Below are positions 1-64,000 of a stretch of 64,000 bases of DNA, in pieces (the first letter of the stretch is position 1; each line of letters begins with the position of its first letter). The notes under the pieces were generated by a model that worked only from the letters and a program-made list of their open reading frames with translations, searched no databases and was not told the DNA's origin. The stretch lies in the NCBI RefSeq assembly GCF_003031405.1, contig NZ_CP020469.1:682001-746000 (forward strand), written 5' to 3'. The position numbers and the translations under genes were made by a program. Source of the stretch: Halomonas sp. 'Soap Lake #6' (GTDB lineage: Bacteria > Pseudomonadota > Gammaproteobacteria > Pseudomonadales > Halomonadaceae).

Positions 1-817
1 GAAAGTCATCAGGCCGTTCAGGACTAATTTCACCGAAGGTAAACATGCTGGTTAAGGGCGCAATGCCGAGCTTGTCGATGTCTTTCCGTGCAAACAGCAT
101 TGCCTCTATCTCTGCGTGGGTGTTTTCACCGGGCTGGATGACAAATCGGTAGGCACCGCTGAGTGAAGGGCTATCCATCAGTGCGAGCAGTGTGAACGTG
201 CTGCTCTCTTTGTGCGGTTTGTAGAGCCAAAACTCACGGAAGGTGGGAAACTCCTCTCCCTTTGGGGAAGCGGTATCAATCGCTATCCCACGGGTGGATA
301 AACCGTAGACCTGTTCACTGCCAATCAAGCGGAAGTAGCTGGCACCCAGAAAAACGGCGAATTCGTCGGCATACTGGTCAGTATTAATTGGATAGTGCAA
401 GCGAAAGCCCGCATGGCCGCTGCCGGTTAGATCGTGTTCAAGCAGGCTGCTGGCCTCGCCATCGTAGTTAAAGTCATCGGTTGAAAAGGGCAGGGCAGAA
501 ATGTTGCTGCTATCAATAATGTTAATTTTGACTGGTGTTTGAAATAGAAAGCCACTATGGAAAAGCTGGAGAGAGAAAGGGCTTTCATCCTGCCAGTATG
601 CCCGCTCAGGGTTAAAGCGAATTTGTCGGTAGTCATCGTAGCTCAACTCCTGAAGCGTGCTGGGCAGCGAAACGTCAGGTGCTTGGTAGGGCGCCTCGGC
701 TAATGATTGAGCACGCTTGATGACTTGGTTGAATATCTCATCATCATTGGCAGTGGCATTAAGAGTGATTAAGCAACTTAATGACAATATCCACCTTGTG
801 GCCGGACAAGCATCCAT
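1..817 (-). CDS. opgG: Glucan biosynthesis protein OpgG/OpgD (MdoG), 5' part only
   Basis: Reading leftward from ATG 817 gives 272 open codons that run off the window edge, so the C-terminal half is missing. The product is a periplasmic protein of osmoregulated periplasmic glucan (OPG) synthesis, acting on the glucan backbone after export. The N-terminus has a short hydrophobic stretch (WILSLSCLITL) consistent with a signal peptide, then a mature start near ANDDEIFNQV. Family landmarks are YDDYRQIRFNPERAYW, ASYFRLIGSEQVYGLSTRGI, PTFREFWLYKP and LGIAPLTSMFTFGE, all typical of MdoG. An opgH glucosyltransferase gene would be expected downstream, outside the window. OpgG and OpgD are close paralogues, so the exact symbol is uncertain. 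The family call itself is secure. Confidence 0.88.
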   Translation of the reverse strand, partial: MDACPATRWILSLSCLITLNATANDDEIFNQVIKRAQSLAEAPYQAPDVSLPSTLQELSYDDYRQIRFNPERAYWQDESPFSLQLFHSGFLFQTPVKINIIDSSNISALPFSTDDFNYDGEASSLLEHDLTGSGHAGFRLHYPINTDQYADEFAVFLGASYFRLIGSEQVYGLSTRGIAIDTASPKGEEFPTFREFWLYKPHKESSTFTLLALMDSPSLSGAYRFVIQPGENTHAEIEAMLFARKDIDKLGIAPLTSMFTFGEISPERPDDF

Positions 818-1065
818 GAGCGAGTTCCTTTCGGTGACGGAAAAATAGAGCCAATAGAAACAGTATATGAAATATCTCAACAAAAGTTATACGCTTGTGT
901 GGTTGGGTATACATATTCATCGCTATTTTGATGTTTAACTCAGCATAAAAGTTAAAATAGTAATAGGCTCGATAGGTTGTCAGCCCAGTTCAGCACTACA
1001 TTACTTCCATGTCCTACCGTGCTTTTTGGTTAGGCAATCACTCTTCTCGGGCGATTGAGGTGCCA

Positions 1066-2664
1066 ATGCTTCGTCTTTTGTTTACTGCCTTTGCCCTGAA
1101 TTGTCTGCTTGTGGTGCCGTTGTGGTGGCGTTTTGGCGAGATAGGCTCACCACTCATTGCCTGGGAAGCGTGGGTAATCGCAGCCGCTATGCGGCTTATT
1201 CCGCCAAGTCTCCCACGTCGCTTGCTAACGGTGATGGTTATTTTATGGCTGTTATTGGTAACGGCTGCCAATCTTGGCGATGCTGCTACCCATGCGGCTT
1301 TTGGTCGATCGTTGAACCTCTATTTAGATCTGCCGCTGGTGCGCGCTGTTTACCACCTTCTGGTAGGTAATGTAGGCCAACTGGCAGCGGTTTTCCTGAT
1401 GCTATTAGCTGTTTTGTTGGCACTAGCCACTCTATGGGGCCTTGTGAAGTTGCTGTTACCGGCTGCGCATTTATCGTTAAGGAGCCCTCAAGGTAGTGTG
1501 GCGATACTGCTTCTTGGCACGGCAATGCTCTTCACTCTGCTTGAAGCGAATGGCAACCGGCTGGTACCTCAGTCAACGCTCCCTGCGGTGAACACCACGC
1601 GCTTTCAGTGGGAGCAGGTTGTGGCTACCCACTATGCGCGTCATGCGTTTAGTGAGCAGCTCGAAACCTCTCCCATTAGCGCAAAACCACTACCTGGCCT
1701 TGAAGGGCGTAATGTTCTTTTAACCTTTATCGAGTCTTACGGTATCTCGGCGATTGATAATCCCCGCTATAGCGGACAGATTTTGCCAACACTTATGGAG
1801 ATAGAGCATCGGCTGGCCGACCGTGACCTCCACGTTGTATCGGGGTTGCTGGAGGCGCCTATACGTGGTGGTCAGTCATGGCTGGCACATGCGACGGTGC
1901 TCAGCGGGCGATGGATTGATAACCAATTGTGGTATCGGCTAATGCTGGAGAGTGGTCATTCCACCCTGGTTGATGATTTTCGTTCGACGGGGCAGCGCAC
2001 GCTCAGTGTAATGCCCGCGATTACGTTGGCATGGCCTGAAGGGGAGGCCTATGGTTTTGATACAATAGCGGCTGCGAAGGATATTCCTTACGCAGGTCCG
2101 CCGCTGCACTGGGTGACTATGCCTGATCAATTTACCCTCGACTACACCCAGCGGCATCTTCTGAGGGAAAGCCCAGTATTCGCTCAGTTAGCACTCATTT
2201 CAAGCCATGCCCCTTGGACGCCTATTCTACCGGTATTGGAAAACTGGGCGATGATAGGGGATGGCCGCATTTTTGCACCTTGGGAGCATGCAGGCGACCC
2301 ACCAGAGGTTGTTTGGCGAGATATAGAGCGTATTCGTGACCATTACGCCTGGTCGGTAGACTACTCTGTAAAAGTTACTGGCCGCTGGGCCGAGAGGGTT
2401 GTGGATGATAATACGCTACTGATTATACTGGGTGACCATCAGGCTGCACCGTTGATTACCGGTGAAAATGCCAGTGCTGCGGTACCCGTACATATTATTA
2501 GTGGAGATCCGGCGCTATTAGCACCATTTCGTGCACGTGGTTTTATCGATGGCATGCTGCCAGTCTTGGAGAATACTGAGCGTGCTTCAAAAATGAGCCA
2601 GCTGCGCCACTGGTTACAGGAAGATTTTGGCCCTTCGGCCACACAAACAAGGATGGCACCATGA
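1066..2664 (+). CDS. Membrane alkaline-phosphatase-superfamily (sulfatase-like) protein
   Basis: A 532-residue inner-membrane protein. Four to five hydrophobic segments fill the first ~190 residues, followed by a periplasmic domain of the alkaline-phosphatase/sulfatase superfamily. Visible landmarks are NVLLTFIESYG (first metal-site strand), GGQSWLAHATVLSG (likely Ser/Thr nucleophile region) and LLIILGDHQAAP (distal Asp-His metal ligands). Relatives include phosphoglycerol and phosphoethanolamine transferases. I chose ATG 1066 because GAGGTG lies 6 bases upstream and the hydrophobic N-terminus begins at once; an in-frame ATG at 1009 has no good ribosome site. The gene is divergent from opgG and overlaps manC by 4 bases (ATGA). 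Decoration of periplasmic glucans or a surface polysaccharide is a reasonable inference from the neighbours, but the substrate is unknown. Confidence 0.72.
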   Translation: MLRLLFTAFALNCLLVVPLWWRFGEIGSPLIAWEAWVIAAAMRLIPPSLPRRLLTVMVILWLLLVTAANLGDAATHAAFGRSLNLYLDLPLVRAVYHLLVGNVGQLAAVFLMLLAVLLALATLWGLVKLLLPAAHLSLRSPQGSVAILLLGTAMLFTLLEANGNRLVPQSTLPAVNTTRFQWEQVVATHYARHAFSEQLETSPISAKPLPGLEGRNVLLTFIESYGISAIDNPRYSGQILPTLMEIEHRLADRDLHVVSGLLEAPIRGGQSWLAHATVLSGRWIDNQLWYRLMLESGHSTLVDDFRSTGQRTLSVMPAITLAWPEGEAYGFDTIAAAKDIPYAGPPLHWVTMPDQFTLDYTQRHLLRESPVFAQLALISSHAPWTPILPVLENWAMIGDGRIFAPWEHAGDPPEVVWRDIERIRDHYAWSVDYSVKVTGRWAERVVDDNTLLIILGDHQAAPLITGENASAAVPVHIISGDPALLAPFRARGFIDGMLPVLENTERASKMSQLRHWLQEDFGPSATQTRMAP

Positions 2665-4070
2665 TCCAGCCGGTTATCCTCAGCGGTGGAAGTGGTACAC
2701 GGCTATGGCCGCTCTCCCGGGAGCAGATGCCCAAACAGTTTTTGCGCTTAACCTCCTCGCAGAGCTTACTACAGCAAACATTGGCCCGTTTGGAAGGCTT
2801 GGAGTCGTTACCGCCTATTTTGATGGGGCACCATGCCCACCGTTTTTTAATGGCAGAGCAACTTCGGGAAAGCGGCTATGCAGGCTCGCTTGTGCTTGAG
2901 CCTGAAGGGCGCAATACCGCTCCAGCGATTGCCTGTGCTGCGCTAATCGCACGCCAAGCGGGAGATGATCCGCTACTTCTAGTACTTCCTGCTGATCATG
3001 TTATTGGAGATCTTAACGCCTTTTATAGCAGTGTTCGCACTGCAGTCCCCCTTGCAGAGGCAGGTTATCTGGTCACCTTTGGGGTTGTGCCTAGCTACCC
3101 GGAAACAGGCTATGGCTATATCGCCTGCGGTAGCCTGTTAGGCGGAGGGCACCATATAGCAGCGTTTATTGAGAAACCTTGTGTTGAGCATGCGCGAGAG
3201 ATGCTAGAGGCAGGCAATACCTTGTGGAATAGCGGTATGTTTTTACTGCGGGCTTCCAGCTATCTTGAACAGCTGGAGGTATTGCAACCAGCTATGTTGA
3301 GTGCCTGTGAGGCGGCTGTTCTGCAATCTCATCGTGATTTGGATTTTTTACGGTTGGGCGAAGAGGCCTTTCTCAGCTGTTCAAGTGAATCGATTGATTA
3401 CGCTGTAATGGAGCACTGCGAACATGCGGCGGTTGTGCCATTAGATGCACAGTGGAGCGATATTGGCAGTTTTGATGCGCTGTGGGCGACCCTGCCCACC
3501 GATGCAGCTGGCAACGTTGTACAGGGGGACGGTGTACTACGTGATACTCACCGCTCCTTAGTGATAGCCGAGTACCGTTTAGTGGCTACCCTTGGCGTGG
3601 AAGATTTAGTGGTGGTTGAAACCCCTGACAGCGTACTGGTCGCACACCGTGATTATGCCCAGCAGGTAAAACACCTAGTGGCAACACTGTCAGAAGCTGG
3701 CCGTGGTGAGGTTAATACGGCGGCACAGGTACATCGTCCATGGGGCAGCTTCCAAGCCATGGATAGTGGTGAGCGCTATCAGGTAAAGCATATCACTGTG
3801 AAACCCGGCGGGCGGCTGTCACTACAGCGCCATCACCATCGAGCCGAGCACTGGGTAGTAGTGAGCGGCACTGCACAAGTCACCATCAATGAGCGCACCT
3901 TCTTGGTCAGTGAGAACCAGTCCACTTATATTCCCATTGGCGTGCCGCATCGCTTAGAAAACCTCGGAAAGATTCCCTTGGAACTGATCGAAGTGCAGTC
4001 GGGTAGCTATTTAGGGGAGGATGACATCGAGCGCCTGGACGACGTATATGCCCGACACAGTGATGAGTAG
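2661..4070 (+). CDS. manC: Mannose-1-phosphate guanylyltransferase / mannose-6-phosphate isomerase
   Basis: A bifunctional cytosolic enzyme (ManC/AlgA/XanB type, 469 aa, normal length) that makes mannose-6-phosphate from fructose-6-phosphate and GDP-mannose from mannose-1-phosphate and GTP. Residues 9-20 carry the nucleotidyltransferase signature GGSGTRLWPLSR, followed by PKQFL. NTAPAIACAAL, FIEKP and LWNSGMFL are further sugar-nucleotidyltransferase motifs. The last ~120 residues form a cupin isomerase domain with RPWGSF, a histidine-rich metal site (QRHHHRAEHWVVVSG) and YIPIGVPHRLEN. Its start overlaps the stop of the upstream sulfatase-like gene, so the two are probably co-translated. GDP-mannose feeds exopolysaccharide or LPS synthesis. 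No phosphomannomutase gene is adjacent. algA would be an equally valid symbol. Confidence 0.93.
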   Translation: MIQPVILSGGSGTRLWPLSREQMPKQFLRLTSSQSLLQQTLARLEGLESLPPILMGHHAHRFLMAEQLRESGYAGSLVLEPEGRNTAPAIACAALIARQAGDDPLLLVLPADHVIGDLNAFYSSVRTAVPLAEAGYLVTFGVVPSYPETGYGYIACGSLLGGGHHIAAFIEKPCVEHAREMLEAGNTLWNSGMFLLRASSYLEQLEVLQPAMLSACEAAVLQSHRDLDFLRLGEEAFLSCSSESIDYAVMEHCEHAAVVPLDAQWSDIGSFDALWATLPTDAAGNVVQGDGVLRDTHRSLVIAEYRLVATLGVEDLVVVETPDSVLVAHRDYAQQVKHLVATLSEAGRGEVNTAAQVHRPWGSFQAMDSGERYQVKHITVKPGGRLSLQRHHHRAEHWVVVSGTAQVTINERTFLVSENQSTYIPIGVPHRLENLGKIPLELIEVQSGSYLGEDDIERLDDVYARHSDE

Positions 4071-4157
4071 GGTGGAATAAACCACCCTATTCTCTACCGC
4101 TATTTATGTTTTTTTCTTGTACTACTCATGCTTTTTCGCGTGTTATTTCACCAGGGG

Positions 4158-4277
4158 CTAACTCATCAAGTACTAACTCATTAAGTACTAACTCATCAAG
4201 TGCTAGCTCATCAAGTGCTAGCTCATCAAGTGCTAGCTCATCAAGTGCTAGCTCATCAAGTACTAGTTCACCAGATG
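4158..4277. repeat. 15-bp tandem array, eight units
   Basis: Eight head-to-tail 15-bp units start at 4158, 4173, 4188, 4203, 4218, 4233, 4248 and 4263. The central units read CTAGCTCATCAAGTG exactly; the first three read CTAACTCAT(C/T)AAGT(A/G); the last is degenerate. The array lies between manC and a convergent small membrane protein gene, outside any plausible ORF. Some units contain in-frame stops. Related arrays occur at four other intergenic sites in this window. Confidence 0.93.
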
Positions 4278-4320
4278 GCACCTAATCACGGGTGCTATCA
4301 AAGCCAGTTGTAAGGGCTAG

Positions 4321-4671
4321 CTACCAGAGCCAGCTACCAGGGCGAGCTGGTGGTTCACCTTTGCGTACGGCTAGCCAGCCAAGAATGCAGCGTACACCCA
4401 GCCAGACTACCAAAAGCGGCCACAGCAAGGTGCCTACTAACATCAGGCTAAGGGTGAATGTGACAATAAAGTAGAGACTGCCAATCCAGAAGGTGCGAAT
4501 TAGATAGCGGTAGTGGGGCTGTAGCCAAGGGGCGGCTTCTTTGCGGTAGACATAGGCGATGATAATGCCAATCAGCATGGTGATATTGGCGGTAACCAAG
4601 CCAGCTAAGTAGAGTGCATAAATAATTTGCGGCGGTCGAGTATCCTCTTTAGGGATATAGCGCTGGGTCAT
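4321..4671 (-). CDS. Small DUF4870-like membrane protein
   Basis: A 116-residue protein with three hydrophobic segments, about residues 20-42, 55-75 and 72-95. A central block AYVYRKEAAPWLQPHYRY is followed by RTFWIGSLYF. It is a clear paralogue of the 145-residue protein at 5629-6066, which shares IIAYVYR, HYRY and RTFWIG and a matching tail ending in SWL(W/L). The layout resembles the DUF4870 family of small inner-membrane proteins, but I cannot confirm the family. It is the last of three minus-strand genes (5629-6066, lpxL-type, this one) and starts 18 bases after the acyltransferase stop. No function is known. Confidence 0.72.
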   Translation of the reverse strand: MTQRYIPKEDTRPPQIIYALYLAGLVTANITMLIGIIIAYVYRKEAAPWLQPHYRYLIRTFWIGSLYFIVTFTLSLMLVGTLLWPLLVVWLGVRCILGWLAVRKGEPPARPGSWLW

Positions 4672-4689
4672 AGATTACCTCGTTAACAT

Positions 4690-5625
4690 TCAGTAGAGCC
4701 GGAAGTCGTTGGCGTTAGCAAGCCCTTGCTGCTCTTCTATTACCTTGCGATAGCGCTTGTATTCCCACTGATATTGAGCTGGTTCCAGAGCAATCGACGC
4801 TTCTACACTTGCGTTTACACCGGTGGCAGAGATTACGTCATCAGCGCTGTACACACGCTCATCAGCATCGAGAAAGTGAATTTCAAACCCCTTTCCAGGG
4901 ATCCGTAATGCCACCCCTGTAACTACCCTCGACTGGGTGCGGGCCACCAACTTGGGTAGCAGGGTCGCGGTATAAGCCTCACGCCCAAAAAAAGGCGCAA
5001 ATACACCACTGCCCCAGGCAGGTTCCTGGTCAGGTAGGATACCAATAGCTTCGCTTCGCTTAAGTGCTTTTAGTAGCGCAGCCACACCACGGGGGTTAGT
5101 AGGCACTAAGCTTGCTCCCATGCGTTCACGGCCATGGCGGGTGACTGACTCTAAATCAGCAATTTTTGGCGGTTCGTACATGGCGGTGAAAGGAAAGTGG
5201 CTTGATAGCCAGAAATTAAGCACTTCCCAGTTGCCAAAGTGTGGGGCCAGCACAATAACGCCGCGGCCTTCAGCCCGGGCACTATCCAATTTGTCACGGC
5301 CATGAACCGACAGGATGCTCGCTTGAACCTTTTCCGGCGCTGCCATCCAGGCATAGCCCAGCTCCAGCATAGTCGCTGCTGAGTGCTTTAAGCTCTGTTT
5401 GGCGAGTATGTTACGCTCGTTTTTAGTGGCATTTGGGTAAACAACGCCAAGGTTGATATTGGTTATCTGGCGTTCTCGTTTACTAAAGTAATACACAAGC
5501 GGGCCCAGCAGGGCAGCGAACCGCCACAGTCTGGCGATCGGCCAATGGGAGAGTGATTTCCAAAGCTTGGCGATAGCGCTTGCTCGGGAAACACGCTTGC
5601 GCGTGGGGGGAGCTTCTTGGGTCAT
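4690..5625 (-). CDS. lpxL: Lipid A biosynthesis acyltransferase (LpxL/HtrB type)
   Basis: A 311-residue membrane-associated acyltransferase of the lysophospholipid/lipid A acyltransferase family. It transfers a secondary acyl chain, normally from acyl-ACP, to a Kdo2-lipid IVA-type acceptor at the inner face of the cytoplasmic membrane. The catalytic HX4E motif is visible as H129-F-G-N-W-E134. It is preceded by a hydrophobic N-terminal anchor (about residues 30-48) and followed by GILPDQEPAWGSGVFAPFFG, the usual D-Q block, and the C-terminal QYQWEYKRYR signature. It lies between two paralogous small membrane proteins, with gaps of only 3 and 18 bases, so the three are probably one transcript. 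Whether it is the lauroyl (LpxL) or myristoyl (LpxM) enzyme cannot be settled from sequence alone. Confidence 0.88.
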   Translation of the reverse strand: MTQEAPPTRKRVSRASAIAKLWKSLSHWPIARLWRFAALLGPLVYYFSKRERQITNINLGVVYPNATKNERNILAKQSLKHSAATMLELGYAWMAAPEKVQASILSVHGRDKLDSARAEGRGVIVLAPHFGNWEVLNFWLSSHFPFTAMYEPPKIADLESVTRHGRERMGASLVPTNPRGVAALLKALKRSEAIGILPDQEPAWGSGVFAPFFGREAYTATLLPKLVARTQSRVVTGVALRIPGKGFEIHFLDADERVYSADDVISATGVNASVEASIALEPAQYQWEYKRYRKVIEEQQGLANANDFRLY

Positions 5626-5628
5626 ACC

Positions 5629-6066
5629 TTAAAGTAGCCAGCTGTCCACATTGGAGGGTGCGCGTTTTTCCTGCAGACCTTTAAAGCCTTTTACACAGCG
5701 CACGATAAACCATACCGCTAGTGCTAGCAGTAGTGGGAAGCCAATCAGTATGAGTGTCAGTATCGTAGCCACGCTACCGTAAAGCAGGCCGATCCAAAAA
5801 GTACGCACCTGATAGCGGTAGTGCTCATCCAGCCAAGCAGGGCCTTTACCGCGGTACACATAAGCAATAATGACACCGATAATTGCGGTAAACCCCACCA
5901 CGAAGCTGGCTAAGTAGAGAGCGTAAATAACCATGGCCATTGTGGTATCAGGCTGTGGTGACACTTCATTGGCTGGCTGTTCGTGAGACGTTTGATCTGC
6001 ACTTGTTTTACTGCTAATCACTTCGCCCTCAATTGGCGCATCATTTGCGTTGTCGCGCATGACCAA
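5629..6066 (-). CDS. Small DUF4870-like membrane protein, paralogue of 4321-4671
   Basis: A 145-residue protein with a hydrophilic N-terminal extension of about 40 residues rich in E, S, T and P, then three hydrophobic segments. The conserved core reads ALYLASFVVGFTAIIGVIIA, followed by YVYRGKGPAWLDEHYRYQ and RTFWIGLLYG. The core aligns with the neighbour at 4321-4671, showing a gene duplication on either side of the acyltransferase gene. Its stop lies 3 bases before the lpxL-type start, which suggests coupled expression. Function is unknown; a role with the acyltransferase is suggested only by position. Confidence 0.72.
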   Translation of the reverse strand: MVMRDNANDAPIEGEVISSKTSADQTSHEQPANEVSPQPDTTMAMVIYALYLASFVVGFTAIIGVIIAYVYRGKGPAWLDEHYRYQVRTFWIGLLYGSVATILTLILIGFPLLLALAVWFIVRCVKGFKGLQEKRAPSNVDSWLL

Positions 6067-6164
6067 TCCTTATCTGTATTCGATATAACAAGCTGTTGTA
6101 CAACATAGCGCCCTACGGGCACTGTTTAAGCACACTATGATAGCGTGGTAAACGGAGCATCGCA

Positions 6165-6569
6165 TTAATAGACGCTAGTTGGCTGCTCACGGACAGAGGG
6201 GCGGCAAATTTCCAGTAAGTTGCCATCCGGGTCGCGTAGATAAATTGACTCAATGGGACCATTGGCGCCCTGGCGTGCCACCGGGCCTAGCTCGACATCA
6301 ATCGCCAATGCATCTAGATGATGCTTAAACTCATCCAATGGCAATTGGCAGCGTAGGCATAAGTCGAGGCTGCCAGGTGTCGGTGTGGCTGACACGGGAG
6401 CGATGTCAGTATCTGTTTGGTGCAGCCGTAGGGCGGTATCGCCAAGCATCAAATCTACCCGCTGGGCATCCCGGTAACGCACATCCAGCCCCAGCACGCG
6501 GGAGTAAAAATCTACTGCGCGACCCATATCGGTCACTGTCACCACAAGATGATCTAAACCTGTGAGCAT
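6165..6569 (-). CDS. VOC-family (glyoxalase/dioxygenase fold) protein
   Basis: A 134-residue single-module vicinal-oxygen-chelate protein. It opens with LDHLVVTVTDM (first metal His at residue 7) and RAVDFYSRVLGLDV, has LRLHQTD mid-protein, and ends with YLRDPDGNLLEICR, which supplies the C-terminal metal Glu. I chose ATG 6569 because GGAAGG lies just upstream. A longer in-frame start at 6599 would add ten residues before the fold and has no support. The family includes glyoxalase I, fosfomycin-resistance and extradiol enzymes, and this short form does not reveal the substrate. It is divergent from the methyltransferase gene at 6612, sharing a gap of only 42 bases. Confidence 0.82.
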   Translation of the reverse strand: MLTGLDHLVVTVTDMGRAVDFYSRVLGLDVRYRDAQRVDLMLGDTALRLHQTDTDIAPVSATPTPGSLDLCLRCQLPLDEFKHHLDALAIDVELGPVARQGANGPIESIYLRDPDGNLLEICRPSVREQPTSVY

Positions 6570-6611
6570 GCCACCTTCCTTAATACAAACGTAAGACAAG
6601 AGAATACGATA

Positions 6612-7247
6612 ATGCGACGTTGCCCGTTATGCAGTACGCCTGACCCTGCGCTTTATCACCAAGACTGTCGTCGTGACTATTACCAGTGTGCCACGTGTGT
6701 GCTGGTGTTTGTGCCTACTGAGCAGCATTTAACGGCAGCAGAAGAAAAAAATGAGTACGACCAGCACCAGAATTCGCCGCATGATACGGGATATCGACAT
6801 TTTCTGGGGCGTTTATTTGATCCGCTAGTGGCAAAGCTGCCGCCAGGCGCCCGTGGGCTGGACTTTGGCTCAGGCCCAGGTCCGACACTTTCGGTGATGT
6901 TTGAAGAGGCCGGACATGTCATGGACGTTTATGATATTTACTACGCACCTCACGAGGAAGTGCTAAATCGCCACTATGATTTTATTACCGCCACCGAAGT
7001 GATGGAGCATCTCTCCGCTCCTGGCGTAGTGCTTGCACAGCTGGCCGCAAAACTTACGCCGGGTGGCTACCTTGGGCTGATGACAAAACGGGTGACTACC
7101 CGGGAGGCTTTTAGTCGCTGGCACTATATTAATGACCCGACGCATGTATGTTTTTTTAGCGAGGCGACGTTTTACTGGTGGGCTGATCAACAAGGCTTTT
7201 CAGTGGAATTTCCTGGCAATGACACAGTAATTTGTAGAAAGCACTAA
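6612..7247 (+). CDS. Class I SAM-dependent methyltransferase with N-terminal Cys-rich head
   Basis: A 211-residue protein. Five cysteines in the first 30 residues (C4, C7, C19, C26, C29) form a probable zinc ribbon (CPLC ... CATC). A Rossmann-type methyltransferase fold follows, with motif I as LDFGSGPGPTLS near residue 80, the acidic strand VYDIYY, and YDFITATEVMEHL (post-motif II). Residues 170 onward (HYINDPTHVCFFSEATFYWW) match the common methyltransferase-11/23 pattern in which a DPTHV segment follows the core. Substrate unknown. It is transcribed divergently from the VOC gene. Confidence 0.82.
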   Translation: MRRCPLCSTPDPALYHQDCRRDYYQCATCVLVFVPTEQHLTAAEEKNEYDQHQNSPHDTGYRHFLGRLFDPLVAKLPPGARGLDFGSGPGPTLSVMFEEAGHVMDVYDIYYAPHEEVLNRHYDFITATEVMEHLSAPGVVLAQLAAKLTPGGYLGLMTKRVTTREAFSRWHYINDPTHVCFFSEATFYWWADQQGFSVEFPGNDTVICRKH

Positions 7248-7274
7248 TTTATATATCAAGGCTGTGAAAAAGCA

Positions 7275-7303
7275 TTGACTTTATGACATTGAAAGCAATA
7301 ATT
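7275..7303 (+). promoter_or_regulatory. Candidate sigma70 promoter for the MFS gene
   Basis: TTGACT at 7275-7280 and ATAATT at 7298-7303 are spaced 17 bases apart, about 130 bases before the MFS start. Pattern match only. Confidence 0.35.
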
Positions 7304-7430
7304 GCGCGCCCGTTTTCTGCCTGCCTGATGCGATGTGCGGGCTTGAGATAGGCGTGCTAACGGCTAACCACATGTTGTTCGGGCTATTCGTTATTCGGGC
7401 CACCCTTTATTCAGGCAAGGTGAGGTATAC

Positions 7431-8804
7431 ATGTCGCGGCAACTTCTAGCCATGGCGCTAGCACCCCTTTTAGGGCTGTTTATTCTTGGGATTGGCAATG
7501 GCTTTCTTGCTACCTTAATTACCGTGCGACTAGACGCTGCAGGCGAGTCTGCCACGGTAATCGGGATTGTCTCGTCAGCCTACTTCATTGGCTTGGCTCT
7601 GGGGGCCATGTTCAATGACCGCTTGCTACTACGCATTGGTCATATCCGAGCCTACGGCAGCTTTGCTTCTCTTGTGGCGGTCACTGTGTTGTTGCAGGGG
7701 CTTTTCTTTGATCCATGGGCTTGGTTTGGCCTGCGCCTAATAGGTGGCTGGGCCACTGTGGGCGTCTACCTGGTCATTGAAAGCTGGCTGCTTACCTCGG
7801 GAGATCAAAAAGTGCGCGGCCGTCTGCTGGCGCTTTATATGATTTCGCTCTATGCCGCGGGTGTGGTGGGACAGCTGTTGCTGGGGGTGACGAGTGCCAT
7901 GGGGGACACCGCCCCCTTCATGGTGATTGGCTTACTAGCCTCTTTATCTGTGCTGCCCATGGCGATGATTCCACGTGTTTCGCCACTGATCGAACATGCT
8001 GAGCCGCTGCCGCCCCTCCGTCTGATTACCATGACGCCCACTGGTGTGATGGGAAGCTTAGGTTCGGGTATGGTCGTGGCGGCGGCTTATACGCTACTGC
8101 CGCTTTACCTACAGCGCAATGGCATGAGCGTTAACCAAGTAGGCCAAATGATGGCAGTGGTCATTTTGGGCGCCATGCTGTTGCAGTACCCGATTGGGCG
8201 TTGGTCAGACCGCCACGATCGTCAGATGGTGTTGATCGGTATCAGCGCTTTTTGTGTGGTGATTTCAGCCGCTATGCTGTGGCTGCCGCTTTCGACGCCT
8301 TTGCTGGCGGGATTACTGTTTTTGCTCGGCGGTGGGGTGTTTGCGCTGTACCCAGTGGCGGTGAGTCATGCGGCTGACCGTGCGCCGGCAGGCGCGCTGG
8401 TGCGTATGAGCCAGGGGCTTTTATTGATTAACTCCATCGGTGCAACCATCAGCCCGCTAATGATCTCCCCCGTAATGACTGCCATGGGCGATGCTGGGCT
8501 GTTTTGGGCGTTTGGCTCGCTTAGCCTGTTTTTCTTACTGTTTTTCAGCTGGCGTCGTAGCGTCCGTCCTGCTCCGGTGCCGGTGGCACCTTTTACACCG
8601 ACCACACCCATGTCAAATGCGGGTGCTGAACTGGTGGTCACCGAGGAATTGATGCAGGGGGCTCTTGAACACGAGCACTTAGAAGACCTTTCAGACGTTG
8701 TGCCTGAGGTAGATGTCGCTGAACCGGTTGTTGGGCCTCCTGCTGAAGATGAAACCCATATTGCATACTACGATGACGTTGAGCAGGTGGGGGGGCGCAA
8801 ATAA
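7431..8804 (+). CDS. MFS transporter, YcaD-like, with acidic C-terminal tail
   Basis: A 457-residue inner-membrane carrier with about twelve hydrophobic segments up to residue ~380. The loop 2-3 motif appears as GAMFNDRLLLRIGHIRAY, and the loop 8-9 counterpart as GRWSDRHDRQMVLIGIS, both major-facilitator hallmarks. The N-terminal half resembles the YcaD/sugar-efflux branch (FIGLALG, IGGWATVGVYLVIESWL). About 75 residues after the last membrane span are cytosolic and strongly acidic (EHEHLEDLSDVVPEVDVAE), which is unusual in length and may be regulatory. Substrate unknown. GAGG lies upstream of the ATG. Confidence 0.84.
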   Translation: MSRQLLAMALAPLLGLFILGIGNGFLATLITVRLDAAGESATVIGIVSSAYFIGLALGAMFNDRLLLRIGHIRAYGSFASLVAVTVLLQGLFFDPWAWFGLRLIGGWATVGVYLVIESWLLTSGDQKVRGRLLALYMISLYAAGVVGQLLLGVTSAMGDTAPFMVIGLLASLSVLPMAMIPRVSPLIEHAEPLPPLRLITMTPTGVMGSLGSGMVVAAAYTLLPLYLQRNGMSVNQVGQMMAVVILGAMLLQYPIGRWSDRHDRQMVLIGISAFCVVISAAMLWLPLSTPLLAGLLFLLGGGVFALYPVAVSHAADRAPAGALVRMSQGLLLINSIGATISPLMISPVMTAMGDAGLFWAFGSLSLFFLLFFSWRRSVRPAPVPVAPFTPTTPMSNAGAELVVTEELMQGALEHEHLEDLSDVVPEVDVAEPVVGPPAEDETHIAYYDDVEQVGGRK

Positions 8805-8855
8805 ATAGCGGATATTATTTGCCTAGGTGAGACCTTGGACTAATGGCGTGATAAA

Positions 8856-8870
8856 AGTAGTGAAACTACT
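8856..8870. promoter_or_regulatory. 15-bp perfect palindrome upstream of the acyl-CoA cassette
   Basis: AGTAGT-GAA-ACTACT is a perfect inverted repeat with a 3-base centre, 60 bases before the acyl-CoA dehydrogenase ATG. Size and place suit a dimeric repressor operator. It does not match the FadR or PsrA consensus as I know them, so the regulator is unknown. Confidence 0.4.
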
Positions 8871-8929
8871 ATTCTATGTAGTGTTTTTGCTAATAGCCTA
8901 TTATCACCGTCTTTGCCTGAGGTTTTGCC

Positions 8930-10720
8930 ATGAATTATTATGCTGCGCCGGTACGCGACCTATGCTTTGTACTTGAAGAGATGCTGGCGCATCGCTCGCT
9001 TGCGCTGCCTGGCTTTGAAGAGGCCTCCCCTGATCTTGTGGAGGCGGTGTTGGAAGAGGCGGCAAAACTCGCCGGCGATGTGTGGGGGCCACTGAATAGC
9101 GTTGGTGATCAGTTAGGAGCTAAACGCCATACAGATGGCAGCGTGACCACGCCAGAAGGGTTCGCTGCAGCCTATCATGCCTACGTAGAAGGCGGTTGGA
9201 ACGGCATTGGTGTCTCTGAAGCGCTGGGGGGCCAAAACTTACCTGAAGTGGTAGCAAGTTCCGTTCAGGAAATGCTCCATGGAGCCAATATGGCGCTGGG
9301 CCTTTGCCCAATGCTCACTGCGGGGGCTATTGAAGCCTTGGCTCATCATGGTAGCGAAGCACTAAAAACGGTCTATCTCCCCAAGTTAGTAGAAGGTACT
9401 TGGACGGGTACCATGAACCTGACCGAATCCCAGGCAGGGTCAGATTTATCTAAAGTTCGCACTAAGGCCGTTCCTGAAGGTGACCACTACCGTATCAGCG
9501 GCCAAAAAATCTATATCACCTGGGGTGAGCACGACGCAGCTGAAAATATTATCCATCTGGTACTGGCGCGTAAGCCTGATGCACCGGAGGGTAATAAAGG
9601 CATTTCACTCTTCTTGGTCCCCAAGTTTCTGGTTAACGAAGATGGCTCCCTTGGTGAGCGGAATGACGTTACCTGTGCATCTATTGAGCACAAGCTTGGC
9701 ATTCATGGCTCACCTACCTGTACCTTAAACTTCGGTGAAAACGATGGTGCCATTGGCTACCTCGTGGGCGAAGAGGGACGCGGGCTAAATCATATGTTCA
9801 CGATGATGAACGAAGCACGCCACAAGGTCGGTATTCAAGGTATCGGTGTCGCTGAACGTGCCTGTCAGCATGCATTTGCCTATGCCCAGGAGCGTACACA
9901 GGGCCGCTCGCCTAAGTCACGCGGTGGTAGTGAGTGCGCGATTCGTGATCACTTAGATGTACGTCGCATGTTGCTCTCAATGCGCGCCCGCACCGATGCA
10001 CTACGTGCCTTGGCGCTTTACTGTGCAGGCCAGCTAGACCTTGCCCGCCACGGCGAAAACGAAGCCGAACGCCAAGCTGCCCAGGCCTGTGCCGATGTGC
10101 TGATCCCGATTGTGAAGAGCTTTTCGACCGACCAAGCGGTGGATATTGCTTCGATGGGGGTCCAGGTGCATGGAGGGATGGGGTATGTGGAAGAAACTGG
10201 CGCCGCCCAGCTACTGCGTGATGCCAGAATTGCGCCCATTTACGAAGGCACTAACGGTATTCAGGCGCTTGATTTAGCGGGCCGTAAGCTGCAACGCGAT
10301 GGAGGTGCAGCGCTGTCAGCGCTGATAGAAGATGTGCTACAGACAGCGGACTCACTACGTGCTGAACCATCTTTAGTCGCATTGGGTAACACACTAGCGG
10401 CAGGTGCTGACGACCTGCATGCTGCGATGGCAATTGTGCTTGAGCAGGGTAGTGACCCCGAAAGTGGCCTAGATGCAGTGCAAGCCTATGCAACCCCTTT
10501 CCTTAATCTGGCAGGCCACGTGCTATGTGCTTGGCAGATGGGGCTGGCGGCTCTTAAAGCCAGCAAAGCGATTGAAGATGGCAGCGATGAGCCGTTCTAT
10601 ACCGCCAAGCTGTGTAGCGCTAATTTCGCTATCACCCAGTGGCTGCCGGTAGGCCGCGCCCAGCGTGCGGTCATCGAGGCAGGAATGCAGTGTCTGAGTG
10701 ACTTCGACACAACTGCATAG
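8930..10720 (+). CDS. Acyl-CoA dehydrogenase with C-terminal extension
   Basis: A 596-residue flavoprotein, the long form of the acyl-CoA dehydrogenase family with an extra C-terminal helical domain. FAD-dependent alpha,beta-dehydrogenation of an acyl-CoA is the family reaction. Visible marks are WTGTMNLTESQAGSDLSKVR (substrate/FAD loop), ISGQKIYITWGEHD, EARHKVGIQGIGVAERA, GGMGYVEETGAAQLLRDARI and PIYEGTNGIQALDLAGRK, whose Glu is the usual catalytic base. The long form includes DmdC-type methylmercaptopropionyl-CoA dehydrogenases as well as enzymes for other short or medium acyl-CoAs, so chain length is open. It is the first gene of a set that continues with a permease, ligase, hydroxyacyl dehydrogenase and hydratase. 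Confidence 0.9.
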   Translation: MNYYAAPVRDLCFVLEEMLAHRSLALPGFEEASPDLVEAVLEEAAKLAGDVWGPLNSVGDQLGAKRHTDGSVTTPEGFAAAYHAYVEGGWNGIGVSEALGGQNLPEVVASSVQEMLHGANMALGLCPMLTAGAIEALAHHGSEALKTVYLPKLVEGTWTGTMNLTESQAGSDLSKVRTKAVPEGDHYRISGQKIYITWGEHDAAENIIHLVLARKPDAPEGNKGISLFLVPKFLVNEDGSLGERNDVTCASIEHKLGIHGSPTCTLNFGENDGAIGYLVGEEGRGLNHMFTMMNEARHKVGIQGIGVAERACQHAFAYAQERTQGRSPKSRGGSECAIRDHLDVRRMLLSMRARTDALRALALYCAGQLDLARHGENEAERQAAQACADVLIPIVKSFSTDQAVDIASMGVQVHGGMGYVEETGAAQLLRDARIAPIYEGTNGIQALDLAGRKLQRDGGAALSALIEDVLQTADSLRAEPSLVALGNTLAAGADDLHAAMAIVLEQGSDPESGLDAVQAYATPFLNLAGHVLCAWQMGLAALKASKAIEDGSDEPFYTAKLCSANFAITQWLPVGRAQRAVIEAGMQCLSDFDTTA

Positions 10721-10759
10721 CCGTATATCAGCAAATTACTACTCCCTAACGCCCTCTAT

Positions 10760-10783
10760 CCGCCGACCTTAAAAGGTCGGCGG
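10760..10783 (+). terminator. Strong hairpin after the acyl-CoA dehydrogenase gene
   Basis: Perfect 11-bp stem CCGCCGACCTT / AAGGTCGGCGG with a 2-base loop, 40 bases after the stop. No T-run follows, so it may act as an RNA-stabilising hairpin or partial terminator. Confidence 0.5.
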
Positions 10784-10905
10784 CTTACGTTAACACATAA
10801 TGAAACGGCCGTTTAAAAGCGTGCTGATAGGGTAGGTGTGCAACTGGGGGCAGGAATTTAGTGGGAAAAACAAATTAACAATGACTCAAACCCAAGGAGC
10901 ATTTC

Positions 10906-12279
10906 ATGCAGTTAAAGCATCGGCAACATGGTGAAGAACAGCCCTACTGGCCTGCGGGGCCGTTTAAAATTCGTCTCCCGTTTATCCATTACCGCTGGGA
11001 AATGGCGGAGATGATTCAAGGGCTGATTATGTTTGTAGTCAGTCTGGCAATGATTCCCCTTTTAGAACAGTACCTGGGCCTTCCCTACGATGTTGCTCTG
11101 GCGTATGTGGTGGTATGCGGCATCGGGTTTATGCTTCCTGCACTGTTAGGCGTGCCAATGGTGCCTGGCTGGATCACTCCGGCAGTGCCGGTGGTCTTGG
11201 CGTTCCTAGGCGATTTTGAGCCGGGGCCTGAAGCTATTCAGGCACTCTTCGCACTTCAGTTCTTGGTCTTTTTAATTTTCTTAATCTTAGGGGTGACTGG
11301 ATTGGGCCGCAAGCTGGTCCATTTGGTACCCAACTCGCTTCAGGCTGGCATCATTATTGGGGCGGGCATTGCAGCGATTACCGGTGAAATACAGCAGGGG
11401 GGACGCTTGGCTGAGACCCCAATCTCATTAATTGCCGGTATGTTAATTGCTATATTCATGCTGTTTTCGCTGGCCTTTAAACGCTGGGTAGAAGATCACA
11501 CTATCATGCGCAAAATAGCCAACTACGGCATGGTGCCAGGGATGATTATTGCGATCCTGGTCGCCTGGGCCATTGGCGAGTACCCGCGCCCTTCTATCGA
11601 GTGGGGTATTACCCAGCCGAACTTTACCGAGATGTGGAACTACTTACCCTTCACGGTCGGCTTCCCAGGCGTTGATGTATTCATATTGGCAGTACCTACC
11701 GCGATCATTGCTTACGTCATCGCGTTTGGCGATATTGTCGTGGGCCGCACCTTGATGTCCCGTGTTGACCATATTCGCACTGATGAAAAAATCGACTACA
11801 GCACCGACCGTATCCACCATGTCACCGCTATTCGTAATGGCATGCACGCTTTCTTCGCACCTTATCCAGGCTTAGCAGGCCCCATTTGGACTGCCGTTAC
11901 AGCCACCATGGCTGAGCGCTATAAAAACGGCCGTAATGCCATGGAGTCTATCTATAGTGGCGGTGGCACCTTCTGGATTACGGGTTTCATTGCGCTATTT
12001 ACGCTGCCGTTAGTCAGCATGTTTCAGCCAGTACTGCCTATCGCCCTTTCGCTTACCCTGCTACTCACGGGCTATATTTGCTTGATGGTAGGGATTGAAC
12101 AGACCAAAACCACTGCAGAGCGCGGTGTGGCGGGCACAATGGCCGTTGTGCTGGCTGTTTATGGCGCAGGCTGGGGGTTAGCGGCAGGCGTAGTGTTGTA
12201 CATGCTCGTCCAAAAGAAAAACTTATTTGGGCGTGAGACAGGGGCTGAGAAAGAAACTGAAGAACACGATCAGCGCTAA
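10906..12279 (+). CDS. NCS2/SulP-like multipass permease of unknown substrate
   Basis: A 457-residue integral membrane protein with roughly twelve hydrophobic segments. It resembles the nucleobase-ascorbate (NCS2, xanthine/uracil permease) fold in layout: a paired-repeat pattern, GWITPAVPVVLAFLG near residue 90, and VPNSLQAGIIIGAGIAAITGE near 145, which mimics the QxxGxxxGxG substrate segment. YPGLAGPIWTAVTATMAERY near 320 is a second re-entrant-like block. The N-terminus is soluble for ~30 residues and the tail is highly charged. Its place inside an acyl-CoA gene set suggests it imports the acid activated by the next gene, or a co-substrate, but that is inference. The RBS AAGGAG is clear. 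Confidence 0.7.
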   Translation: MQLKHRQHGEEQPYWPAGPFKIRLPFIHYRWEMAEMIQGLIMFVVSLAMIPLLEQYLGLPYDVALAYVVVCGIGFMLPALLGVPMVPGWITPAVPVVLAFLGDFEPGPEAIQALFALQFLVFLIFLILGVTGLGRKLVHLVPNSLQAGIIIGAGIAAITGEIQQGGRLAETPISLIAGMLIAIFMLFSLAFKRWVEDHTIMRKIANYGMVPGMIIAILVAWAIGEYPRPSIEWGITQPNFTEMWNYLPFTVGFPGVDVFILAVPTAIIAYVIAFGDIVVGRTLMSRVDHIRTDEKIDYSTDRIHHVTAIRNGMHAFFAPYPGLAGPIWTAVTATMAERYKNGRNAMESIYSGGGTFWITGFIALFTLPLVSMFQPVLPIALSLTLLLTGYICLMVGIEQTKTTAERGVAGTMAVVLAVYGAGWGLAAGVVLYMLVQKKNLFGRETGAEKETEEHDQR

Positions 12280-12328
12280 ATTATAAAAAACGTATCACGC
12301 ACTTAACCGTTAATACACAAGGTGATTT

Positions 12329-13960
12329 ATGAACGCTTCTATTTTTGATCAGGGCTTATCACCCACTGCCGCTAATCATGTGCCGCTTTCCCCGCTGACC
12401 TTTATTGAGCGCTCAGCGACTGTTTACCCTGATTTTCCGGCGGTGGTACATGGCGCTACGCGGCGCACCTGGGCAGAAACCTGGACCCGCTGCCGCCAAT
12501 TGGCCTCAGCTCTTGAAAAGCGAGGTCTTCAGCCCGGACAAACGGTGGCGGCCATGCTGCCGAACATTCCTGCCATGTTTGAAGCTCATTTCGGCGTACC
12601 ACTAGCAGGCTGCGTACTTAATACACTGAATATTCGCCTGGATGCTGAAGCCATCAGCTACATGCTGGCTCATGGGGAAGCAAAAGCCATTCTGGTTGAT
12701 CCTGAGTTTGCCAGCGTGATAAACGATGCTGTGGCACTACTAGATGATAAGCCACTGATTATTGACGTTGCTGATATAGAGTTTCTAGGCGAAACCCAAG
12801 GCATAGGTGAGGTGGAGTATGAAGCCTTGCTCGCCGAAGGCGACCCAGAGTATGCCTACCAATTGCCTGGTGACGAGTGGCAGGCAATTTCGCTTAATTA
12901 CACCTCCGGCACTACCGGTAAGCCTAAAGGGGTGGTTTACCACCACCGTGGTGCTTACTTAAATGCGGTCAGCAATATTTTAGAATGGGCCATGCCCCAT
13001 CACCCGGTCTACCTCTGGACACTGCCGATGTTCCACTGTAATGGCTGGTGTTTCCCCTGGACTATTGCTGCCAATGCTGGTGTCAGCGTGTGTCTACGCA
13101 AAGTAGATCCAAAGCGGATCAATGACCTCATCGTGGATGAGAAGGTCACGCACTTTAGTGGCGCCCCGATTGTGCTAAATGGTCTGGTCAACCTTGCGGA
13201 TGACCAAAAACGCGAATTTGATCATCCAGTGAAGGTCACCACGGCGGGCGCCGCACCGCCTGCATCAGTGATTGCCGGGGTTGAAAAACTTGGTATTGAA
13301 GTAACTCATGTGTATGGCCTTACTGAAGTATACGGCCCTGTGACAGTATGTGCTTGGCGCGAGGAGTGGGATGAGTTACCGCTGGAGTCCCGAGCGAAAC
13401 TTAAGGCTCGCCAAGGGGTACGCTACCACATGCTTGAAGCCCTCAGTGTTGCTGATCCGGTAACTCTTGAGCCGGTCGCAAAAGATGGCCAGACCGTCGG
13501 TGAAATTCTGATGCGCGGTAATAACGTCATGAAAGGCTATCTGAAAAACCCCGAGGCTACAGCCAGTGCGCTGGAAGGGGGGTGGTACCACACGGGCGAT
13601 TTAGCAGTGTGGCATGCCGATGGCTATATCGAGATCAAAGACCGCTCTAAAGACATCATCATCTCTGGCGGTGAAAATATCTCAACTATTGAAGTAGAAG
13701 ATGCCATTTACAGCCATCCTGCCGTTGAAGAAGCCGCTGTTGTTGCCAAGCCTGACGAGAAGTGGGGCGAGACACCTTGTGCCTTTGTGAAACTGAAAGT
13801 TGGTTATGGTGAGGTGACGGAAGCCGATATCATCGCCCACTGCCGTGAGCATCTGGCGGGCTACAAAGTGCCGAAGACCGTAATCTTTAGTGAGCTGCCC
13901 AAGACTTCCACCGGTAAAATCCAGAAATTTGTATTACGCGAAGAAGCCAAGCAGCACTAA
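12329..13960 (+). CDS. Acyl-CoA synthetase (AMP-forming)
   Basis: A 543-residue adenylate-forming enzyme that activates a carboxylic acid to its CoA thioester using ATP. The P-loop-like motif is LNYTSGTTGKPKGVVYHH; the A5 motif is VYGLTEVYGP; the A7 block is YHTGDLAVWHADGYIEIKDRSKDIIISGGENIS; and the catalytic lysine lies in PKTSTGKIQKFVLR near the C-terminus. The opening (AANHVPLSPLTFIERSATVYPD) is that of a branch usually annotated as medium-/long-chain fatty acid-CoA ligase or DmdB-like acyl-CoA synthetase. Chain-length preference cannot be read. It starts 49 bases after the permease and ends 16 bases before the hydroxyacyl dehydrogenase, so an operon is likely. Confidence 0.9.
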   Translation: MNASIFDQGLSPTAANHVPLSPLTFIERSATVYPDFPAVVHGATRRTWAETWTRCRQLASALEKRGLQPGQTVAAMLPNIPAMFEAHFGVPLAGCVLNTLNIRLDAEAISYMLAHGEAKAILVDPEFASVINDAVALLDDKPLIIDVADIEFLGETQGIGEVEYEALLAEGDPEYAYQLPGDEWQAISLNYTSGTTGKPKGVVYHHRGAYLNAVSNILEWAMPHHPVYLWTLPMFHCNGWCFPWTIAANAGVSVCLRKVDPKRINDLIVDEKVTHFSGAPIVLNGLVNLADDQKREFDHPVKVTTAGAAPPASVIAGVEKLGIEVTHVYGLTEVYGPVTVCAWREEWDELPLESRAKLKARQGVRYHMLEALSVADPVTLEPVAKDGQTVGEILMRGNNVMKGYLKNPEATASALEGGWYHTGDLAVWHADGYIEIKDRSKDIIISGGENISTIEVEDAIYSHPAVEEAAVVAKPDEKWGETPCAFVKLKVGYGEVTEADIIAHCREHLAGYKVPKTVIFSELPKTSTGKIQKFVLREEAKQH

Positions 13961-13976
13961 TTAAGGAAACAGAGCC

Positions 13977-14825
13977 ATGAATGAACGACTAATTGGCGTG
14001 GTAGGCGCCGGTACTATGGGGCAGGGGATTGCCCAGGTAGTGGTTGCCAGTGGGTTCACGGTGCGCCTTTACGATGTGGCCGACGAGCAACTTATGCGTG
14101 CACAGGCCGCTATTGATAAGGGGCTTGGTAAGCTGGTTGCGAAAGAGAAGATCAGCGAAGCAGACCAGCGTGATGCGCTTGCTCGGCTTTCCACTACCAC
14201 TGCCCTTGAGGCGCTCAGCGACTGCAGCATTATTATTGAAGCTGCCCCGGAACAACCTGCACTCAAGGAAAAGCTGTTTCGTGACCTTAGTCACTTAAGC
14301 CACGACGCGATCTTAGCCTCCAATACCTCTTCGCTTTCACTGACACGTCTAGCAGCTGTATGCGAGCGACCTGAGCGGGTCGTCGGTATGCACTTTTTCA
14401 ACCCTGTACCGGTGCTCAAACTAGTGGAGGTGATTCGTGCCGAGCAAACTTCGGATGCCACGGTTGCCCAGATTGAAGCGTTAACCAGTGCTTTGGGCAA
14501 AACGGCGGTGTCAATTGGCGATGCGCCGGGCTTTGCGGTTAACCGCTTGTTGGTACCGATGATTAATGAGGCCGCATTTATCGTGCAAGAAGGGACGGCC
14601 ACACCTGAGGCCATTGATGAAGCGATGAAGCTAGGTGCGGCCCACCCCATGGGCCCATTGGCACTGGCAGATTTAATTGGCCTGGACGTATGCTTGGCGA
14701 TTATGGAGGTACTCCAAGATGGCTTTGGTGACCCTAAATACCGCCCTTGCCCGTTGTTAAAGCGTATGGTCGATGCTGGCTATTTAGGTCGTAAAAGCGG
14801 TCGTGGCTTCCATATATACGAGTAA
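13977..14825 (+). CDS. 3-hydroxyacyl-CoA (3-hydroxybutyryl-CoA) dehydrogenase
   Basis: A 282-residue stand-alone short-chain 3-hydroxyacyl-CoA dehydrogenase that oxidises L-3-hydroxyacyl-CoA with NAD(P)+. The Rossmann start IGVVGAGTMGQGIAQVVVASG is at residues 6-26. SNTSSLSLTRLAAVCERPERVVGMHFFNPVPVLKLVEVI holds the catalytic His (GMHFFNP) and the N/S residues, and GFAVNRLLVPMINEAAF begins the C-terminal helical domain. Length is typical of Hbd/PaaH enzymes that are not fused to a hydratase. RBS AAGGAA. It follows the ligase by 16 bases. Confidence 0.92.
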   Translation: MNERLIGVVGAGTMGQGIAQVVVASGFTVRLYDVADEQLMRAQAAIDKGLGKLVAKEKISEADQRDALARLSTTTALEALSDCSIIIEAAPEQPALKEKLFRDLSHLSHDAILASNTSSLSLTRLAAVCERPERVVGMHFFNPVPVLKLVEVIRAEQTSDATVAQIEALTSALGKTAVSIGDAPGFAVNRLLVPMINEAAFIVQEGTATPEAIDEAMKLGAAHPMGPLALADLIGLDVCLAIMEVLQDGFGDPKYRPCPLLKRMVDAGYLGRKSGRGFHIYE

Positions 14826-14935
14826 GCGCATCAAGGTAGCTAGGCTCGACAAAAGAAGTGATTGCCACCCAACCAAGCGTTCGCTAGGGTTGTTAGGTAT
14901 TCACTTTAATGCGTAATAACAATTAAGGAGCCAGC

Positions 14936-15709
14936 ATGAGCGACGCAGTCATTGAAAAAGTTGATAACGATGGCGTAGTGCGCCTGACAATTAATCGCCC
15001 CAAGGCACTAAATGCCTTGAATAGCGAGGTGTTGAGTGCGTTGGAAGCGCATCTTGTAGAGCTGGAGGCACATCCTAATTTGCGCGCTGTGCTGATTACC
15101 GGTGCCGGTGAGAAGTCCTTCGTCGCAGGTGCAGATATAACCGAAATGCGCGATAAAACGCCTGAAGAGGCGCGTGCCTTTGCTAGCCAAGCACTACGCA
15201 CCATTAAACGACTGGAAACGTTGCCCGTGCCGGTGGTCGCGTTAGTAAATGGGTTTTGTCTTGGCGGCGGCTGCGAATTGGCGCTGGCCTGTGACTGGGC
15301 AGTAGCCAGCGACAACGCTATTTTTGGGCAGCCTGAAGTGCTGCTAGGTGTTATTCCAGGCTTTGGTGGTACTCAGCGCCTGCCTCGCCGCGTGGGCCCT
15401 GCCATGGCCATTGATCTAGTGACCACGGGTCGCAAAATCGATGCGCAAGAAGCACTGCGTATTGGGTTGGTCAATCGTGTTATGCCCCAGGCTGAGCTTG
15501 AGAGCTATGTGGAAGAGTTAACCAAACAGCTTAAGGGTAATGGCCCACAGTCGGTGCGCGGTGCTAAGCAAGCCGTCCACGATGGGTTGGATCAAGACCT
15601 CGGTAGTGCTTTGGCGCTGGAGACCAGCCTATTTGCACTCTGTTTTGCAGGGCAGGAGCAAAAAGAGGGCATGAGCGCCTTTGTTGAGAAGCGCAAACCT
15701 AACTTCTAG
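14936..15709 (+). CDS. Enoyl-CoA hydratase/isomerase (crotonase family)
   Basis: A 257-residue crotonase-fold enzyme, expected to hydrate 2-enoyl-CoA. The oxyanion-hole segment is GEKSFVAGADITEM (residues ~60-74). GFCLGGGCELALACDWAVASDNAIFGQPEVLLGVIPGFGGTQRLPR holds both catalytic Glu positions of true hydratases (CEL and PEV), so hydratase activity is favoured over isomerase. It follows the hydroxyacyl dehydrogenase by 110 bases with its own AAGGAG site. A strong intrinsic terminator lies 45 bases downstream and probably ends the transcript. Confidence 0.92.
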   Translation: MSDAVIEKVDNDGVVRLTINRPKALNALNSEVLSALEAHLVELEAHPNLRAVLITGAGEKSFVAGADITEMRDKTPEEARAFASQALRTIKRLETLPVPVVALVNGFCLGGGCELALACDWAVASDNAIFGQPEVLLGVIPGFGGTQRLPRRVGPAMAIDLVTTGRKIDAQEALRIGLVNRVMPQAELESYVEELTKQLKGNGPQSVRGAKQAVHDGLDQDLGSALALETSLFALCFAGQEQKEGMSAFVEKRKPNF

Positions 15710-15753
15710 CTTTGGTTTGTCAGGTTTTACTTATCTCATGTTTTGCTTACATA

Positions 15754-15782
15754 AGGGGTGGCGGCGACGCCACCCCTCTTTT
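15754..15782 (+). terminator. Intrinsic terminator after the acyl-CoA cassette
   Basis: Stem AGGGGTGGCG (15754-15763), loop GCGA, arm CGCCACCCCT (15768-15777), then CTTTTAT. A perfect 10-bp G/C-rich hairpin. Confidence 0.85.
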
Positions 15783-15830
15783 ATGCTCGATACTCAAGGC
15801 TTAAGTCGTCAGCATTCACAAGGTGTGTTT

Positions 15831-16538
15831 ATGTTTGATCTATATATTGCCAATAAGAACTACTCCTCTTGGTCGTTGCGCCCTTGGGTGCTGATGAAAG
15901 CACTAGAGATTCCGTTTAACGAACACCTTATGCCGTTTGAAGGTGGGATGGGGGAAAGCTATGCCACCTTTACGCGGTTTTCACCTTCGGGTTTAGTGCC
16001 GTGTTTGGTAGATTCGAAGGACGAGGCCGGTAGTGAGGTGGCAGTATGGGACTCGTTGGCGATCGTTGAGTATCTGGCCGAATTGCGTCCCGAAGTATGG
16101 CCCCAAGAGAAAATGGCACGGGCCTGGGCTCGATGTGCGAGTGCAGAGATGCACAGTGGCTTCGGTGTATTGCGCGCTGAGTGCTCAATGAACTGCGGGG
16201 TTCGCGTAGCGCTGAATACTCTTTCTGATGGGCTGAAAAGCGATCTGGCTCGTCTCGATGCGCTATGGCAGGAAGGACTTGAACGTTTCGGTGGACCCTT
16301 CTTGGCAGGTAAGCAGTTTACTGCTGTGGATGCGTTTTACGCTCCTGTCGCGTTTCGAGTGCAAACGTTTAACCTGCCACTGAGTGAAGCATCACTAGGC
16401 TATGTTCAGCATCTACTCGCACAGTCTGCCATGGAGGAGTGGTATCAAGCAGCGCTGGCCGAAACATGGCGCGAGCCGATGCATGAGCAAGACACGTTGA
16501 AAAATGCCACTTTATTAAGTGATTACCGAGCGATGTAG
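15831..16538 (+). CDS. Glutathione S-transferase family protein
   Basis: A 235-residue cytosolic GST. The thioredoxin-like N-domain reads LYIANKNYSSWSLRPWVLMKAL, with the SSWS(L/M)R catalytic serine block of bacterial and maleylacetoacetate-isomerase-like GSTs. PSGLVPCLVD and VWDSLAIVEYLAELRPE give the cis-Pro and glutathione-binding (DS) motifs. The all-helical C-domain fills the rest. I start it at ATG 15831, after AAGGTG and at the first fold strand; an upstream in-frame ATG at 15681 would read through the terminator and the previous gene's end. Substrate unknown. Confidence 0.87.
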   Translation: MFDLYIANKNYSSWSLRPWVLMKALEIPFNEHLMPFEGGMGESYATFTRFSPSGLVPCLVDSKDEAGSEVAVWDSLAIVEYLAELRPEVWPQEKMARAWARCASAEMHSGFGVLRAECSMNCGVRVALNTLSDGLKSDLARLDALWQEGLERFGGPFLAGKQFTAVDAFYAPVAFRVQTFNLPLSEASLGYVQHLLAQSAMEEWYQAALAETWREPMHEQDTLKNATLLSDYRAM

Positions 16539-16604
16539 CGCACTCTCCCCCTGTGTTTCGATAAATCCGCTACACTGGCGCAAAATTTAGATGGATATTT
16601 CCCC

Positions 16605-17144
16605 ATGGCGTTGAGTGCTACCCCCTACAAAGTTGATGTCAATCTGACTGATCTAGATCGTAATGTTTATGAGACGCTGAGGTTCACAGTGGCGCGTCAT
16701 CCTTCTGAAACTGAGGATCGGATGTGCGCCCGCTTGATCGCTTACATATTGTGGTACAGCGAAGCGCTAGCTTTTGGTCGTGGGCTTTCCGATGTGGATG
16801 AGCCTGCTTTATGGGAAAAAAGTCTAGATGGACGAGTACTGCATTGGGTGGAAGTTGGGCTGCCGGATGCTGAGCGTCTTACCTGGTGCTCGCGTCGTGC
16901 AGAACGGGTCTCTCTACTGGCCTATGGACGTGTAGATCTTTGGGAAAGCAAAGTGTTACCTGCCGTGGCTGCGCTGAAAAATGTCCACGTGGCGGGGCTA
17001 CCCCAGGAGGCGCTCTCTACTATCGCAGCAGATTTACCGCGCGCTATTAACTGGGCGGTAATGGTCAGCGATGGCTCACTATTTATTACTGATGAGAATG
17101 GGCAGCATGAAATTACTCCTCAGTGGTTATTGCGGGAAAGGTAG
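16605..17144 (+). CDS. yaeQ: YaeQ family protein
   Basis: A 179-residue protein matching the YaeQ family from end to end: the N-terminal YKVDVNLTDLDRNVYE, then RHPSETEDRMCARLIAYILWY, LAFGRGLSDVDEPALWEKSLDG and WVEVGLPDAERLTWCSRRAERVSLLAYG. YaeQ proteins have a PD-(D/E)XK nuclease-like fold, and E. coli YaeQ can compensate for loss of RfaH, but the biochemical role is not settled. It is a single gene followed by a strong terminator. Confidence 0.92.
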   Translation: MALSATPYKVDVNLTDLDRNVYETLRFTVARHPSETEDRMCARLIAYILWYSEALAFGRGLSDVDEPALWEKSLDGRVLHWVEVGLPDAERLTWCSRRAERVSLLAYGRVDLWESKVLPAVAALKNVHVAGLPQEALSTIAADLPRAINWAVMVSDGSLFITDENGQHEITPQWLLRER

Positions 17145-17173
17145 CGCTGGCCAATCTGTAAACCTCAGGTAGT

Positions 17174-17200
17174 AAAAGGGTGGCGATCAGCCACCCTTTT
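17174..17200 (+). terminator. Intrinsic terminator after yaeQ
   Basis: AAAAGGGTGGC (17174-17184), loop GATCA, GCCACCCTTTT (17190-17200). Perfect 11-bp stem with A/T ends, so it could work on both strands. Confidence 0.85.
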
Positions 17201-17429
17201 GCGTAGTAGGAGCATAGTAGAGTTTGGCGCTGGAAAATTGAGGCATGTCTAGAAAGTACGCTTGCTATCTTTTTGTTAAATTACATACAATAGAGAATGT
17301 TTATTGGGCATTTTGCTGCTCATGCAAGTGAGTGATTGTTATCAAAGGTATTTATTACAAAGCGATTTATAAAAAATTTATAAATCGCCTGACCACTATG
17401 CCTTCTCTTTATAACTCAAGGAATGAGCC

Positions 17430-18419
17430 ATGAATCTCTCTTCTACTGTGTGTAGGGCGGTGTTGCCTATTATTTTGTCGCTAAGCCTGTTGCCCAATTT
17501 CGTAGTGGCGGATGATCGTTCACTGTCGTTAAAGTTTGAAAACGATAGCCTTGCCAGCAGCGATGACGGCCATTTTACCAGTGGTTTTGAGCTTAACTGG
17601 ACTTTTAAGCCGGGTGCACAGCACTGGTTGCAACAGTTGGCTGTAGCGCTACCTGACTCGCTTATCGGCCAAGCGGATAGGGCGTCATACCGTTTAGTGC
17701 ACCAGATTTATACGCCAAATGAGATAGAGCAGCAGCGCTTAATCGAAGATGATCGCCCGTACGCAGGGCTGGTTTACGCAGGCTTGTCGCTGTATGAAGA
17801 CCAACCTATTGGACGTTGGGTTCAGGCAACAGACCTGCATTTTGATCTCGGTTTGGTAGGGCCATCCTCTCTTGCAGATAGTGTTCAGCGAGAGGTTCAT
17901 CGCGTAACAGGTAGCAATCGTCCGAGTGGTTGGGGTAACCAGCTAAGTGATGAACCGCTGATCAACCTAACGCTGCGTCGCCAGTGGTGGCACGACGCGC
18001 CATTAGCGGGTAAGCAATTCTCTCATGGCCCCAGTGCTGGCGTGGCTCTTGGCAATTTGTATACCTACGCCAGTGCAGGGTATAGCGTTCGCTGGGGAGA
18101 CGATGCTGAGGGAGTTCCCACATTGACGCCTAATCCAGGTAGCCGCCATCTTATGAGTGGTAGTCGCGGATGGCAGTGGTATCTATTTGCTAATGTGGAA
18201 GGCTACTACATGGCCCAAAATCTCACACTGGACGGTAATACCTTCTCTAATAGCCACTCGGTCGACCGTAAAGAGTGGGTGGCTGACGTCTCTGCGGGGC
18301 TTGCGCTAGCATGGGAAGATTGGCAAATAACGTATGCAGCTGTTCAGCGGACCCGAGAGTTTGATGGGCAGGATGAGCGAGATAAATTTGGTGCAGTGAC
18401 ACTAACTAAGCGTTTTTAA
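17430..18419 (+). CDS. LpxR-family lipid A deacylase-like outer membrane protein
   Basis: A 329-residue exported beta-barrel of the LpxR (DUF2219) family, which in Salmonella removes the 3'-acyloxyacyl group of lipid A. The signal peptide covers about residues 1-27 (cleavage near VVA-DD). LKFENDSLASSDDGHFTSGFELNW holds the N-D pair and the Ser/Gly block of the active site, DDRPYAGLVYAGLS follows, and VHRVTGSNRPSGWGNQL holds the active-site His region. The C-terminus ends ...AVTLTKRF, an aromatic last residue typical of outer-membrane barrels. It stands alone, with a long AT-rich leader and a clear AAGGAA site. Deacylase activity is inferred from family residues. Confidence 0.88.
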   Translation: MNLSSTVCRAVLPIILSLSLLPNFVVADDRSLSLKFENDSLASSDDGHFTSGFELNWTFKPGAQHWLQQLAVALPDSLIGQADRASYRLVHQIYTPNEIEQQRLIEDDRPYAGLVYAGLSLYEDQPIGRWVQATDLHFDLGLVGPSSLADSVQREVHRVTGSNRPSGWGNQLSDEPLINLTLRRQWWHDAPLAGKQFSHGPSAGVALGNLYTYASAGYSVRWGDDAEGVPTLTPNPGSRHLMSGSRGWQWYLFANVEGYYMAQNLTLDGNTFSNSHSVDRKEWVADVSAGLALAWEDWQITYAAVQRTREFDGQDERDKFGAVTLTKRF

Positions 18420-18449
18420 AACGTTTGGTGATTTGCCGATGAAGAGGGA

Positions 18450-18496
18450 AGCTTTTCCCCCACAATAGTGCATATACCAGCTAGTGGGGGAAAGCT
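18450..18496. terminator. Long inverted repeat between lpxR-like and yghU-like genes
   Basis: AGCTTTTCCCCCAC (18450-18463) pairs with GTGGGGGAAAGCT (18484-18496) across a 20-base loop. It lies between convergent genes; no clean T-run follows on either strand. Confidence 0.5.
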
Positions 18497-18580
18497 CTAA
18501 ACACGTAGATGTAATGACTCAGGTCGCGTCACTATACAAGTTTACGCGGATGGAAAGTACAAGCAGCACCTTTGGCAAGG

Positions 18581-19444
18581 TCAGCTTTTATCCTGGGTTT
18601 TATGGCTAAAGTCACTGGCATCGTGACGTTCGTGGAGTTGTTCACTTGGCTCGCCCCAGGTGCGGTTGACCATACGGCCACGTTGAACGGCAGGGCGCAC
18701 ATCAATTTCTTCGGTCCAGCGTATAACGTGTTGGTAAGTGTGGGCTTCTAAGAAGTCGGCGGCTTCGTACACACGATTTTTTACCAGCGCGCCATACCAG
18801 GGATAGATCGCCATATCGGCAATAGTGTACTCGTCGCCTGCCATAAAGTGGTTCTCGGCTAAGTGTCGATCCAGCACGTCAAGTTGGCGTTTTACTTCCA
18901 TGGTGTAGCGGTCAATCGGATACTGATACTTTTCCGGTGCATAAGCATAAAAATGACCAAAACCACCGCCGAGCATTGGCGCGCTACCCATTTGCCAAAA
19001 TAGCCAGGAAAGGCACTCTGTGCGCTTGGCTGGGTCCGTAGGTATAAACGCATTAAATTTTTCCGCCAGATACAGCAGAATTGCCCCTGACTCAAACACG
19101 CGCTGGGGTGGATTAACGCTGTTATCCAGTAGCGCAGGAATTTTAGAGTTTGGGTTCACCTCAACAAAACCACTGCTAAACTGATCCCCTTCACCAATCT
19201 GTATCAGGTGGGCATCGTACTCTGCACCTTCAAAGCCTTTCTCTAGCAGCTCTTCCAGCATTACCGTGACTTTTACGCCATTGGGGGTAGCCAGTGAGTA
19301 GAGCTGCAGCGGGTGCTTGCCCACCGGTAACGCTTTATCGTGGGTGGCGCCCGCTACAGGGCGATTGATATTAGCAAACTTACCACCGTTGCCGGGTTCC
19401 CATTTCCAAACGTGCGGTGGCGTATAGATCGTGTTGTCGCTCAT
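18581..19444 (-). CDS. yghU: YghU-like glutathione-dependent disulfide-bond oxidoreductase
   Basis: A 287-residue GST-fold protein that follows E. coli YghU closely. It opens with YTPPHVWKWEPGNGGKFANI and then NRPVAGATHDKALPVGKHPLQLYSLATPNGVKVTVMLEEL. VNPNSKIPALLD and VFESGAILLYLAEKF hold the glutathione-binding motifs, and LSWLFWQMGSAPMLGGGFGHFYAYAPEKYQY is the nu-class signature region. YghU/YfcG proteins bind two glutathiones and have disulfide reductase and peroxidase activity. The start at 19444 has GAGAGGAA upstream. A single gene, convergent with the lpxR-like gene. Confidence 0.92.
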   Translation of the reverse strand: MSDNTIYTPPHVWKWEPGNGGKFANINRPVAGATHDKALPVGKHPLQLYSLATPNGVKVTVMLEELLEKGFEGAEYDAHLIQIGEGDQFSSGFVEVNPNSKIPALLDNSVNPPQRVFESGAILLYLAEKFNAFIPTDPAKRTECLSWLFWQMGSAPMLGGGFGHFYAYAPEKYQYPIDRYTMEVKRQLDVLDRHLAENHFMAGDEYTIADMAIYPWYGALVKNRVYEAADFLEAHTYQHVIRWTEEIDVRPAVQRGRMVNRTWGEPSEQLHERHDASDFSHKTQDKS

Positions 19445-19595
19445 ATTTTCCTCTCTTAACCAAGTGCAAAGGGGCGGTGCAGCGACTCACCCGGTGAGAT
19501 TTGGCCACTCCATCTTCAGAGGGCGATATAGTGCTGGTACAAAGTTTAAATTTTTAGCATGTTAATTAGCTGTTATCTATGTAAGGAGAAGCACA

Positions 19596-20291
19596 ATGCG
19601 TGTTATCGGAGTGCTGGGCGGTATGAGTTGGGAGTCGACACAAAGCTATTATCAGGCCTTGAACCAGGGGATTAATCAGGCGCTAGGTGGTTTTCATTCG
19701 GCGCAGATTGTGATGGTAAGTGTCGATTTTGCCGAGATCGAAACGCTGCAAAAAAAGGGCGATTGGCATACAGCTGGCGAGTTACTTGCAAGTGCCTCTA
19801 CGCGTATTGAAAAAGCTGGAGCAGAGTGTTTGTTGTTGGCCACAAATACTATGCACAAAGTGGCGCCTGCAATTGAAGCCGCCATTCAGATCCCTTTTTT
19901 ACACATTGCCGATGCTACTGGGGAAAAATGTCAGCAAGATGGCGTGACGCAGGTCGGGCTGTTAGGCACTTGTTTTACCATGGAGCAGGATTTTTATAAG
20001 GCCCGCTTAAAAGAGAGCTTCGGGATTGATGTGCTCATTCCCAACCATGAAGATCGCCAGGCAGTGCATCAGATTATTTTCGATGAGCTATGCCATGGTC
20101 AGATTAAGGAGTCATCGCGTCAGCGGTATTTGGATATTATTGCGTCGCTTTATCAGCAGGGCGCGCAGGCGGTGATTCTTGGCTGTACAGAAATAGCGCT
20201 TTTAGTTGATCAGCAGGACACAAGGGTACCACTTTACGACACCACCGCTCTGCACGTCAGCAAAGCGGTGGCTTGGGCACTGGGTGATTAA
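19596..20291 (+). CDS. ygeA: Amino-acid racemase YgeA (Asp/Glu racemase family)
   Basis: A 231-residue cofactor-independent racemase, the same size as E. coli YgeA (230 aa). It opens [18 protein letters not shown]. The two active-site positions fall where E. coli has them: T83 in [10 protein letters not shown], and C197 in [13 protein letters not shown] Thr at the first site marks the YgeA branch, which racemises several amino acids rather than aspartate alone. [18 protein letters not shown] is another family block. AAGGAGA lies before the ATG. Its stop overlaps the stop of the convergent ohr gene by 4 bases. Confidence 0.92.
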
Positions 20292-20713
20292 GCCAGTGTC
20301 AGTGTGACATCAATATTGCCACGGGTAGCGTTGGAGTAGGGGCAGACGATATGGGCTTTGTCGACCAAGGTTTGAGCAACGTCTTTTTCCAGGCCAGGCA
20401 AGCTGATTTTTAGCTCAACTTCAATACCGAAGCCGGTAGGTATGGCACCAATGCCAACACTGCCGTCAATCTGGGTGTCTTCGGGCAGCTTAACTTTTTC
20501 CTGGCTCGCTACGTGCTTTAACGCGCCTAAAAAGCACGCTGAGTAGCCTGCCGCGAACAGCTGCTCTGGGTTAGTGCCATCGCCGCCAGCACCACCCAAT
20601 TCTTTAGGTGTACTGAGTTTTACGTCTAGTGCACCGTCAGAAGATTTAGCGTGACCTTCGCGGCCACCGGTTGCATGGGCGTGGGCGCGGTAAGCGACTG
20701 TTTCGATAGACAT
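20288..20713 (-). CDS. ohr: Organic hydroperoxide reductase Ohr
   Basis: A 141-residue Ohr/OsmC-fold peroxidase that reduces organic and fatty-acid hydroperoxides with lipoylated protein as thiol donor. The two redox cysteines are at the standard places: C60 in [15 protein letters not shown] and C124 in [26 protein letters not shown] and [13 protein letters not shown] are family blocks. It lies 138 bases downstream of ohrR on the same strand, the usual arrangement for induction on OhrR oxidation. Good AGGAG site. Confidence 0.95.
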
Positions 20714-20851
20714 AGTGAATCTCCTGTTAATAGCGTTAATGCTGCATGGCTTTTGTGTGTGACTGGAAAGTGCTGCTTTAATTTAGTGCAGCTTTATTTT
20801 GTGCGCAAGTTAAATGGTCAGAGAGTCTCCGCAGAAACAGCCTGCCACGAA

Positions 20852-21301
20852 TTATTTAGCGTTCTGCAGGCTCTCCCGTAGTTGGACGAGTTCTTCCTTC
20901 AGCCGAGTCAGTGTTTCTACAGACGTTTCACTGGCAGTTACTATGCAGCTAGGAATATGGCGCGCCTGCTCACGCAACGATCGGCCTTTATCTGTCAGGA
21001 ATAGTTCAACCACACGCTCGTCTCGCGTGCTCCGCTTACGGTGTAACAGCTGATCGTTTTCGAGTCTTTTTAGTAGCGGTGTTAACGAGCCAGGATCGGT
21101 GAGCAGGCGTTTGCTTAACGCGCTCACTGTAATGCCATCCTCTTGCCACAATACCAGCATAGCTAGATATTGCGGGTAAGTGAGCCTTAGCTCTTTAAGT
21201 AAGGGTTTATAAATTTTAGTCATCATGAGAGATGTTGAATAGAGCGCAAAGCAGAGCTGGTGGTCGAGCTCTAGTTCACTACAGGGGTCTTGCGCTGGCA
21301 T
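20852..21301 (-). CDS. ohrR: OhrR, MarR-family peroxide-sensing repressor
   Basis: A 149-residue winged-helix MarR-type repressor. Sensing residues are preserved: reactive C17 in LDHQLCFALYS with Y31 and Y42 (spacing 14 and 25 from the Cys, as in Xanthomonas OhrR), plus a second Cys at 119 (IPSCIV) placed as the resolving Cys of 2-Cys OhrR. The recognition region is ITVSALSKRLLTDPGSLTPLLKRLE and the wing is RDERVVELFLTDKG. I chose ATG 21301; a longer in-frame start at 21388 would add 29 unrelated residues. The neighbour ohr is the expected target. Peroxide is expected to oxidise C17 and release DNA. Confidence 0.92.
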   Translation of the reverse strand: MPAQDPCSELELDHQLCFALYSTSLMMTKIYKPLLKELRLTYPQYLAMLVLWQEDGITVSALSKRLLTDPGSLTPLLKRLENDQLLHRKRSTRDERVVELFLTDKGRSLREQARHIPSCIVTASETSVETLTRLKEELVQLRESLQNAK

Positions 21302-21646
21302 GTTGACTCCGAGACAGGATGCATAGCACGTAATGTAGCGTGCAACACAGTAAGAGGCTATCCCTAGACGTTGGTCGTAAGTTAGCAATTATGTTTTGAC
21401 ACTCAGCAGAGTGATCGCTAGCCTTTCTTTCATCGGATGTTACCGGTAACAATGTGATCAAACAGAAAGTCCCAACGATTCGATAGCAGTACGTGGTTAT
21501 AAATTTAATGGCTATCAAAAGTGCCACCGCCGTTAGTCCACGGGCAGGTAGCACCCACAACCGGCAATAAGTAACCAGCAAGCAGCAATTAACAGAGTAA
21601 CTAACAGTTAACCACTAACAACAATGAATACCTTGGAGATAACGTC
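21302..21646. promoter_or_regulatory. Divergent regulatory gap between ohrR and the gluconate TRAP operon
   Basis: A 345-base gap with no convincing gene. It holds the GntR-type palindrome at 21437-21452, a TATAAA at 21498-21503, and near 21575-21630 a degenerate stretch rich in TAAC motifs just before the dctP ribosome site. Promoters for both directions must lie here. Confidence 0.6.
21437..21452. promoter_or_regulatory. GntR operator, ATGTTACCGGTAACAA
   Basis: TGTTACCGGTAACA (21438-21451) is a perfect 14-bp palindrome. It matches the E. coli GntR/IdnR operator pattern ATGTTA-N4-TAACAT at all but the last base. It lies about 195 bases upstream of dctP, and the gntR gene ends the same operon. 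Expected action: repression relieved by gluconate. Confidence 0.82.
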
Positions 21647-22720
21647 ATGACAGCGATTTGGCGCAGTACGCTCACTCTGGTTGGTGCAACCACCCTGACT
21701 CTTAGCATGGCCTATGCACAAAGCCCCGACCTCTCTGATCCTCCTGCCATAGAAGGCGAGGTGGTAGCTGACCATGGAAGACACACCTTACGAATGGGCA
21801 TTGGCTTGTCTGAAAACTCCCCTCAGTTTCTCTCAAGCCGATACTTTGGTGAAATTCTTGAGCAGCGCACCGACGGGCGCATAAAGGTCAATGTGTTTCC
21901 CAATAGTCAGTTGGGCGATGATGTGCAGATGATGGAAATGCTGCAGACCGGCACATTAGATATGACATACCCATCAAGCTCGGCCACCACTGGCTACGTT
22001 CAAGCGCTATCGGTTTTTGATTTACCGTTCTTGTTACCTAGTCGTGATGCTGCGATTGCTGTTATGCAGAGTGATGTTGCTCAACAAATGCTAGATGCAT
22101 TTGAGGGCACTGGTTTAAAGGCGCTTACCTTCTCGGAAAATGGTTATCGCCAGCTTTCCAACAGCTCACGCCCAGTTGAATCACCAGAAGATGTCGCTGG
22201 CCTGGGCGTACGTGGTCTCAGCGTTCGTACAATGGAAAACCCCGTGCACTTGGACGTTTGGGAGGCGTTAGGCGCTAACCCGACACCGATGGCTTTTGGT
22301 GAGCTGTTTTCTGCCATGGAGCAAGGTGTTGTGGATGGCCAGGAAAACCCCTGGAGCACTATTCTGACATCTAATTTTAATGAGGTTCAGGATTACGGCA
22401 CTGAAACGCGCCATGTATATACGCCCTTTATCATGATGCTTTCTGAGCGCACCTGGAACCGCATGGCTCCAGAGTATCAAGAGCTGGTACTTGAAGCCGC
22501 TCGACAGTCTGCTGAGTATGAAATCCAACTGTCTGCAGAGTATGACGACTGGTCTCGCGATCAGCTTGAAGAGCGCGGTATGCAAATCACTCGTTTAGAT
22601 GATGAGCAGTTGGCCGCCTTCCAAGAAGCAGTGCAGCCTGTTTATGACAAGTGGGCACCGCGTATCGGTGAAGATCTCATCGCTGAAATTCAGCAAATTG
22701 TCGAAAACAGCAGCCACTAA
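21647..22720 (+). CDS. dctP: TRAP transporter solute-binding protein (DctP family), probably for gluconate
   Basis: A 357-residue periplasmic binding protein. The signal peptide covers about residues 1-24 (LSMAYA-QS). The DctP fold shows RMGIGLSENSPQFLSSRYFGE near the N-terminus, NSQLGDDVQMMEMLQTGTLDMTYP, then NPTPMAFGELFSAMEQGVVDGQENPWSTI, where family members carry the substrate-binding Arg/Asn region. A C-terminal helical region follows. It is the first gene of dctP-dctQ-dctM-gntK-gntR, preceded by a GntR operator, so gluconate or a similar aldonate is the best substrate guess. A stem-loop separates it from dctQ. Clear GGAGA site. Confidence 0.9.
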   Translation: MTAIWRSTLTLVGATTLTLSMAYAQSPDLSDPPAIEGEVVADHGRHTLRMGIGLSENSPQFLSSRYFGEILEQRTDGRIKVNVFPNSQLGDDVQMMEMLQTGTLDMTYPSSSATTGYVQALSVFDLPFLLPSRDAAIAVMQSDVAQQMLDAFEGTGLKALTFSENGYRQLSNSSRPVESPEDVAGLGVRGLSVRTMENPVHLDVWEALGANPTPMAFGELFSAMEQGVVDGQENPWSTILTSNFNEVQDYGTETRHVYTPFIMMLSERTWNRMAPEYQELVLEAARQSAEYEIQLSAEYDDWSRDQLEERGMQITRLDDEQLAAFQEAVQPVYDKWAPRIGEDLIAEIQQIVENSSH

Positions 22721-22742
22721 TCTGGTTCAGTAAACGTGCTAG

Positions 22743-22766
22743 CGGGCAGGCCATTGCGCCTGCCCG
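22743..22766 (+). promoter_or_regulatory. Intercistronic hairpin between dctP and dctQ
   Basis: CGGGCAGGC (22743-22751) and GCCTGCCCG (22758-22766) form a perfect 9-bp stem with a 6-base loop and no T-run. Such hairpins commonly protect or limit transcripts so that the binding protein is made in excess. Confidence 0.6.
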
Positions 22767-22792
22767 ACTTGTCAGTGTCCTTCGGAGTTCTT

Positions 22793-23422
22793 ATGACTAC
22801 CTCCTCTATTCCTCCTAGCGAAGTGCCATCTCCAGGGGCATCAACATTGGAGGACCCGTCGGGTTATTTGGATGACCCAAATCGCAAGCTGCTTGAGATT
22901 AATACCGAGACACGCCAAGGACCCGCGTTGTTTCGCTGGCTAACACTCGCTATGGAATATTTGATAGGCGCAATTTTAGTAGCCCTGATTGTGGCGGTTT
23001 CAAGCAATGTTGTGGGGCGTTCTGTATTTAATCACTCGCTACCTTGGGTCGACGAGTTGGCGCGCATGCTGTTTATTTGGCTGGTGTTTATTGGTGCTGC
23101 CGCCGCATTTGCACGTTATGAGCACATCGCCGTTGATGCGCTGGTAAGGCGTTTGCCGCTGCGCTTCGCCCATATGCTCTATTTCCTACAACACCTGATT
23201 ATCACTGGGTTAATGGTAGTGATGATTTGGGGTGGCTACCAAGTGTTAACACGCTCAAGCGGTCGCTCCGCCATCATGGGCGTTCCACTTAGCCTAGTCA
23301 GCCTGTCACTTGTGCTATGTGTCATTTTTATTGCTGCGGTATCGCTCTGGCGCATGTGGGTTAGCGTGGGTGTGATTCGCCAATCGTGTCACCAATCGGC
23401 TGGCTTGCCAGGGGAGCGTTAA
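22793..23422 (+). CDS. dctQ: TRAP transporter small permease (DctQ)
   Basis: A 209-residue inner-membrane subunit. After a soluble N-terminus of ~55 residues come four hydrophobic segments: YLIGAILVALIVAVSSNVVG, LFIWLVFIGAAAAF, LIITGLMVVMIWGGY and SLSLVLCVIFIAAVSLW. The DctQ signature appears as LPWVDELARMLFIWLVFIGAA, followed by HIAVDAL. ATG 22793 has CGGAG upstream; an in-frame ATG at 22736 would overlap the intercistronic hairpin and lacks support. It ends 2 bases before dctM. Confidence 0.9.
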   Translation: MTTSSIPPSEVPSPGASTLEDPSGYLDDPNRKLLEINTETRQGPALFRWLTLAMEYLIGAILVALIVAVSSNVVGRSVFNHSLPWVDELARMLFIWLVFIGAAAAFARYEHIAVDALVRRLPLRFAHMLYFLQHLIITGLMVVMIWGGYQVLTRSSGRSAIMGVPLSLVSLSLVLCVIFIAAVSLWRMWVSVGVIRQSCHQSAGLPGER

Positions 23423-23424
23423 TC

Positions 23425-24705
23425 ATGTTGTGGATTTTTCTCGCCATTTTATTAGTGTCCATTGTGATTGGTTTGCCAATTGCATTTGGCCTGGGTGTTG
23501 CTGCATTGGTGATGGCGGTGCTCTCTGATATTCCATTGTCGATCATGATTGAGCAGTCGATCAGGGGCGTGAATAGTTTTCCGCTGCTAGCGATTCCATT
23601 TTTCATTTTAGTCGGTGAGGTAATGAGTAATGGTGGCATTGCACGGCGTTTAATGGAGCTTGCTGGTGCGCTAGTCGGGTTTATGCGCGGCGGGCTTGGC
23701 CAGGTAGCAATCACCGGATCAATGTTTTTTGGTGGGATTAGCGGTTCAGCAGTGGCGGATACTGCAGCCACTGGCTCAATGATGATTCCATCCATGAAGC
23801 AGCAAGGCTATACCGCGGCTAACGCAACAGCGATTAACACCGTGTCATCGGTGATTGGGATTATTATTCCCCCCTCTATCCCGCTTATTTTATATGGCAT
23901 CGTAACTGAAACGTCGATCAGCCGACTGTTCATTGCCGGGATTGTTCCGGGCCTGTTAATTGGTGCCGCGCTGATGGTGACTACCTTTATTCTGGCGAGC
24001 AAGCAGGGGGGCGGAGTTCGTCAATTCCGCTGGGACCGGTTGTGGAAAGCCTTTAAAGACGCTTGGCTGGCGCTGGTGCTGCCTGTGATCGTCATTGGCG
24101 GAATTATTGGCGGCGTGTTTACCGCCACCGAAGCCGCTGTTGCTGCACTGCTCTATTCTCTGGCTATCTCTCTGCTGGTATACCGTGAATTTAAGCTCAG
24201 CGAGCTGGGCGGTATGCTGATTCGTACCGCAAGGCTCACTGGTATGGTGATGATGTTACTTGCGTTTGCCACGGTCATTGCTTGGTTTTTAACTATCAAC
24301 ATGGTGCCGCAAACCTTGGTGCGTCAGGTGCAAGCGATTACCCAAGAACCGTTTTTGCTGCTGCTGATTGTTGCGGGGCTTCTACTGCTGGTGGGTTTCG
24401 TAATGGATTTAACACCTGCCATGGTGATTATGGCACCGATGCTTGCGCCGATCGTGACCTCTGTAGGTGTGGATGCTGCTTATTTCGGTGTTCTGATGGC
24501 ATTTATTTTAGGCATTGGGCTATTAACCCCACCAGTGGGCACCTGCTTATATGTCGGCTGTGGTGTTGGTAAAGTCTCTATGGAGTCGCTGGTAAAAGCT
24601 ATGCTGCCTTACTATGCCGCTCTGATCGTCGTACTGGTAGTGCTGATTGCGTTCCCTGGCATTGTCACTTGGTTGCCTGACCTCACCGCTGTGCGCGGCA
24701 ATTGA
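23425..24705 (+). CDS. dctM: TRAP transporter large permease (DctM)
   Basis: A 426-residue, roughly twelve-span membrane subunit that carries the Na+-coupled transport path. Family marks are IPLSIMIEQSIRGVNSFPLLAIPFFI, GGISGSAVADTAATGSMMIPSM (first GG-A-ADTA motif), NTVSSVIGIIIPPSIPLILYGI (PPS motif), FTATEAAVAALLY and LGIGLLTPPVGTCLYV. The start at ATG 23425 (LWIFLAILLVS) has AGGGGAGCG upstream and follows dctQ by 2 bases; an upstream ATG at 23386 overlaps dctQ. Co-expressed with gluconokinase 12 bases downstream. Confidence 0.92.
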   Translation: MLWIFLAILLVSIVIGLPIAFGLGVAALVMAVLSDIPLSIMIEQSIRGVNSFPLLAIPFFILVGEVMSNGGIARRLMELAGALVGFMRGGLGQVAITGSMFFGGISGSAVADTAATGSMMIPSMKQQGYTAANATAINTVSSVIGIIIPPSIPLILYGIVTETSISRLFIAGIVPGLLIGAALMVTTFILASKQGGGVRQFRWDRLWKAFKDAWLALVLPVIVIGGIIGGVFTATEAAVAALLYSLAISLLVYREFKLSELGGMLIRTARLTGMVMMLLAFATVIAWFLTINMVPQTLVRQVQAITQEPFLLLLIVAGLLLLVGFVMDLTPAMVIMAPMLAPIVTSVGVDAAYFGVLMAFILGIGLLTPPVGTCLYVGCGVGKVSMESLVKAMLPYYAALIVVLVVLIAFPGIVTWLPDLTAVRGN

Positions 24706-24717
24706 TAGGAGCATCGA

Positions 24718-25230
24718 GTGAATAATCCATCACATCGTATTCTTGTCATGGGAGTCTCTGGATCAGGAAAATCCCATGTTGGCCAGCAGCTAGCGGCAGT
24801 GTTAGGAGCGACGTTTATTGACGGGGATGACCATCACTCGCCAGCTAATGTTGCTAAAATGGCTAGCGGTATACCGTTGGACGATGATGATCGACATGAC
24901 TGGTTGGCAACCCTTAGTGGACTATTTGCAGCGTACAAAGCAAACAAGAAGTCTGTCGTTATTGCTTGTTCTGGCCTTAAAAAGCGCTATCGGGACCGTC
25001 TGCGAGAAGGCGATCCTGCATTGCGTGTTTTATATCTGGAGGGAACCCATGCACTGCTACGCGAGCGGCTAGAGAGCCGGGCAGGGCATTTCTTTAAAGG
25101 TGACAGTATGCTGGCCAGCCAACTGGCAGATTTGGAGCCTCCCGCCAGTGATGAAGCGGTCACCGTATCGGTTACGCTACCACCTAGTGCTATCGTTGAA
25201 CGCTTTATTGCGACACTCGCGTCTACGTAG
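24718..25230 (+). CDS. gntK: Gluconokinase GntK
   Basis: A 170-residue P-loop kinase that phosphorylates gluconate to 6-phosphogluconate for the Entner-Doudoroff and pentose-phosphate routes. The Walker A motif GVSGSGKS is at residues 12-19. FIDGDDHHSPANVAKMASGIPLDDDDRHDWL is the diagnostic GntK block, then VIACSGLKKRYRDRLR and HFFKGDSMLASQLADLE. It starts with GTG 24718, after AGGAG, 12 bases behind dctM. Linkage to a TRAP importer and gntR makes a complete gluconate uptake and activation operon. Confidence 0.95.
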   Translation: MNNPSHRILVMGVSGSGKSHVGQQLAAVLGATFIDGDDHHSPANVAKMASGIPLDDDDRHDWLATLSGLFAAYKANKKSVVIACSGLKKRYRDRLREGDPALRVLYLEGTHALLRERLESRAGHFFKGDSMLASQLADLEPPASDEAVTVSVTLPPSAIVERFIATLAST

Positions 25231-25327
25231 CGTCGTTCATTAGGCTAAAGGATGGGATAGGCGGAGGGCCTTACTATTCGCTATGGTATGGCCCCTGCAT
25301 ATTCAACATTACAAGGCAGTGACGCCA

Positions 25328-26323
25328 TTGAAGAAAAAACGCCCGACATTACAAGATATTGCTGACCGAGTTGATGCAACTAAAATGACGGTCAGCCGCT
25401 GTTTGAGAGATCCTGATACAGTCTCGGAGGGTCTTCGTGAACGTATTTTTACTGTCGCTGAACAGCTTGGCTACATACCTAATCGGGCGCCTGACCTGCT
25501 TTCCCGTGCCACCAGTCACTCTATCGGGGTGTTGGTGCCGTCGCTGACCAACCAAGTATTTGCCGATGTGATTGTCGGCATTGAAGCGTATACCGAGCCT
25601 GCAGGATATCATTTGATGCTCTCTCACTATGGCTATAGCCAGGAGTTGGAAGAGCGCAGCCTAGCGTCGTTGCTCTCTTATAACGTGGATGGCGTCATCC
25701 TTTCAGACCGCGACCACACACCACGTAGTCTGCGTATGCTAGAAACAGCGGGCATTCCTATTGTTGAGATTATGGATACCCATCGCCCCCCCTTGGAGCA
25801 GGCGGTTGGCTACGATAACGTGCAGGCCGCCTACGATATGGTTAGCGAGATGATTCGCCGTGGCAGGCGCCAGGTGATTTATCTCGCCGTGCGCCTGGAT
25901 GAGCGTACACGCCAGCGTGAACAGGGCTATCGCCAGGCGATGGAGGAGCATGGTTTACTACCGGTAACGCTGCAAAGCAGTCAACGATCTTCTTACAGCG
26001 TTGGTGCGGCACTGATGCAGGAAATTCAGCAGCACTACCCCGCTACTGATGGCATTTTTTGCACCAACGATGACGTTGCAGTTGGGGCTTACTTTGAATG
26101 TTTACGCCACGGCATAAACGTGCCTGAAAAAATGGCGATTGCAGGGTTTCACGGCCACGATGTAGGGCAGGCGATGGCGCCACGCCTCGCCAGTGTGATT
26201 ACCCCTCGACAAGCCATCGGAGAGGCAGCCGCTAAAGCGTTGTTGTCACGTATCCGTGGCGAAGCACTTGAACAGCCGGTGATAGACTTGGGCTATCATA
26301 TCGAGGTGGGTAAAACGCTTTAG
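25328..26323 (+). CDS. gntR: Gluconate repressor GntR (LacI family)
   Basis: A LacI-type repressor, very close to E. coli GntR. The helix-turn-helix lies in KKKRPTLQDIADRVDATKMTVSRCLRDP. The hinge follows as YIPNRAPDLLSRATS, and the effector domain shows GVLVPSLTNQVFADVIVGIE, HTPRSLRMLETAGIPIVEIMD and FCTNDDVAVGA, then AIAGFHGHD. Starting at TTG 25328 gives 331 residues, the same length and opening as E. coli GntR. An upstream in-frame ATG at 25283 would add 15 residues before the HTH and has no close ribosome site. It likely binds the palindrome at 21438 and autoregulates through the operon. Confidence 0.92.
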   Translation: MKKKRPTLQDIADRVDATKMTVSRCLRDPDTVSEGLRERIFTVAEQLGYIPNRAPDLLSRATSHSIGVLVPSLTNQVFADVIVGIEAYTEPAGYHLMLSHYGYSQELEERSLASLLSYNVDGVILSDRDHTPRSLRMLETAGIPIVEIMDTHRPPLEQAVGYDNVQAAYDMVSEMIRRGRRQVIYLAVRLDERTRQREQGYRQAMEEHGLLPVTLQSSQRSSYSVGAALMQEIQQHYPATDGIFCTNDDVAVGAYFECLRHGINVPEKMAIAGFHGHDVGQAMAPRLASVITPRQAIGEAAAKALLSRIRGEALEQPVIDLGYHIEVGKTL

Positions 26324-26373
26324 CATCATTGAGTAGCGAGACAGCTGCTTCGATAGACTATTCTGCCCAAAAT

Positions 26374-26446
26374 AAAGCAGCTCATTAAAAAACACTCATC
26401 AAAAAGCAACTCATTAAAAAGCAATTCATTAAAAGCAGTTCATTAA
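26374..26446. repeat. 14-15-bp tandem array, five units
   Basis: Units begin at 26374, 26389, 26403, 26418 and 26433. They follow AAAGCA(G/A)(C/T)TCATTAA, with one 14-base variant (AAAACACTCATCAA). The last unit and its flank form a hairpin, GCAGTTC (26435-26441) with GAACTGC (26449-26455). The array lies between gntR and the MOSC gene. Confidence 0.88.
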
Positions 26447-26476
26447 AAGAACTGCAGTACAAAGCATGAGGCCGCC

Positions 26477-27325
26477 GTGAAAATTACCCAACTCATTGTC
26501 TATCCGGTTAAATCACTGAAGGGAATTAGCGTCACCCAAAGTGACATCCACGCTCATGGATTGGCATGGGATCGCCGTTGGATGCTGGTTGATGCTCAGC
26601 AGCGCTTTGTCACCCAGCGCCAGTTGCCTGAACTTGCCACCATTGCAGTTGAATTAACGGATCAAGCGTTAGTGCTATCGCATCCTAATGTTGACCCGAT
26701 AGCGATTCCTTTGGAGGAGCCTCAAGGTAATCTCCGTCTCGTAAAAGTGTGGGCAGACCACTGTAAAGCATTGCCAGAAAGTGAGGAAGTATCGCGTTGG
26801 CTTGTGGCTGCATTGGGTGAGCAGGTGCAAGGAATCAGCTTAGTGCGCTTTGCCACCGAGTTTCCCCGGGCGGTTGAGGAGGTTTTTCTCGCAGGAGGAG
26901 AGGCGCATACTTATTTTTCTGATGGTTATCCCTTCCTGATAACTACCACCGGTTCGTTGGCTGCCTTAAATCAAGCCCTTGTCGCTGGAGGGCATTCACC
27001 CATCCCCATGAACCGCTTCCGGCCCAATATCGTGCTGGAGTGTGATGATGCCTGGGCGGAAAATCGCTGGAAAACCCTGATAGCATACCAAGGCGGTTAT
27101 GAACTGACGTTACGCAAGCCCTGCCAGCGTTGCAAAATCACCACGGTTGATCAGCAGACGGCAGAGATTCCCGCACCAGGGGAGCCGCTGAAAACATTGC
27201 TCGCATTAAATACCCAGCCCCATTTGAAAGGAGCACACTTTGGCCAGAATGCTACGTTAACCTCTGGACAAGGCGGCACTATTCGCGTGGGGGATGAGGT
27301 GGTGTCAACGTCCCGTGAGGCTTAA
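26477..27325 (+). CDS. MOSC-domain protein (YcbX-like, short form)
   Basis: A 282-residue protein with an N-terminal MOSC beta-barrel domain (ITQLIVYPVKSLKGI, GLAWDRRWMLVD, FVTQRQLPELATI) and a C-terminal MOSC domain. The latter shows FSDGYPFLITTTGSLAALN, MNRFRPNIVLE, and the conserved cysteine region LRKPCQRCKITTVD. Relatives bind molybdenum cofactor through the MOSC Cys and reduce N-hydroxylated compounds (YcbX/mARC). The E. coli protein has an extra ferredoxin domain, absent here, so an external electron donor would be needed. GTG start. The 3' end overlaps the convergent EamA gene by 47 bases. Confidence 0.88.
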   Translation: MKITQLIVYPVKSLKGISVTQSDIHAHGLAWDRRWMLVDAQQRFVTQRQLPELATIAVELTDQALVLSHPNVDPIAIPLEEPQGNLRLVKVWADHCKALPESEEVSRWLVAALGEQVQGISLVRFATEFPRAVEEVFLAGGEAHTYFSDGYPFLITTTGSLAALNQALVAGGHSPIPMNRFRPNIVLECDDAWAENRWKTLIAYQGGYELTLRKPCQRCKITTVDQQTAEIPAPGEPLKTLLALNTQPHLKGAHFGQNATLTSGQGGTIRVGDEVVSTSREA

Positions 27326-28184
27326 ACCTTAGAAGCTTGGTGGCAATTGCGGTGCCTAGCAGGGTAATCACCATGCCAGCCAACACCTGAAAACTGAGTG
27401 TTTCGTCGAGCAGCAAGTAGCCCCACAATAACGCGCTAACAGGCACTAAAAAAGTCACTGTGGAAGTGGCAGTAGCGCCGGCGCTAGCGAGTAGCCCAAA
27501 GTAGAGCAGGAAGGCTAGCGTTGTACTTAATACCGCCAGCGCAAGAGCATTACCCCAGGCAAGTGTACTCACAGGCTCGCTTGGCCAAAGTAGCAGGCCG
27601 GGTATCAGTAGCACCAGGGCTGACATTGCGCTGCTACCCGCTGCTAGAACGCGGGTAGGTAAGTGGCCCAAGCGAGTTTTTGAGTAGTTACCAGCAACGC
27701 CGTAACAAAAAGTAGCGCCTAATACCGCGACAATAAACCAGCCATCTCCACCAAGCGCAAAATCTAACCGATTGGCGGAAAGTACATAGACCCCCAGCAG
27801 GGCAAGCGCCAACCCTATGTATTGCTGGCGCTGCACCGGTGTTGCAAAAAAAGCTGCGCCTAAGAGCGCGGTAAAAATCGGTGTAGTGGCGTTAATCAGA
27901 GAGGTGAAGCCTGCTTCAAGCCGGGTGGTGGCAAGGGCTAACAGCGAAAAAGGCAGTACATGATTGATGATACCCAGTAGTAGCAGGGAGCCTTTATGTT
28001 GCCAAATAAGCTGTAAGTAGCGCAGGCTCAACAGCAGTGGTACCAACAAGAGTGCCCCAATTCCCATGCGCACTAGCACCAGTGGCACAGGACCAAATTC
28101 TGGCGCTGCAACTCGCATAAAAATAAACGAAAGTCCCCATAAAGAAGATAGCAGCAGTAGGCGGAGCGTATCAGCCGACGACAT
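27279..28184 (-). CDS. EamA/DMT-family transporter
   Basis: A 301-residue inner-membrane protein with ten hydrophobic segments arranged as two EamA repeats. The first opens LLLLSSLWGLSFIFMRVAAPEFGPVPLVLVRM; the second begins near FIVAVLGATFCYGVAGNYSKTRLG. The family exports metabolites such as amino acids or drugs; this one cannot be assigned a substrate. It overlaps the end of the MOSC gene by 47 bases tail to tail, which would allow antisense interference between the two. Confidence 0.87.
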   Translation of the reverse strand: MSSADTLRLLLLSSLWGLSFIFMRVAAPEFGPVPLVLVRMGIGALLLVPLLLSLRYLQLIWQHKGSLLLLGIINHVLPFSLLALATTRLEAGFTSLINATTPIFTALLGAAFFATPVQRQQYIGLALALLGVYVLSANRLDFALGGDGWFIVAVLGATFCYGVAGNYSKTRLGHLPTRVLAAGSSAMSALVLLIPGLLLWPSEPVSTLAWGNALALAVLSTTLAFLLYFGLLASAGATATSTVTFLVPVSALLWGYLLLDETLSFQVLAGMVITLLGTAIATKLLRFKPHGTLTPPHPPRE

Positions 28185-28560
28185 GGCGTGTCCTTACGTT
28201 AGTAGCGGTAGTGGTTGATACTTGTTGGTGAAGTCATCAGCTTAGCGACAATGCGGCTCAAAGCGAATACTACCTACTGCTCCGTATCATTTTTCGTAAG
28301 CTGCCAACGTAGAACAGAGCCAATCTTTGTGATGTAACTGATTTTGCGTTGACGCTAACAAAGGGGGCTGCTTTGGCGAACTATGTTGTTGTATTTTATC
28401 CAGTTCTATAAAGGTTTCTGAATCTCGCAACGTTTATTGGCTCGGTAATTCGGCATAGTCGGTAGTATCAGCTACGCTGAGGGTGGAGTGGTCGTAGGTT
28501 GTGGTCACTCGTGTGATGAATCAATTTCCTGAATCAACTTCCATAGGAAAGGAGAACAGA
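28185..28560. other. Gap upstream of the osmC-like gene
   Basis: About 376 bases between the divergent EamA and OsmC-like genes. No ORF with a ribosome site and no strong hairpin stand out. Promoters for both genes should lie here; a TTGACG occurs near 28348, but I could not pair it with a convincing -10. Confidence 0.4.
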
Positions 28561-28983
28561 ATGGATCGTAAAGCTAGCGCGCACTGGGAAGGTGGGCTAA
28601 AGGATGGTAAAGGCTCCGTTTCCACTGAAAGTGGCGCTTTAGACGCCAGCTACTCCTTCAAAAAGCGCTTTGAAGACGAGCAGGGTACCAATCCGGAAGA
28701 ACTAATTGGTGCAGCTCATGCAAGTTGCTTTTCAATGGCTCTTTCAATGATTTTAGGTGAGAAGGGCTACACTGCTGAGTCGATCGACACCCAGGCGAAG
28801 GTTACGCTTTCCCAGGGTTCTGCTGGTTTTGATATCTCTAAAATTCATCTAGAGGTAGAAGCTTCTATCCGTGATGCTGATGATGCCGTATTCAAGGAAG
28901 CCGCTGAAATGGCAAAAGCTAATTGTCCAGTTTCTAAAGTGCTGAATGCAGAAATCACTATGACCGCAAAGCTTAAAGGTTAG
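28561..28983 (+). CDS. osmC: OsmC-family peroxidase
   Basis: A 140-residue OsmC-type hydroperoxide reductase, distinct from the Ohr at 20288. Redox cysteines are C56 in GAAHASCFSMALS and C122 in KANCPVSKVLNAEI. The N-terminal block ASAHWEGGLKDGKGSVSTESG and FKKRFEDEQGTNPEELIGAA match the OsmC subclass rather than Ohr. ATG 28561 has AAAGGAGA in place; an in-frame GTG at 28501 is unsupported. A strong terminator follows. Confidence 0.9.
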   Translation: MDRKASAHWEGGLKDGKGSVSTESGALDASYSFKKRFEDEQGTNPEELIGAAHASCFSMALSMILGEKGYTAESIDTQAKVTLSQGSAGFDISKIHLEVEASIRDADDAVFKEAAEMAKANCPVSKVLNAEITMTAKLKG

Positions 28984-29014
28984 TTATTTTTTTAATTTAT
29001 TAACCTATGTTATG

Positions 29015-29041
29015 GCACCACATCTTTATGTGGTGCTTTTT
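29015..29041 (+). terminator. Intrinsic terminator after osmC
   Basis: GCACCACAT (29015-29023), loop CTTT, ATGTGGTGC (29028-29036), then TTTTTA. Perfect 9-bp stem with a T-run. Confidence 0.9.
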
Positions 29042-29151
29042 ATTGGATGATATGCCATTTTTATAAGTAATGGCTTTAAGTGTTGGTTTTGAAATGCTTG
29101 GTGGTTTTAAGCTGCTGCTGGTTTGTAAGTTGTTGCAGCTATTTCGTAAAT

Positions 29152-29182
29152 AAAAAAGGCCTTGGCAAATGCCAAGGCCTTT
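29152..29182 (-). terminator. Intrinsic terminator of the PRC-barrel gene
   Basis: On the minus strand, a 12-bp perfect stem AAAGGCCTTGGC / GCCAAGGCCTTT with a 4-base loop (ATTT) is followed by a run of six T (29157 down to 29152). It lies 24 bases after the stop. Confidence 0.9.
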
Positions 29183-29206
29183 AAAAGGCTGGTTAATCAA
29201 AGACGA

Positions 29207-29635
29207 TTAGTTACGCTCATACTCTTCTGCTTCTTCAAGGGCATCTTGCGAGGCATTAACTCGGATAACGTAGTCATCACCATCTTCGTCTTTAGTGAGT
29301 TCAAGGGAATCCCACTCGATGGCAACGTCTTTTTCACCCATGCCGAGGAATCCGCCGACACCAACCACTACCGCTTGAATTTGTCCATCTTCATCGATAA
29401 TTAGGTTAGAGATGGTGCCGATGTCTTCATCATCTTCTACCGAGCTTTTGACCTGATTGCCGGTCAAAGAGTCAGCGTAGAAGCTACCTTCTGGCTGAGA
29501 GGTTAAGTATGTTGCTTCCATTGGCGTGGTGTTTTCAGCCGCTGCGGTCTGTTCCTCAGCATTCACAGCCGTTGCTGCAAACATGAATGCCGGTACCATT
29601 AAAGTGCCTAGAAAAGCCGGTTTGATCATTTTCAT
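29207..29635 (-). CDS. Exported PRC-barrel domain protein
   Basis: A 142-residue protein with a signal peptide over residues 1-26 (KMIKPAFLGTLMVPAFMFAATA, then VNA-EE). A PRC-barrel-like domain follows: ADSLTGNQVKSSVEDDEDIGTISNLIIDEDGQIQAVVVGVGGFLGMGEKDVAIEWDSLEL. The mature protein is very acidic, as is common for exported proteins of halophiles. Exported single PRC-barrel proteins are frequent in alpha- and gammaproteobacteria and are linked with envelope stress, but a role is not established. ATG 29635 has GGAGC upstream; longer starts to 29869 read into non-coding sequence. Confidence 0.82.
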   Translation of the reverse strand: MKMIKPAFLGTLMVPAFMFAATAVNAEEQTAAAENTTPMEATYLTSQPEGSFYADSLTGNQVKSSVEDDEDIGTISNLIIDEDGQIQAVVVGVGGFLGMGEKDVAIEWDSLELTKDEDGDDYVIRVNASQDALEEAEEYERN

Positions 29636-29939
29636 TGCTCTTGCTCCTTGCGCTTGTATTAAGACATACGAATCTACGTAAATGTCTAAACAAATTAATA
29701 ACGATAACCAGTGGGCGGTGGTATCAACTCTTCCTTGAGTACCTTCTTCGCTTTTCCATATTGCGCTGGCTAGATCGTTATTACTCCTGGTTTCTGTGCA
29801 TAGTAGCCATATGGCTAACTCATTGGGCGAAACTACATGATGGGTAGTAAGCCCTGCCCTGCGCTTCACTGCGCCGAGACACTTATCAAGGTAGACGCTG
29901 TGTTTTATTTTGCAAAGATTATTACAAGGTTTTTGTGTT

Positions 29940-29997
29940 GATAGTAAGTACGAGTTAGTAAGTGCGAGTTAGTAAGTATGAGTTAGTAAGTGCGAGT
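29940..29997. repeat. 14-bp tandem array, about four units
   Basis: Full units GAGTTAGTAAGTGC (29952), GAGTTAGTAAGTAT (29966) and GAGTTAGTAAGTGC (29980), with a partial unit before (29940-29951) and a partial one after. The reverse complement reads ACTCATACTTACTA and so resembles the array at 4158. Confidence 0.88.
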
Positions 29998-30104
29998 GAT
30001 TTTTATATCTATTGAGAGCTGGGAGTTAGCAAAAAAGAAGCTATGTAGTTAACCGAAAAACAGCTGCCTGCAGGCTGCGACAGTCTGCCGAATTGACCTA
30101 CCTC

Positions 30105-30148
30105 ATGCCAATAGGCATATTCATTGCCAAATGGCCGAGTTGGCAATG
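30105..30148 (+). promoter_or_regulatory. Two inverted repeats in the L,D-transpeptidase leader
   Basis: ATGCC-AATA-GGCAT (30105-30118) is followed by CATTGCCAA-N9-TTGGCAATG (30122-30148), a perfect 9-bp stem. They end 28 bases before the ATG, next to the ribosome site AAGGAG. They could be operators or leader hairpins. Confidence 0.5.
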
Positions 30149-30176
30149 CCGTAAGGCCGCATAAAAAGGAGAACCC

Positions 30177-31136
30177 ATGACGAAAATTACGCGATACCAG
30201 CCTTTCCAGCGCATCAAGCAGCTATGTGTCACCAGCATTGCGTTAGGTGCTTGGCTCCTTGCGAGCACTACTGTGGCTAATGATGATAGCTCACCCAAAG
30301 GCCATTTTACTCTGCCGGAAGAGGGCAATATGGTCGGCCAAGTGTATACGGTGACCGCTGGCAATGAAGATACTCTGCTTGATATTGCTAGGGCGCATAA
30401 TGTTGGCTACGAAGAAATACGTATGGCGAACCCCGATGTAAGCATCTGGGTACCCGGCGAAGGCACGGAAGTCACTATTCCCGGTCAGTTCATCTTACCT
30501 GATGAGCCACGTACCGGTATTGTGATTAACGTGGCAGAGTTGCGGCTCTATTACTACCCAGAAGTGAGCAATGGCGAGGCGCCTAGGGTAGAAACCTATC
30601 CTATTGGGATTGGCAGTGATGCTTACAATACACCGTTAGGCATTACCAAAACCACTATGCGCCTTGAAAATCCGGCGTGGTATCCACCGGCTTCTATCCG
30701 ACGTGAAGCCGCCGAACGAGGCGATCCACCGCCTGCGGTTGTGCCGCCAGGTCCAGATAACCCACTAGGTCAGTACGCTATTTTGTTGGACATACCAGGG
30801 TATTTGATTCATGGCACAAATCAGCCAGACGGTATTGGTATGCGTGCTAGCCGCGGCTGTATCCGTATGCATTCTGAAGATATCGAATCAGTATTTTGGC
30901 GTGTGCCGGTGGGAACGCAGGTCAACATTATCGACGCGCCCATAAAGGTAGGCTGGGGGACAAGTGGCGATGCTTATGTGCAGGCTTTTACGGCCACCGA
31001 TGAGAAAGCATTTGGTATGGAAACACTGTTAAATGTCGTCAGCTTGCTTGAGGAGCATAAGGAGGAAGGCGTCGACTATGAGCAGGTGCGCAACGTACTA
31101 GAGGAGGCCAATGGTCAGATTGTGCCGCTAAGTTGA
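30177..31136 (+). CDS. L,D-transpeptidase with LysM-like domain (ErfK/YbiS type)
   Basis: A 319-residue exported enzyme that cross-links or anchors peptidoglycan through meso-diaminopimelate residues. A signal peptide spans roughly residues 1-35 (SIALGAWLLASTTVA-ND). A LysM-like module follows (YTVTAGNEDTLLDIARAHNVGYEEIRMANPDV). The YkuD catalytic domain starts at TGIVINVAELRLYYYPE, and the active site is LIHGTNQPDGIG then MRASRGCIRMHSEDIE, with the nucleophilic Cys in SRGCIRM and the His in HGT. About 70 C-terminal residues lie beyond the catalytic domain. Good AAGGAG site, single gene, convergent with the response regulator. Confidence 0.93.
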   Translation: MTKITRYQPFQRIKQLCVTSIALGAWLLASTTVANDDSSPKGHFTLPEEGNMVGQVYTVTAGNEDTLLDIARAHNVGYEEIRMANPDVSIWVPGEGTEVTIPGQFILPDEPRTGIVINVAELRLYYYPEVSNGEAPRVETYPIGIGSDAYNTPLGITKTTMRLENPAWYPPASIRREAAERGDPPPAVVPPGPDNPLGQYAILLDIPGYLIHGTNQPDGIGMRASRGCIRMHSEDIESVFWRVPVGTQVNIIDAPIKVGWGTSGDAYVQAFTATDEKAFGMETLLNVVSLLEEHKEEGVDYEQVRNVLEEANGQIVPLS

Positions 31137-31200
31137 TCAGACATACTGTACTGCGTTGGCTATTTAGTTAGTTTATTTTAGCTGGTTGATTTCAATTAGT

Positions 31201-31899
31201 TTATTCGTCAGCAGTGAGGGGTGGAACAAGTTCCAGCGCCACTGCTTGACGCACTAGCTCTGCCAAATTGGCGGCACCCATGGCTTTCATGGCCCGCAGC
31301 CGATATACCTCGACAGTTTTGCCGCTAATCTGCATATGCTCTGCAATTTCCTTACTGGTCATCCCTTCGGCAACGTGGGCGACAATGCGCTGCTCTTTTG
31401 GGCGCAGTGTTTGGTAGCGTTCTTGTAACAACATGCGTTGCTCACGTGATTGGCGGTGTAGAGCAGCGCTGCCAAGCGCCTGCTGTACTACGTCGATAAG
31501 TTGCTGGTGATTAAACGGTTTTTCGATAAAATCAAAAGCGCCATTTTTCAAGGCAGCTACTGCCATGGGCACATCGCCGTGCCCTGTCATCATAATGATT
31601 GGAAGGGCTGCATGCTGGTCAACCAACTGCTGCTGCACTTGTAGGCCACTCATTCCCGGCATGCGTACATCCAATAGTAGCGCACCATATTCACTGCTAT
31701 TTGTGGACAGAAACAACTCTCCGTTGCTAAACGAGCGGGTAGCGAGGCCCACTGATTCTAATAACCAGATGAGTGATTCCCGAAGTGCCTGGTCATCATC
31801 GACAACAGCGATGGGAAGAGAGGGGGGAGTGGTTGAGGTAGCGGTTGCGCTAGTAGTTGAAATAGAAGCAGCAGCCGGTTTGGTAATATTGCTAGGCAC
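31201..31899 (-). CDS. FixJ-type response regulator
   Basis: A 232-residue two-component regulator. After a Ser/Thr/Ala-rich N-terminal extension of ~28 residues comes the receiver: PIAVVDDDQALRESLIW, phosphoacceptor Asp in LLLDVRMPGMSGLQV, Thr in IIMMTGHGDVPMAVAALK, and Lys in FDFIEKPFN. A LuxR-type HTH follows (LRPKEQRIVAHVAEGMTSKEIAEHMQISGKTVEVYRLRAMKAMG). The order and the TGHGDVPMAV/IEKPF residues are those of FixJ/NodW/TtrR regulators. It starts at GTG 31899, after AAGGA, 26 bases behind its sensor kinase gene. Its targets are not visible here. Confidence 0.92.
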   Translation of the reverse strand: MPSNITKPAAASISTTSATATSTTPPSLPIAVVDDDQALRESLIWLLESVGLATRSFSNGELFLSTNSSEYGALLLDVRMPGMSGLQVQQQLVDQHAALPIIMMTGHGDVPMAVAALKNGAFDFIEKPFNHQQLIDVVQQALGSAALHRQSREQRMLLQERYQTLRPKEQRIVAHVAEGMTSKEIAEHMQISGKTVEVYRLRAMKAMGAANLAELVRQAVALELVPPLTADE

Positions 31900-31925
31900 G
31901 GATGAATCCTTAAGTAAGTAGAGGG

Positions 31926-33497
31926 TCAGGTCCCAGCTGGAGCATAGGGGTCACTACCTCGTGAAGCCTCGGCGCGTAAGATAATATCAAAGCACGCGCC
32001 GCTAAGTGTGCCTTTTGGATTTAGAGTGAGCGCCCCGCCCATGCTCTCCATTAGTGAGCGACTGATGGCTAGCCCCATCCCCAGGCCCTCATCTCGGGTC
32101 GTAAAAAAAGCATCGAAAATGATGTTTTGATGTTCAGGGGGGATGCCAGGGCCTTGATCTTCTACCGTTAGTGTTACTTGACGGCTATTACTCTTATGGG
32201 CAAGGAGCACTACTTGGTCTGCTCCACGGTATTCTCTGCTGGCTGTCAGTGCATTGAGGAGCAGGTTGACGATAACCTGCTCAAGGGCGATAGGGTCGGC
32301 GTAAATACGCGGTAGTCCAGGAGGCAACTGCTGAAGTAGTTGTATTGCCGCCTGTTTATATTGCCAGTCACATAGTTGGCAAGCGGCTACTACCACATCA
32401 TCTAGCGCAATAGGGCGCACTCGGTGGCTGCGTTTGCGGACAAAGCTGCGCATATGACGCAGTCGCTGAGCTAGACGCTGCACCTGCTCATCAATACGTG
32501 ATAACGGCAGCTGTAACGCCTTGGCAGGCAGCTCTGGTGTTTGCTGGCACATGAACAGCGCCCCACTGGTATAGTTAGCAATGGCACCTAGAGGCTGGTT
32601 TATTTCGTGGGCAATGTTAGAAGCTAGCTCACCTGTAGCTGCTAGGCGGTTAGCGTGAGCGATTTGCTCCTGGTGGCGCTGAGCCTGTACTTCGGCTGCT
32701 TTACGCGCACTAATATCACGATTGATTAGCGCAAAGTGCCCTGGCTCTGCCCCCCGGCTACGGTGGGCAAGTACCACGCTTAATACCGGGACTGAGGCGC
32801 TTGAACCACGCATTTCCAGTTCGCCACTCCAAGAACCATAGCGTTCCACGGCGGGAAAAACCACGTCATTGAGTAGACTAAGAGAGCTTGCTTGATATAA
32901 GCAGTCGAGTGCTACCTGCATCGCATCTTTGGGTAATGAGAAGCAGCGGCGGGCGGCCTCATTCGCGCTAAATACCTGCTGATTGGGCCCTAAAAAAAGC
33001 ACGTAATCAGTGGTGGATTCCACAACCTGTGCCAGTCGCTCCCGGATTGCCTCGGCATGAATACGCCGCCCGACATCCCGTGAAACGCATAAAATATCGA
33101 TTAGTTCGCCCGTGGATGCATCCCGGCGCGTTCGGCTGGTGGTTTCAAACCACACGTAGTGGCCTGCTTTGGCACGAAACCTATACGTCTGCTGATAGAA
33201 GCCGTCGTTATAGTAGATCTGGGGGGACTTGTTTAACAGGTCGTTTAAATCGGCAGGATGAAAGAGCTGATACGCGGAAACGCCTATCAACTCGTCAGGC
33301 TCGTAGCCCAATAAGTCCCGTGCCGCTTGAGAGGCGTATAAGAAAGTACCGTCACGGGCATGGCGGGAAATTAAATCCGTCGTGCTTTCCGCTAACCATT
33401 GGTAGTGGCGTTTTTCTTCTTCAAGTGCGGCATTCCTTGCGGTGAGCATGGCAATCTTAGCGCGCAAGGCCGCGTTGTCGTCAGTTGCCATAGCCAT
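31926..33497 (-). CDS. PAS-domain sensor histidine kinase (FixL-like)
   Basis: A 523-residue kinase with no membrane segment, hence probably cytosolic. A coiled-coil head (residues 5-28) is followed by two PAS domains, about 30-145 (WLAESTTDLISRHARDGTFLYASQAARDLLGYEPDEL) and 155-275. The phosphoacceptor H-box is LAATGELASNIAHEINQPLGAIANY near residue 297. The ATPase domain shows the N-box NLLLNALTAS, the G1 box VEDQGPGIP and the G2 box GLGMGLAISRS. Start codon ATG shares a base with the stop of the 2OG oxygenase gene (TAATG), so the two are translationally coupled. The signal sensed is unknown; no haem-binding PAS residues could be confirmed. Confidence 0.92.
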   Translation of the reverse strand: MAMATDDNAALRAKIAMLTARNAALEEEKRHYQWLAESTTDLISRHARDGTFLYASQAARDLLGYEPDELIGVSAYQLFHPADLNDLLNKSPQIYYNDGFYQQTYRFRAKAGHYVWFETTSRTRRDASTGELIDILCVSRDVGRRIHAEAIRERLAQVVESTTDYVLFLGPNQQVFSANEAARRCFSLPKDAMQVALDCLYQASSLSLLNDVVFPAVERYGSWSGELEMRGSSASVPVLSVVLAHRSRGAEPGHFALINRDISARKAAEVQAQRHQEQIAHANRLAATGELASNIAHEINQPLGAIANYTSGALFMCQQTPELPAKALQLPLSRIDEQVQRLAQRLRHMRSFVRKRSHRVRPIALDDVVVAACQLCDWQYKQAAIQLLQQLPPGLPRIYADPIALEQVIVNLLLNALTASREYRGADQVVLLAHKSNSRQVTLTVEDQGPGIPPEHQNIIFDAFFTTRDEGLGMGLAISRSLMESMGGALTLNPKGTLSGACFDIILRAEASRGSDPYAPAGT

Positions 33498-34165
33498 TAG
33501 CGCGCCGGGTCTAGCACACCACCCATCGAGGCGTTACGTCTGAACCAGCCTGCGATACTGGCACGGGGCTGCTGGGTGGGTAACACCTCGTGGGGAATGG
33601 TTTCAGATAAAAAACAGGCGAAGGTGCCTGCTTCTGGCACTACGCGTGCAACCTCCTGTTCAGGGCTATCGGGGTGGTAAATGATCATTTCACCGCCACC
33701 ATCGGTTGGCCAGTTAGGGTTTAAGTAGCTAACTGTTGAAATAACCCGATTGGCACGACCACGAAAACTATCCAGGTGGCGTTGGTAGAATGCGCCAGGT
33801 GGGTAGTGGGCAAAATGTGCTTCGTATTCAAAGAGGCCCAAAAATAGCGCTTGGTTAAGGGACTGCTGAAGCCCACCCATCGCGTTGAGATAGCGGCGCT
33901 GTGCTTCACTCTCTCTATCCAGCCAATGGATAGCGTCACCCCGAATATCTTTGCGAAGAAGGTGTTGCTGGCCACGACCAATGCCAGCTTCATTCAGCAC
34001 ATCATGTTCCGCCATGTGCAGTAATTCACCATGCAGTGCGTGGCAAAGTGCGGGGTCGATAACATTTGAGCCTACATACCAGCCTTGCTCGACGAGCGCC
34101 TCTACCAACGCAGTGTGCGCAGTAGGTTCAAAAACGGGGGAGGTGTGGGCAGGTGAGGCGATCAT
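33497..34165 (-). CDS. 2-oxoglutarate/Fe(II) oxygenase family protein
   Basis: A 222-residue prolyl-4-hydroxylase-type oxygenase. The iron ligands are visible as the H-D pair in AFYQRHLDSFRG and the distal His in SETIPHEVLP; the 2-oxoglutarate Arg is in RASIAGWFRR near the C-terminus. VISTVSYLNPNWPTDGGGEMIIY is the double-stranded-helix core. The bacterial group includes proteins that hydroxylate translation factors or small peptides, so the substrate is open. It overlaps the upstream NUDIX gene by 4 bases (ATGA) and the downstream kinase by 1, giving one operon with the two-component pair. Confidence 0.85.
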   Translation of the reverse strand: MIASPAHTSPVFEPTAHTALVEALVEQGWYVGSNVIDPALCHALHGELLHMAEHDVLNEAGIGRGQQHLLRKDIRGDAIHWLDRESEAQRRYLNAMGGLQQSLNQALFLGLFEYEAHFAHYPPGAFYQRHLDSFRGRANRVISTVSYLNPNWPTDGGGEMIIYHPDSPEQEVARVVPEAGTFACFLSETIPHEVLPTQQPRASIAGWFRRNASMGGVLDPAR

Positions 34166-34821
34166 TTGGGGTTTCTCGTAATAGGCGCGCGAGCTGCATT
34201 TGGCAGGCGGCTGCTCCTTTCAGGGAAGTAGTGTAACGCTCCAGGAGGACGTTGATAGAGATCAATAGGCATGCCAAGGCCTCTTGCGAGCAGTTCTACT
34301 AGCATCATGGCAGAAAGCCCCCAAATTACATGGCCATCGATATTATAGCTGGGCACATAATGGGCAATGCCATCTACTGTGATTACATCGGTATGGCTGC
34401 GCTTATCTGCTAAAAAGTGGCTTAAGGGGACTTCGAAAATAACATCTATTTCAGATGGGTCTGCCACCAAGGGTAAATCCGGTGGAATGATGCCGACCCA
34501 AGGGGTAACACGGAGGCCATGAAGTGAAATTACATCAGATAACCGGCCCAGGGGTTGCACTAGCGCAGGTGCTAACGCAATCTCTTCCTCTGCTTCCCGC
34601 AGCGCAGTAGCATAAAGGTCGGTATCGCCAGCTTCACGTTTACCGCCAGGAAATGCTACTTGGCCACTGTGAGTTGTTAGGTGGCTTGCCCGGCGGGTAA
34701 ACAACAATGTTGGTGCTGGGCGCTCGACAATTGGCAGTAACACCGCCGCTTCTGGCAGCGTAACGTGGTCTAACCGCTGAGGCGTGTGCTGTTGCAGCTG
34801 TTTACGTAGAGTCTCTAACAT
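34162..34821 (-). CDS. nudL: CoA-type NUDIX pyrophosphatase (NudL-like)
   Basis: A 219-residue NUDIX hydrolase related to NudL (YeaB), which hydrolyses CoA and its derivatives to phosphopantetheine and 3',5'-ADP. The NUDIX box is GGKREAGDTDLYATALREAEEEI, preceded by FTRRASHLTTHSGQVAFPGG, the CoA-hydrolase signature. HYVPSYNIDGHVIWGLSAMMLVELL is the C-terminal NudL block. I start it at ATG 34821; the longer in-frame start at 34896 would overlap the divergent gene. First gene of the NUDIX / 2OG oxygenase / kinase / regulator operon. Confidence 0.9.
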   Translation of the reverse strand: MLETLRKQLQQHTPQRLDHVTLPEAAVLLPIVERPAPTLLFTRRASHLTTHSGQVAFPGGKREAGDTDLYATALREAEEEIALAPALVQPLGRLSDVISLHGLRVTPWVGIIPPDLPLVADPSEIDVIFEVPLSHFLADKRSHTDVITVDGIAHYVPSYNIDGHVIWGLSAMMLVELLARGLGMPIDLYQRPPGALHYFPERSSRLPNAARAPITRNPK

Positions 34822-34915
34822 AGAGGTTCCATTTGCTTTGCTCCCTTTTACCCAGCCGCGGTGATCAACGTCAAGCGTGTTGAAGCCTATTCCCACAGCC
34901 GTTAGAGAAAACGCG

Positions 34916-35524
34916 ATGAACTTTTGCAGTCAGTGCGGTGAAAAAGTCCGTTTTGCTGTTCCTGAAGGTGACGACCGCCCTCGCTACCTATGCGATGGCT
35001 GCGGCACCATTCACTACCAAAATCCGCGCATTGTGGCAGGTACTCTGCCTATCAGTGGTTCTAAAGTACTGCTGTGCAAGCGAGCGATTGCCCCACGCAA
35101 AGGTTATTGGACGCTGCCTGCTGGCTATATGGAAAATGCTGAAACCACTCAGCAGGCAGCCATGCGAGAAACCTGGGAAGAAGCCTTCGCTGAGGTCACG
35201 CTCGGGGGGCTATACACGTTGATTGATCTGCCACATATCAATCAAGTGTATATGATTTTTCTAGCTGATTTGGTGGGCGGTTTTAGTGCCGGCCCAGAAA
35301 GCTTAGAGGTCGCGCTATTTGAAGAGCACGAAATCCCCTGGGACGCCTTGGCATTCCCCACCATTGAGCGCACTCTACGTCATTACTATAGGGATCGTAA
35401 AAGTAGGGATCATAAAAGCGATATGGACCGTAACAGCGGTGCCGAGTCTAAAGACGCTAGTTACCCGCTGCACATCAGTAAAATTACCCCCGAAGACCGA
35501 GAACGCTATTTCGGCAGTGCTTAG
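34916..35524 (+). CDS. NUDIX hydrolase with N-terminal zinc ribbon
   Basis: A 202-residue protein. A zinc ribbon opens it (MNFCSQCGEK ... YLCDGCGTIHYQNPR), and the NUDIX domain follows with LPAGYMENAETTQQAAMRETWEEAF. This zinc-ribbon-NUDIX layout resembles NudC-type and ADP-ribose-type pyrophosphatases of about 180 residues. The C-terminal linker carries a 15-bp in-frame duplication (RDRKS, RDHKS) at 35390-35419, close in period to the intergenic arrays of this window. ATG 34916 is chosen; the in-frame start at 34877 precedes the ribbon. It is divergent from the other NUDIX gene. Confidence 0.86.
   Translation: MNFCSQCGEKVRFAVPEGDDRPRYLCDGCGTIHYQNPRIVAGTLPISGSKVLLCKRAIAPRKGYWTLPAGYMENAETTQQAAMRETWEEAFAEVTLGGLYTLIDLPHINQVYMIFLADLVGGFSAGPESLEVALFEEHEIPWDALAFPTIERTLRHYYRDRKSRDHKSDMDRNSGAESKDASYPLHISKITPEDRERYFGSA
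35390..35419 (+). repeat. 15-bp tandem duplication inside the NUDIX gene
   Basis: AGGGATCGTAAAAGT (35390-35404) and AGGGATCATAAAAGC (35405-35419) differ at two positions and encode RDRKS and RDHKS. A weaker third copy (18 bases, DMDRNS) follows. The reading frame is kept. Confidence 0.82.
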
Positions 35525-35529
35525 GCGTT

Positions 35530-35841
35530 CTAAAGATCAGCAAGTTGCCAAACGTCGTAGGCGACTTCCTCGTAGGGGTGGGCAAGTTTTAAGGCTGCAA
35601 TGGCGCCGTGAATATGCGCTTCATCGCACAACAACTCGACCTTGAACTCTTCCACCCTTTCTAATTTGCCGACCGAGCCAATATGCGGGTGAGCACCTTC
35701 CGTAGGGCGAAACTGCCCTGTGCCACGGGTTTGAAAACAAACATTTTCATATGCACCGATACGCCCAGCGCCAGCTTCAAATACGGCTTGTTTGACGTTT
35801 TCGGCATCTTCTACGGGAACAAAAAAAGCAAGCTTGTACAT
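35530..35841 (-). CDS. YqfO/NIF3-like small protein
   Basis: A 103-residue protein, the stand-alone form of the ferredoxin-like (CutA-like) domain inserted in YqfO/NIF3 proteins. It has KLAFFVPVEDAENVKQAVFEAGAGRIGAYENVCFQTRGTGQFRP, then AHPHIGSVGKLERVEEFKVELLC and KLAHPYEEVAYDVW at the end. These bacterial proteins are well conserved but of unknown function. It ends 5 bases from the convergent NUDIX gene. Confidence 0.88.
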   Translation of the reverse strand: MYKLAFFVPVEDAENVKQAVFEAGAGRIGAYENVCFQTRGTGQFRPTEGAHPHIGSVGKLERVEEFKVELLCDEAHIHGAIAALKLAHPYEEVAYDVWQLADL

Positions 35842-35932
35842 ATCAATCTACCTCGTAATTAATAAACTATAGCGACAGCGGAATAATTCTATCGTATTGG
35901 ATAGATAGCAGTGGGGCTTAGTGGCGGTTTTG

Positions 35933-35957
35933 TGCGATAACATTTCAAATGATCAGG
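35933..35957. promoter_or_regulatory. Candidate SorC-type operator at the regulator's own promoter
   Basis: A 25-base block starting TGCGATAACATT and ending ATGATCAGG lies 15 bases before the regulator ATG. It aligns with the block at 37025-37050 in front of the polyol operon, with one gap, sharing CGATA, TCAA and TGATCAGG. Suggests autoregulation. Confidence 0.45.
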
Positions 35958-35971
35958 TAGTGAGTTAGCCA

Positions 35972-36928
35972 ATGGATAAGTTCGAGGTGAAGCTTGATCA
36001 GGCGGCCAGAGCCGCCTGGATGTCGTATGTTGGCGGCATGACTCAGGATGAAATTGCCAGCCAACTAGGGGTTTCTCGGCCTGGTGTGCAGCGCCTTTTA
36101 GCGCTTGCAAGGCAAGAAGGTCTGGTAAAGGTCCATATCGACCACCCTATCTCTACCTGTATGGCATTAGGCAGCGCACTTCGCGACTATTTTGGGTTGG
36201 CGTATTGTGATGTTGTACCCGCCGATGGCCAAGCAACTGAAAGTGCAGCGTATTACCTAGCTGTTGCAGGGGCCGAGCGGATGGCTCGGTTAGTGGAACG
36301 TAGCGACCCATTGACCCTTTCACTAGGTACTGGTCGCTCGGTACGGGCCGCGGTAGAAGCACTTAGCCGTATCGAGCGGCCTCAGCATCGCTTTGTGTCG
36401 CTGGTGGGGAATGTGGCAAGGGATGGCTCTGCTAATCGCTATGACGCAGTCATGCTGTTGGCAGACAAAACGGGTGGCGAACGCTTTTTACTTCCCGCAC
36501 CTGTGGTAGCGGAGTCATTGGCCGAGAAAGAGGCCATGCTGAAACAGCGTCTATTCAAAGCCATTGCAGATGTAGCGCGAGAGTCTGAAGCGGCTTTTAT
36601 TGGTGTAGGGCGCATAGACCGCCAAGCCACACTCTTCCAAGACCACTTCATTAGCGAAAACGAGCTGGATGAACTACTCAGCCTTGAAGCCGTTGGTGAG
36701 CTGCTGGGTTGGCCGCTGAATAGCCGTGGCGAGGTGATCGATTGCTCTATTACGCGGCGAGTGACTAGCCTTCCCCTGGAGCGGTTTGGAAAGCATCTTA
36801 TGGTGGCAATAGCGGGGGGGCGCGATAAAGCGCCAGCGATTTTAGCTGCATTACGGGGTGGCTGGTTAAAGGGGTTGGTCACCGATGAAATTGCAGCAAG
36901 ACATATTGTTGAGGCTATCTCTAAATAG
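35972..36928 (+). CDS. SorC/DeoR-family sugar-binding transcriptional regulator
   Basis: A 318-residue regulator of the SorC type. The N-terminal HTH reads AAWMSYVGGMTQDEIASQLGVSRPGVQRLLALARQEGLVKVHI (residues ~14-56). The rest is the sugar-phosphate-binding domain: PLTLSLGTGRSVRAAVEALS, FVSLVGNVARDGSANRYDAV, AAFIGVGRIDR and GELLGWPLNSRGEVID. The domain binds phosphosugar effectors in relatives. It lies 160 bases upstream of the polyol operon in the same direction and is the obvious candidate for its control; classical Pseudomonas mannitol operons use an AraC-type MtlR instead. A matching sequence block lies before both genes. Confidence 0.9.
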   Translation: MDKFEVKLDQAARAAWMSYVGGMTQDEIASQLGVSRPGVQRLLALARQEGLVKVHIDHPISTCMALGSALRDYFGLAYCDVVPADGQATESAAYYLAVAGAERMARLVERSDPLTLSLGTGRSVRAAVEALSRIERPQHRFVSLVGNVARDGSANRYDAVMLLADKTGGERFLLPAPVVAESLAEKEAMLKQRLFKAIADVARESEAAFIGVGRIDRQATLFQDHFISENELDELLSLEAVGELLGWPLNSRGEVIDCSITRRVTSLPLERFGKHLMVAIAGGRDKAPAILAALRGGWLKGLVTDEIAARHIVEAISK

Positions 36929-37024
36929 TGTGTTGTGCACTGCAGCATGCAAGTTATTGAATGAATTAGCGTAAAGTCTAAAGCTGCAGGCTTTGCTTTT
37001 TTTTGTCTTCCGTACGATCATTTG

Positions 37025-37050
37025 TTCGATAGATGATCAATGTGATCAGG
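37025..37050. promoter_or_regulatory. Candidate SorC-type operator before the polyol operon
   Basis: A 26-base block begins TTCGATAGATGATCAA and ends GTGATCAGG. GATCAT (37016-37021) and ATGATC (37033-37038) form an inverted repeat across it. Similar to the block upstream of the regulator gene at 35933. Confidence 0.45.
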
Positions 37051-37088
37051 CGACAATAATGCCAATATTTGCCAATGAGGAATGCTTT

Positions 37089-38411
37089 ATGCGTCTCGCC
37101 CGCCATTTTCCTGTTACTACGCTAGCTGTTGCTATTGCTGTGGCCGGAAACGCACACGCCCAAACTGAAATCACCGTTGCAACGGTCAATAACAACGACA
37201 TGGTGATCATGCAGAGTCTGACCAGCGTGTTTGAAGCAGCACATCCTGATATCACTCTCAACTGGGTGGTATTGGAAGAAAACGTGCTTCGTCAGCGTAT
37301 GACCACCGATATTGCCACGAGCGGTGGTCAGTTTGATGTGATGACCATTGGCACGTACGAAGTGCCGATTTGGGCAGAACGCGGTTGGCTTGAACCGCTG
37401 GATGGCTTGCCGGATGACTACGTGGTAGACGATTTGCTGGCCTCCGTACGAGATGGCCTTAGCTTAGATGGCACGCTTCACGCACTGCCGTTCTACGCCG
37501 AAAGCTCAATGATGTATTACCGCAGAGATCTGTTTGAGCAAGCGGGTATTGATATGCCAGAGCAGCCAACCTGGGACCAGGTACGCGACTGGGCCGAGCA
37601 GCTGCATGGCTCAGAAGAGGGAGTGGCGGGCATTTGCTTGCGGGGTAAGCCAGGCTGGGGTGAAAACATGGCGTTCGTCTCTACGCTAGTTAATACCTTT
37701 GGTGGCCGCTGGTTTGATGAGCAGTGGAAACCGGAGCTCAATTCCGATGCCTGGGTAAGTGCCGTTCAGTTCTACGTCGATTTGCTGGGTAACTATGGGC
37801 CGCCGGGGGCAAGTTCCAACGGTTTCAATGAAAACCTCGCACTGTTCTCACGTGGTAACTGCGCGATGTGGGTAGACGCCACGTCAGCGGCCGGCAAGCT
37901 TTATGATGAGAGTGAGTCCGATGTAGCAACCAATCTGGGTTTTGCGCCAGCACCTGTTGCGGAAACTCCTAAAGGTTCGCACTGGCTATGGTCCTGGGCG
38001 CTAGCGATTCCGGAGTCTTCCGAGCACAAAGAAGCGGCCCGTGAGTTCATTACTTGGGCAACGTCACAGGAGTATATAGAGCTTGTCGGTGAAACCAATG
38101 GCTGGACGAATGTACCGCCGGGCACCCGCGAATCTACTTATGCCAATGAACAGTATGTGGACGCAGCGCCTTTTGCAGACTTCGTACTCGATGCTATTCA
38201 GAAAGCAGACCCGACTGACTCGACGCTAGAACCAAACCCTTACATTGGTGTGCAGTTTGTCGGTATTCCTGAGTTCCAATCGATTGGTACGCAAGTGGGG
38301 CAGTCGATTGCTGCTGCGTTAACCGGCAGCAGTACAGTAACGCAGGCGCTAGAAGGTGCTCAACGTGCTACCGAGCGTACCATGCAGCGGGCTGGCTATA
38401 TCGAACGATAA
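37089..38411 (+). CDS. Polyol ABC transporter substrate-binding protein (SmoE/MtlE type)
   Basis: A 440-residue family-1 binding protein. The signal peptide is residues 1-24 (LAVAIAVAGNAHA-QT). The core opens ITVATVNNNDMVIMQSLTSVFE. FYAESSMMYYRRDLFEQAGIDMPEQPTWDQVRDWAEQLH and GFAPAPVAETPKGSHWLWSWALAIPESSEHKEAAREF are characteristic of sorbitol/mannitol-binding proteins of this type. ATG 37089 has GAGGA upstream; a longer in-frame start at 36993 lacks one. First gene of the nine-gene polyol operon. A terminator-like hairpin separates it from the permeases. Confidence 0.9.
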   Translation: MRLARHFPVTTLAVAIAVAGNAHAQTEITVATVNNNDMVIMQSLTSVFEAAHPDITLNWVVLEENVLRQRMTTDIATSGGQFDVMTIGTYEVPIWAERGWLEPLDGLPDDYVVDDLLASVRDGLSLDGTLHALPFYAESSMMYYRRDLFEQAGIDMPEQPTWDQVRDWAEQLHGSEEGVAGICLRGKPGWGENMAFVSTLVNTFGGRWFDEQWKPELNSDAWVSAVQFYVDLLGNYGPPGASSNGFNENLALFSRGNCAMWVDATSAAGKLYDESESDVATNLGFAPAPVAETPKGSHWLWSWALAIPESSEHKEAAREFITWATSQEYIELVGETNGWTNVPPGTRESTYANEQYVDAAPFADFVLDAIQKADPTDSTLEPNPYIGVQFVGIPEFQSIGTQVGQSIAAALTGSSTVTQALEGAQRATERTMQRAGYIER

Positions 38412-38419
38412 AGCAAACC

Positions 38420-38452
38420 AACGCCTGCTTATTGACGAGGCAGGCGTTTTAT
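38420..38452 (+). terminator. Terminator-like hairpin after the binding-protein gene
   Basis: AACGCCTGC (38420-38428) pairs with GCAGGCGTT (38440-38448) across an 11-base loop, followed by TTATT. It likely gives partial termination, so the binding protein is made in excess over the permeases. Confidence 0.7.
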
Positions 38453-38492
38453 TAATGTTCCCTGGCAGGTCGGCTTTTTTGCAGGTACCCCC

Positions 38493-39383
38493 ATGAATAA
38501 AACACGTGCTTCTGGCCGCACAGTTGGTGGGCTACGAACGCTCACGCTTCAAGCGCCCGCGGTAACGCTGCTGTTGCTCTGGATGATTGTGCCGCTGGGC
38601 ATGACCATCTGGTTCTCTTTTCAGCGCTATAACCTACTAATGCCTGATATGACCGGTTTTGCCGGATTAGAAAACTACGAATATTTGTTAACTGATCCAG
38701 CCCTTTGGTCTGCTATGGGGACAACACTACTACTGGTTGGCTGGGTGTTAGCAATTACCGTAGTGGGCGGCACGCTATTGGCGGTGTTGTTTCAGCAAGA
38801 GTTTGCAGGGCGCGGCATTGCCCGTGTATTAGCGATTTCGCCTTTTTTCGTCATGCCAACCGTCAGTGCCTTGGTATGGAAAAACATGATGATGCACCCT
38901 TCCAACGGGGTGTTGGCGTGGTTGGCGGAGTCGTTAGGCCTACCTGCCCTGGACTGGTTCTCTTCGTTGCCGCTGACCTCAATCATCATCATCGTGTCAT
39001 GGCAGTGGCTGCCATTTGCACTGCTTATTCTACTGACTGCCATGCAGTCATTAGATGAAGACCAAGTCGAAGCAGCGCGGATGGATGGCGCTGGGCCTAT
39101 CGCTATCTTCTTTTTTATCACGCTTCCGCATCTGAAACGGGCGATTAGTGTGGTGATCATGATTGAGATGATCTTCTTACTGACCATTTTTGCTGAGATT
39201 TTTGTCACCACATCCGGTGGGCCTGGCCTTGCTACAACCAACTTGGCCTACCTCATTTATATCCGCGCATTGCTTGATTTTGATGTGGGAATTGCCTCAG
39301 CGGGTGGCGTGATTGCGATTATTCTCGCCAATGTCGTTGCCATTTTCCTTGTCCGCATGGTCGCTAAGAACTTAGAAGACTAA
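38493..39383 (+). CDS. Polyol ABC transporter permease 1 (SmoF/MtlF type)
   Basis: A 296-residue inner-membrane permease with six hydrophobic segments, first at TLLLLWMIVPLGMTIWFSF (about residues 28-48). The ABC coupling (EAA) loop reads EDQVEAARMDGAGPIAIFFFITLPHLK near residue 190. The family is the MalF-like sugar permeases; it pairs with the next gene. It begins 81 bases after the binding-protein stop, beyond the hairpin. Transports polyol into the cytoplasm with the ATPase encoded at 40281. Confidence 0.9.
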   Translation: MNKTRASGRTVGGLRTLTLQAPAVTLLLLWMIVPLGMTIWFSFQRYNLLMPDMTGFAGLENYEYLLTDPALWSAMGTTLLLVGWVLAITVVGGTLLAVLFQQEFAGRGIARVLAISPFFVMPTVSALVWKNMMMHPSNGVLAWLAESLGLPALDWFSSLPLTSIIIIVSWQWLPFALLILLTAMQSLDEDQVEAARMDGAGPIAIFFFITLPHLKRAISVVIMIEMIFLLTIFAEIFVTTSGGPGLATTNLAYLIYIRALLDFDVGIASAGGVIAIILANVVAIFLVRMVAKNLED

Positions 39384-39414
39384 CCCGATATCGGGGGGTC
39401 TTGGGAGCACTTCA

Positions 39415-40269
39415 ATGACAACTCAACGTACTAGCAGTGCGCCACCGGCAGTACGCTCTTTACCCGTTAAGCAGTTGCTGCTGACATTGGTGGGGTGGTC
39501 GATAGCGCTAATTATCTTTTTTCCCATTCTATGGATGGTGCTGACAGGTTTTAAAACAGAAGCAGCGGCGATTGCTGACCCCAGTTTTATTTTCTCGCCC
39601 ACGCTTGAGAGCTATCAAGCGGTGCAAGCCCGCTCTGGCTATGCCCGGTTTGCGATGAACAGTGTAGTGGTTGCGTTTGGCTCGACTTTCCTAGCGCTAC
39701 TGATAGCAATTCCTTCTGCCTATGCCATGGCATTTTTACCCACTAAGCGTACCAAGGGCACGCTGTTGTGGATGCTGTCGACCAAAATGCTACCGCCAGT
39801 TGGGGTGTTGGTGCCGATTTACCTGATTTTTCGTGATGTGGGGCTGTTGGATACCCGTACCGGACTGATCATTATTTACACCCTGATGAATCTGCCCATC
39901 GTGGTATGGATGCTCTACACCTTCTTTAAAGATATGCCTAAAGACATTCTGGAAGCCGGGCGAATGGATGGTGCATCAACATTTCAGGAGGTGTTCTTCC
40001 TGTTGCTGCCGCTAACCTTGCCAGGCATTGCCTCTACTGGGTTGCTGTCGGTGATCTTGAGCTGGAATGAAGCTTTCTGGAGCCTCAATCTCACGTCCTC
40101 CAAAGCGGCGCCGTTAACGGCCTATATTGCCTCCTTCTCAAGCCCCGAAGGGTTGTTCTGGGCCAAGCTATCGGCGGCCTCTACGATGGCAATTGCCCCT
40201 ATTTTAATCCTCGGTTGGATGACCCAAAAGCAAATGGTGCGCGGCCTGACCTTTGGCGCTGTCAAGTAA
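39415..40269 (+). CDS. Polyol ABC transporter permease 2 (SmoG/MtlG type)
   Basis: A 284-residue MalG-type permease with six hydrophobic segments; the first is LLLTLVGWSIALIIFFPILWMVL. The EAA coupling loop reads DILEAGRMDGASTFQEVFFLLLPLTLPG near residue 183. GLFWAKLSAASTMAIAPILILGWMTQKQMVRGLTFGAVK is the usual MalG C-terminus. Ends 11 bases before the ATPase gene; AGCAC, a weak ribosome site, precedes its ATG. Confidence 0.9.
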   Translation: MTTQRTSSAPPAVRSLPVKQLLLTLVGWSIALIIFFPILWMVLTGFKTEAAAIADPSFIFSPTLESYQAVQARSGYARFAMNSVVVAFGSTFLALLIAIPSAYAMAFLPTKRTKGTLLWMLSTKMLPPVGVLVPIYLIFRDVGLLDTRTGLIIIYTLMNLPIVVWMLYTFFKDMPKDILEAGRMDGASTFQEVFFLLLPLTLPGIASTGLLSVILSWNEAFWSLNLTSSKAAPLTAYIASFSSPEGLFWAKLSAASTMAIAPILILGWMTQKQMVRGLTFGAVK

Positions 40270-40280
40270 AGGAGTTCCTA

Positions 40281-41453
40281 ATGGCAACCTTACAACTGAA
40301 TAATATTATCAAACGGTTTGGCGACACCGAGGTCATCAAAGGAATTGATCTAGAGGTCAATGATCGTGAGTTTGTTGTCTTTGTTGGCCCCTCGGGCTGT
40401 GGTAAGTCGACGTTAATGCGCATGATCGCCGGCTTAGAGAGCGCAAGCGAGGGCGATATTGTGATCGATGGTCAGCGTATGAACGATGTGGGCCCAGCTG
40501 ACCGTGGTTTGGCAATGGTGTTTCAGAGCTATGCGCTTTACCCCCATATGACGGTGGAAGGCAACATGGGCTTCAGTATGCGCCTGGCGGGCGTGCCCAA
40601 AGAGGAGCGTCGTGCCAAGGTGCTGGAAGCCGCTAAAATTTTGCAGTTGGAGCCACTGCTGGACCGTAAGCCCAAAGCACTTTCGGGTGGGCAGCGTCAG
40701 CGGGTGGCGATTGGCCGTGCCATCGTTCGTAATCCAAGCATCTTTCTATTTGACGAGCCGCTTTCTAATCTGGATGCAGCACTGCGGGTGCAGATGCGTA
40801 TTGAGCTGGCGCGGCTCCATGAAGAGCTGGATGCCACTATGATTTACGTTACCCACGATCAGATAGAAGCCATGACCATGGCGGATAAAATCGTGGTACT
40901 TCACGATGGCGTGGTTGAGCAGGTAGGCTCGCCCATGGCGCTCTATCATCATCCCCGTAACCGCTTTGTAGCGGGTTTTATCGGTTCACCAAAAATGAAT
41001 TTCTTTGCGGTGGAGCAGCCTGCTGTTTCTTCAGACGGCGTTGTGGTTCGTCTCCCTGGTGGGCGATCTTGCACGGTGCCCGTAGATGGGCAGCAGCTGG
41101 CCAACGCCGAAGAACTCGAACTGGGCATCCGCCCTGAGCACCTGCTGCTGGATGAAAACGGCCCACTGAGCGGGCAAATCAAAGTGCTGGAACGCCTGGG
41201 TGGACAAACCTCGCTATATGTCCAAATGGGCGAATTGTTGATCACTATTATGGCGGATGGTGATGTGGCTTATCGGGTCAACGACACTGTGCGGTTTGGT
41301 TTTTCACCTGAACGTGCCCACTTATTTGATGCCCAGGGGATAGCGTTAGATAGCCTTACACAACATCCGCTTGCAGGACTCACCCGGCACGATAACCGTG
41401 CCCCTAGTCAGGCCGCTACAAATGGCGCTGCTTCCTCAGGTGAGCAAGTATGA
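40281..41453 (+). CDS. Polyol ABC transporter ATPase (MalK/UgpC type)
   Basis: A 390-residue ATP-binding subunit. Walker A is VGPSGCGKST, the Q-loop is VFQSYALYPHMTV, the signature is LSGGQRQRVAIGRAIVRNPSIFLFDEPLSNLDA including Walker B, and the H-loop is MIYVTHDQIEAMTMADKIVVL. About 130 C-terminal residues form the regulatory TOBE/OB-type domain (LGIRPEHLLL). ATG 40281 follows AAAGGAG; an in-frame ATG at 40215 lies inside the permease gene. Its stop overlaps the HAD gene's start by 4 bases. Confidence 0.93.
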   Translation: MATLQLNNIIKRFGDTEVIKGIDLEVNDREFVVFVGPSGCGKSTLMRMIAGLESASEGDIVIDGQRMNDVGPADRGLAMVFQSYALYPHMTVEGNMGFSMRLAGVPKEERRAKVLEAAKILQLEPLLDRKPKALSGGQRQRVAIGRAIVRNPSIFLFDEPLSNLDAALRVQMRIELARLHEELDATMIYVTHDQIEAMTMADKIVVLHDGVVEQVGSPMALYHHPRNRFVAGFIGSPKMNFFAVEQPAVSSDGVVVRLPGGRSCTVPVDGQQLANAEELELGIRPEHLLLDENGPLSGQIKVLERLGGQTSLYVQMGELLITIMADGDVAYRVNDTVRFGFSPERAHLFDAQGIALDSLTQHPLAGLTRHDNRAPSQAATNGAASSGEQV

Positions 41454-42130
41454 AGGCGCTTATTTTTGATTGTGACGGCGTGTTGGTGGATAGCGAAGCC
41501 CTGGCCGAAGAGACCTTGGAGGTGTACCTAAGCCAATGGCTGCCAGACCTGGATATTCCTACCTTACTGGGCCAAGCGCTAGGGATGACTACGGCCAATA
41601 TATTGCGTTACCTAGCACAGCGCAGCGCTTACCAGTTGCAGCCTGATGCTGCCGAGCAAATAGATACGGCTATTGAAGCGCGCCTGGCGCGGGAACTGAA
41701 AGCAATTGACGGCGTGCAGGCAGCAATTAGTGCTATCAATCTGCCTAAAGCCGTTGTCTCCAATAGCCGCCGTAGCCGCGTACTGGCATCGCTAGCCGGT
41801 ACCCAGTTAGCGGAGACGCTAAGCGGTGCGCCTATTTTCACCGCCGAGCAAGTGACCAATCCAAAACCAGACCCTGCCATCTATCAGCTAGCAGCTACCA
41901 CGTTGGGGTGTGCGCCTCATCGCTGCTTGGTCGTGGAAGATAGTGTCGCGGGGGTTACCGCCGCTCACGCCGCAGGCATGTGTGTGATTGGCTTTGTCGG
42001 GGCGAGCCATCTTGATGACCAACAAGCTTCGCGACTAATAGAAGCAGGTGCCTGGCGAGTGCTGCCCCACATGCAGGGCCTCAATGCCCTGGTAAGTGAG
42101 TGGCAAGCCAGCCTATCTGCTGAGTCTTAA
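41450..42130 (+). CDS. HAD-family phosphatase (polyol operon)
   Basis: A 226-residue HAD-IA hydrolase. The catalytic Asp pair is in ALIFDCDGVLVDSEALAEETL (residues 3-23), the Thr/Ser motif is AVVSNSRRSR, and motif III/IV is NPKPDPAIYQLAATTLG with LVVEDSVAGVTAAHAAGM. The layout is that of beta-phosphoglucomutase-like/GPH-type phosphatases. Overlapping the transporter ATPase stop, it probably detoxifies or recycles a sugar phosphate made from the imported polyol. Genes of this type occur in smo operons of alpha-proteobacteria; the substrate is unknown. Confidence 0.88.
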   Translation: MKALIFDCDGVLVDSEALAEETLEVYLSQWLPDLDIPTLLGQALGMTTANILRYLAQRSAYQLQPDAAEQIDTAIEARLARELKAIDGVQAAISAINLPKAVVSNSRRSRVLASLAGTQLAETLSGAPIFTAEQVTNPKPDPAIYQLAATTLGCAPHRCLVVEDSVAGVTAAHAAGMCVIGFVGASHLDDQQASRLIEAGAWRVLPHMQGLNALVSEWQASLSAES

Positions 42131-42197
42131 CGGCTTCCTGCGCAAGCGATCCAAAGCAAAGCGATCTTAAGAAAAATCATGATAGATAGAGGTGATG

Positions 42198-42983
42198 ATG
42201 AAACTGTTCAATAAGCGTGCAGTGATCACCGGTGGCGCACGTGGTATAGGGCTAGCCATTGCCCAGCGCTACTTGGCAGAAGGTGCCTGTGTTGCTGTGG
42301 CTGATATAGATGCCGCTGCCATTGACGAGGCCGTTGCGACGCTGCAGCAGGCCGCAGGTGCCGAGCGGGTAATGGGTATTGTGCTCAATGTATGCGACCA
42401 CAACTCTATTAGCGCCATGGTGGAGCAGGTGACTCAGCGATTTGGTGGTATCGATATTCTGGTCAATAACGCGGCAGTATTTGATATGGCACCGGTGCTA
42501 GACGTCAATGAGGAAAGTTTCGACAAACAATTTGCTGTGAATACCAAAGGCCTGTTTTTTACCTTGCAGGCGGTCGCCCGCACCATGGTCAACCAGGGGC
42601 AGGGAGGCAAAATAATCAATATGTCTTCTCAGGCCGGGCGGCGGGGGGAGCCATTGGTCAGTGTTTACTGTGCTACTAAAGCTGCTGTGATTAGCCTTAC
42701 TCAGTCCTGCGGGTTGGACCTGATCAAGCACGGCATTAACGTCAATGGCATCGCACCTGGGGTGGTGGATACGCCCATGTGGGCTGAGGTCGACGCATTG
42801 TTTGCTCGCTATGAAAATCGCCCGTTGGGCGAGAAAAAGCGCTTGGTTGGCGAGGCCGTTCCGTTTGGCCGTATGGGGCGACCAGAAGACCATACCGGGG
42901 CGGCGGTATTTCTTGCTAGCCAGGACAGTGACTACGTGGTTGCCCAGACGCTGAACGTCGACGGCGGCAACTGGATGAGTTGA
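42198..42983 (+). CDS. Sorbitol/polyol dehydrogenase, short-chain family (SmoS type)
   Basis: A 261-residue SDR that would oxidise a polyol (sorbitol to fructose, galactitol to tagatose in relatives) with NAD+. The cofactor motif VITGGARGIGLAIAQRYLAEG is near residue 10, NAA and the NNAAVFD strand follow, and the catalytic triad is Ser in INMSSQAG, with YCATK as Tyr and Lys. The PG motif is NGIAPGVVDTPMW. The C-terminal block FGRMGRPEDHTGAAVFLASQDSDYVVAQTLNVDGGNWMS matches sorbitol dehydrogenases of Rhodobacter and rhizobia. ATG 42198 has AGAGG with good spacing; ATG 42195 and GTG 42192 are alternative starts. Confidence 0.9.
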   Translation: MKLFNKRAVITGGARGIGLAIAQRYLAEGACVAVADIDAAAIDEAVATLQQAAGAERVMGIVLNVCDHNSISAMVEQVTQRFGGIDILVNNAAVFDMAPVLDVNEESFDKQFAVNTKGLFFTLQAVARTMVNQGQGGKIINMSSQAGRRGEPLVSVYCATKAAVISLTQSCGLDLIKHGINVNGIAPGVVDTPMWAEVDALFARYENRPLGEKKRLVGEAVPFGRMGRPEDHTGAAVFLASQDSDYVVAQTLNVDGGNWMS

Positions 42984-42990
42984 TACCCAC

Positions 42991-43611
42991 ATGATCCCTG
43001 ATTTTGCGACATTAAGCTGTCAGCTAATCCAAGCAGCTGATGGTAAATCGCGTTACCTAGTGGCATTAGCAGGCCCTCCAGGAGCAGGTAAATCCTATCG
43101 TAGTGCATTGCTATGCGATGCCATAAACCAGCGCTTGCCTGGGCAAGCTGTCGTGGTGCCCATGGATGGCTATCACTTCGACAACGCCGTGCTGGGGAGA
43201 GGGCAATTACCGGTAAAAGGAGCACCGCATACCTTTGATGTCGACGGCTTACGCAATGATTTGCTGCGCATTCGTGACGGAGAGGAGGCTGTTGCAGTCC
43301 CCGTATTTGACCGACCACTTGATCTTGCCAGAGCGGGTGGGCGGTTGGTTACACCCGCTCATCGCATCGTGATTGTCGAAGGTAACTACTTGCTACTCGA
43401 CCAAGCGCCTTGGCGTGCGCTTCGCCCCCTATTTGATTGGACGCTATTTATCGATGTTGACGATAGCGTGCTGATTGAGCGGTTAATCAATCGCTGGTTA
43501 TGCATGGGGAAAGACCATGCCGGAGCGTTAGAGCGTACCCACCACAAAGACATGCTTAACGCACAGCTAGTGAAAACCTACAGCTTGCCACCCGACCAGC
43601 GTTGGCTTTAG
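42991..43611 (+). CDS. P-loop kinase, fructose/nucleoside kinase-like (FrcK type)
   Basis: A 206-residue kinase. Walker A is ALAGPPGAGKSYRSALL, VVPMDGYHFDNAVLG is the strand-2 substrate block of the uridine-kinase/pantothenate-kinase superfamily, and GRLVTPAHRIVIVEGNYLLLDQAPWRALRPLFDWTLFIDVD is the Walker-B region. Members beside sugar transporters are annotated as fructose transport system kinase. Because the operon has dehydrogenases making fructose but no ribokinase-type fructokinase, this enzyme may fill that step; that is an inference. It starts 7 bases after the SDR stop. Confidence 0.78.
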   Translation: MIPDFATLSCQLIQAADGKSRYLVALAGPPGAGKSYRSALLCDAINQRLPGQAVVVPMDGYHFDNAVLGRGQLPVKGAPHTFDVDGLRNDLLRIRDGEEAVAVPVFDRPLDLARAGGRLVTPAHRIVIVEGNYLLLDQAPWRALRPLFDWTLFIDVDDSVLIERLINRWLCMGKDHAGALERTHHKDMLNAQLVKTYSLPPDQRWL

Positions 43612-43647
43612 GCGCACTTTATCCAACACAAGCCACGGAGATTGATG

Positions 43648-45135
43648 ATGACCCAGCTTAATAACCACAATGTGGGCAACCTCAGCGCGGCGATCGAAAC
43701 ACCCCGTTATGATCGGCAGGCCGTCACAGCGGGTATCGTACATATTGGAGTAGGAGGCTTTCATCGCGCGCACCAAGCAATGTATCTGGATGCGCTGATG
43801 AATCAGGGCGAAGCGCTTGAATGGGGTATTGTTGGTGTCGGTGTAATGCCCAGCGATAAACGCATGCAGCAGGTGCTTATTGCTCAAGATTGCCTTTACA
43901 CACTGATCGTAAAGCACCCCAATGGTGATTATCAGCCCAGGGTTATCGGCAGCATTGTCGATTATCTGTTTGCTCCGGATGACTGCGATGCTGTTATCGA
44001 AAGAATGGCGGACCCGTCTATTAAGATCGTTTCGCTCACTGTGACCGAGGGCGGTTATAACGTTCATCCCGTGACGGGGGAGTTCAATCTAGCTGACCCG
44101 CAGGTACAAGGGGATCTTGCACATCCAGATACTCCTTCAACAAGTTTTGGGTTAGTGGTTGAAGCATTGGTACGTCGCCGCTCACGAGGTATTGCCCCTT
44201 TCACGGTAATGTCCTGCGATAATATTCAGGGCAATGGCGATGTCGCCAAGCAGATGTTTAGCGGCTACGCTCATGCTCGCAGTCCTGCGCTGGGCAAATG
44301 GCTAAGCGACAACGTGGCCTTCCCCAATGCCATGGTTGACCGGATTACACCGGTTACGTCGGCTGTCGATATTGAAGAACTTGCGCAGCGATTTGGTCTT
44401 CGTGATGACTGGCCAGTGGTCTGTGAACCATTTACCCAGTGGGTGGTGGAAGACCATTTCCCTTTAGGTCGTCCCGCGTTAGAAAAGGTAGGCGTGCAAC
44501 TGGTTGACGATGTTGAACCTTATGAGTTGATGAAGTTACGGCTATTGAATGCCAGTCATCAAGCGCTGACGTATTTTGGCTACCTAGTCGGCTATCGCTA
44601 TGCCCATGAGGTATGCCAAGACCCACTATTTGTAGAGTTTTTGCTGGGGTACATGCGCGAAGAGGGGACACCAACCTTGGCACCTGTTCCGGGAGTCGAC
44701 TTGGAAACGTATCGGCTTACCTTGATTGAACGTTTTGCTAACCCGCAAATTAAAGACACCTTGGCAAGACTGTGTGCCGAAAGTTCGGATCGTATCCCCA
44801 AGTGGCTGTTGCCCGTGATTCGTCAACAGCTGGCTCGAGGAGGGGAGGTTGAACGCAGTGCTGCTGTCGTGGCCAGTTGGGCGCGCTATGCCGAAGGTGT
44901 CGATGAACAGGGGGAAACCATTGAAATTGTTGATCGCTTGCGTGACTCGCTGATAGCGATTGCCGCGGAGAATCGAGCTCGCCCTGCTGCGTTTATAGAG
45001 AATCGCGAGCTATTTGGCGATTTGGCCGACCAGCCACGCTTTTTAAATGCTTATCTCTCTGCATTAAGATCTCTGCACGAACATGGCGCACGCGCTACCC
45101 TTGAAACTCTGGTCGCGTCTAAAGGAACGGTGTGA
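43648..45135 (+). CDS. mtlD: Mannitol dehydrogenase family protein (MtlD/mannitol 2-dehydrogenase)
   Basis: A 495-residue long-chain polyol dehydrogenase (zinc-independent), oxidising D-mannitol to fructose or D-arabitol to D-xylulose. The nucleotide site is VHIGVGGFHRAHQAMYLDALMNQG (residues ~30-55), VGVMPSDKRMQQVL follows, and the catalytic region has VDRITPVT with KLRLLNASHQALTYFGYLVGY, where the Lys and His lie. ATG 43648 has GGAG 7 bases upstream; ATG 43645 and TTG 43642 are alternatives. Its stop overlaps the xylulokinase start. Confidence 0.92.
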   Translation: MTQLNNHNVGNLSAAIETPRYDRQAVTAGIVHIGVGGFHRAHQAMYLDALMNQGEALEWGIVGVGVMPSDKRMQQVLIAQDCLYTLIVKHPNGDYQPRVIGSIVDYLFAPDDCDAVIERMADPSIKIVSLTVTEGGYNVHPVTGEFNLADPQVQGDLAHPDTPSTSFGLVVEALVRRRSRGIAPFTVMSCDNIQGNGDVAKQMFSGYAHARSPALGKWLSDNVAFPNAMVDRITPVTSAVDIEELAQRFGLRDDWPVVCEPFTQWVVEDHFPLGRPALEKVGVQLVDDVEPYELMKLRLLNASHQALTYFGYLVGYRYAHEVCQDPLFVEFLLGYMREEGTPTLAPVPGVDLETYRLTLIERFANPQIKDTLARLCAESSDRIPKWLLPVIRQQLARGGEVERSAAVVASWARYAEGVDEQGETIEIVDRLRDSLIAIAAENRARPAAFIENRELFGDLADQPRFLNAYLSALRSLHEHGARATLETLVASKGTV

Positions 45136-46625
45136 TGTATATCGGGGTAGATTGCGGTACTCAGAGTACCAAAGTGGTGGTGGTTGACGTGGAGCGCGGC
45201 ACTATTCTTGGCGACGCCAGCTACCCGCATCATTTGGATGAGGCTGAAAATGGTCGACGGGAACAAGCGCCTGCCGAATGGCTGGTAGCGCTAAAAGGTG
45301 CTTTCTCCCAAGCTATCGAGCGAGCGGGTATCGACGCGAAGCAGGTGCGTGGTATCGGCGTGTCTGGCCAGCAACACGGTATGGTGGCGCTGGATGCACA
45401 TGGTGACCCGGTCTACCCTGCCAAGTTGTGGTGCGATACCGAAACCAGCGCACACAATAGTGACTTGGTGGCACGCCTAGGCGGAGAGGCTGGCTGTTTA
45501 GAAAAACTGGGTCTTGTGCTGCAAACTGGCTATACCGCTTCCAAAGTAGCTTGGCTTAGAGAGCACCACCCTAATGCTTATCAGTGCATCGCTACGCTGC
45601 TGCTGCCCCATGACTATCTCAATTTCTGGCTGACGGGTGAGCGAGTCACCGAGGCGGGAGATGCCTCCGGCACGGGCTATTTCGATACGCGACAAAGATG
45701 CTGGCAGCGCGAGGTGTTCGCTGAAATTGCCCCTGAACTAGACCCAGACAGAGTGCTGCCTAGGCTGCTTGAAGCCCATGAACCGGCCGGTCTGGTGCGC
45801 CCGTTAGTTGCCCAGGAACTTGGGCTAGGTGAAGGCGTAGTGGTGTCCTCCGGTGGTGGCGACAATATGATGGGGGCGATTGGTACCGGTAATATCATTC
45901 GTGGGCTTGTTACGTTGAGCTTGGGAACCTCAGGCACCGTATGTGCTTACTCAGCCAAGCCTGTAGTGTGTGATAGCGCCATGGTGGCCAATTTTTGTGC
46001 TAGCCATGGAGGTTGGTTGCCGCTTATTTGCACCATGAACGTGACGTCGGCCACCAGCCGAGTACGCGACCTGTTTGGGTTGGATTTGGCAGAATTTGGT
46101 AAGCAGGTGGCGAAAGCACCGATTGGTTCTGAAGGTGTAACAGTGTTGCCGTTTTTTAATGGCGAGCGCGTGCCGATGCTGCCCAATGCCAAGGGTGATT
46201 TTCTTGGTTTGTCCAGCCTTAATATGACCCAGGCAAACCTTTGCCGCGGAGTGATGGAAGGTGCCACCTTTGGCCTGCGTTACGGCCTGGAGTTATTAGG
46301 TGATTTAACCGCGGGGGCAAGCCAAATCCGACTGATTGGCGGCGGGGCTAAAAGTGCAGTATGGCGGCAAATGGTGGCGGATATTACCAATACTCAGGTG
46401 ATTTGCCCAAACATTACCGATGCCGCCGCCTTAGGTGCTGCGATTCAGGCAGCTTGGTGTGATTTGAACACGCAAGGTGTCACGCTTGAGTTGCTTTGTT
46501 CCCGCTTGGTTCATCTGGACACAGCATCCCTAACTGACCCTAAGGCTGAGCGTGTTACTGCCTATCAGGCGGTTTATCAGCGCTATCGCGAGGCTCTGGC
46601 TCAGCGTCATAGTATTCAGTTATAG
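45135..46625 (+). CDS. xylB: Xylulokinase
   Basis: A 496-residue FGGY sugar kinase, phosphorylating D-xylulose to xylulose-5-phosphate. The N-terminal phosphate loop is GVDCGTQSTKVVVVD, VRGIGVSGQQHGMVALDAHG is the substrate motif, PHDYLNFWLTGERVTEAGDASGTGYFD follows, and the C-terminal FGGY signature is GGGAKSAVWRQMVADITN near residue 400. TGATG overlap at 45133-45137 with mtlD; AAGGA upstream. A GTG at 45132 is also in frame. Matches mtlY of Pseudomonas mannitol/arabitol operons and points to arabitol (via xylulose) as one substrate. Last gene of the operon. Confidence 0.93.
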   Translation: MYIGVDCGTQSTKVVVVDVERGTILGDASYPHHLDEAENGRREQAPAEWLVALKGAFSQAIERAGIDAKQVRGIGVSGQQHGMVALDAHGDPVYPAKLWCDTETSAHNSDLVARLGGEAGCLEKLGLVLQTGYTASKVAWLREHHPNAYQCIATLLLPHDYLNFWLTGERVTEAGDASGTGYFDTRQRCWQREVFAEIAPELDPDRVLPRLLEAHEPAGLVRPLVAQELGLGEGVVVSSGGGDNMMGAIGTGNIIRGLVTLSLGTSGTVCAYSAKPVVCDSAMVANFCASHGGWLPLICTMNVTSATSRVRDLFGLDLAEFGKQVAKAPIGSEGVTVLPFFNGERVPMLPNAKGDFLGLSSLNMTQANLCRGVMEGATFGLRYGLELLGDLTAGASQIRLIGGGAKSAVWRQMVADITNTQVICPNITDAAALGAAIQAAWCDLNTQGVTLELLCSRLVHLDTASLTDPKAERVTAYQAVYQRYREALAQRHSIQL

Positions 46626-46675
46626 ACAGTATCCAATTAGAGACAGTGCTCAGTAATAGATAGCACTCAGTAATA
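46625..46675. repeat. 17-bp tandem array, three units, at the xylB stop
   Basis: Units start at 46625 (GACAGTATCCAATTAGA), 46642 (GACAGTGCTCAGTAATA) and 46659 (GATAGCACTCAGTAATA); the first overlaps the last base of the stop codon. The core CTCAGTAA is one base from CTCATTAA of the array at 26374. Confidence 0.82.
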
Positions 46676-47048
46676 GAGAACATCGCAGACATTACTTGTG
46701 GGCATACATATAAGCCCAACTCCTCATTAACAAGTGGCTCTGCGCTTATCGATCCCTCCGTTTATCGCCACTGTAACTCAATTATCACCACTAACTCGAT
46801 GTTGCTCTTACCATACTGAGGTTGGTCGGTTCTGTTGGCTAAGGCGAGGAGCTAGTGAGAGAAATGAAAAAAGTGCCTGCTCACTATGCTTTGGGCTAAA
46901 GTAAGGAAGTGTTGACTTGACAAGTGGGCTGTCCACATAAATTAACGAAGTTCAAGTCTGGCATACATACATGAATGTAACTATAATGCCTTCCTTCTGA
47001 ATGGCATACCTGTTGCGCCATCCTGCGCTGATACCTAGAGGCAATTCC
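46626..47048. other. Gap between polyol operon and efflux operon
   Basis: About 423 bases without a convincing gene. It holds the 17-bp array, a possible 11-codon peptide at 46864 that I do not call, and the TetR-type operator and promoter at 46958-46987. Confidence 0.5.
46958..46987 (+). promoter_or_regulatory. Efflux operon promoter with embedded TetR-type operator
   Basis: CTGGCA (46958) and TATAAT (46982-46987) are spaced 18 bases apart. Between them, CATACA-TACA-TGAATG (46962-46977) matches, with one mismatch, the perfect repeat CATACA-N4-TGTATG upstream of the tetR gene. A repressor bound here would block RNA polymerase. Confidence 0.6.
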
Positions 47049-48518
47049 ATGCGACTGGCACATTGGGCAGTCAATGCCCCTTTTCGTCCCCTGCTGTTAG
47101 CAGTGCTTACATCTTCTTTCATACTGCCTGCTCAGGCGGCAGACTTAGTTACTATTACGCGAGATGCGCTGAACAATAACGCCGCGTTAGCCTCGGCGCG
47201 TGCTGAGTTTTCCGGTGTGGAGGCAGCTCGGGATGTGGTTCGCGGAGGACTGCTGCCGCAGGTTAATGCCTCGGGTAATGTTGTTCACAACCGTCAGCAT
47301 GAAAGCCAAACTGCTGCTAGGGGAGATGCTCCTGCTCCAGGATCAGAGGCGTCGGTTGGTGGGATCAGTGATGACAGCTTCAATACAGCGTCATTGTCAC
47401 TGGAAGCCACACAAGCGCTGTTTAATGCAGTTACTCGCCAGGAAGTGAGTCAAGCTGAGCGTCAAATCGACCAGCAGGTGTATTTATTGGCGGCCACCGA
47501 GCAACAATTGTTGATTGATGTGGTTAGTGCCTACTTTGATATTCTGCGTGCTCACGAGATTTTAGATGCTCGTTTTGCTCAAGAGCGTGCGATTGGCCGT
47601 CAGTTGGAGCAAGCCCGCGAGCAGTTTGAAGTAGGGTTAATTGCGATTACTGAGGTGGAAGAAGCGCGGGCAAGTTTTGACCAGTCCCGGGCTGATCGCA
47701 TTGCTGCGGAAAGTAATCTACAGGTGGCATTTGAGCTACTTGAACAGCTCACCGGTCGTCGTTACGCCACTATTGATGCTTTAGGGGATATGCCGGTTGT
47801 TCTGCCTTCACCGAGTAGTCGCGATTACTGGGTAGAACAGGCAATTGAGCGCAACCCTCAGGTGTTGGCGCAGCGTGCAGGTATTGAGCTTTCTAGGGCT
47901 GGTGTTGAAATTGCCCGGGCAGGACGCCTTCCCAGTGTCCAGGCATTTGCCAACTATCGGTATGCGGATAGTGACAGCAGCGTGGTAAGTGGCCACGACT
48001 CTTCAAGCCAAGTGGGCGTAACGGCTAATCTCCCCATCTATACCGGCGGCAGCACGAGTGCGAGTATACGCCAAGGCACTTTCCAGCTTGAGCGTAGCCA
48101 GTATGATTTTGAGTCGCAGCGCCGTACAACGATTCAGCAGGTTCGTTCACTGTATACCCAGGTGAGCAATAACGTCGAAACTGTTGAAGCACGGCAGCAG
48201 GCGATTGTTTCTAATCGTAGTGCGCTAGAGGCTACCCGTGCAGGCTATGAAGTTGGCACACGAAACATTGTAGATGTACTAAATGCAGAGCAAAACCTCT
48301 ATAACGCTATCGCTAATTTTGCCGAGGCTCGCTACGACTATGTAGTGAACTTACTGGCACTGCGCCAACAGTCAGGTCTATTAGACGTTGCTGCCATTGA
48401 AGAGGTGAATGCGTGGTTAACCGGTGATGAGGTGAGTTTTACTCTGCCTGAAAGCGGTGATGTGGATGCCTATCAGAGGGCAATGGATATCGGTGCCCCG
48501 CCTACTCCGGACGCTTAG
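47049..48518 (+). CDS. tolC: TolC-family outer membrane efflux protein
   Basis: A 489-residue outer-membrane channel of the TolC type. The signal peptide spans residues 1-31 (LLAVLTSSFILPAQA-AD). Two internally similar halves of alternating helical hairpin and beta-strand are visible: LTSLEATQALFNAVTRQEVSQAERQIDQQVYL and, near residue 340, NLPIYTGGSTSASIRQGTFQLERSQYDFESQRRTTIQQVRSLYTQV. YEVGTRNIVDVLNAEQNLYNAIANFAEARYDYVVNLLALRQQSG is the diagnostic TolC C-terminal block. ATG 47049 has AGAGG upstream; an in-frame ATG at 47001 lacks it. First gene of the tripartite efflux operon, here ahead of the pump genes rather than behind them. Confidence 0.9.
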   Translation: MRLAHWAVNAPFRPLLLAVLTSSFILPAQAADLVTITRDALNNNAALASARAEFSGVEAARDVVRGGLLPQVNASGNVVHNRQHESQTAARGDAPAPGSEASVGGISDDSFNTASLSLEATQALFNAVTRQEVSQAERQIDQQVYLLAATEQQLLIDVVSAYFDILRAHEILDARFAQERAIGRQLEQAREQFEVGLIAITEVEEARASFDQSRADRIAAESNLQVAFELLEQLTGRRYATIDALGDMPVVLPSPSSRDYWVEQAIERNPQVLAQRAGIELSRAGVEIARAGRLPSVQAFANYRYADSDSSVVSGHDSSSQVGVTANLPIYTGGSTSASIRQGTFQLERSQYDFESQRRTTIQQVRSLYTQVSNNVETVEARQQAIVSNRSALEATRAGYEVGTRNIVDVLNAEQNLYNAIANFAEARYDYVVNLLALRQQSGLLDVAAIEEVNAWLTGDEVSFTLPESGDVDAYQRAMDIGAPPTPDA

Positions 48519-48659
48519 CTTTTATAGTGCCAGCGATTCTCTAGGGCTAAAGGTCCTAGAGAACTTCGCTTAACGCCAAAATACCTACTTAGCGCCAGGC
48601 TAAATGAGTGCTGTGTTGCTATCCGTCAATGTTCAAAAAGATGAATGGGAATTCGACGT

Positions 48660-49934
48660 ATGAAGAAAATGATTCACTCGACTAGAGCGAGTCTAGTGAC
48701 GCTGATAGCTGCACTGGCACTTGCTGCCTGCGGGCAAGAGCAGACTGGAGCCCCGGCGCAGCAACAGGAGGCGCCGCCTCATGCTGTAGAAGTCGCAGAG
48801 GTAGTGCGTCAGGATATACCGCTGAATAAGTCTTACCCGTCACTGTTGCGCAGCGATAGTGAGGTAACGCTGGTGGCGCGGGTGAGTGGCTTTCTAGAAG
48901 AACGACACTTTGAGGCTGGCCAGCTAGTGGAACAGGGCGACCGGCTCTACACGATTGAGCCTGATCTCTATCAGGCGACCGTTAATCAGCGTGAGGCTGA
49001 TCTACAAAGCGCGCGGGCAGAGCAAGCCCGTGCCCAGCGTGATGCGCAGCGCTTTGAACAGTTGTTGAGCCAAAACTCAGTTAGCCGTCAACAGTATGAT
49101 CAAGCCCTGGCTGAGCAGCGCGTTGCCCAGGCGCGTGTTGCCCAGGCGGAAGCCGCTCTCACCAGTGCCAACCTTGATTTGGGCTATGCCAACGTTACAG
49201 CTCCGGTATCAGGGATGATCAGCTTAAGCCAAATCAATGTTGGTAACCTGGTGAGCCCCGGGTCAGAGCTTGCCACTATTACGCCATTAGACCCTCTTGA
49301 AGTGCGCTTTCAACTGCCCCAGCGGGATGCGTTTGAGCTCCGCCGCCAGCTTGGTGAAAATGGCAAGGCTTCTGATATTTCCGCCAATCTTACCATCCCA
49401 GGATTAAGTGGAAGTATCGGCTCAGAGCTTGTAGGGCAATTGAACTTCCTCGGTTCACGAGTGGATGCTGGCACCAGCACTGTGCAGGCTTCTGCCAGCT
49501 TTGCCAACCCTGATGGTGCTGTTTTACCTGGTCAGTTTGTACGTGTACGTCTTGAAGGCCTGAAGCGTTTTAACGTAATTGCTGTGCCCGAAATTGCTGT
49601 AACTCAGGGGCTTATGGGTCCTCGTGTGTTTGTACTGGACGAAGAGAACAAAGCTCGTGAGCGTACTGTTCAGTTAGGTGACGTGGCAGGCCCGTGGCAA
49701 ATCATTGTGGACGGTCTTGAAGAGGGAGAGCGAGTGGTTGTGGGTGACCCGGCAGGTGTCGAGCCTGGTCGGGTTATTGAGCCCAAGCGCTTTGACGGCG
49801 ATGCAGAGCAACTGGTGGAAAGCGTTGAACAAGCCGAAGCTCAGGAGCAGCAAGCGCAGGCCGAGGCTGCAGCTGCGATGACCGAAGATGCTGACGATAT
49901 GTCAGCAGATGAAGGGGAAGAGGGCGCGCAATAA
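48660..49934 (+). CDS. acrA: RND efflux periplasmic adaptor (AcrA/MexA type)
   Basis: A 424-residue lipoprotein adaptor. The signal ends in the lipobox LALAAC-G, placing the lipidated Cys near residue 24. The hairpin/lipoyl domains appear as VARVSGFLEERHFEAGQLVEQGDRLYTIEPDLYQATVNQREADLQSARAEQARAQRDAQRFEQLL, and the barrel as YANVTAPVSGMISLSQINVGNLVSPGSELATI. The last ~45 residues are very acidic and Ala/Glu/Gln-rich, longer than in E. coli AcrA. ATG 48660 is preferred over ATG 48645; both are in frame. It sits 141 bases after tolC and ends at the first base of the pump gene's ATG. Confidence 0.92.
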   Translation: MKKMIHSTRASLVTLIAALALAACGQEQTGAPAQQQEAPPHAVEVAEVVRQDIPLNKSYPSLLRSDSEVTLVARVSGFLEERHFEAGQLVEQGDRLYTIEPDLYQATVNQREADLQSARAEQARAQRDAQRFEQLLSQNSVSRQQYDQALAEQRVAQARVAQAEAALTSANLDLGYANVTAPVSGMISLSQINVGNLVSPGSELATITPLDPLEVRFQLPQRDAFELRRQLGENGKASDISANLTIPGLSGSIGSELVGQLNFLGSRVDAGTSTVQASASFANPDGAVLPGQFVRVRLEGLKRFNVIAVPEIAVTQGLMGPRVFVLDEENKARERTVQLGDVAGPWQIIVDGLEEGERVVVGDPAGVEPGRVIEPKRFDGDAEQLVESVEQAEAQEQQAQAEAAAAMTEDADDMSADEGEEGAQ

Positions 49935-52900
49935 TGAATTTTTCCAACTTCTTTATCAGTCGTCCGATTTTCGCCACGGTGTTGGCGATTATTCTGACAC
50001 TGGTAGGTACTATGGCGATGCGAATACTGCCCATTGAGCAGTATCCCAGCGTTGTGCCACCTACGGTCTCAGTGCAAGCCCAGTTCCCTGGGGCAGATGC
50101 CGAAACCGTGGCACAAACGGTAGCAGCGCCGCTGGCTGAGGCGATTAACGGCGTTGAGGACATGCTTTACATGACCTCAAATAGCGCAGATAACGGGCTT
50201 ATGAGCTTGAGCGTGGCGTTTAATATCGGCACTGACGGCGATATTAATACCATCAACGTGAACAACCGGGTTCAAGGTGCACTGTCACGACTGCCTGAGG
50301 CGGTGCAGGCTCAGGGGGTTAGTGTCTCACTTCGCTCTGATTCAATTCTGATGCTGGTAGCACTGACGTCGCCAAGCGGTGACTACAACAATGTTTACAT
50401 GCAGAACTATGCCACTCTTAATATTCTCGATGAGCTGCGCCAAGTGCCGGGCGTTGGTAATGCTGAGGTGTTAGGCGGTGGTGAGTTCGCCATGCGCATC
50501 TGGATGGATCCTGACAAGCTGGCCCAATACGACTTAACGCCTAGCGAGGTAGCCAGTGCTATTCGCGCACAAAATACAGAAATCCCTGCCGGGAATTTAG
50601 CCGCTACGCCGCAAAGCGATCCGCGGGCTTATACCTATACTATTACTGCTGGTGGGCGTTTATCTGATACTGCTGATTTCCGTAATATCTACCTGCGTAC
50701 GAACCCAGATGGCTCCTCACTGCGCTTGGAAGATGTTGCGCGCATTGAACTAGGCGCCTCGTTCTACGGCATTGACGCTCGGTTAAATGGCGCGACGATG
50801 ACGCCGATTATTATCAACCAGCAGCCGGGAGCTAACGCTCTTGCAACGGCTGAGGCAGTGCGCTCTACAATGGAAGAGTTGGCGGTGCGCTTTCCGCCAG
50901 GGCTTGAGTATGTGACACCCTACGATACAACGCTGTTTATTGATGCTTCGGTGGAAACCGTACTCAAGACCTTTATCGAAGCATTTCTAATCGTTATCGT
51001 TATTCTGTTTATTTTCCTGCAAAACTGGCGTTTTACTGTGATTGCCATGTCGGTGGTGCCAGTATCGGTCATCGGTACGTTTGCAGGCTTCTATCTTTTT
51101 GATTTCTCTATCAACTTGCTAACACTGTTTGCCCTCGTGTTGTCGATCGGGATAGTGGTAGACGATGCTATCCTGGTGGTTGAAAACGTTGAGCGTGTAC
51201 TTAGTGAAGACGAGGACATTAGTGTCCGCGATGCCACTATTCGCGCGATGAAAGAGGTAGGTGGGCCTGTTATTGCTACATCGCTCATTATGGCGGCAGT
51301 TTTTGTGCCAGTAGCTTTCATGGGGGGCTTTACGGGGCAAATTTATCAACAGTTTGCGATTACTGTAGCAATTTCAGTAGCGCTCTCTGCGTTAATGGCA
51401 CTGACGTTTACACCAGCGCTTTCAGCAATTTTCATTAAGCACAATCTGCATAAGACCAAGCAGTCTGCGTTTAAGCGCGCAATCACCACGCCGCTGCGTC
51501 TGTTTGATCGATTTTTTGCAGGATTCACTGCGGTATATATGTGGTTTGTGAAAAAGTTGGTGCGATTTTGGGTATTGGCGCTCGCTCTTACTGTCGCAAC
51601 GGGTATCGGTTCCTACTGGCTGTATGCCAATACGCCCTCAACGCTAGTACCTGAAACCGACCAGGGTATTGTACTAGTGAGCGTATCTCTGCCGGATGCT
51701 GCGTCGCTTGACCGTACCCAAAATTACATGGCTGACCTAAGCGCTGCTATTGAAGATATCCCGGGGGTTCAGTACTCATCGGCAGTGGCAGGCTATGACA
51801 TTTTGTCGAGTGCGGTGAATACGGCGCGTGGCATTATCTTTGTGAATATGCACCCATGGGCTGAGCGTGATCTCACTGCCGACGAGTTGGTGGGGCATAT
51901 TATGGAGTTGGGTGCCAGTATTGATGGTGGCTCTGCCATGGCGTTTAACGTACCGCCGATAATGGGGCTGTCGACAACAGGTGGTTTTACCGGCTATCTA
52001 CAATCCTTTGATGGTGCTTCGCCGCGAGAACTTTATGAAGCCTCGCTGCAAATTATGGGGGCCGCTAATCAGCATCCGGCATTGAATCAGGTGTTCACAA
52101 CCTTCAATGTCAACGTGCCTTCTTTCCGCGCTGAAATTGATCAGCAGAAAGCACTTAGCTATGGCGTAGCGCTGGAAAACATATCATCAGCACTCTCCAA
52201 TACTTTCGGTAATGGCTTTGTTAACTTCTTTAGCTACCAAAACCGTAACTTCCAGGTTTATTTGCAGAACGAGGATGAGTTCCGCAAGACGCCTGAAGAC
52301 ATTAATAATGTATATGTGCGGGGAGGTAACGGTGAACGCATACCGCTCTCTGAATTCGTTACCCTTGAGCGGCAAGTGGGCCCTTCTGTAGTTTCGCGAT
52401 TTGGGGTTTACGCGGGAGCGCAATTCCAAGGTGGCGCTGCACCTGGATATAGCTCTGCACAGGCTATTGAAGCTATGGATGAGGTGGTCTTGGATACCCT
52501 TGGTCCTGACTGGGGAATGGGGTGGACGGGTACGGCTTATCAAGAAGCAAACCTAGGCAATACCGCGATGTTGGCAATTGTCTTTGGGATTATGATGGTC
52601 TTCTTGATTCTAGCGGCTCAATATGAAAGCTGGTCGTTGCCTTTAGCGGTACTTACCGCTACACCTTTTGCCTTCCTGGGTGGCATCGGGGGGATAGCAC
52701 TGCGGGGACTTGATACCAGTGTTTACGTCCAGATCGGTATGCTGGTGGTCGTTGGTTTGGCTGCCAAGAATGCTATCTTGATTGTTGAATTCGCCGAGTT
52801 GCAGCGAAAGGAACTGGGGAAATCTATTCGTGAGGCGGCCATCACTGCGGCTGAACTGCGCTTTCGTCCTATCGTTATGACATCTCTGGCCTTTATCTTT

Positions 52901-53119
52901 GGTACCTTACCATTGGCATTGGCCACAGGTGCCAGCGATGTTAGTAGCCATCATATCGGTACGACCGTTGCGGTGGGGATGGCTTCGGTGGCGATACTGG
53001 GTAGCCTTTTCATCCCGAGCTTTTATGCCATGATCGCCTCAGTATCTGACTGGCTCTATCGTAAGCGGCACCCTGACCACCAGGCCGAGCCACCTGCGCT
53101 AGAGCACGACGCGCAGTAA
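49934..53119 (+). CDS. acrB: RND efflux pump inner-membrane transporter (AcrB/MexB, HAE1)
   Basis: A 1061-residue multidrug transporter with twelve membrane spans and two large periplasmic loops. Its opening NFFISRPIFATVLAIILTLVGTMAMRILPIEQYPSVVPPTV is diagnostic of HAE1 pumps. The proton-relay Asp pair is in LSIGIVVDDAILVVENVERVLSED near residue 400. The second half repeats the pattern with LAAQYESWSLPLAVLTATPFAFLGG and VGLAAKNAILIVEFAELQRKELGKS; R in ELRFRPIVMTSLAFIFG is the relay Arg region. TAATG couples it to acrA. A strong terminator lies 20 bases after the stop. Drug range unknown. Confidence 0.95.
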   Translation: MNFSNFFISRPIFATVLAIILTLVGTMAMRILPIEQYPSVVPPTVSVQAQFPGADAETVAQTVAAPLAEAINGVEDMLYMTSNSADNGLMSLSVAFNIGTDGDINTINVNNRVQGALSRLPEAVQAQGVSVSLRSDSILMLVALTSPSGDYNNVYMQNYATLNILDELRQVPGVGNAEVLGGGEFAMRIWMDPDKLAQYDLTPSEVASAIRAQNTEIPAGNLAATPQSDPRAYTYTITAGGRLSDTADFRNIYLRTNPDGSSLRLEDVARIELGASFYGIDARLNGATMTPIIINQQPGANALATAEAVRSTMEELAVRFPPGLEYVTPYDTTLFIDASVETVLKTFIEAFLIVIVILFIFLQNWRFTVIAMSVVPVSVIGTFAGFYLFDFSINLLTLFALVLSIGIVVDDAILVVENVERVLSEDEDISVRDATIRAMKEVGGPVIATSLIMAAVFVPVAFMGGFTGQIYQQFAITVAISVALSALMALTFTPALSAIFIKHNLHKTKQSAFKRAITTPLRLFDRFFAGFTAVYMWFVKKLVRFWVLALALTVATGIGSYWLYANTPSTLVPETDQGIVLVSVSLPDAASLDRTQNYMADLSAAIEDIPGVQYSSAVAGYDILSSAVNTARGIIFVNMHPWAERDLTADELVGHIMELGASIDGGSAMAFNVPPIMGLSTTGGFTGYLQSFDGASPRELYEASLQIMGAANQHPALNQVFTTFNVNVPSFRAEIDQQKALSYGVALENISSALSNTFGNGFVNFFSYQNRNFQVYLQNEDEFRKTPEDINNVYVRGGNGERIPLSEFVTLERQVGPSVVSRFGVYAGAQFQGGAAPGYSSAQAIEAMDEVVLDTLGPDWGMGWTGTAYQEANLGNTAMLAIVFGIMMVFLILAAQYESWSLPLAVLTATPFAFLGGIGGIALRGLDTSVYVQIGMLVVVGLAAKNAILIVEFAELQRKELGKSIREAAITAAELRFRPIVMTSLAFIFGTLPLALATGASDVSSHHIGTTVAVGMASVAILGSLFIPSFYAMIASVSDWLYRKRHPDHQAEPPALEHDAQ

Positions 53120-53139
53120 CCAAAAGCAGAAGCTATAAG

Positions 53140-53168
53140 CGGGCACCAGCGTGGTGCCCGTTTTTTTA
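53140..53168 (+). terminator. Intrinsic terminator of the efflux operon
   Basis: CGGGCACCA (53140-53148), loop GCG, TGGTGCCCG (53152-53160), then TTTTTTTA. Perfect 9-bp stem with a strong T-run. Confidence 0.93.
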
Positions 53169-53315
53169 TGCCCGCATGATATAGGGCAAGGTAGCATGCT
53201 ACGCAAAAGCGTAATGTGGTCTACGCTAAAAGAGACCACTGTTTTCAGCTTGCACTAATAAAGATAAACCCAAGTGAAAACATCACCAGGCTCATCGTCT
53301 GGAGGAGGACATGCC

Positions 53316-53990
53316 ATGCAAACCTTAACGTCTGCTGCTCTGCAATTTCCTACAGTTGTTTTGACATTCTTACTGGCTCTAGTTGCGCTTTATTGGCTGC
53401 TTGTGCTTGTCAGGTTGGCGCCCCTTGAGCTATTTGAGCGGGATAGCCTGCGTGACGATCATATGGCGAGTACATTGGTTTCATTGGGCTTTGCCGGTGT
53501 GCCTGCGACGTTAGCGCTGAGTTTCCTAGTGCTATTTGCCGGGGCTATATCATTAGCTGCTGAAATAATAGTGCTTCGCTGGCTCTCGCTGGGCATGCTC
53601 AGAGTGCCTGTGGGTGTATTGCTGCTATGGGTATCGTTTTCTGTTGCGTCTCCCATTGCAGCGGCTGTGTGCCACGGTTTGCAGCGCGCTCTGCACCGTT
53701 ATCAGCCTTTCAAACGCCGCTGTTTATTGGGCGCCACTGTAATAGTGGCTGAACAGGAGGATAGTGAGCATGCACTCGCGGAGTTGATAAATGAGCCTGG
53801 CAGTGTGGTTAGGCTGCACTATAAAGCCGGCGAAGCTCCTCAGGCAGGTGAGCGTCGGGTATTAGTTAAATACTTGGCCAAAGAAGGCGCTTACCGCAGC
53901 GTAGTGGAGCAGCAGTACTTAGATACCCGAGTACGCTTAAGTAAGTTACGCCTACACCGTAAGCATCGGTCGAACGGCTATTCCACATAG
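53316..53990 (+). CDS. YqiJ/OB-fold-like membrane protein
   Basis: A 224-residue protein with three hydrophobic segments in the first ~125 residues (VVLTFLLALVALYWLLVLVRL, LALSFLVLFAGAISLAA, VPVGVLLLWVSFSVASPIAAAV). A soluble C-terminal part follows (RCLLGATVIVAEQEDSEHALAELINEPGSVVRLHYKAGEA, VLVKYLAKEGAYRSVVE). The layout, membrane head plus a small beta domain opening LGATVIV, resembles E. coli YqiJ, which usually travels with the flotillin YqiK, but no flotillin gene is adjacent. ATG 53316 has GGAGGAGG upstream. Function unknown; assignment is by architecture only. Confidence 0.65.
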   Translation: MQTLTSAALQFPTVVLTFLLALVALYWLLVLVRLAPLELFERDSLRDDHMASTLVSLGFAGVPATLALSFLVLFAGAISLAAEIIVLRWLSLGMLRVPVGVLLLWVSFSVASPIAAAVCHGLQRALHRYQPFKRRCLLGATVIVAEQEDSEHALAELINEPGSVVRLHYKAGEAPQAGERRVLVKYLAKEGAYRSVVEQQYLDTRVRLSKLRLHRKHRSNGYST

Positions 53991-54033
53991 CTATACGCTT
54001 TGCGCTATCAAAAGTAACTGCTGAGGCGTGCTT

Positions 54034-54960
54034 TTACTGGCCAAAGAGTCGCCGCCACTGCTTCATTAACCAATGTGTTGGTGATACAGCAGTGGCAGCG
54101 CGACTTGGAGAGCCATGCGAGTGAAGTGAGGTATCGAGAAACTGACGAATAGGGATTACTTGTTCCGCTTGGTTCAGCATTGGTGCGTGGCCGCAATTAG
54201 GTACCGTCAGCACCTTCAGTGAAGGCTGTGCTTCGGCCATGCGCGGTAATGTTTCGGCATCTAGCAGGGTAGATTCTGCGCCGCGGATGACCATCACCGG
54301 GCAGCGAATATTCTCCCACGCTGCCCAAGTATCACGTGGCGTGTCGTGGATAAATTGCTCACCGATACGCGGGTCAAAATGATAGGTCCAACTGCCATCT
54401 GGAAGGCGCCTAGCGCTATTGAGTGCCAGTTCTTGCCACTCCTTTTCCTGGGTAATTCCAAAGCTTGCATAATGCTGCTTTAGCTCTGATTGTAGATCAG
54501 AAAAATTACTAAAACGGTGGGCAACGCTGAAGTAGCTGGATAGCGCAATCAAGCCCTGCTTGTTCAGTTCTGGCCCAACATCGTTAAGAATAAGTCGATC
54601 TATGCGTTGACTGTGCTGCGGATCGGCTGCTAATAGCATGCCTAATAGCCCGCCCATTGATGTGCCTAGCCAATTGGCCTGCTGCACTTCGAAGTGGTCC
54701 AGGATGGCGAGTGCTACCGTTATGTAATGGCTGTAGAGGTAGTCGTGGGCAGGAAACAAAGACCAGCTTGAAAGGCCTCTGCCTGGAGTGTCCGGGGCAA
54801 TAATACGCCATTCGGGGCCCAATTGATGGGCCAGTGCTGAAAAGTCGCCGCCGTGGCGAGCAAGACCATGCCATGCCACCAAAGTGCGTGAAGCCGTGGG
54901 ATTCCAAATGCGCACAGCAATATCGAGTTCGCGAACGCGTACAAACTCTAAAGCGTCCAT
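54034..54960 (-). CDS. Alpha/beta hydrolase
   Basis: A 308-residue alpha/beta-fold hydrolase. The oxyanion block is LVAWHGLARHGGDFSALAHQL, followed by IIAPDTPGRGLSS. The nucleophile elbow is NWLGTSMGGLLGMLLA (Ser in GTSMGG), the acid is expected near CPVMVIRGAESTLLDAETL, and the His in VPNCGHAPMLNQAEQVIPIRQFL. Order and spacing fit a catalytic triad. Substrate unknown; the family covers esterases and many others. It lies 66 bases upstream of nothing on its strand but is in the same direction as the tetR gene at 55027. Confidence 0.85.
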   Translation of the reverse strand: MDALEFVRVRELDIAVRIWNPTASRTLVAWHGLARHGGDFSALAHQLGPEWRIIAPDTPGRGLSSWSLFPAHDYLYSHYITVALAILDHFEVQQANWLGTSMGGLLGMLLAADPQHSQRIDRLILNDVGPELNKQGLIALSSYFSVAHRFSNFSDLQSELKQHYASFGITQEKEWQELALNSARRLPDGSWTYHFDPRIGEQFIHDTPRDTWAAWENIRCPVMVIRGAESTLLDAETLPRMAEAQPSLKVLTVPNCGHAPMLNQAEQVIPIRQFLDTSLHSHGSPSRAATAVSPTHWLMKQWRRLFGQ

Positions 54961-55026
54961 AGACTACTCCTAGGCGTATGATGCTATCAGTATAGGAGTA
55001 TTGCTGCGTTGCAGCTAAATCGTGTA

Positions 55027-55638
55027 TCAGCGCTGCATTAAATGAATCAGTGTATCAATCATTTCGCCACCCCGCTCACGAACTGAAAACGCTTCTGGCG
55101 TGCGCAGCCAATCGTGAAATAATCCACCTAGTGTTGATTGCATCAGGCGTGCTGCTAATTCTGCGCTTAAACCCTCGCGTAGCAGCCCTTGAGCATAGGC
55201 AAGTTGGAACACAGCTAGCATTCCATCAAGGCACTCTTCACCAAATTTATCCTGCATTTCAATTGGATTGATGTCGCTAAAGAATTCACAGCGGTGAAGC
55301 AGGATGGAGAGAATACGTTGGCGGGAAGGCTGTTCCAAGTGATTAAGCCCTGCATGGCAGGCCAAGCGTATAGCCTCAAGTGGTGAGATATCGGTATCGG
55401 CATTGTTGACCTCTTCCAGCAATGACTCGAAAGGCATACGAACGCGCTCAACCAGTGCCATGAAAAGATCAGCTTTATTTTTAAAATGCCAGTAAACAGC
55501 TCCACGGGTGAGGCCTGCATGGCGCGCAATCTGTTCAAGCGATGTACGGGCTACGCCTTTTTCGAAAAACACCTCTTCAGCAGCATTCAGCAGCGCTTCA
55601 CGAGTAGCGGCGGCTTCTGCTTTGGTTTTTCTTGCCAT
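55027..55638 (-). CDS. acrR: TetR/AcrR-family repressor, probable regulator of the efflux operon
   Basis: A 203-residue TetR-type repressor. The HTH is AAEEVFFEKGVARTSLEQIARHAGLTRGAVYWHFKNKADLFMALVE (residues ~18-62), with the AcrR/TtgR-like phrase RGAVYWHFKNKADLF. The C-terminal ligand domain continues through HLEQPSRQRILSILLHRCEFF and LLREGLSAELAARLMQSTLGGL. It is 1.9 kb downstream of acrB, on the opposite strand. Its promoter carries CATACA-N4-TGTATG, nearly the same as the motif in the tolC-acrA-acrB promoter, so it probably represses both. The inducer is unknown. Confidence 0.88.
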   Translation of the reverse strand: MARKTKAEAAATREALLNAAEEVFFEKGVARTSLEQIARHAGLTRGAVYWHFKNKADLFMALVERVRMPFESLLEEVNNADTDISPLEAIRLACHAGLNHLEQPSRQRILSILLHRCEFFSDINPIEMQDKFGEECLDGMLAVFQLAYAQGLLREGLSAELAARLMQSTLGGLFHDWLRTPEAFSVRERGGEMIDTLIHLMQR

Positions 55639-55702
55639 GGAAACGTAACCTCATTAATCGATACAGGACGTGCACATTTTATCTGATTACGGCAGGTTTT
55701 TA

Positions 55703-55718
55703 CATACAAAACTGTATG
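55703..55718. promoter_or_regulatory. TetR operator at the acrR promoter
   Basis: CATACA-AAAC-TGTATG is a perfect 6-bp inverted repeat, 65 bases upstream of the tetR start. The same half-sites occur at 46962-46977 in the efflux promoter. Autoregulation is likely. Confidence 0.6.
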
Positions 55719-55891
55719 GTTGGCTGTACGACATCATAGCGTGGGTTAACAAATGCGTTATCTATAGCTAATAAGTGTATAAGGCGATATAAAGAGTTAG
55801 TTTAAAAACGCCGTTTTCAAATGTGTTTTGCTAATCTGCAATGCAAATGGCGTATGCGCCCTGTATCAATGCACGTTATAGGAATGACAGC

Positions 55892-56923
55892 ATGGCACGA
55901 TCCCCCTTTGAGTTAGCTGGATATACCATTCAGCCCGGACAGCGTTTGCAAATTGATATGCCAGTGGCGCGTTTATATACCCATACGCCGTTGCATATTC
56001 CGGTTGAAGTGGTGCATGGCCGTAAGGCGGGGCCTGTGATGCTGGTATGCGGCGGGATACATGGTGATGAAATTAATGGCGTAGAGATTGTGCGTCGGTT
56101 ATTGCGTTCTAAAGCAATTAATAGCCTGCGTGGAACGCTGATTGCTGTGCCCGTCGTAAATGTTTTTGGGTTTTTACAACAGACCCGCTACTTACCTGAT
56201 CGGCGAGATCTAAATCGTTGTTTTCCGGGCAGCGATAAAGGCTCTCTAGGTGGTCGTATTGCTGCGCTATTTCGTGAGGAAATAGTGGACCATGCAACAC
56301 ATATAATTGATCTACATACCGGCGCCATACACCGTACCAATCTCCCGCAAATTCGTGCCCAGTTACATGAAGGCAGTGAAACCGCGCGTATGGCTGATGC
56401 TTTTGGGGCTCCAGTGATTCTCAATGCGGAGCTGCGTGAAGGTAGCCTACGGCATTATGCCCAAACCCAGGGTATTCCAGTGCTCACCTACGAAGCTGGT
56501 GAAGCGTTACGCTTTGATGAATGGGCCATCGCGCCAGGCGTACGGGGTATTTTACGGGTGATGCGCCGACTAGATATGTTGGCCGGTGCTCAACGACAAC
56601 GCTCTCCTGCGCCTGCTGAGCTTGCCAATGGCTCTAGTTGGGCGAGGGCACCCATCGATGGCATCTTGCGACCTAAAATACGTTTAGGTGCCCGGGTTGC
56701 TAAAGGCGAAGTGCTGGGCAAAGTAGCTGACCCTTTCGGTAATGATGAGTATGAGGTGCGCTCGATGGCCGATGGTATCGTGATTGGTATGAGCCGACTT
56801 CCCTTAGCAAATGAAGGGGAGGCGCTTTACCACATCGCTCGCTTTGATGAAATTGAAGAAGCGGAAACTGCCATTGAGAGCTTTCAGTCGAGCCTTACGC
56901 CGCCACCTGATGCCATGTTTTGA
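55892..56923 (+). CDS. Succinylglutamate desuccinylase/aspartoacylase-family protein
   Basis: A 343-residue zinc amidohydrolase. The first zinc ligands are H57 and E60 in CGGIHGDEINGVEIVRRLL; the arginine/asparagine pocket is TRYLPDRRDLNRCFPG; the third ligand is His in IIDLHTGAIHRTNLPQIRA. The C-terminal ~80 residues form a biotinyl/lipoyl-like barrel (IRLGARVAKGEVLGKVADPFGNDEYEVRSMADGIVIGMSRLPL). This extended form is common among AstE/AspA relatives of unknown substrate and includes DoeB-type deacetylases of ectoine breakdown, but no ectoine genes are nearby. ATG 55892 with AGGA upstream is preferred over ATG 55841. Confidence 0.86.
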   Translation: MARSPFELAGYTIQPGQRLQIDMPVARLYTHTPLHIPVEVVHGRKAGPVMLVCGGIHGDEINGVEIVRRLLRSKAINSLRGTLIAVPVVNVFGFLQQTRYLPDRRDLNRCFPGSDKGSLGGRIAALFREEIVDHATHIIDLHTGAIHRTNLPQIRAQLHEGSETARMADAFGAPVILNAELREGSLRHYAQTQGIPVLTYEAGEALRFDEWAIAPGVRGILRVMRRLDMLAGAQRQRSPAPAELANGSSWARAPIDGILRPKIRLGARVAKGEVLGKVADPFGNDEYEVRSMADGIVIGMSRLPLANEGEALYHIARFDEIEEAETAIESFQSSLTPPPDAMF

Positions 56924-57152
56924 AATCTTACAGCACCGTGCTTTAAGGCCTCATAGCAGTAGCAGTGATCGCAATGTGGTGGGGTATGGAAGCGATGACC
57001 TATGAATAGTTGCCATGGATGGCGTTATCTCTTCCCATTGTCTATACCTGTTGGGTGGGTAGCTAGCCCAACCTAAAACAGACACATAATACGGCTTTAC
57101 GAATTCCAGTGGTGCTTAGGTACCACGTCGACCGCGACATGGAGGAAATGTA

Positions 57153-58613
57153 ATGACGAATAGCATTGGCAAAAACACCACCACCGATGCCGGTATTCCG
57201 GTTTCCAGCACCGAACACTCTCTTTCCGTTGGTCCCGATGGCCCAATTGTTATGCATGACCACTACCTCATGGAGCAGATGGCGGCCTTTAACCGTGAGA
57301 TGATCCCTGATCGTCAGCCTCACGCAAAGGGTAGTGGTGCTTTTGGTTATTTTGAAGTTACCCACGATGTGAGTAAGTACACTAAAGCGAAGTTTCTTCA
57401 GCCAGGTACCAAAACCGATGTACTAATCCGCTTTTCAACAGTTGCAGGGGAGAGCGGAAGTCCAGATACATGGCGTGATCCACGAGGCTTCTCGATCAAG
57501 TTTTATACCGAGGAAGGCAACTTCGACATGGTGGGTAACAACACTCCTGTGTTTTTCGTCCGTGATCCAATGAAATTTCAGCACTTTATTCACTCTCAAA
57601 AGCGCCGCGCTGATAACGGACTGCGTGACCATGATATGCAGTGGGATTTCTGGACCCTGGCACCTGAGTCAGCTCATCAGGTTGCCTGGCTAATGGGGGA
57701 TAGGGGTGTTCCTGCTACGTGGCGGCATATGAACGGCTATTCCAGCCACACCTATATGTGGGTTAACACTGAAGGTGAACGGTTCTGGGTGAAATACCAC
57801 TTCAAAACTGATCAAGGTATCCAGTGTATGACTCAGGAGCAGGCCGACCAAATGGCGGGTAGTGATGCCGATTACCATCGCCGTGACCTGTTTGAGGCTA
57901 TTAAGCGGGGTGATTATCCATCTTGGACCCTGCACATGCAGGTCATGCCTTTTGAAGATGCCAAAACCTATCGCATCAATCCCTTCGACTTAACCAAGGT
58001 ATGGCCCCACGATGACTACCCGTTGATGGAAGTGGGCAAGTTAACCCTGAACCGTAATCCGACCGATTTTCATAGCGAGGTCGAGCAAGCTGCTTTCGAA
58101 CCCAATAACTCGGTGCCGGGGACCGGGTTCTCGCCTGATAAAATGCTGCTAGCACGGGTGATTTCCTATGCAGACGCTCACCGTGCTCGCTTGGGGGTGA
58201 ACTACAAGCATATACCGGTCAATTCGCCTAAATGCCCAGTACATAGTTATAGCCAGGGCGGTACGATGCGTATTCAGTACTCCACGGACCCAGTATATAC
58301 CCCCAATAGTAAGGGTGGCGCAGAGGCTGATTCACAGCGCTACCCGGAGGATGCGGTATGGTCTACCGATGGCCAGTTGGTACGCGCCGCCTATACGCTG
58401 CGCCCAGATGACGATGACTGGAGTCAGGCGCATGCGCTGGTTCGTCAAGTAATGGATGACAGTCAGCGAGATCGGTTGGTATCCAACGTAGTGGGCCACT
58501 TATCTGGCGGTGTCACTGAGCCCGTGTTGGAGCGCGCCTTTGAATATTGGCGCAATATTGATCAGCAGGTTGGGGAGCGCATTGAGCAAGGTGTGCGGGG
58601 TGCTAAACCCTAG
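57153..58613 (+). CDS. katA: Monofunctional haem catalase (small-subunit type)
   Basis: A 486-residue catalase that dismutates hydrogen peroxide in the cytosol. The catalytic His is H57 in [19 protein letters not shown], the Asn is in [20 protein letters not shown], and the haem-ligand Tyr lies in [20 protein letters not shown]. Length and the [10 protein letters not shown] and [13 protein letters not shown] blocks fit clade-3 small-subunit catalases. The residues before the His (RQP rather than RVV) are less usual but spaced correctly. GGAGGAA lies upstream. Single gene, ending against a perfect hairpin shared with dusA. Confidence 0.95.
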
Positions 58614-58669
58614 CCCTAGTTATAAGTTAAGCCAGTCAGTTGACTAGCAACTTACTTACACCTTCGCTC

Positions 58670-58699
58670 CAGCCTGCCATGTTACAGCATGGCAGGCTG
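58670..58699. terminator. Shared hairpin between katA and dusA
   Basis: Perfect 12-bp stem CAGCCTGCCATG (58670-58681) with CATGGCAGGCTG (58688-58699), loop of 6. The dusA stop codon lies in the loop. No T-run on either strand, but the symmetrical hairpin between convergent genes could serve both. Confidence 0.6.
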
Positions 58700-59716
58700 C
58701 GCCGGCTCAGGCTGTTCGGATGTAAGTGGCTCACGTACTAAGCTGAGCGCCTCGTCATACACACGCAAACCCACACCCTCTTTATGGGCATTTTCAGAAA
58801 GGTGGCGGCGAAAGCGCCTGCCGCCTGAGCAGCCCTGAAATAGGCCAAGCAGATGGCGGGTAATGTGATTTAGTTTGGCACCTTCTTCTAGACGTTGTTG
58901 AATGTAGGGGCGAAACGCCATTGCCGCCTCAAGGCGCGTCTGTGCTGGCCCTGGTTCACCAAATAGCTGCTCATCGACCCCGGCAAGCAGCCACGGGTTT
59001 TGATATGCCTCTCGTCCTACCATGACGCTATCCACGTGTTGCAGCTGTGCTTGGCACTCGGAGAGGGTTTTAATACCACCGTTGATGCCGATATGTAGCT
59101 CAGGATGGCTCTGCTTTAGGCGGTGAACGCGGGGGTAGTTAAGCGGTGGCACGTCACGGTTTTGTTTAGGCGACAAACCCTGCAGCCAAGCCTTGCGCGC
59201 GTGCACAGTAAACACCTGGCATCCAGCATCCGCGACGATATTGATAAAGCGCGCCAGATCAGCATCTTCATCCTGGTCATCAATACCAATACGGCACTTC
59301 ACCGTGATCGGAATCGACACGGTCGCCTGCATGGCGCGTACAGCATCCGCCACTTTTTCAGGGTGGCCCATTAAGCAGGCACCAATCATATTGTTCTGTA
59401 CGCGGTCGCTGGGGCAGCCAACGTTCAGGTTAACTTCATCATAGCCCCATGCCTCGGCAATCGCCGCGCACTCCGCAAGCTCTCCCGCATCGCTACCGCC
59501 CAGTTGCAAAGCAATAGGGTGCTCAACCTCGCTGTAGCCCAAAAAGCGCTCACGGGGTGATCCATGCAGAATCGCACCGGTCGTCACCATCTCAGTATAC
59601 AGCAGCGCCCGCTTGGTTAACGTGCGGGCGAACGCACGATAGTCGCGGGTTGTCCAATCCATCATGGGTGCCACAGAAAATAGGCGGGCTGTGTCTGCTG
59701 ATTTTTCTTTCTTCAT
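58682..59716 (-). CDS. dusA: tRNA-dihydrouridine(20/20a) synthase DusA
   Basis: A 344-residue FMN-dependent enzyme that reduces U20/U20a of tRNA. VAPMMDWTTRDYRAFARTL begins the barrel, VNLNVGCPSDRVQNNMIGACLMGHPEK holds the catalytic Cys in the DusA-specific context, then VKCRIGIDDQDEDADLARFINIVADAGC and VFTVHARKAWLQGLSPKQNRDVPPLNYPRVHRLK, all characteristic of DusA rather than DusB or DusC. NGGIKTLSECQAQLQHVDSVMVGREAYQNPWL is the flavin-phosphate region. ATG 59716 begins just before the fold; the in-frame ATG at 59818 adds 34 unrelated residues. Confidence 0.95.
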   Translation of the reverse strand: MKKEKSADTARLFSVAPMMDWTTRDYRAFARTLTKRALLYTEMVTTGAILHGSPRERFLGYSEVEHPIALQLGGSDAGELAECAAIAEAWGYDEVNLNVGCPSDRVQNNMIGACLMGHPEKVADAVRAMQATVSIPITVKCRIGIDDQDEDADLARFINIVADAGCQVFTVHARKAWLQGLSPKQNRDVPPLNYPRVHRLKQSHPELHIGINGGIKTLSECQAQLQHVDSVMVGREAYQNPWLLAGVDEQLFGEPGPAQTRLEAAMAFRPYIQQRLEEGAKLNHITRHLLGLFQGCSGGRRFRRHLSENAHKEGVGLRVYDEALSLVREPLTSEQPEPAQPAML

Positions 59717-60283
59717 ATCAACCACTTGCACACTGAGTGTGCGGTAATAATTATACCAATCCGTTGCCCTCTGATAGCGCCTATTCGCTAAGCTCATCGA
59801 AATACTATGGGCTAGCATAATGACCTGTCAGAAGTGGTGGGCTCGAATTGTACGCAAGAATGGGTAGGCAGTCATTATGCCCTATTGTCCATGGACAGGG
59901 GCGAGTGGAGTGCTTTCTGGGAATAAAAGCTATGTTACTAAAAGCTATGTTGCTAAAAGCGACGTTACTAAGGGGTATTCGCGAAGTGGTGTTAATCGTA
60001 ATTTTTGGCTAGTTTTAATTAAGGTCGTGATGCCGAGAGCTGGACAGGTGTTAATTGATGCAATATTCCTAAGTTTAATGAGCTGTGCTGCCTGGGTAAT
60101 ACTTGATTAGAGCCCTGTTGTGGGGGCGATAAGTCGCTGATATGTAGGCTGCGTATGGTATTTGCCGCCAAAATAATCCTTTTGTAAGAAAGCCTTGCAG
60201 CGCTTTGCATGTTTTGCGGTCTAAATCGCTGTGGTTAGTGCTATGCGGTGGTAAGCTTGAGTTTCGCTGTTTGAGGAGTCTCT
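59717..60283. other. Gap between dusA and lipoprotein gene
   Basis: About 567 bases. It holds a 12-bp palindrome TGTCCATGGACA (59886-59897) and the 15-bp array at 59925-59969. A 77-codon ORF across the array is judged spurious. Promoters for the divergent dusA and lipoprotein genes must lie here. Confidence 0.5.
59925..59969. repeat. 15-bp tandem array, three units
   Basis: AAAAGCTATGTTACT (59925), AAAAGCTATGTTGCT (59940) and AAAAGCGACGTTACT (59955). The join TTACTAAAAGC resembles TTCATTAAAAGC of the array at 26374. Confidence 0.88.
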
Positions 60284-60865
60284 ATGCATAAGACACTAGG
60301 TGGTATCAGTATAGTGTTAATGAGTGCCTTGCTGCTGGCAGGTTGCGGTAACCAAGAGGATGAGCAGGCGACTGTACAGCCTGAAGAGGTTAATGAAGAG
60401 ACCTCGCCGCAGGAGCCTGTAGTGGTTGAAGAGCCGGTTGACCCTTTAGAGGTGACTATTTCAACAAGAGCTTCGCTTCTTCCTGATCGTCGTTTAATGA
60501 TTGAAGGCGAGGCTAACCTTCCCGATGGTGCTCTCGTGCAAGTGATTGTTGAGCGAGAACTCAGTCGAGTGCGCTGGCAGTCTCGCACAAGTGTAGTAGA
60601 TGGGAAGTTCAGCACTGGCCCTTTTGGATCAGGGAGTGGTTTACCTGATGGTGGGTACATTGTCCGAGTTCAGCTTTCAGAAGCTAGTGTGCAACCTAGA
60701 GACGTTCAAGCGCGCATTGGCGCCCAGGGAGAGCACTTAGCGGGAGGGCTCGTAAGTCAGTCCCGCCATGGGTTAGGGCAAGTAGCCACCTACTCACGCC
60801 GCTTCTTGGTGGGGAGTGAGCCAAGACGCACGCGTGACCAGGTGGATGTTGTTGAGGATGATTAA
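60284..60865 (+). CDS. Lipoprotein of unknown function
   Basis: A 193-residue predicted lipoprotein. The signal has a lipobox LLLAGC-G at the end of the N-terminal hydrophobic stretch, then an acidic, Glu/Pro-rich linker of about 35 residues (EEVNEETSPQEPVVVEEPVDPLE). A beta-rich domain follows with LLPDRRLMIEGEANLPDGALVQVIVERE, SFGSGS-like Gly/Ser turns and a conserved-looking YIVRVQLSEASVQP near the middle, ending ...ATYSRRFLV. The beta domain resembles small immunoglobulin-like folds of bacterial lipoproteins, but I do not recognise the family. GAGG upstream. Confidence 0.65.
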   Translation: MHKTLGGISIVLMSALLLAGCGNQEDEQATVQPEEVNEETSPQEPVVVEEPVDPLEVTISTRASLLPDRRLMIEGEANLPDGALVQVIVERELSRVRWQSRTSVVDGKFSTGPFGSGSGLPDGGYIVRVQLSEASVQPRDVQARIGAQGEHLAGGLVSQSRHGLGQVATYSRRFLVGSEPRRTRDQVDVVEDD

Positions 60866-60896
60866 AGCAATAGGGGACTAGGGAATGTAAGATGCT

Positions 60897-61421
60897 TTAG
60901 GCAGGGCACCAATGGGCTAGCAGTACCGCGTGAATAGTCGTGTCAGTGGGCGCTTTCGAGAAGTGCTCGATGACAAAACGCTCTTCACGCTGGATAAGGT
61001 AATGCCCAGCTTTATGGAACACGTGCGTTGGGCCTAATAGCAGCAGGTCACCAGCAGCCATCGGAGAAAAATCCGTATCGCTAGCGGGAGTTGCCATTAC
61101 GCAGGGTGCTTTCCAATCGATATTCAGCGGCAGGTGGGTAGGCACCATAATGGTCGTTGCCTGGACCTGCTCCCAGGGAAGTGGGCCAGTATGAGTCAGT
61201 GTTAGCAGTTGGGGGGCGCTGTCGCCTTCTAGAAGAGTAGCTAACGAGCAGTCAAGCGCATCGGCAAGCGCAACTAAACGCTCATGGCCGATTTGTTTGA
61301 TCGCTCCAGACTCCCAATAAGAAATAGTGACATCTGACACGCCAACTTTACGTGCAAGGGCAGCTTTATTGAGCTTGGCCCTCAGCCGCAGTTGCTTGAT
61401 ACGTGAGCCTAGCGATTCCAT
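60897..61421 (-). CDS. XRE-family regulator with C-terminal domain
   Basis: A 174-residue regulator. The N-terminal HTH_XRE is SRIKQLRLRAKLNKAALARKVGVSDVTISYWESGAIKQIGHERLVALADAL (residues ~5-56), of the lambda-repressor type. The other ~110 residues (TTIMVPTHLPLNIDW, MAAGDLLLLGPTHVFHKAGHYLIQREERFVIEHF) recall a LexA/S24-like regulatory fold, but I see no Ser-Lys dyad, so no self-cleavage claim is made. It is divergent from gltX with a 306-base gap and could regulate itself. Phage-like repressors share this shape, but no phage genes are nearby. Confidence 0.8.
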   Translation of the reverse strand: MESLGSRIKQLRLRAKLNKAALARKVGVSDVTISYWESGAIKQIGHERLVALADALDCSLATLLEGDSAPQLLTLTHTGPLPWEQVQATTIMVPTHLPLNIDWKAPCVMATPASDTDFSPMAAGDLLLLGPTHVFHKAGHYLIQREERFVIEHFSKAPTDTTIHAVLLAHWCPA

Positions 61422-61727
61422 TTCGTCTTCCTGTTGATGAGCTAAAAAAGCTCGTTAAATGTTCCTCCACCGTTTGAGGTGGCGCTTTGGTCATGGGGTA
61501 TGCAGAAAAAAATAGTGCGCTAACCAGTGCATCATATTTTCTAGCATGAACACTCATCATAAGTGCCACGTCATACTAAGCGATTGTGCATTAACGCGCA
61601 TCTCGCATGTGCCCCTTTATCATCCAGTTCGACGCTTTTAATGCAAACTCGTTCCCTGATCGCTACTGTTGGTTAGCCCAAGGGTGCGTATAATGGCGCC
61701 ACGCTTAATTGCAAAAAGGATAGTTTA
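61422..61727. other. Gap between XRE regulator and gltX
   Basis: About 306 bases with no convincing gene. It holds the gltX promoter region, including TATAAT at 61689-61694. Confidence 0.5.
61689..61694 (+). promoter_or_regulatory. Candidate gltX -10 box
   Basis: TATAAT 34 bases before the gltX ATG, with no strong -35 at 16-18 bases (CTGTTG at 61666). Leader would be about 27 bases. Confidence 0.45.
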
Positions 61728-63206
61728 ATGACCGTACGTACGCGTATTGCGCCTTCTCCCACGGGGGACCCGCACGTTGGTACCGCCTACATTGCGCTGT
61801 TTAATCTCTGCTTTGCGCGCCAGCACGGTGGGCAGTTTATTTTGCGTATCGAGGATACTGATCGGGTGCGCTCTACCCCTGAATCCGAGCAGATGATTTT
61901 AGACTCTCTGCGCTGGCTGGGGCTTGATTGGGATGAAGGGCCTGATGTGGGTGGCCCTCATGGCCCTTATCGCCAAAGCGAGCGGGGAGATATTTACGCC
62001 CAGTACGCCCAGCAGCTATTAGATGCAGGTCATGCCTTTAAGTGTTACCGCACTAGTGAGGAGCTGGATGAGCTGCGCGAAGCGCGTAAAGCTGCAGGTA
62101 TGCAACTTGCACTGAAACCAGCAGATTTGGCGTTAGATGATGCTGAACAGGAGCGTCGTGAGCGAGAAGGGTGGCCGCATGTGGTGCGTATGAACGTACC
62201 GAGCACTGGTGTGTGTGTGGTCAGCGATATGTTGCGGGGAGCGATAGAAGTTGAGTGGGCGCAAGTGGACGCGCAAATCTTGTTGAAATCAGATGGCATG
62301 CCCACCTACCACCTTGCCAACGTGGTAGATGATCACTTAATGGGCATTACCCATGTGCTGCGCGGTGAAGAGTGGATTAACTCGGCCCCAAAGCACCAGC
62401 TATTATATGAGTACTTTGGATGGGATATGCCGCAGCTTTGCCACATGCCGCTGTTGCGTAATCCAGATAAATCCAAACTCTCTAAGCGCAAAAACCCAAC
62501 GTCGATTAACTACTACCGCCGTATGGGCTTCCTTCCTCAGGCAGTGACCAACTACTTGGGCCGCATGGGGTGGTCGATGCCTGACGAAAGGGAGAAGTTC
62601 AGCTTGCCTGAAATGATGGCTGAGTTCGATATTCAGCGGGTATCTCTGGGCGGGCCGGTGTTTGACTTGGAAAAGTTGACGTGGCTGAACGGCGTGTACA
62701 TTCGTGAGGATCTTGATGACGATGCGCTGCTTCAAGCCTTGCGCGAGTGGGCCTTCAATGACGCCTATGTAAAGCAAATTTTGCCCCAGGTACGCCCAAG
62801 GGTTGAAACGTTATCCCAGGTCGTACCGCTCGCAGGCCACTTCTTCTCGGGCTTGCCAGCCCTTGTGGAAGACGACTTTGAGAGCATCAAACTCGACAAA
62901 GAAGAGCTGGTGAAGTTACTGCAGTTCTTGGTATGGCGCTTTGAAAATGTTCCTGCATGGCATAAAGAAGCACTATTGGCAGAAGTTAAAATGCTCGCAG
63001 AACATTTTGAGCTAAAGATGAAGGCTTTTTTGGCGCCTGTCTTTATTGCTATTACTGGCAGCACGGCAAGCACGTCGGTGATGGATGGTATGGCAATCCT
63101 TGGTTCCGATGTTACCCGGGCGCGGCTTCGAAATGCCATTGAAGTGTTAGGTGGTGTATCCAAGAAGCAAGCAAAACGTTTCGAAAAAGAGTACCGAGAG
63201 CTTTAA
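61728..63206 (+). CDS. gltX: Glutamyl-tRNA synthetase GltX
   Basis: A 492-residue class I aminoacyl-tRNA synthetase that charges tRNA-Glu. The HIGH-type motif is [20 protein letters not shown] (residues ~9-28), [29 protein letters not shown] follows, and the KMSKS-type motif is [17 protein letters not shown] near residue 248. The anticodon-binding C-domain runs from [37 protein letters not shown] to the end ([11 protein letters not shown]). Length is standard for a discriminating GluRS. The tRNA-Glu gene lies 230 bases downstream, in the same direction. Confidence 0.97.
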
Positions 63207-63213
63207 GCTGCCC

Positions 63214-63256
63214 AGGAAGCGTCAGAGTAGCGTATTGTTGATTCTGGCGCTTTCCT
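63214..63256 (+). terminator. Imperfect hairpin after gltX
   Basis: AGGAAGCGTCAGA (63214-63226) pairs with TCTGGCGCTTTCCT (63243-63256) with one bulge and one G-T pair; no T-run. Possible weak terminator. Confidence 0.35.
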
Positions 63257-63269
63257 GAGACTCTCAGGG

Positions 63270-63298
63270 TTGACGAAGGTAAACGTAATCAGTATTAT
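63270..63298 (+). promoter_or_regulatory. Promoter of the tRNA-Ala / tRNA-Glu pair
   Basis: TTGACG (63270-63275) and TATTAT (63293-63298) with 17-base spacing; the tRNA-Ala gene begins 22 bases later, after a G/C-rich discriminator (GCCTCG), typical of stringently controlled promoters. Confidence 0.7.
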
Positions 63299-63320
63299 AT
63301 GCCTCGTCTTAACGACATGT

Positions 63321-63396
63321 GGGGCCTTAGCTCAGCTGGGAGAGCGCAACACTGGCAGTGTTGAGGTCAGCGGTTCGATCCCGCTAGGCTCCACCA
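63321..63396 (+). tRNA. tRNA-Ala (anticodon GGC)
   Basis: 76 bases including CCA. Acceptor GGGGCCT/AGGCTCC, D-arm with AGCTCAGCTGGGAGAGC, anticodon stem CAACA/TGTTG enclosing GGC at 63354-63356, and T-arm GCGGTTCGATCCCGC. Encoded CCA. Very close to gammaproteobacterial tRNA-Ala(GGC). Confidence 0.97.
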
Positions 63397-63438
63397 ATAA
63401 TGAATTATTCATTATTGTATCTTCACGATCAGAATACG

Positions 63439-63514
63439 TCCCATTCGTCTAGTGGTCTAGGACACCGCCCTTTCACGGCGGGAACAGGGGTTCGAACCCC
63501 CTATGGGACGCCAT
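63439..63514 (+). tRNA. tRNA-Glu (anticodon TTC)
   Basis: 76 bases with encoded CCA. Acceptor GTCCCAT/ATGGGAC, anticodon stem CCGCC/GGCGG enclosing TTC at 63473-63475, T-arm GGGGTTCGAACCCCC. Follows tRNA-Ala by 42 bases; probably co-transcribed. Confidence 0.97.
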
Positions 63515-63541
63515 CGTTGTTATTTCTTACTCCGCATACCA

Positions 63542-63577
63542 ATCAATTAGCGATCATTAGCTGATTGATGTTTTTTT
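63542..63577 (+). terminator. Terminator of the tRNA operon
   Basis: ATCAATTAGC (63542-63551) pairs with GCTGATTGAT (63560-63569) through one G-T pair, then G and seven T. Strong intrinsic terminator. Confidence 0.85.
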
Positions 63578-63668
63578 GCGTCCTGCATTTGAAAGTTCCT
63601 CTCAATAAGATCACTTTTTGGGTGATTTTATGCTTGACTTGTCCACTTTTTCTACTCTGATGAAAGGG

Positions 63669-63846
63669 TTGTGCACAACCCCTTGTTGTTTGTCTAAAAA
63701 ATCAGACATTTAGATTAAATTCTTTTAAAACAGTATGTTACGTTAGGTCAAAAAATGACCAATTTAAGGCTGGCTCACTGTTCATGGCGATTGTGGGACG
63801 TTTTCTAGCGGTTGTGAACAGGGTTATCCACAGATAGTGTGGAAAA
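63669..63846. other. Cluster of DnaA-box-like sites
   Basis: TTATCCACA (63824-63832) is a perfect DnaA box. TTGTGCACA (63669-63677, palindromic, thus on both strands) and TTTTCCACA (minus strand, 63838-63846) have one mismatch. TTGTGAACA (63812) has two. GATC occurs at 63610. Confidence 0.5.
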
Positions 63847-63958
63847 CCCTTTTCCAGTTAGGGATACCTAAAAGTCAAGCATTATTCCGGCTTGTATGGC
63901 GCTTAAGAAGGAGAAGGGCGTGCCCGCGCGGCTGGGCAAAGCTTGCCTGTTAAGCGTC

Positions 63959-64000
63959 TTACTGGCCACCAGCAGCGGGAGCATCAAGAAAGGCGGCCCA
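63959..64000 (-). CDS. Possible C-terminus of a minus-strand gene
   Basis: Thirteen codons plus a TAA stop (63959-63961), ending WAAFLDAPAAGGQ on the minus strand, run off the right edge. A plus-strand reading open from ATG 63896 to the edge is less protein-like. Too short to assign. Confidence 0.3.
   Translation of the reverse strand, partial: WAAFLDAPAAGGQ

Follow-up and report, generated by a model that had tools for sequence, protein, structure and literature searches.

Bacterial VNTR or minisatellite loci are short tandem arrays whose copy number varies between strains or species. In yeast, Stantial et al. reportedly described in 2020 de novo duplications made by topoisomerase II, which are said to be short, to form at a staggered cut and to be joined by NHEJ. 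In bacteria, the topA R168C mutator of E. coli is described as generating de novo, head-to-tail and repeat-independent tandem duplications of 2-19 bp in galK, with topoisomerase I being implicated; in the authors' account the hotspots matched no known TopA motif, and the mechanism of de novo repeat formation is called unknown (Bachar et al., PMC6954433). A further system is represented by the Borgs, extrachromosomal archaeal elements whose tandem repeats are portrayed as locus-unique, young, fast-turning, in many cases intergenic, frame-keeping within genes and biased in base composition, with a strong A bias, flanking partial repeats and near-perfect units of, for example, 18, 20, 21 and 36 nt; the mechanism is left open by the authors (Schoelmerich et al., PMC9879509).

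The tandem arrays of Halomonas sp. 'Soap Lake #6' analysed here share with the E. coli mutator the de novo, head-to-tail and repeat-independent character of the duplications, whose 12-18 bp fall within the range observed in galK, with single cases of 20-22 bp exceeding it. R168C is a laboratory mutant, whereas here a natural lineage with an intact R168 is concerned, the lengths are narrower and the duplication boundaries carry a mark, a C at position -4. The likeness to Borg repeats extends to locus-unique, young and fast-turning units, to their frequent intergenic location, to frame-keeping in genes and to a biased composition. The arrays reside, however, on a bacterial chromosome, are AT-rich, and show no flanking partial repeats at the clean two-copy stage. 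The yeast duplications differ in relying on a type II enzyme and on NHEJ, whereas no Ku was found here, and ordinary VNTR loci contrast with hundreds of locus-unique arrays that have a single unit length and the same mark at their boundaries. A literature search based on titles and abstract openings, in which few subscription papers were covered, returned no report of such arrays in Halomonas or Vreelandella.

Tandem arrays in the gaps between genes

The window, that is, the whole 64-kb stretch of DNA that was analysed, corresponds to bases 682001-746000 of a genome consisting of a single contig of 4,803,686 bases. All five of the arrays that the original prediction had placed in intergenic gaps of unlinked genes were confirmed, one of them overlapping a stop codon; none is assigned to a strand. 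The first, detected by TRF at 4157..4270 (period 15, 7.6 copies), lies between two convergent genes, coding for a ManC-type mannose-1-phosphate guanylyltransferase (2661-4070, plus strand) and for a DUF4870-like protein (4321-4671, minus strand), the latter with a domain match below the Pfam cut-off. The second, also found by TRF (26374..26448, period 14-15, 5.1 copies), separates a LacI-family regulator gene (25283-26323) from a MOSC-domain gene (26477-27325), both on the plus strand, while the third (29942..29997, period 14, 4.0 copies by TRF) is flanked by divergent PRC-barrel (29207-29869, minus strand) and YkuD (30177-31136, plus strand) genes. The fourth is a degenerate array of period 17 and about 3 copies at 46611..46675, of which TRF reports 46611-46647 with 2.2 copies and the eye follows the remainder to about 46675; it overlaps the stop codon of an FGGY kinase gene (45132-46625, plus strand). 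The fifth (59924..59971, period 15, 3.2 copies) is located upstream of a dihydrouridine synthase gene (58682-59818, minus strand). In addition, the window harbors a sixth, weak and old array at 20769..20804 (period 16, 2.3 copies), which is not a recent duplication because both of its halves are present in seven relatives too. At other places of this gap, young arrays occur in other species.

Some further features of these gaps can be mentioned. A block of sequence at about 20760-20810, TTTTAATTTAGTGCAGCTTTATTTTGTGCGCAAGT, is kept in all eight aligned species amid turnover of the gap and looks like a putative regulatory element. On the minus strand, the array at 4157 is open in one frame over 52 codons (4126-4281) and misled the gene caller; this frame is probably not a gene. 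A terminator-like stem on the minus strand overlaps the end of the 26374 array, one being found against 0.4 expected in shuffles. As for structured RNA, the window contains two tRNAs and nothing else at the gathering threshold.

To place the window in its chromosome, every third 20-kb stretch (80 of 240, one of which overlaps the window) was sampled in addition to the window, and genes were called by a simple hexamer method, which places starts only approximately and may overlook short genes. The 960 gaps of this sample (234.6 kb) contain 128 arrays with a TRF score of at least 50 and a period of 10-24, as opposed to 1, 0, 1, 1 and 1 in five dinucleotide shuffles. An excess beyond chance and a genome-wide minisatellite class, both of which had been suggested from the window, are thereby upheld for the sampled third. 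The periods of gap arrays peak at 13-17 bp, and arrays inside genes have a period that is a multiple of three in 44 cases out of 54. With a coarser gene mask (open frames of at least 100 codons), 87 arrays of period 11-18 are counted in 162.7 kb of gap of the 80 stretches, i.e. 0.535 per kb. By this measure the window is ordinary for its genome, since five of its gaps contain such arrays where the genome density predicts 3.5 arrays; the 46611 array is outside these five counted gaps because the gene mask cuts it. Density reaches 0.95 per kb in convergent gaps, compared to 0.47 and 0.48 elsewhere, the latter value being that of divergent gaps. Arrays of two other kinds were encountered in the sample. 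One gap (L071:12068-12573, G000:C1:3732068-3732573) contains several arrays of GC-richer 21-22 bp units of the type TCACCGCACTGTCATTCCCGAG, unlike the 13-17 bp class, and three gap stretches within L083:4948-12350 (G000:C1:4444948-4452350) are occupied by long CRISPR-like arrays, whose period is 66-67 bp.

The idea that the unit cores of the five arrays are related did not withstand comparison with shuffled units. Specifically, the five units have a mean best pairwise identity of 0.528, whereas shuffling them gives 0.536 (sd 0.021) and drawing five other genome units at random gives 0.545 (sd 0.027). One dispersed repeat family is rejected, the five units being as alike as their own shuffles. 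Among 60 sampled genome units the corresponding value is 0.552 versus 0.536 for shuffles, with 6 of 1770 pairs at an identity of at least 0.8 versus 2 in the shuffles, and a weak word bias is perceptible in the genome units, TACTA/TAGTA being the top word (16 of 134 units, 3.0 expected). The units are AT-rich (38% GC, compared to 47% for gaps). A role as stem-loop spacers, also put forward initially, is not supported either, since palindromes are no commoner in the units of 36 clean duplications than in controls (mean stem 2.8 versus 3.1). The arrays are alike in unit length, in AT-richness and in the boundary signature of the duplication, and hence in mutational origin, not in sequence.

Turnover among related species

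The closest named relative, identified by its MOSC protein (94% identity), is Vreelandella nigrificans, whose DNA is 91.3% identical over 237 kb of alignment, a difference of about 9%. Orthologous gaps were found for 177 of 956, and 170 of them were used. Copy numbers, which the original prediction had proposed to compare between strains, were compared with this sister species, and all five window arrays differ. The 4157 array is missing there together with a 159-bp stretch of the orthologous gap. By eye, the 26374 array has 5 copies here and 1 in V. nigrificans, the 29942 array 4 copies and about 1 degenerate copy, and the 46611 array about 3 and about 10, respectively; at 59924, V. nigrificans has one 15-bp unit fewer. 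Four of the five are therefore larger here or absent there, and one is larger there. Moreover, the 26374 array is absent in all six alignable relatives of the seven tried, V. nigrificans having one copy of the unit. A comparable turnover is seen in the gap at 20714, where V. zhaodongensis and V. alkaliantarctica have one copy of a 14-15 bp unit, the latter with a different triplicate nearby, while V. andesensis, V. alkaliphila and V. venusta have it in repeated form.

The events that separate the two sister species can also be observed individually. V. nigrificans carries a clean 14-bp duplication of a sequence that is single in our genome, which in turn has clean duplications of 18 bp (shifted by the aligner) and 21 bp, each single in V. 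nigrificans. Across the 170 gaps, 144 clean indels have a bimodal length distribution, with 103 of 1-3 bp, 11 of 4-11 bp and 17 of 12-18 bp; longer ones amount to 12 of 19-60 bp and one of 159 bp. Six of the 17 indels of 12-18 bp are at least 80% identical to an adjoining copy, the rest being diverged, aligner-shifted or not duplications.

Within arrays, the average difference between copies is 10.4%, compared to 3.9% between the species in gaps; therefore, many arrays either predate the separation of the species or have a higher rate of evolution. Among lineage-specific copies, some differ at about two bases in 14-15, beyond the divergence of the species in gaps (L022:1553-1704, L028:18375-18624 and the orthologous V. 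nigrificans gaps), and error-prone copying or faster local evolution may be at their origin. A difference between copies made of transitions only is ruled out, the transition/transversion ratio being 2.3 in arrays and 3.1 between species in gaps. Neither an absence of mismatch repair nor an unusual substitution spectrum could be upheld, given the same ratios and a MutS_V domain found in the genome. Taken as a class, the arrays are real, genome-wide and mostly young.

Beyond this pair of species, arrays of period 11-18 reach 0.582 per kb of gap in V. nigrificans (25 in 42.9 kb). Among the Vreelandella loci, density falls from 0.69 per kb below 53% GC (23 in 33.2 kb, 14 loci) to 0.25 per kb at 53-56% GC (8 in 31.5 kb, 14 loci) and 0.11 per kb above 56% GC (3 in 26.6 kb, 17 loci), high-GC and low-GC loci differing with p 0.0004. 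Nine other Halomonadaceae genera yielded 4 arrays in 30.5 kb of gap, in two genera with 2 each (p 0.0007 against the density of our genome). No array of period 11-18 was found in 2.2 kb of gap of one genome from another family of the order, nor was any found in 16.6 kb of gap from 200 kb of E. coli K-12, where 8.9 would be expected at our density (p 0.00014). The GC content of gaps varies between these groups, yet the E. coli gaps, at 44% GC, have no arrays. Low-GC Vreelandella share the array excess, which is weak in high-GC Vreelandella and in other Halomonadaceae; this gradient is an indication, since a single genomic neighbourhood supplied all 45 genus loci and each of the other genera was sampled over 40 kb.

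Length, breakpoints and edges of the founding duplications

The founding event is best observed in duplications that have not expanded. Exact tandem duplications with a period of 7-22 in the gaps of the genome concentrate at 12-17 bp (37 of 60), and none of period 23-60 was found in these gaps. In detail, 66 are counted at period 6 and 14 at period 7, followed by 1, 1, 2 and 2 at periods 8-11, by 5, 4, 12, 8, 4 and 4 at periods 12-17 and by one each at 18, 19 and 22. In genes, exact duplications of at least 10 bp have periods of 12, 15 and 18 only (11, 7 and 3 cases), and multiples of three account for 7 of 11 clean coding duplications collected with the coarser mask and more genomes. By type of gap, fresh exact duplications of our genome number 6 in tandem, 4 in convergent and 4 in divergent gaps.

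Pooling our genome, V. nigrificans and the 45 genus loci gave 97 distinct exact duplications of period 8-40, of which 83 are at period 11-20; the 36 of these without a third copy form the clean set. In 29 of the 36, between 0 and 3 additional bases match at the breakpoints (17:9:2:1), in line with the expectation for random breakpoints (0.55, 0.28, 0.11, 0.04). The remaining seven have 7-13 extra matching bases and look like further partial copies. It follows that most founding events need no microhomology, and we are confident that the first copy arises homology-free. Likewise, a homology-free, length-limited duplication as the origin of the arrays is well supported, and we consider it very probable.

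The edges of the duplications were read on the top strand at the left and on the bottom strand at the right, i.e. as two presumed nicks leaving a 5′ overhang of the unit. In a first pass over 37 duplications (exact or with one mismatch, 0-1 extra base), C occupied position -4 at 29 of 74 edges and G at 6, and positions +1 to +3 were T-rich; the overall p was 0.005 and that of the largest single cell a borderline 0.055, in a pass that handled edges with one ambiguous base loosely. For the signature as a whole, the data that revealed it are for the most part also those on which it was tested. Later tests weighted ambiguous edges. In this way, C at -4 had p 0.005 in 24 gap duplications, and 11 coding duplications, which partially overlap with the earlier sets, gave p 0.028 for C at -4 and p 0.01 for T at +1 to +3.

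The controls of the final test were GC-matched in-silico duplications, drawn from whole sequences for the 11 coding ones. Against these, the 35 exact duplications have C at -4 at 28.7 of 70 nicks versus 17.3 (look-elsewhere p 0.036), and 50 duplications, consisting of the 35 exact and 15 with one mismatch, at 40.5 of 100 nicks versus 23.7 (look-elsewhere p 0.001). Among the 50, C exceeds G most strongly at -4, to a degree that none of 1000 controls reaches. Taken alone, the 15 one-mismatch duplications have 11.8 of 30 versus 6.4 (p 0.004), with T at +3 as their largest cell (look-elsewhere p 0.10). The final test left out eight one-mismatch duplications with a short edge; all 23 together give 15.3 of 46 versus 10.4, with C being broadly enriched from -8 to -4. 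The excess exists only in the 5′-overhang geometry, as the opposite geometry gives 16.2 of 70 against about 16.4 expected. Both nicks carry the C in 8 of the 35 exact duplications (2.2 expected). T at -1 is found at 25.8 of 70 nicks versus 18.7, C at -4 and T at -1 together at 14.7 of 70 versus 5.0, and A at +1 is without enrichment.

Candidate agents and consequences of the duplications

The boundary mark recalls the cleavage properties of bacterial topoisomerase I, for which a preference for C at -4 of the cut and for AT-rich sites is described, with type IA enzymes remaining linked to the 5′ end of the cut (PMC7587558, PMC9352719). E. coli TopA favours TA at the cut. Compared over E. coli positions 7-394, the TopA of our genome keeps the arginines of the C-4 pocket, R169 and R173, so that the residues for C-4 recognition are present, together with the catalytic Y319 and the acidic residues D111, D113 and E115; Y177 is replaced by F, as in six relatives. 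R35 and R168 are intact, and therefore the known E. coli mutator changes are absent. With the C agreeing in geometry, strand and position, topoisomerase I is the leading single candidate, and we rate the chance that it is the duplication agent, an enzyme deduced from its mark, at about even. Extra type IA topoisomerase genes are probably not the cause, our genome having 2 in a range of 2-4 among 31 genomes of the genus. V. nigrificans has two more such genes (open frames of 674 and 664 aa, contigs C16 and C25) beside the usual two.

The proposed mechanism would begin with a stretch of about 12-18 bp, usually AT-rich, duplicated head to tail without pre-existing repeats, a step that has statistical support. 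As the boundary signature suggests, topoisomerase I (TopA, type IA) would cut opposite strands at sites with C at -4 and T-rich 3′ of the cut, leaving 5′ overhangs of the unit and staying linked to the 5′ ends. The recessed 3′ ends might then be filled in and the enzyme-linked 5′ ends rejoined to them, giving two units in a row by a route that would require neither Ku nor microhomology. From two copies, slippage or recombination expands and shrinks arrays to 3-10 copies. The duplications would survive mainly where they are harmless, i.e. in gaps, and within genes for the most part where they leave the reading frame intact. E. coli TopA is reported to be richer in divergent than in convergent intergenic regions (PMC9352719), and the bias of the arrays towards convergent gaps therefore argues against a simple map of TopA activity; these gaps may be favoured as having the least to lose. 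Other points against TopA as the agent are its intact R168, the missing enrichment of A at +1, the E. coli hotspots without a TopA motif, and those lineage-specific arrays whose copies differ more than the species do.

The same length, the same geometry and the same absence of microhomology would be expected from another staggered cutter, such as a nuclease, or a transposase leaving a target duplication of 12-18 bp after precise excision, followed by fill-in and joining, and the signature itself gives a cut preference and names no enzyme. Direct repeats of 13-18 bp, however, show no evident peak at element-like distances up to 9 kb in the stretches of our genome and of V. nigrificans, their counts falling smoothly with some scatter. 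Moreover, the genome search found neither Ku nor an ATP-dependent ligase (the PF01068 ligase is present in 2 of 31 genus genomes), while the C at -4 agrees with topoisomerase I and calls for no additional assumption, so that we regard a different cutter as unlikely. Ku-dependent end joining is not supported, the search of the genome having found no Ku; in the family, Ku occurs in 10 of 81 genomes, and in none of the seven of this genus among them.

Replication slippage or template switching between short direct repeats, followed by normal minisatellite turnover, is surely used in the later expansion from two copies, and as the founding event it would agree with the AT-richness of the arrays and with the seven clean duplications having long extra matches. 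The random-breakpoint pattern of the other 29 is difficult to reconcile with it, and neither the narrow length of 12-17 bp nor a strand-specific C at -4 would be expected; slippage as founder thus appears distinctly improbable. Least credible is that selection maintains the arrays as DNA-binding sites or regulatory spacers, a reading to which we attach hardly any weight. The weak word bias and the higher density in convergent gaps speak in its favour, while the units are locus-specific and as dissimilar as shuffles, are placed nearly at random relative to starts and stops and are not conserved between close species. For the same reasons, the binding-site role initially suggested for the arrays is not sustained.

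We return, then, to topoisomerase I. That the arrays stem from a lineage-wide mutational process of staggered topoisomerase I cuts, fill-in, rejoining and later expansion is, in our judgement, a balanced proposition, equally open to acceptance and to doubt. Slightly more tentative is the general form of the proposal, namely that a type IA topoisomerase generates minisatellites in nature: TopA might cut melted AT-rich DNA at sites about 15 bp from each other, and fill-in and self-resealing without Ku or microhomology could have left hundreds of locus-specific arrays with a C-4 scar outside both edges.

A natural lineage that steadily makes first tandem copies, narrow in length and bearing a cut signature specific to the strand, renders the question of their origin testable by genome comparison and mutation accumulation. 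If the proposal is true, the C-4 scar would be usable to seek topoisomerase-made duplications elsewhere, and these arrays would show the birth of new DNA repeats in nature. For halophilic bacteria, this would represent a source of rapid change in the regions between genes.
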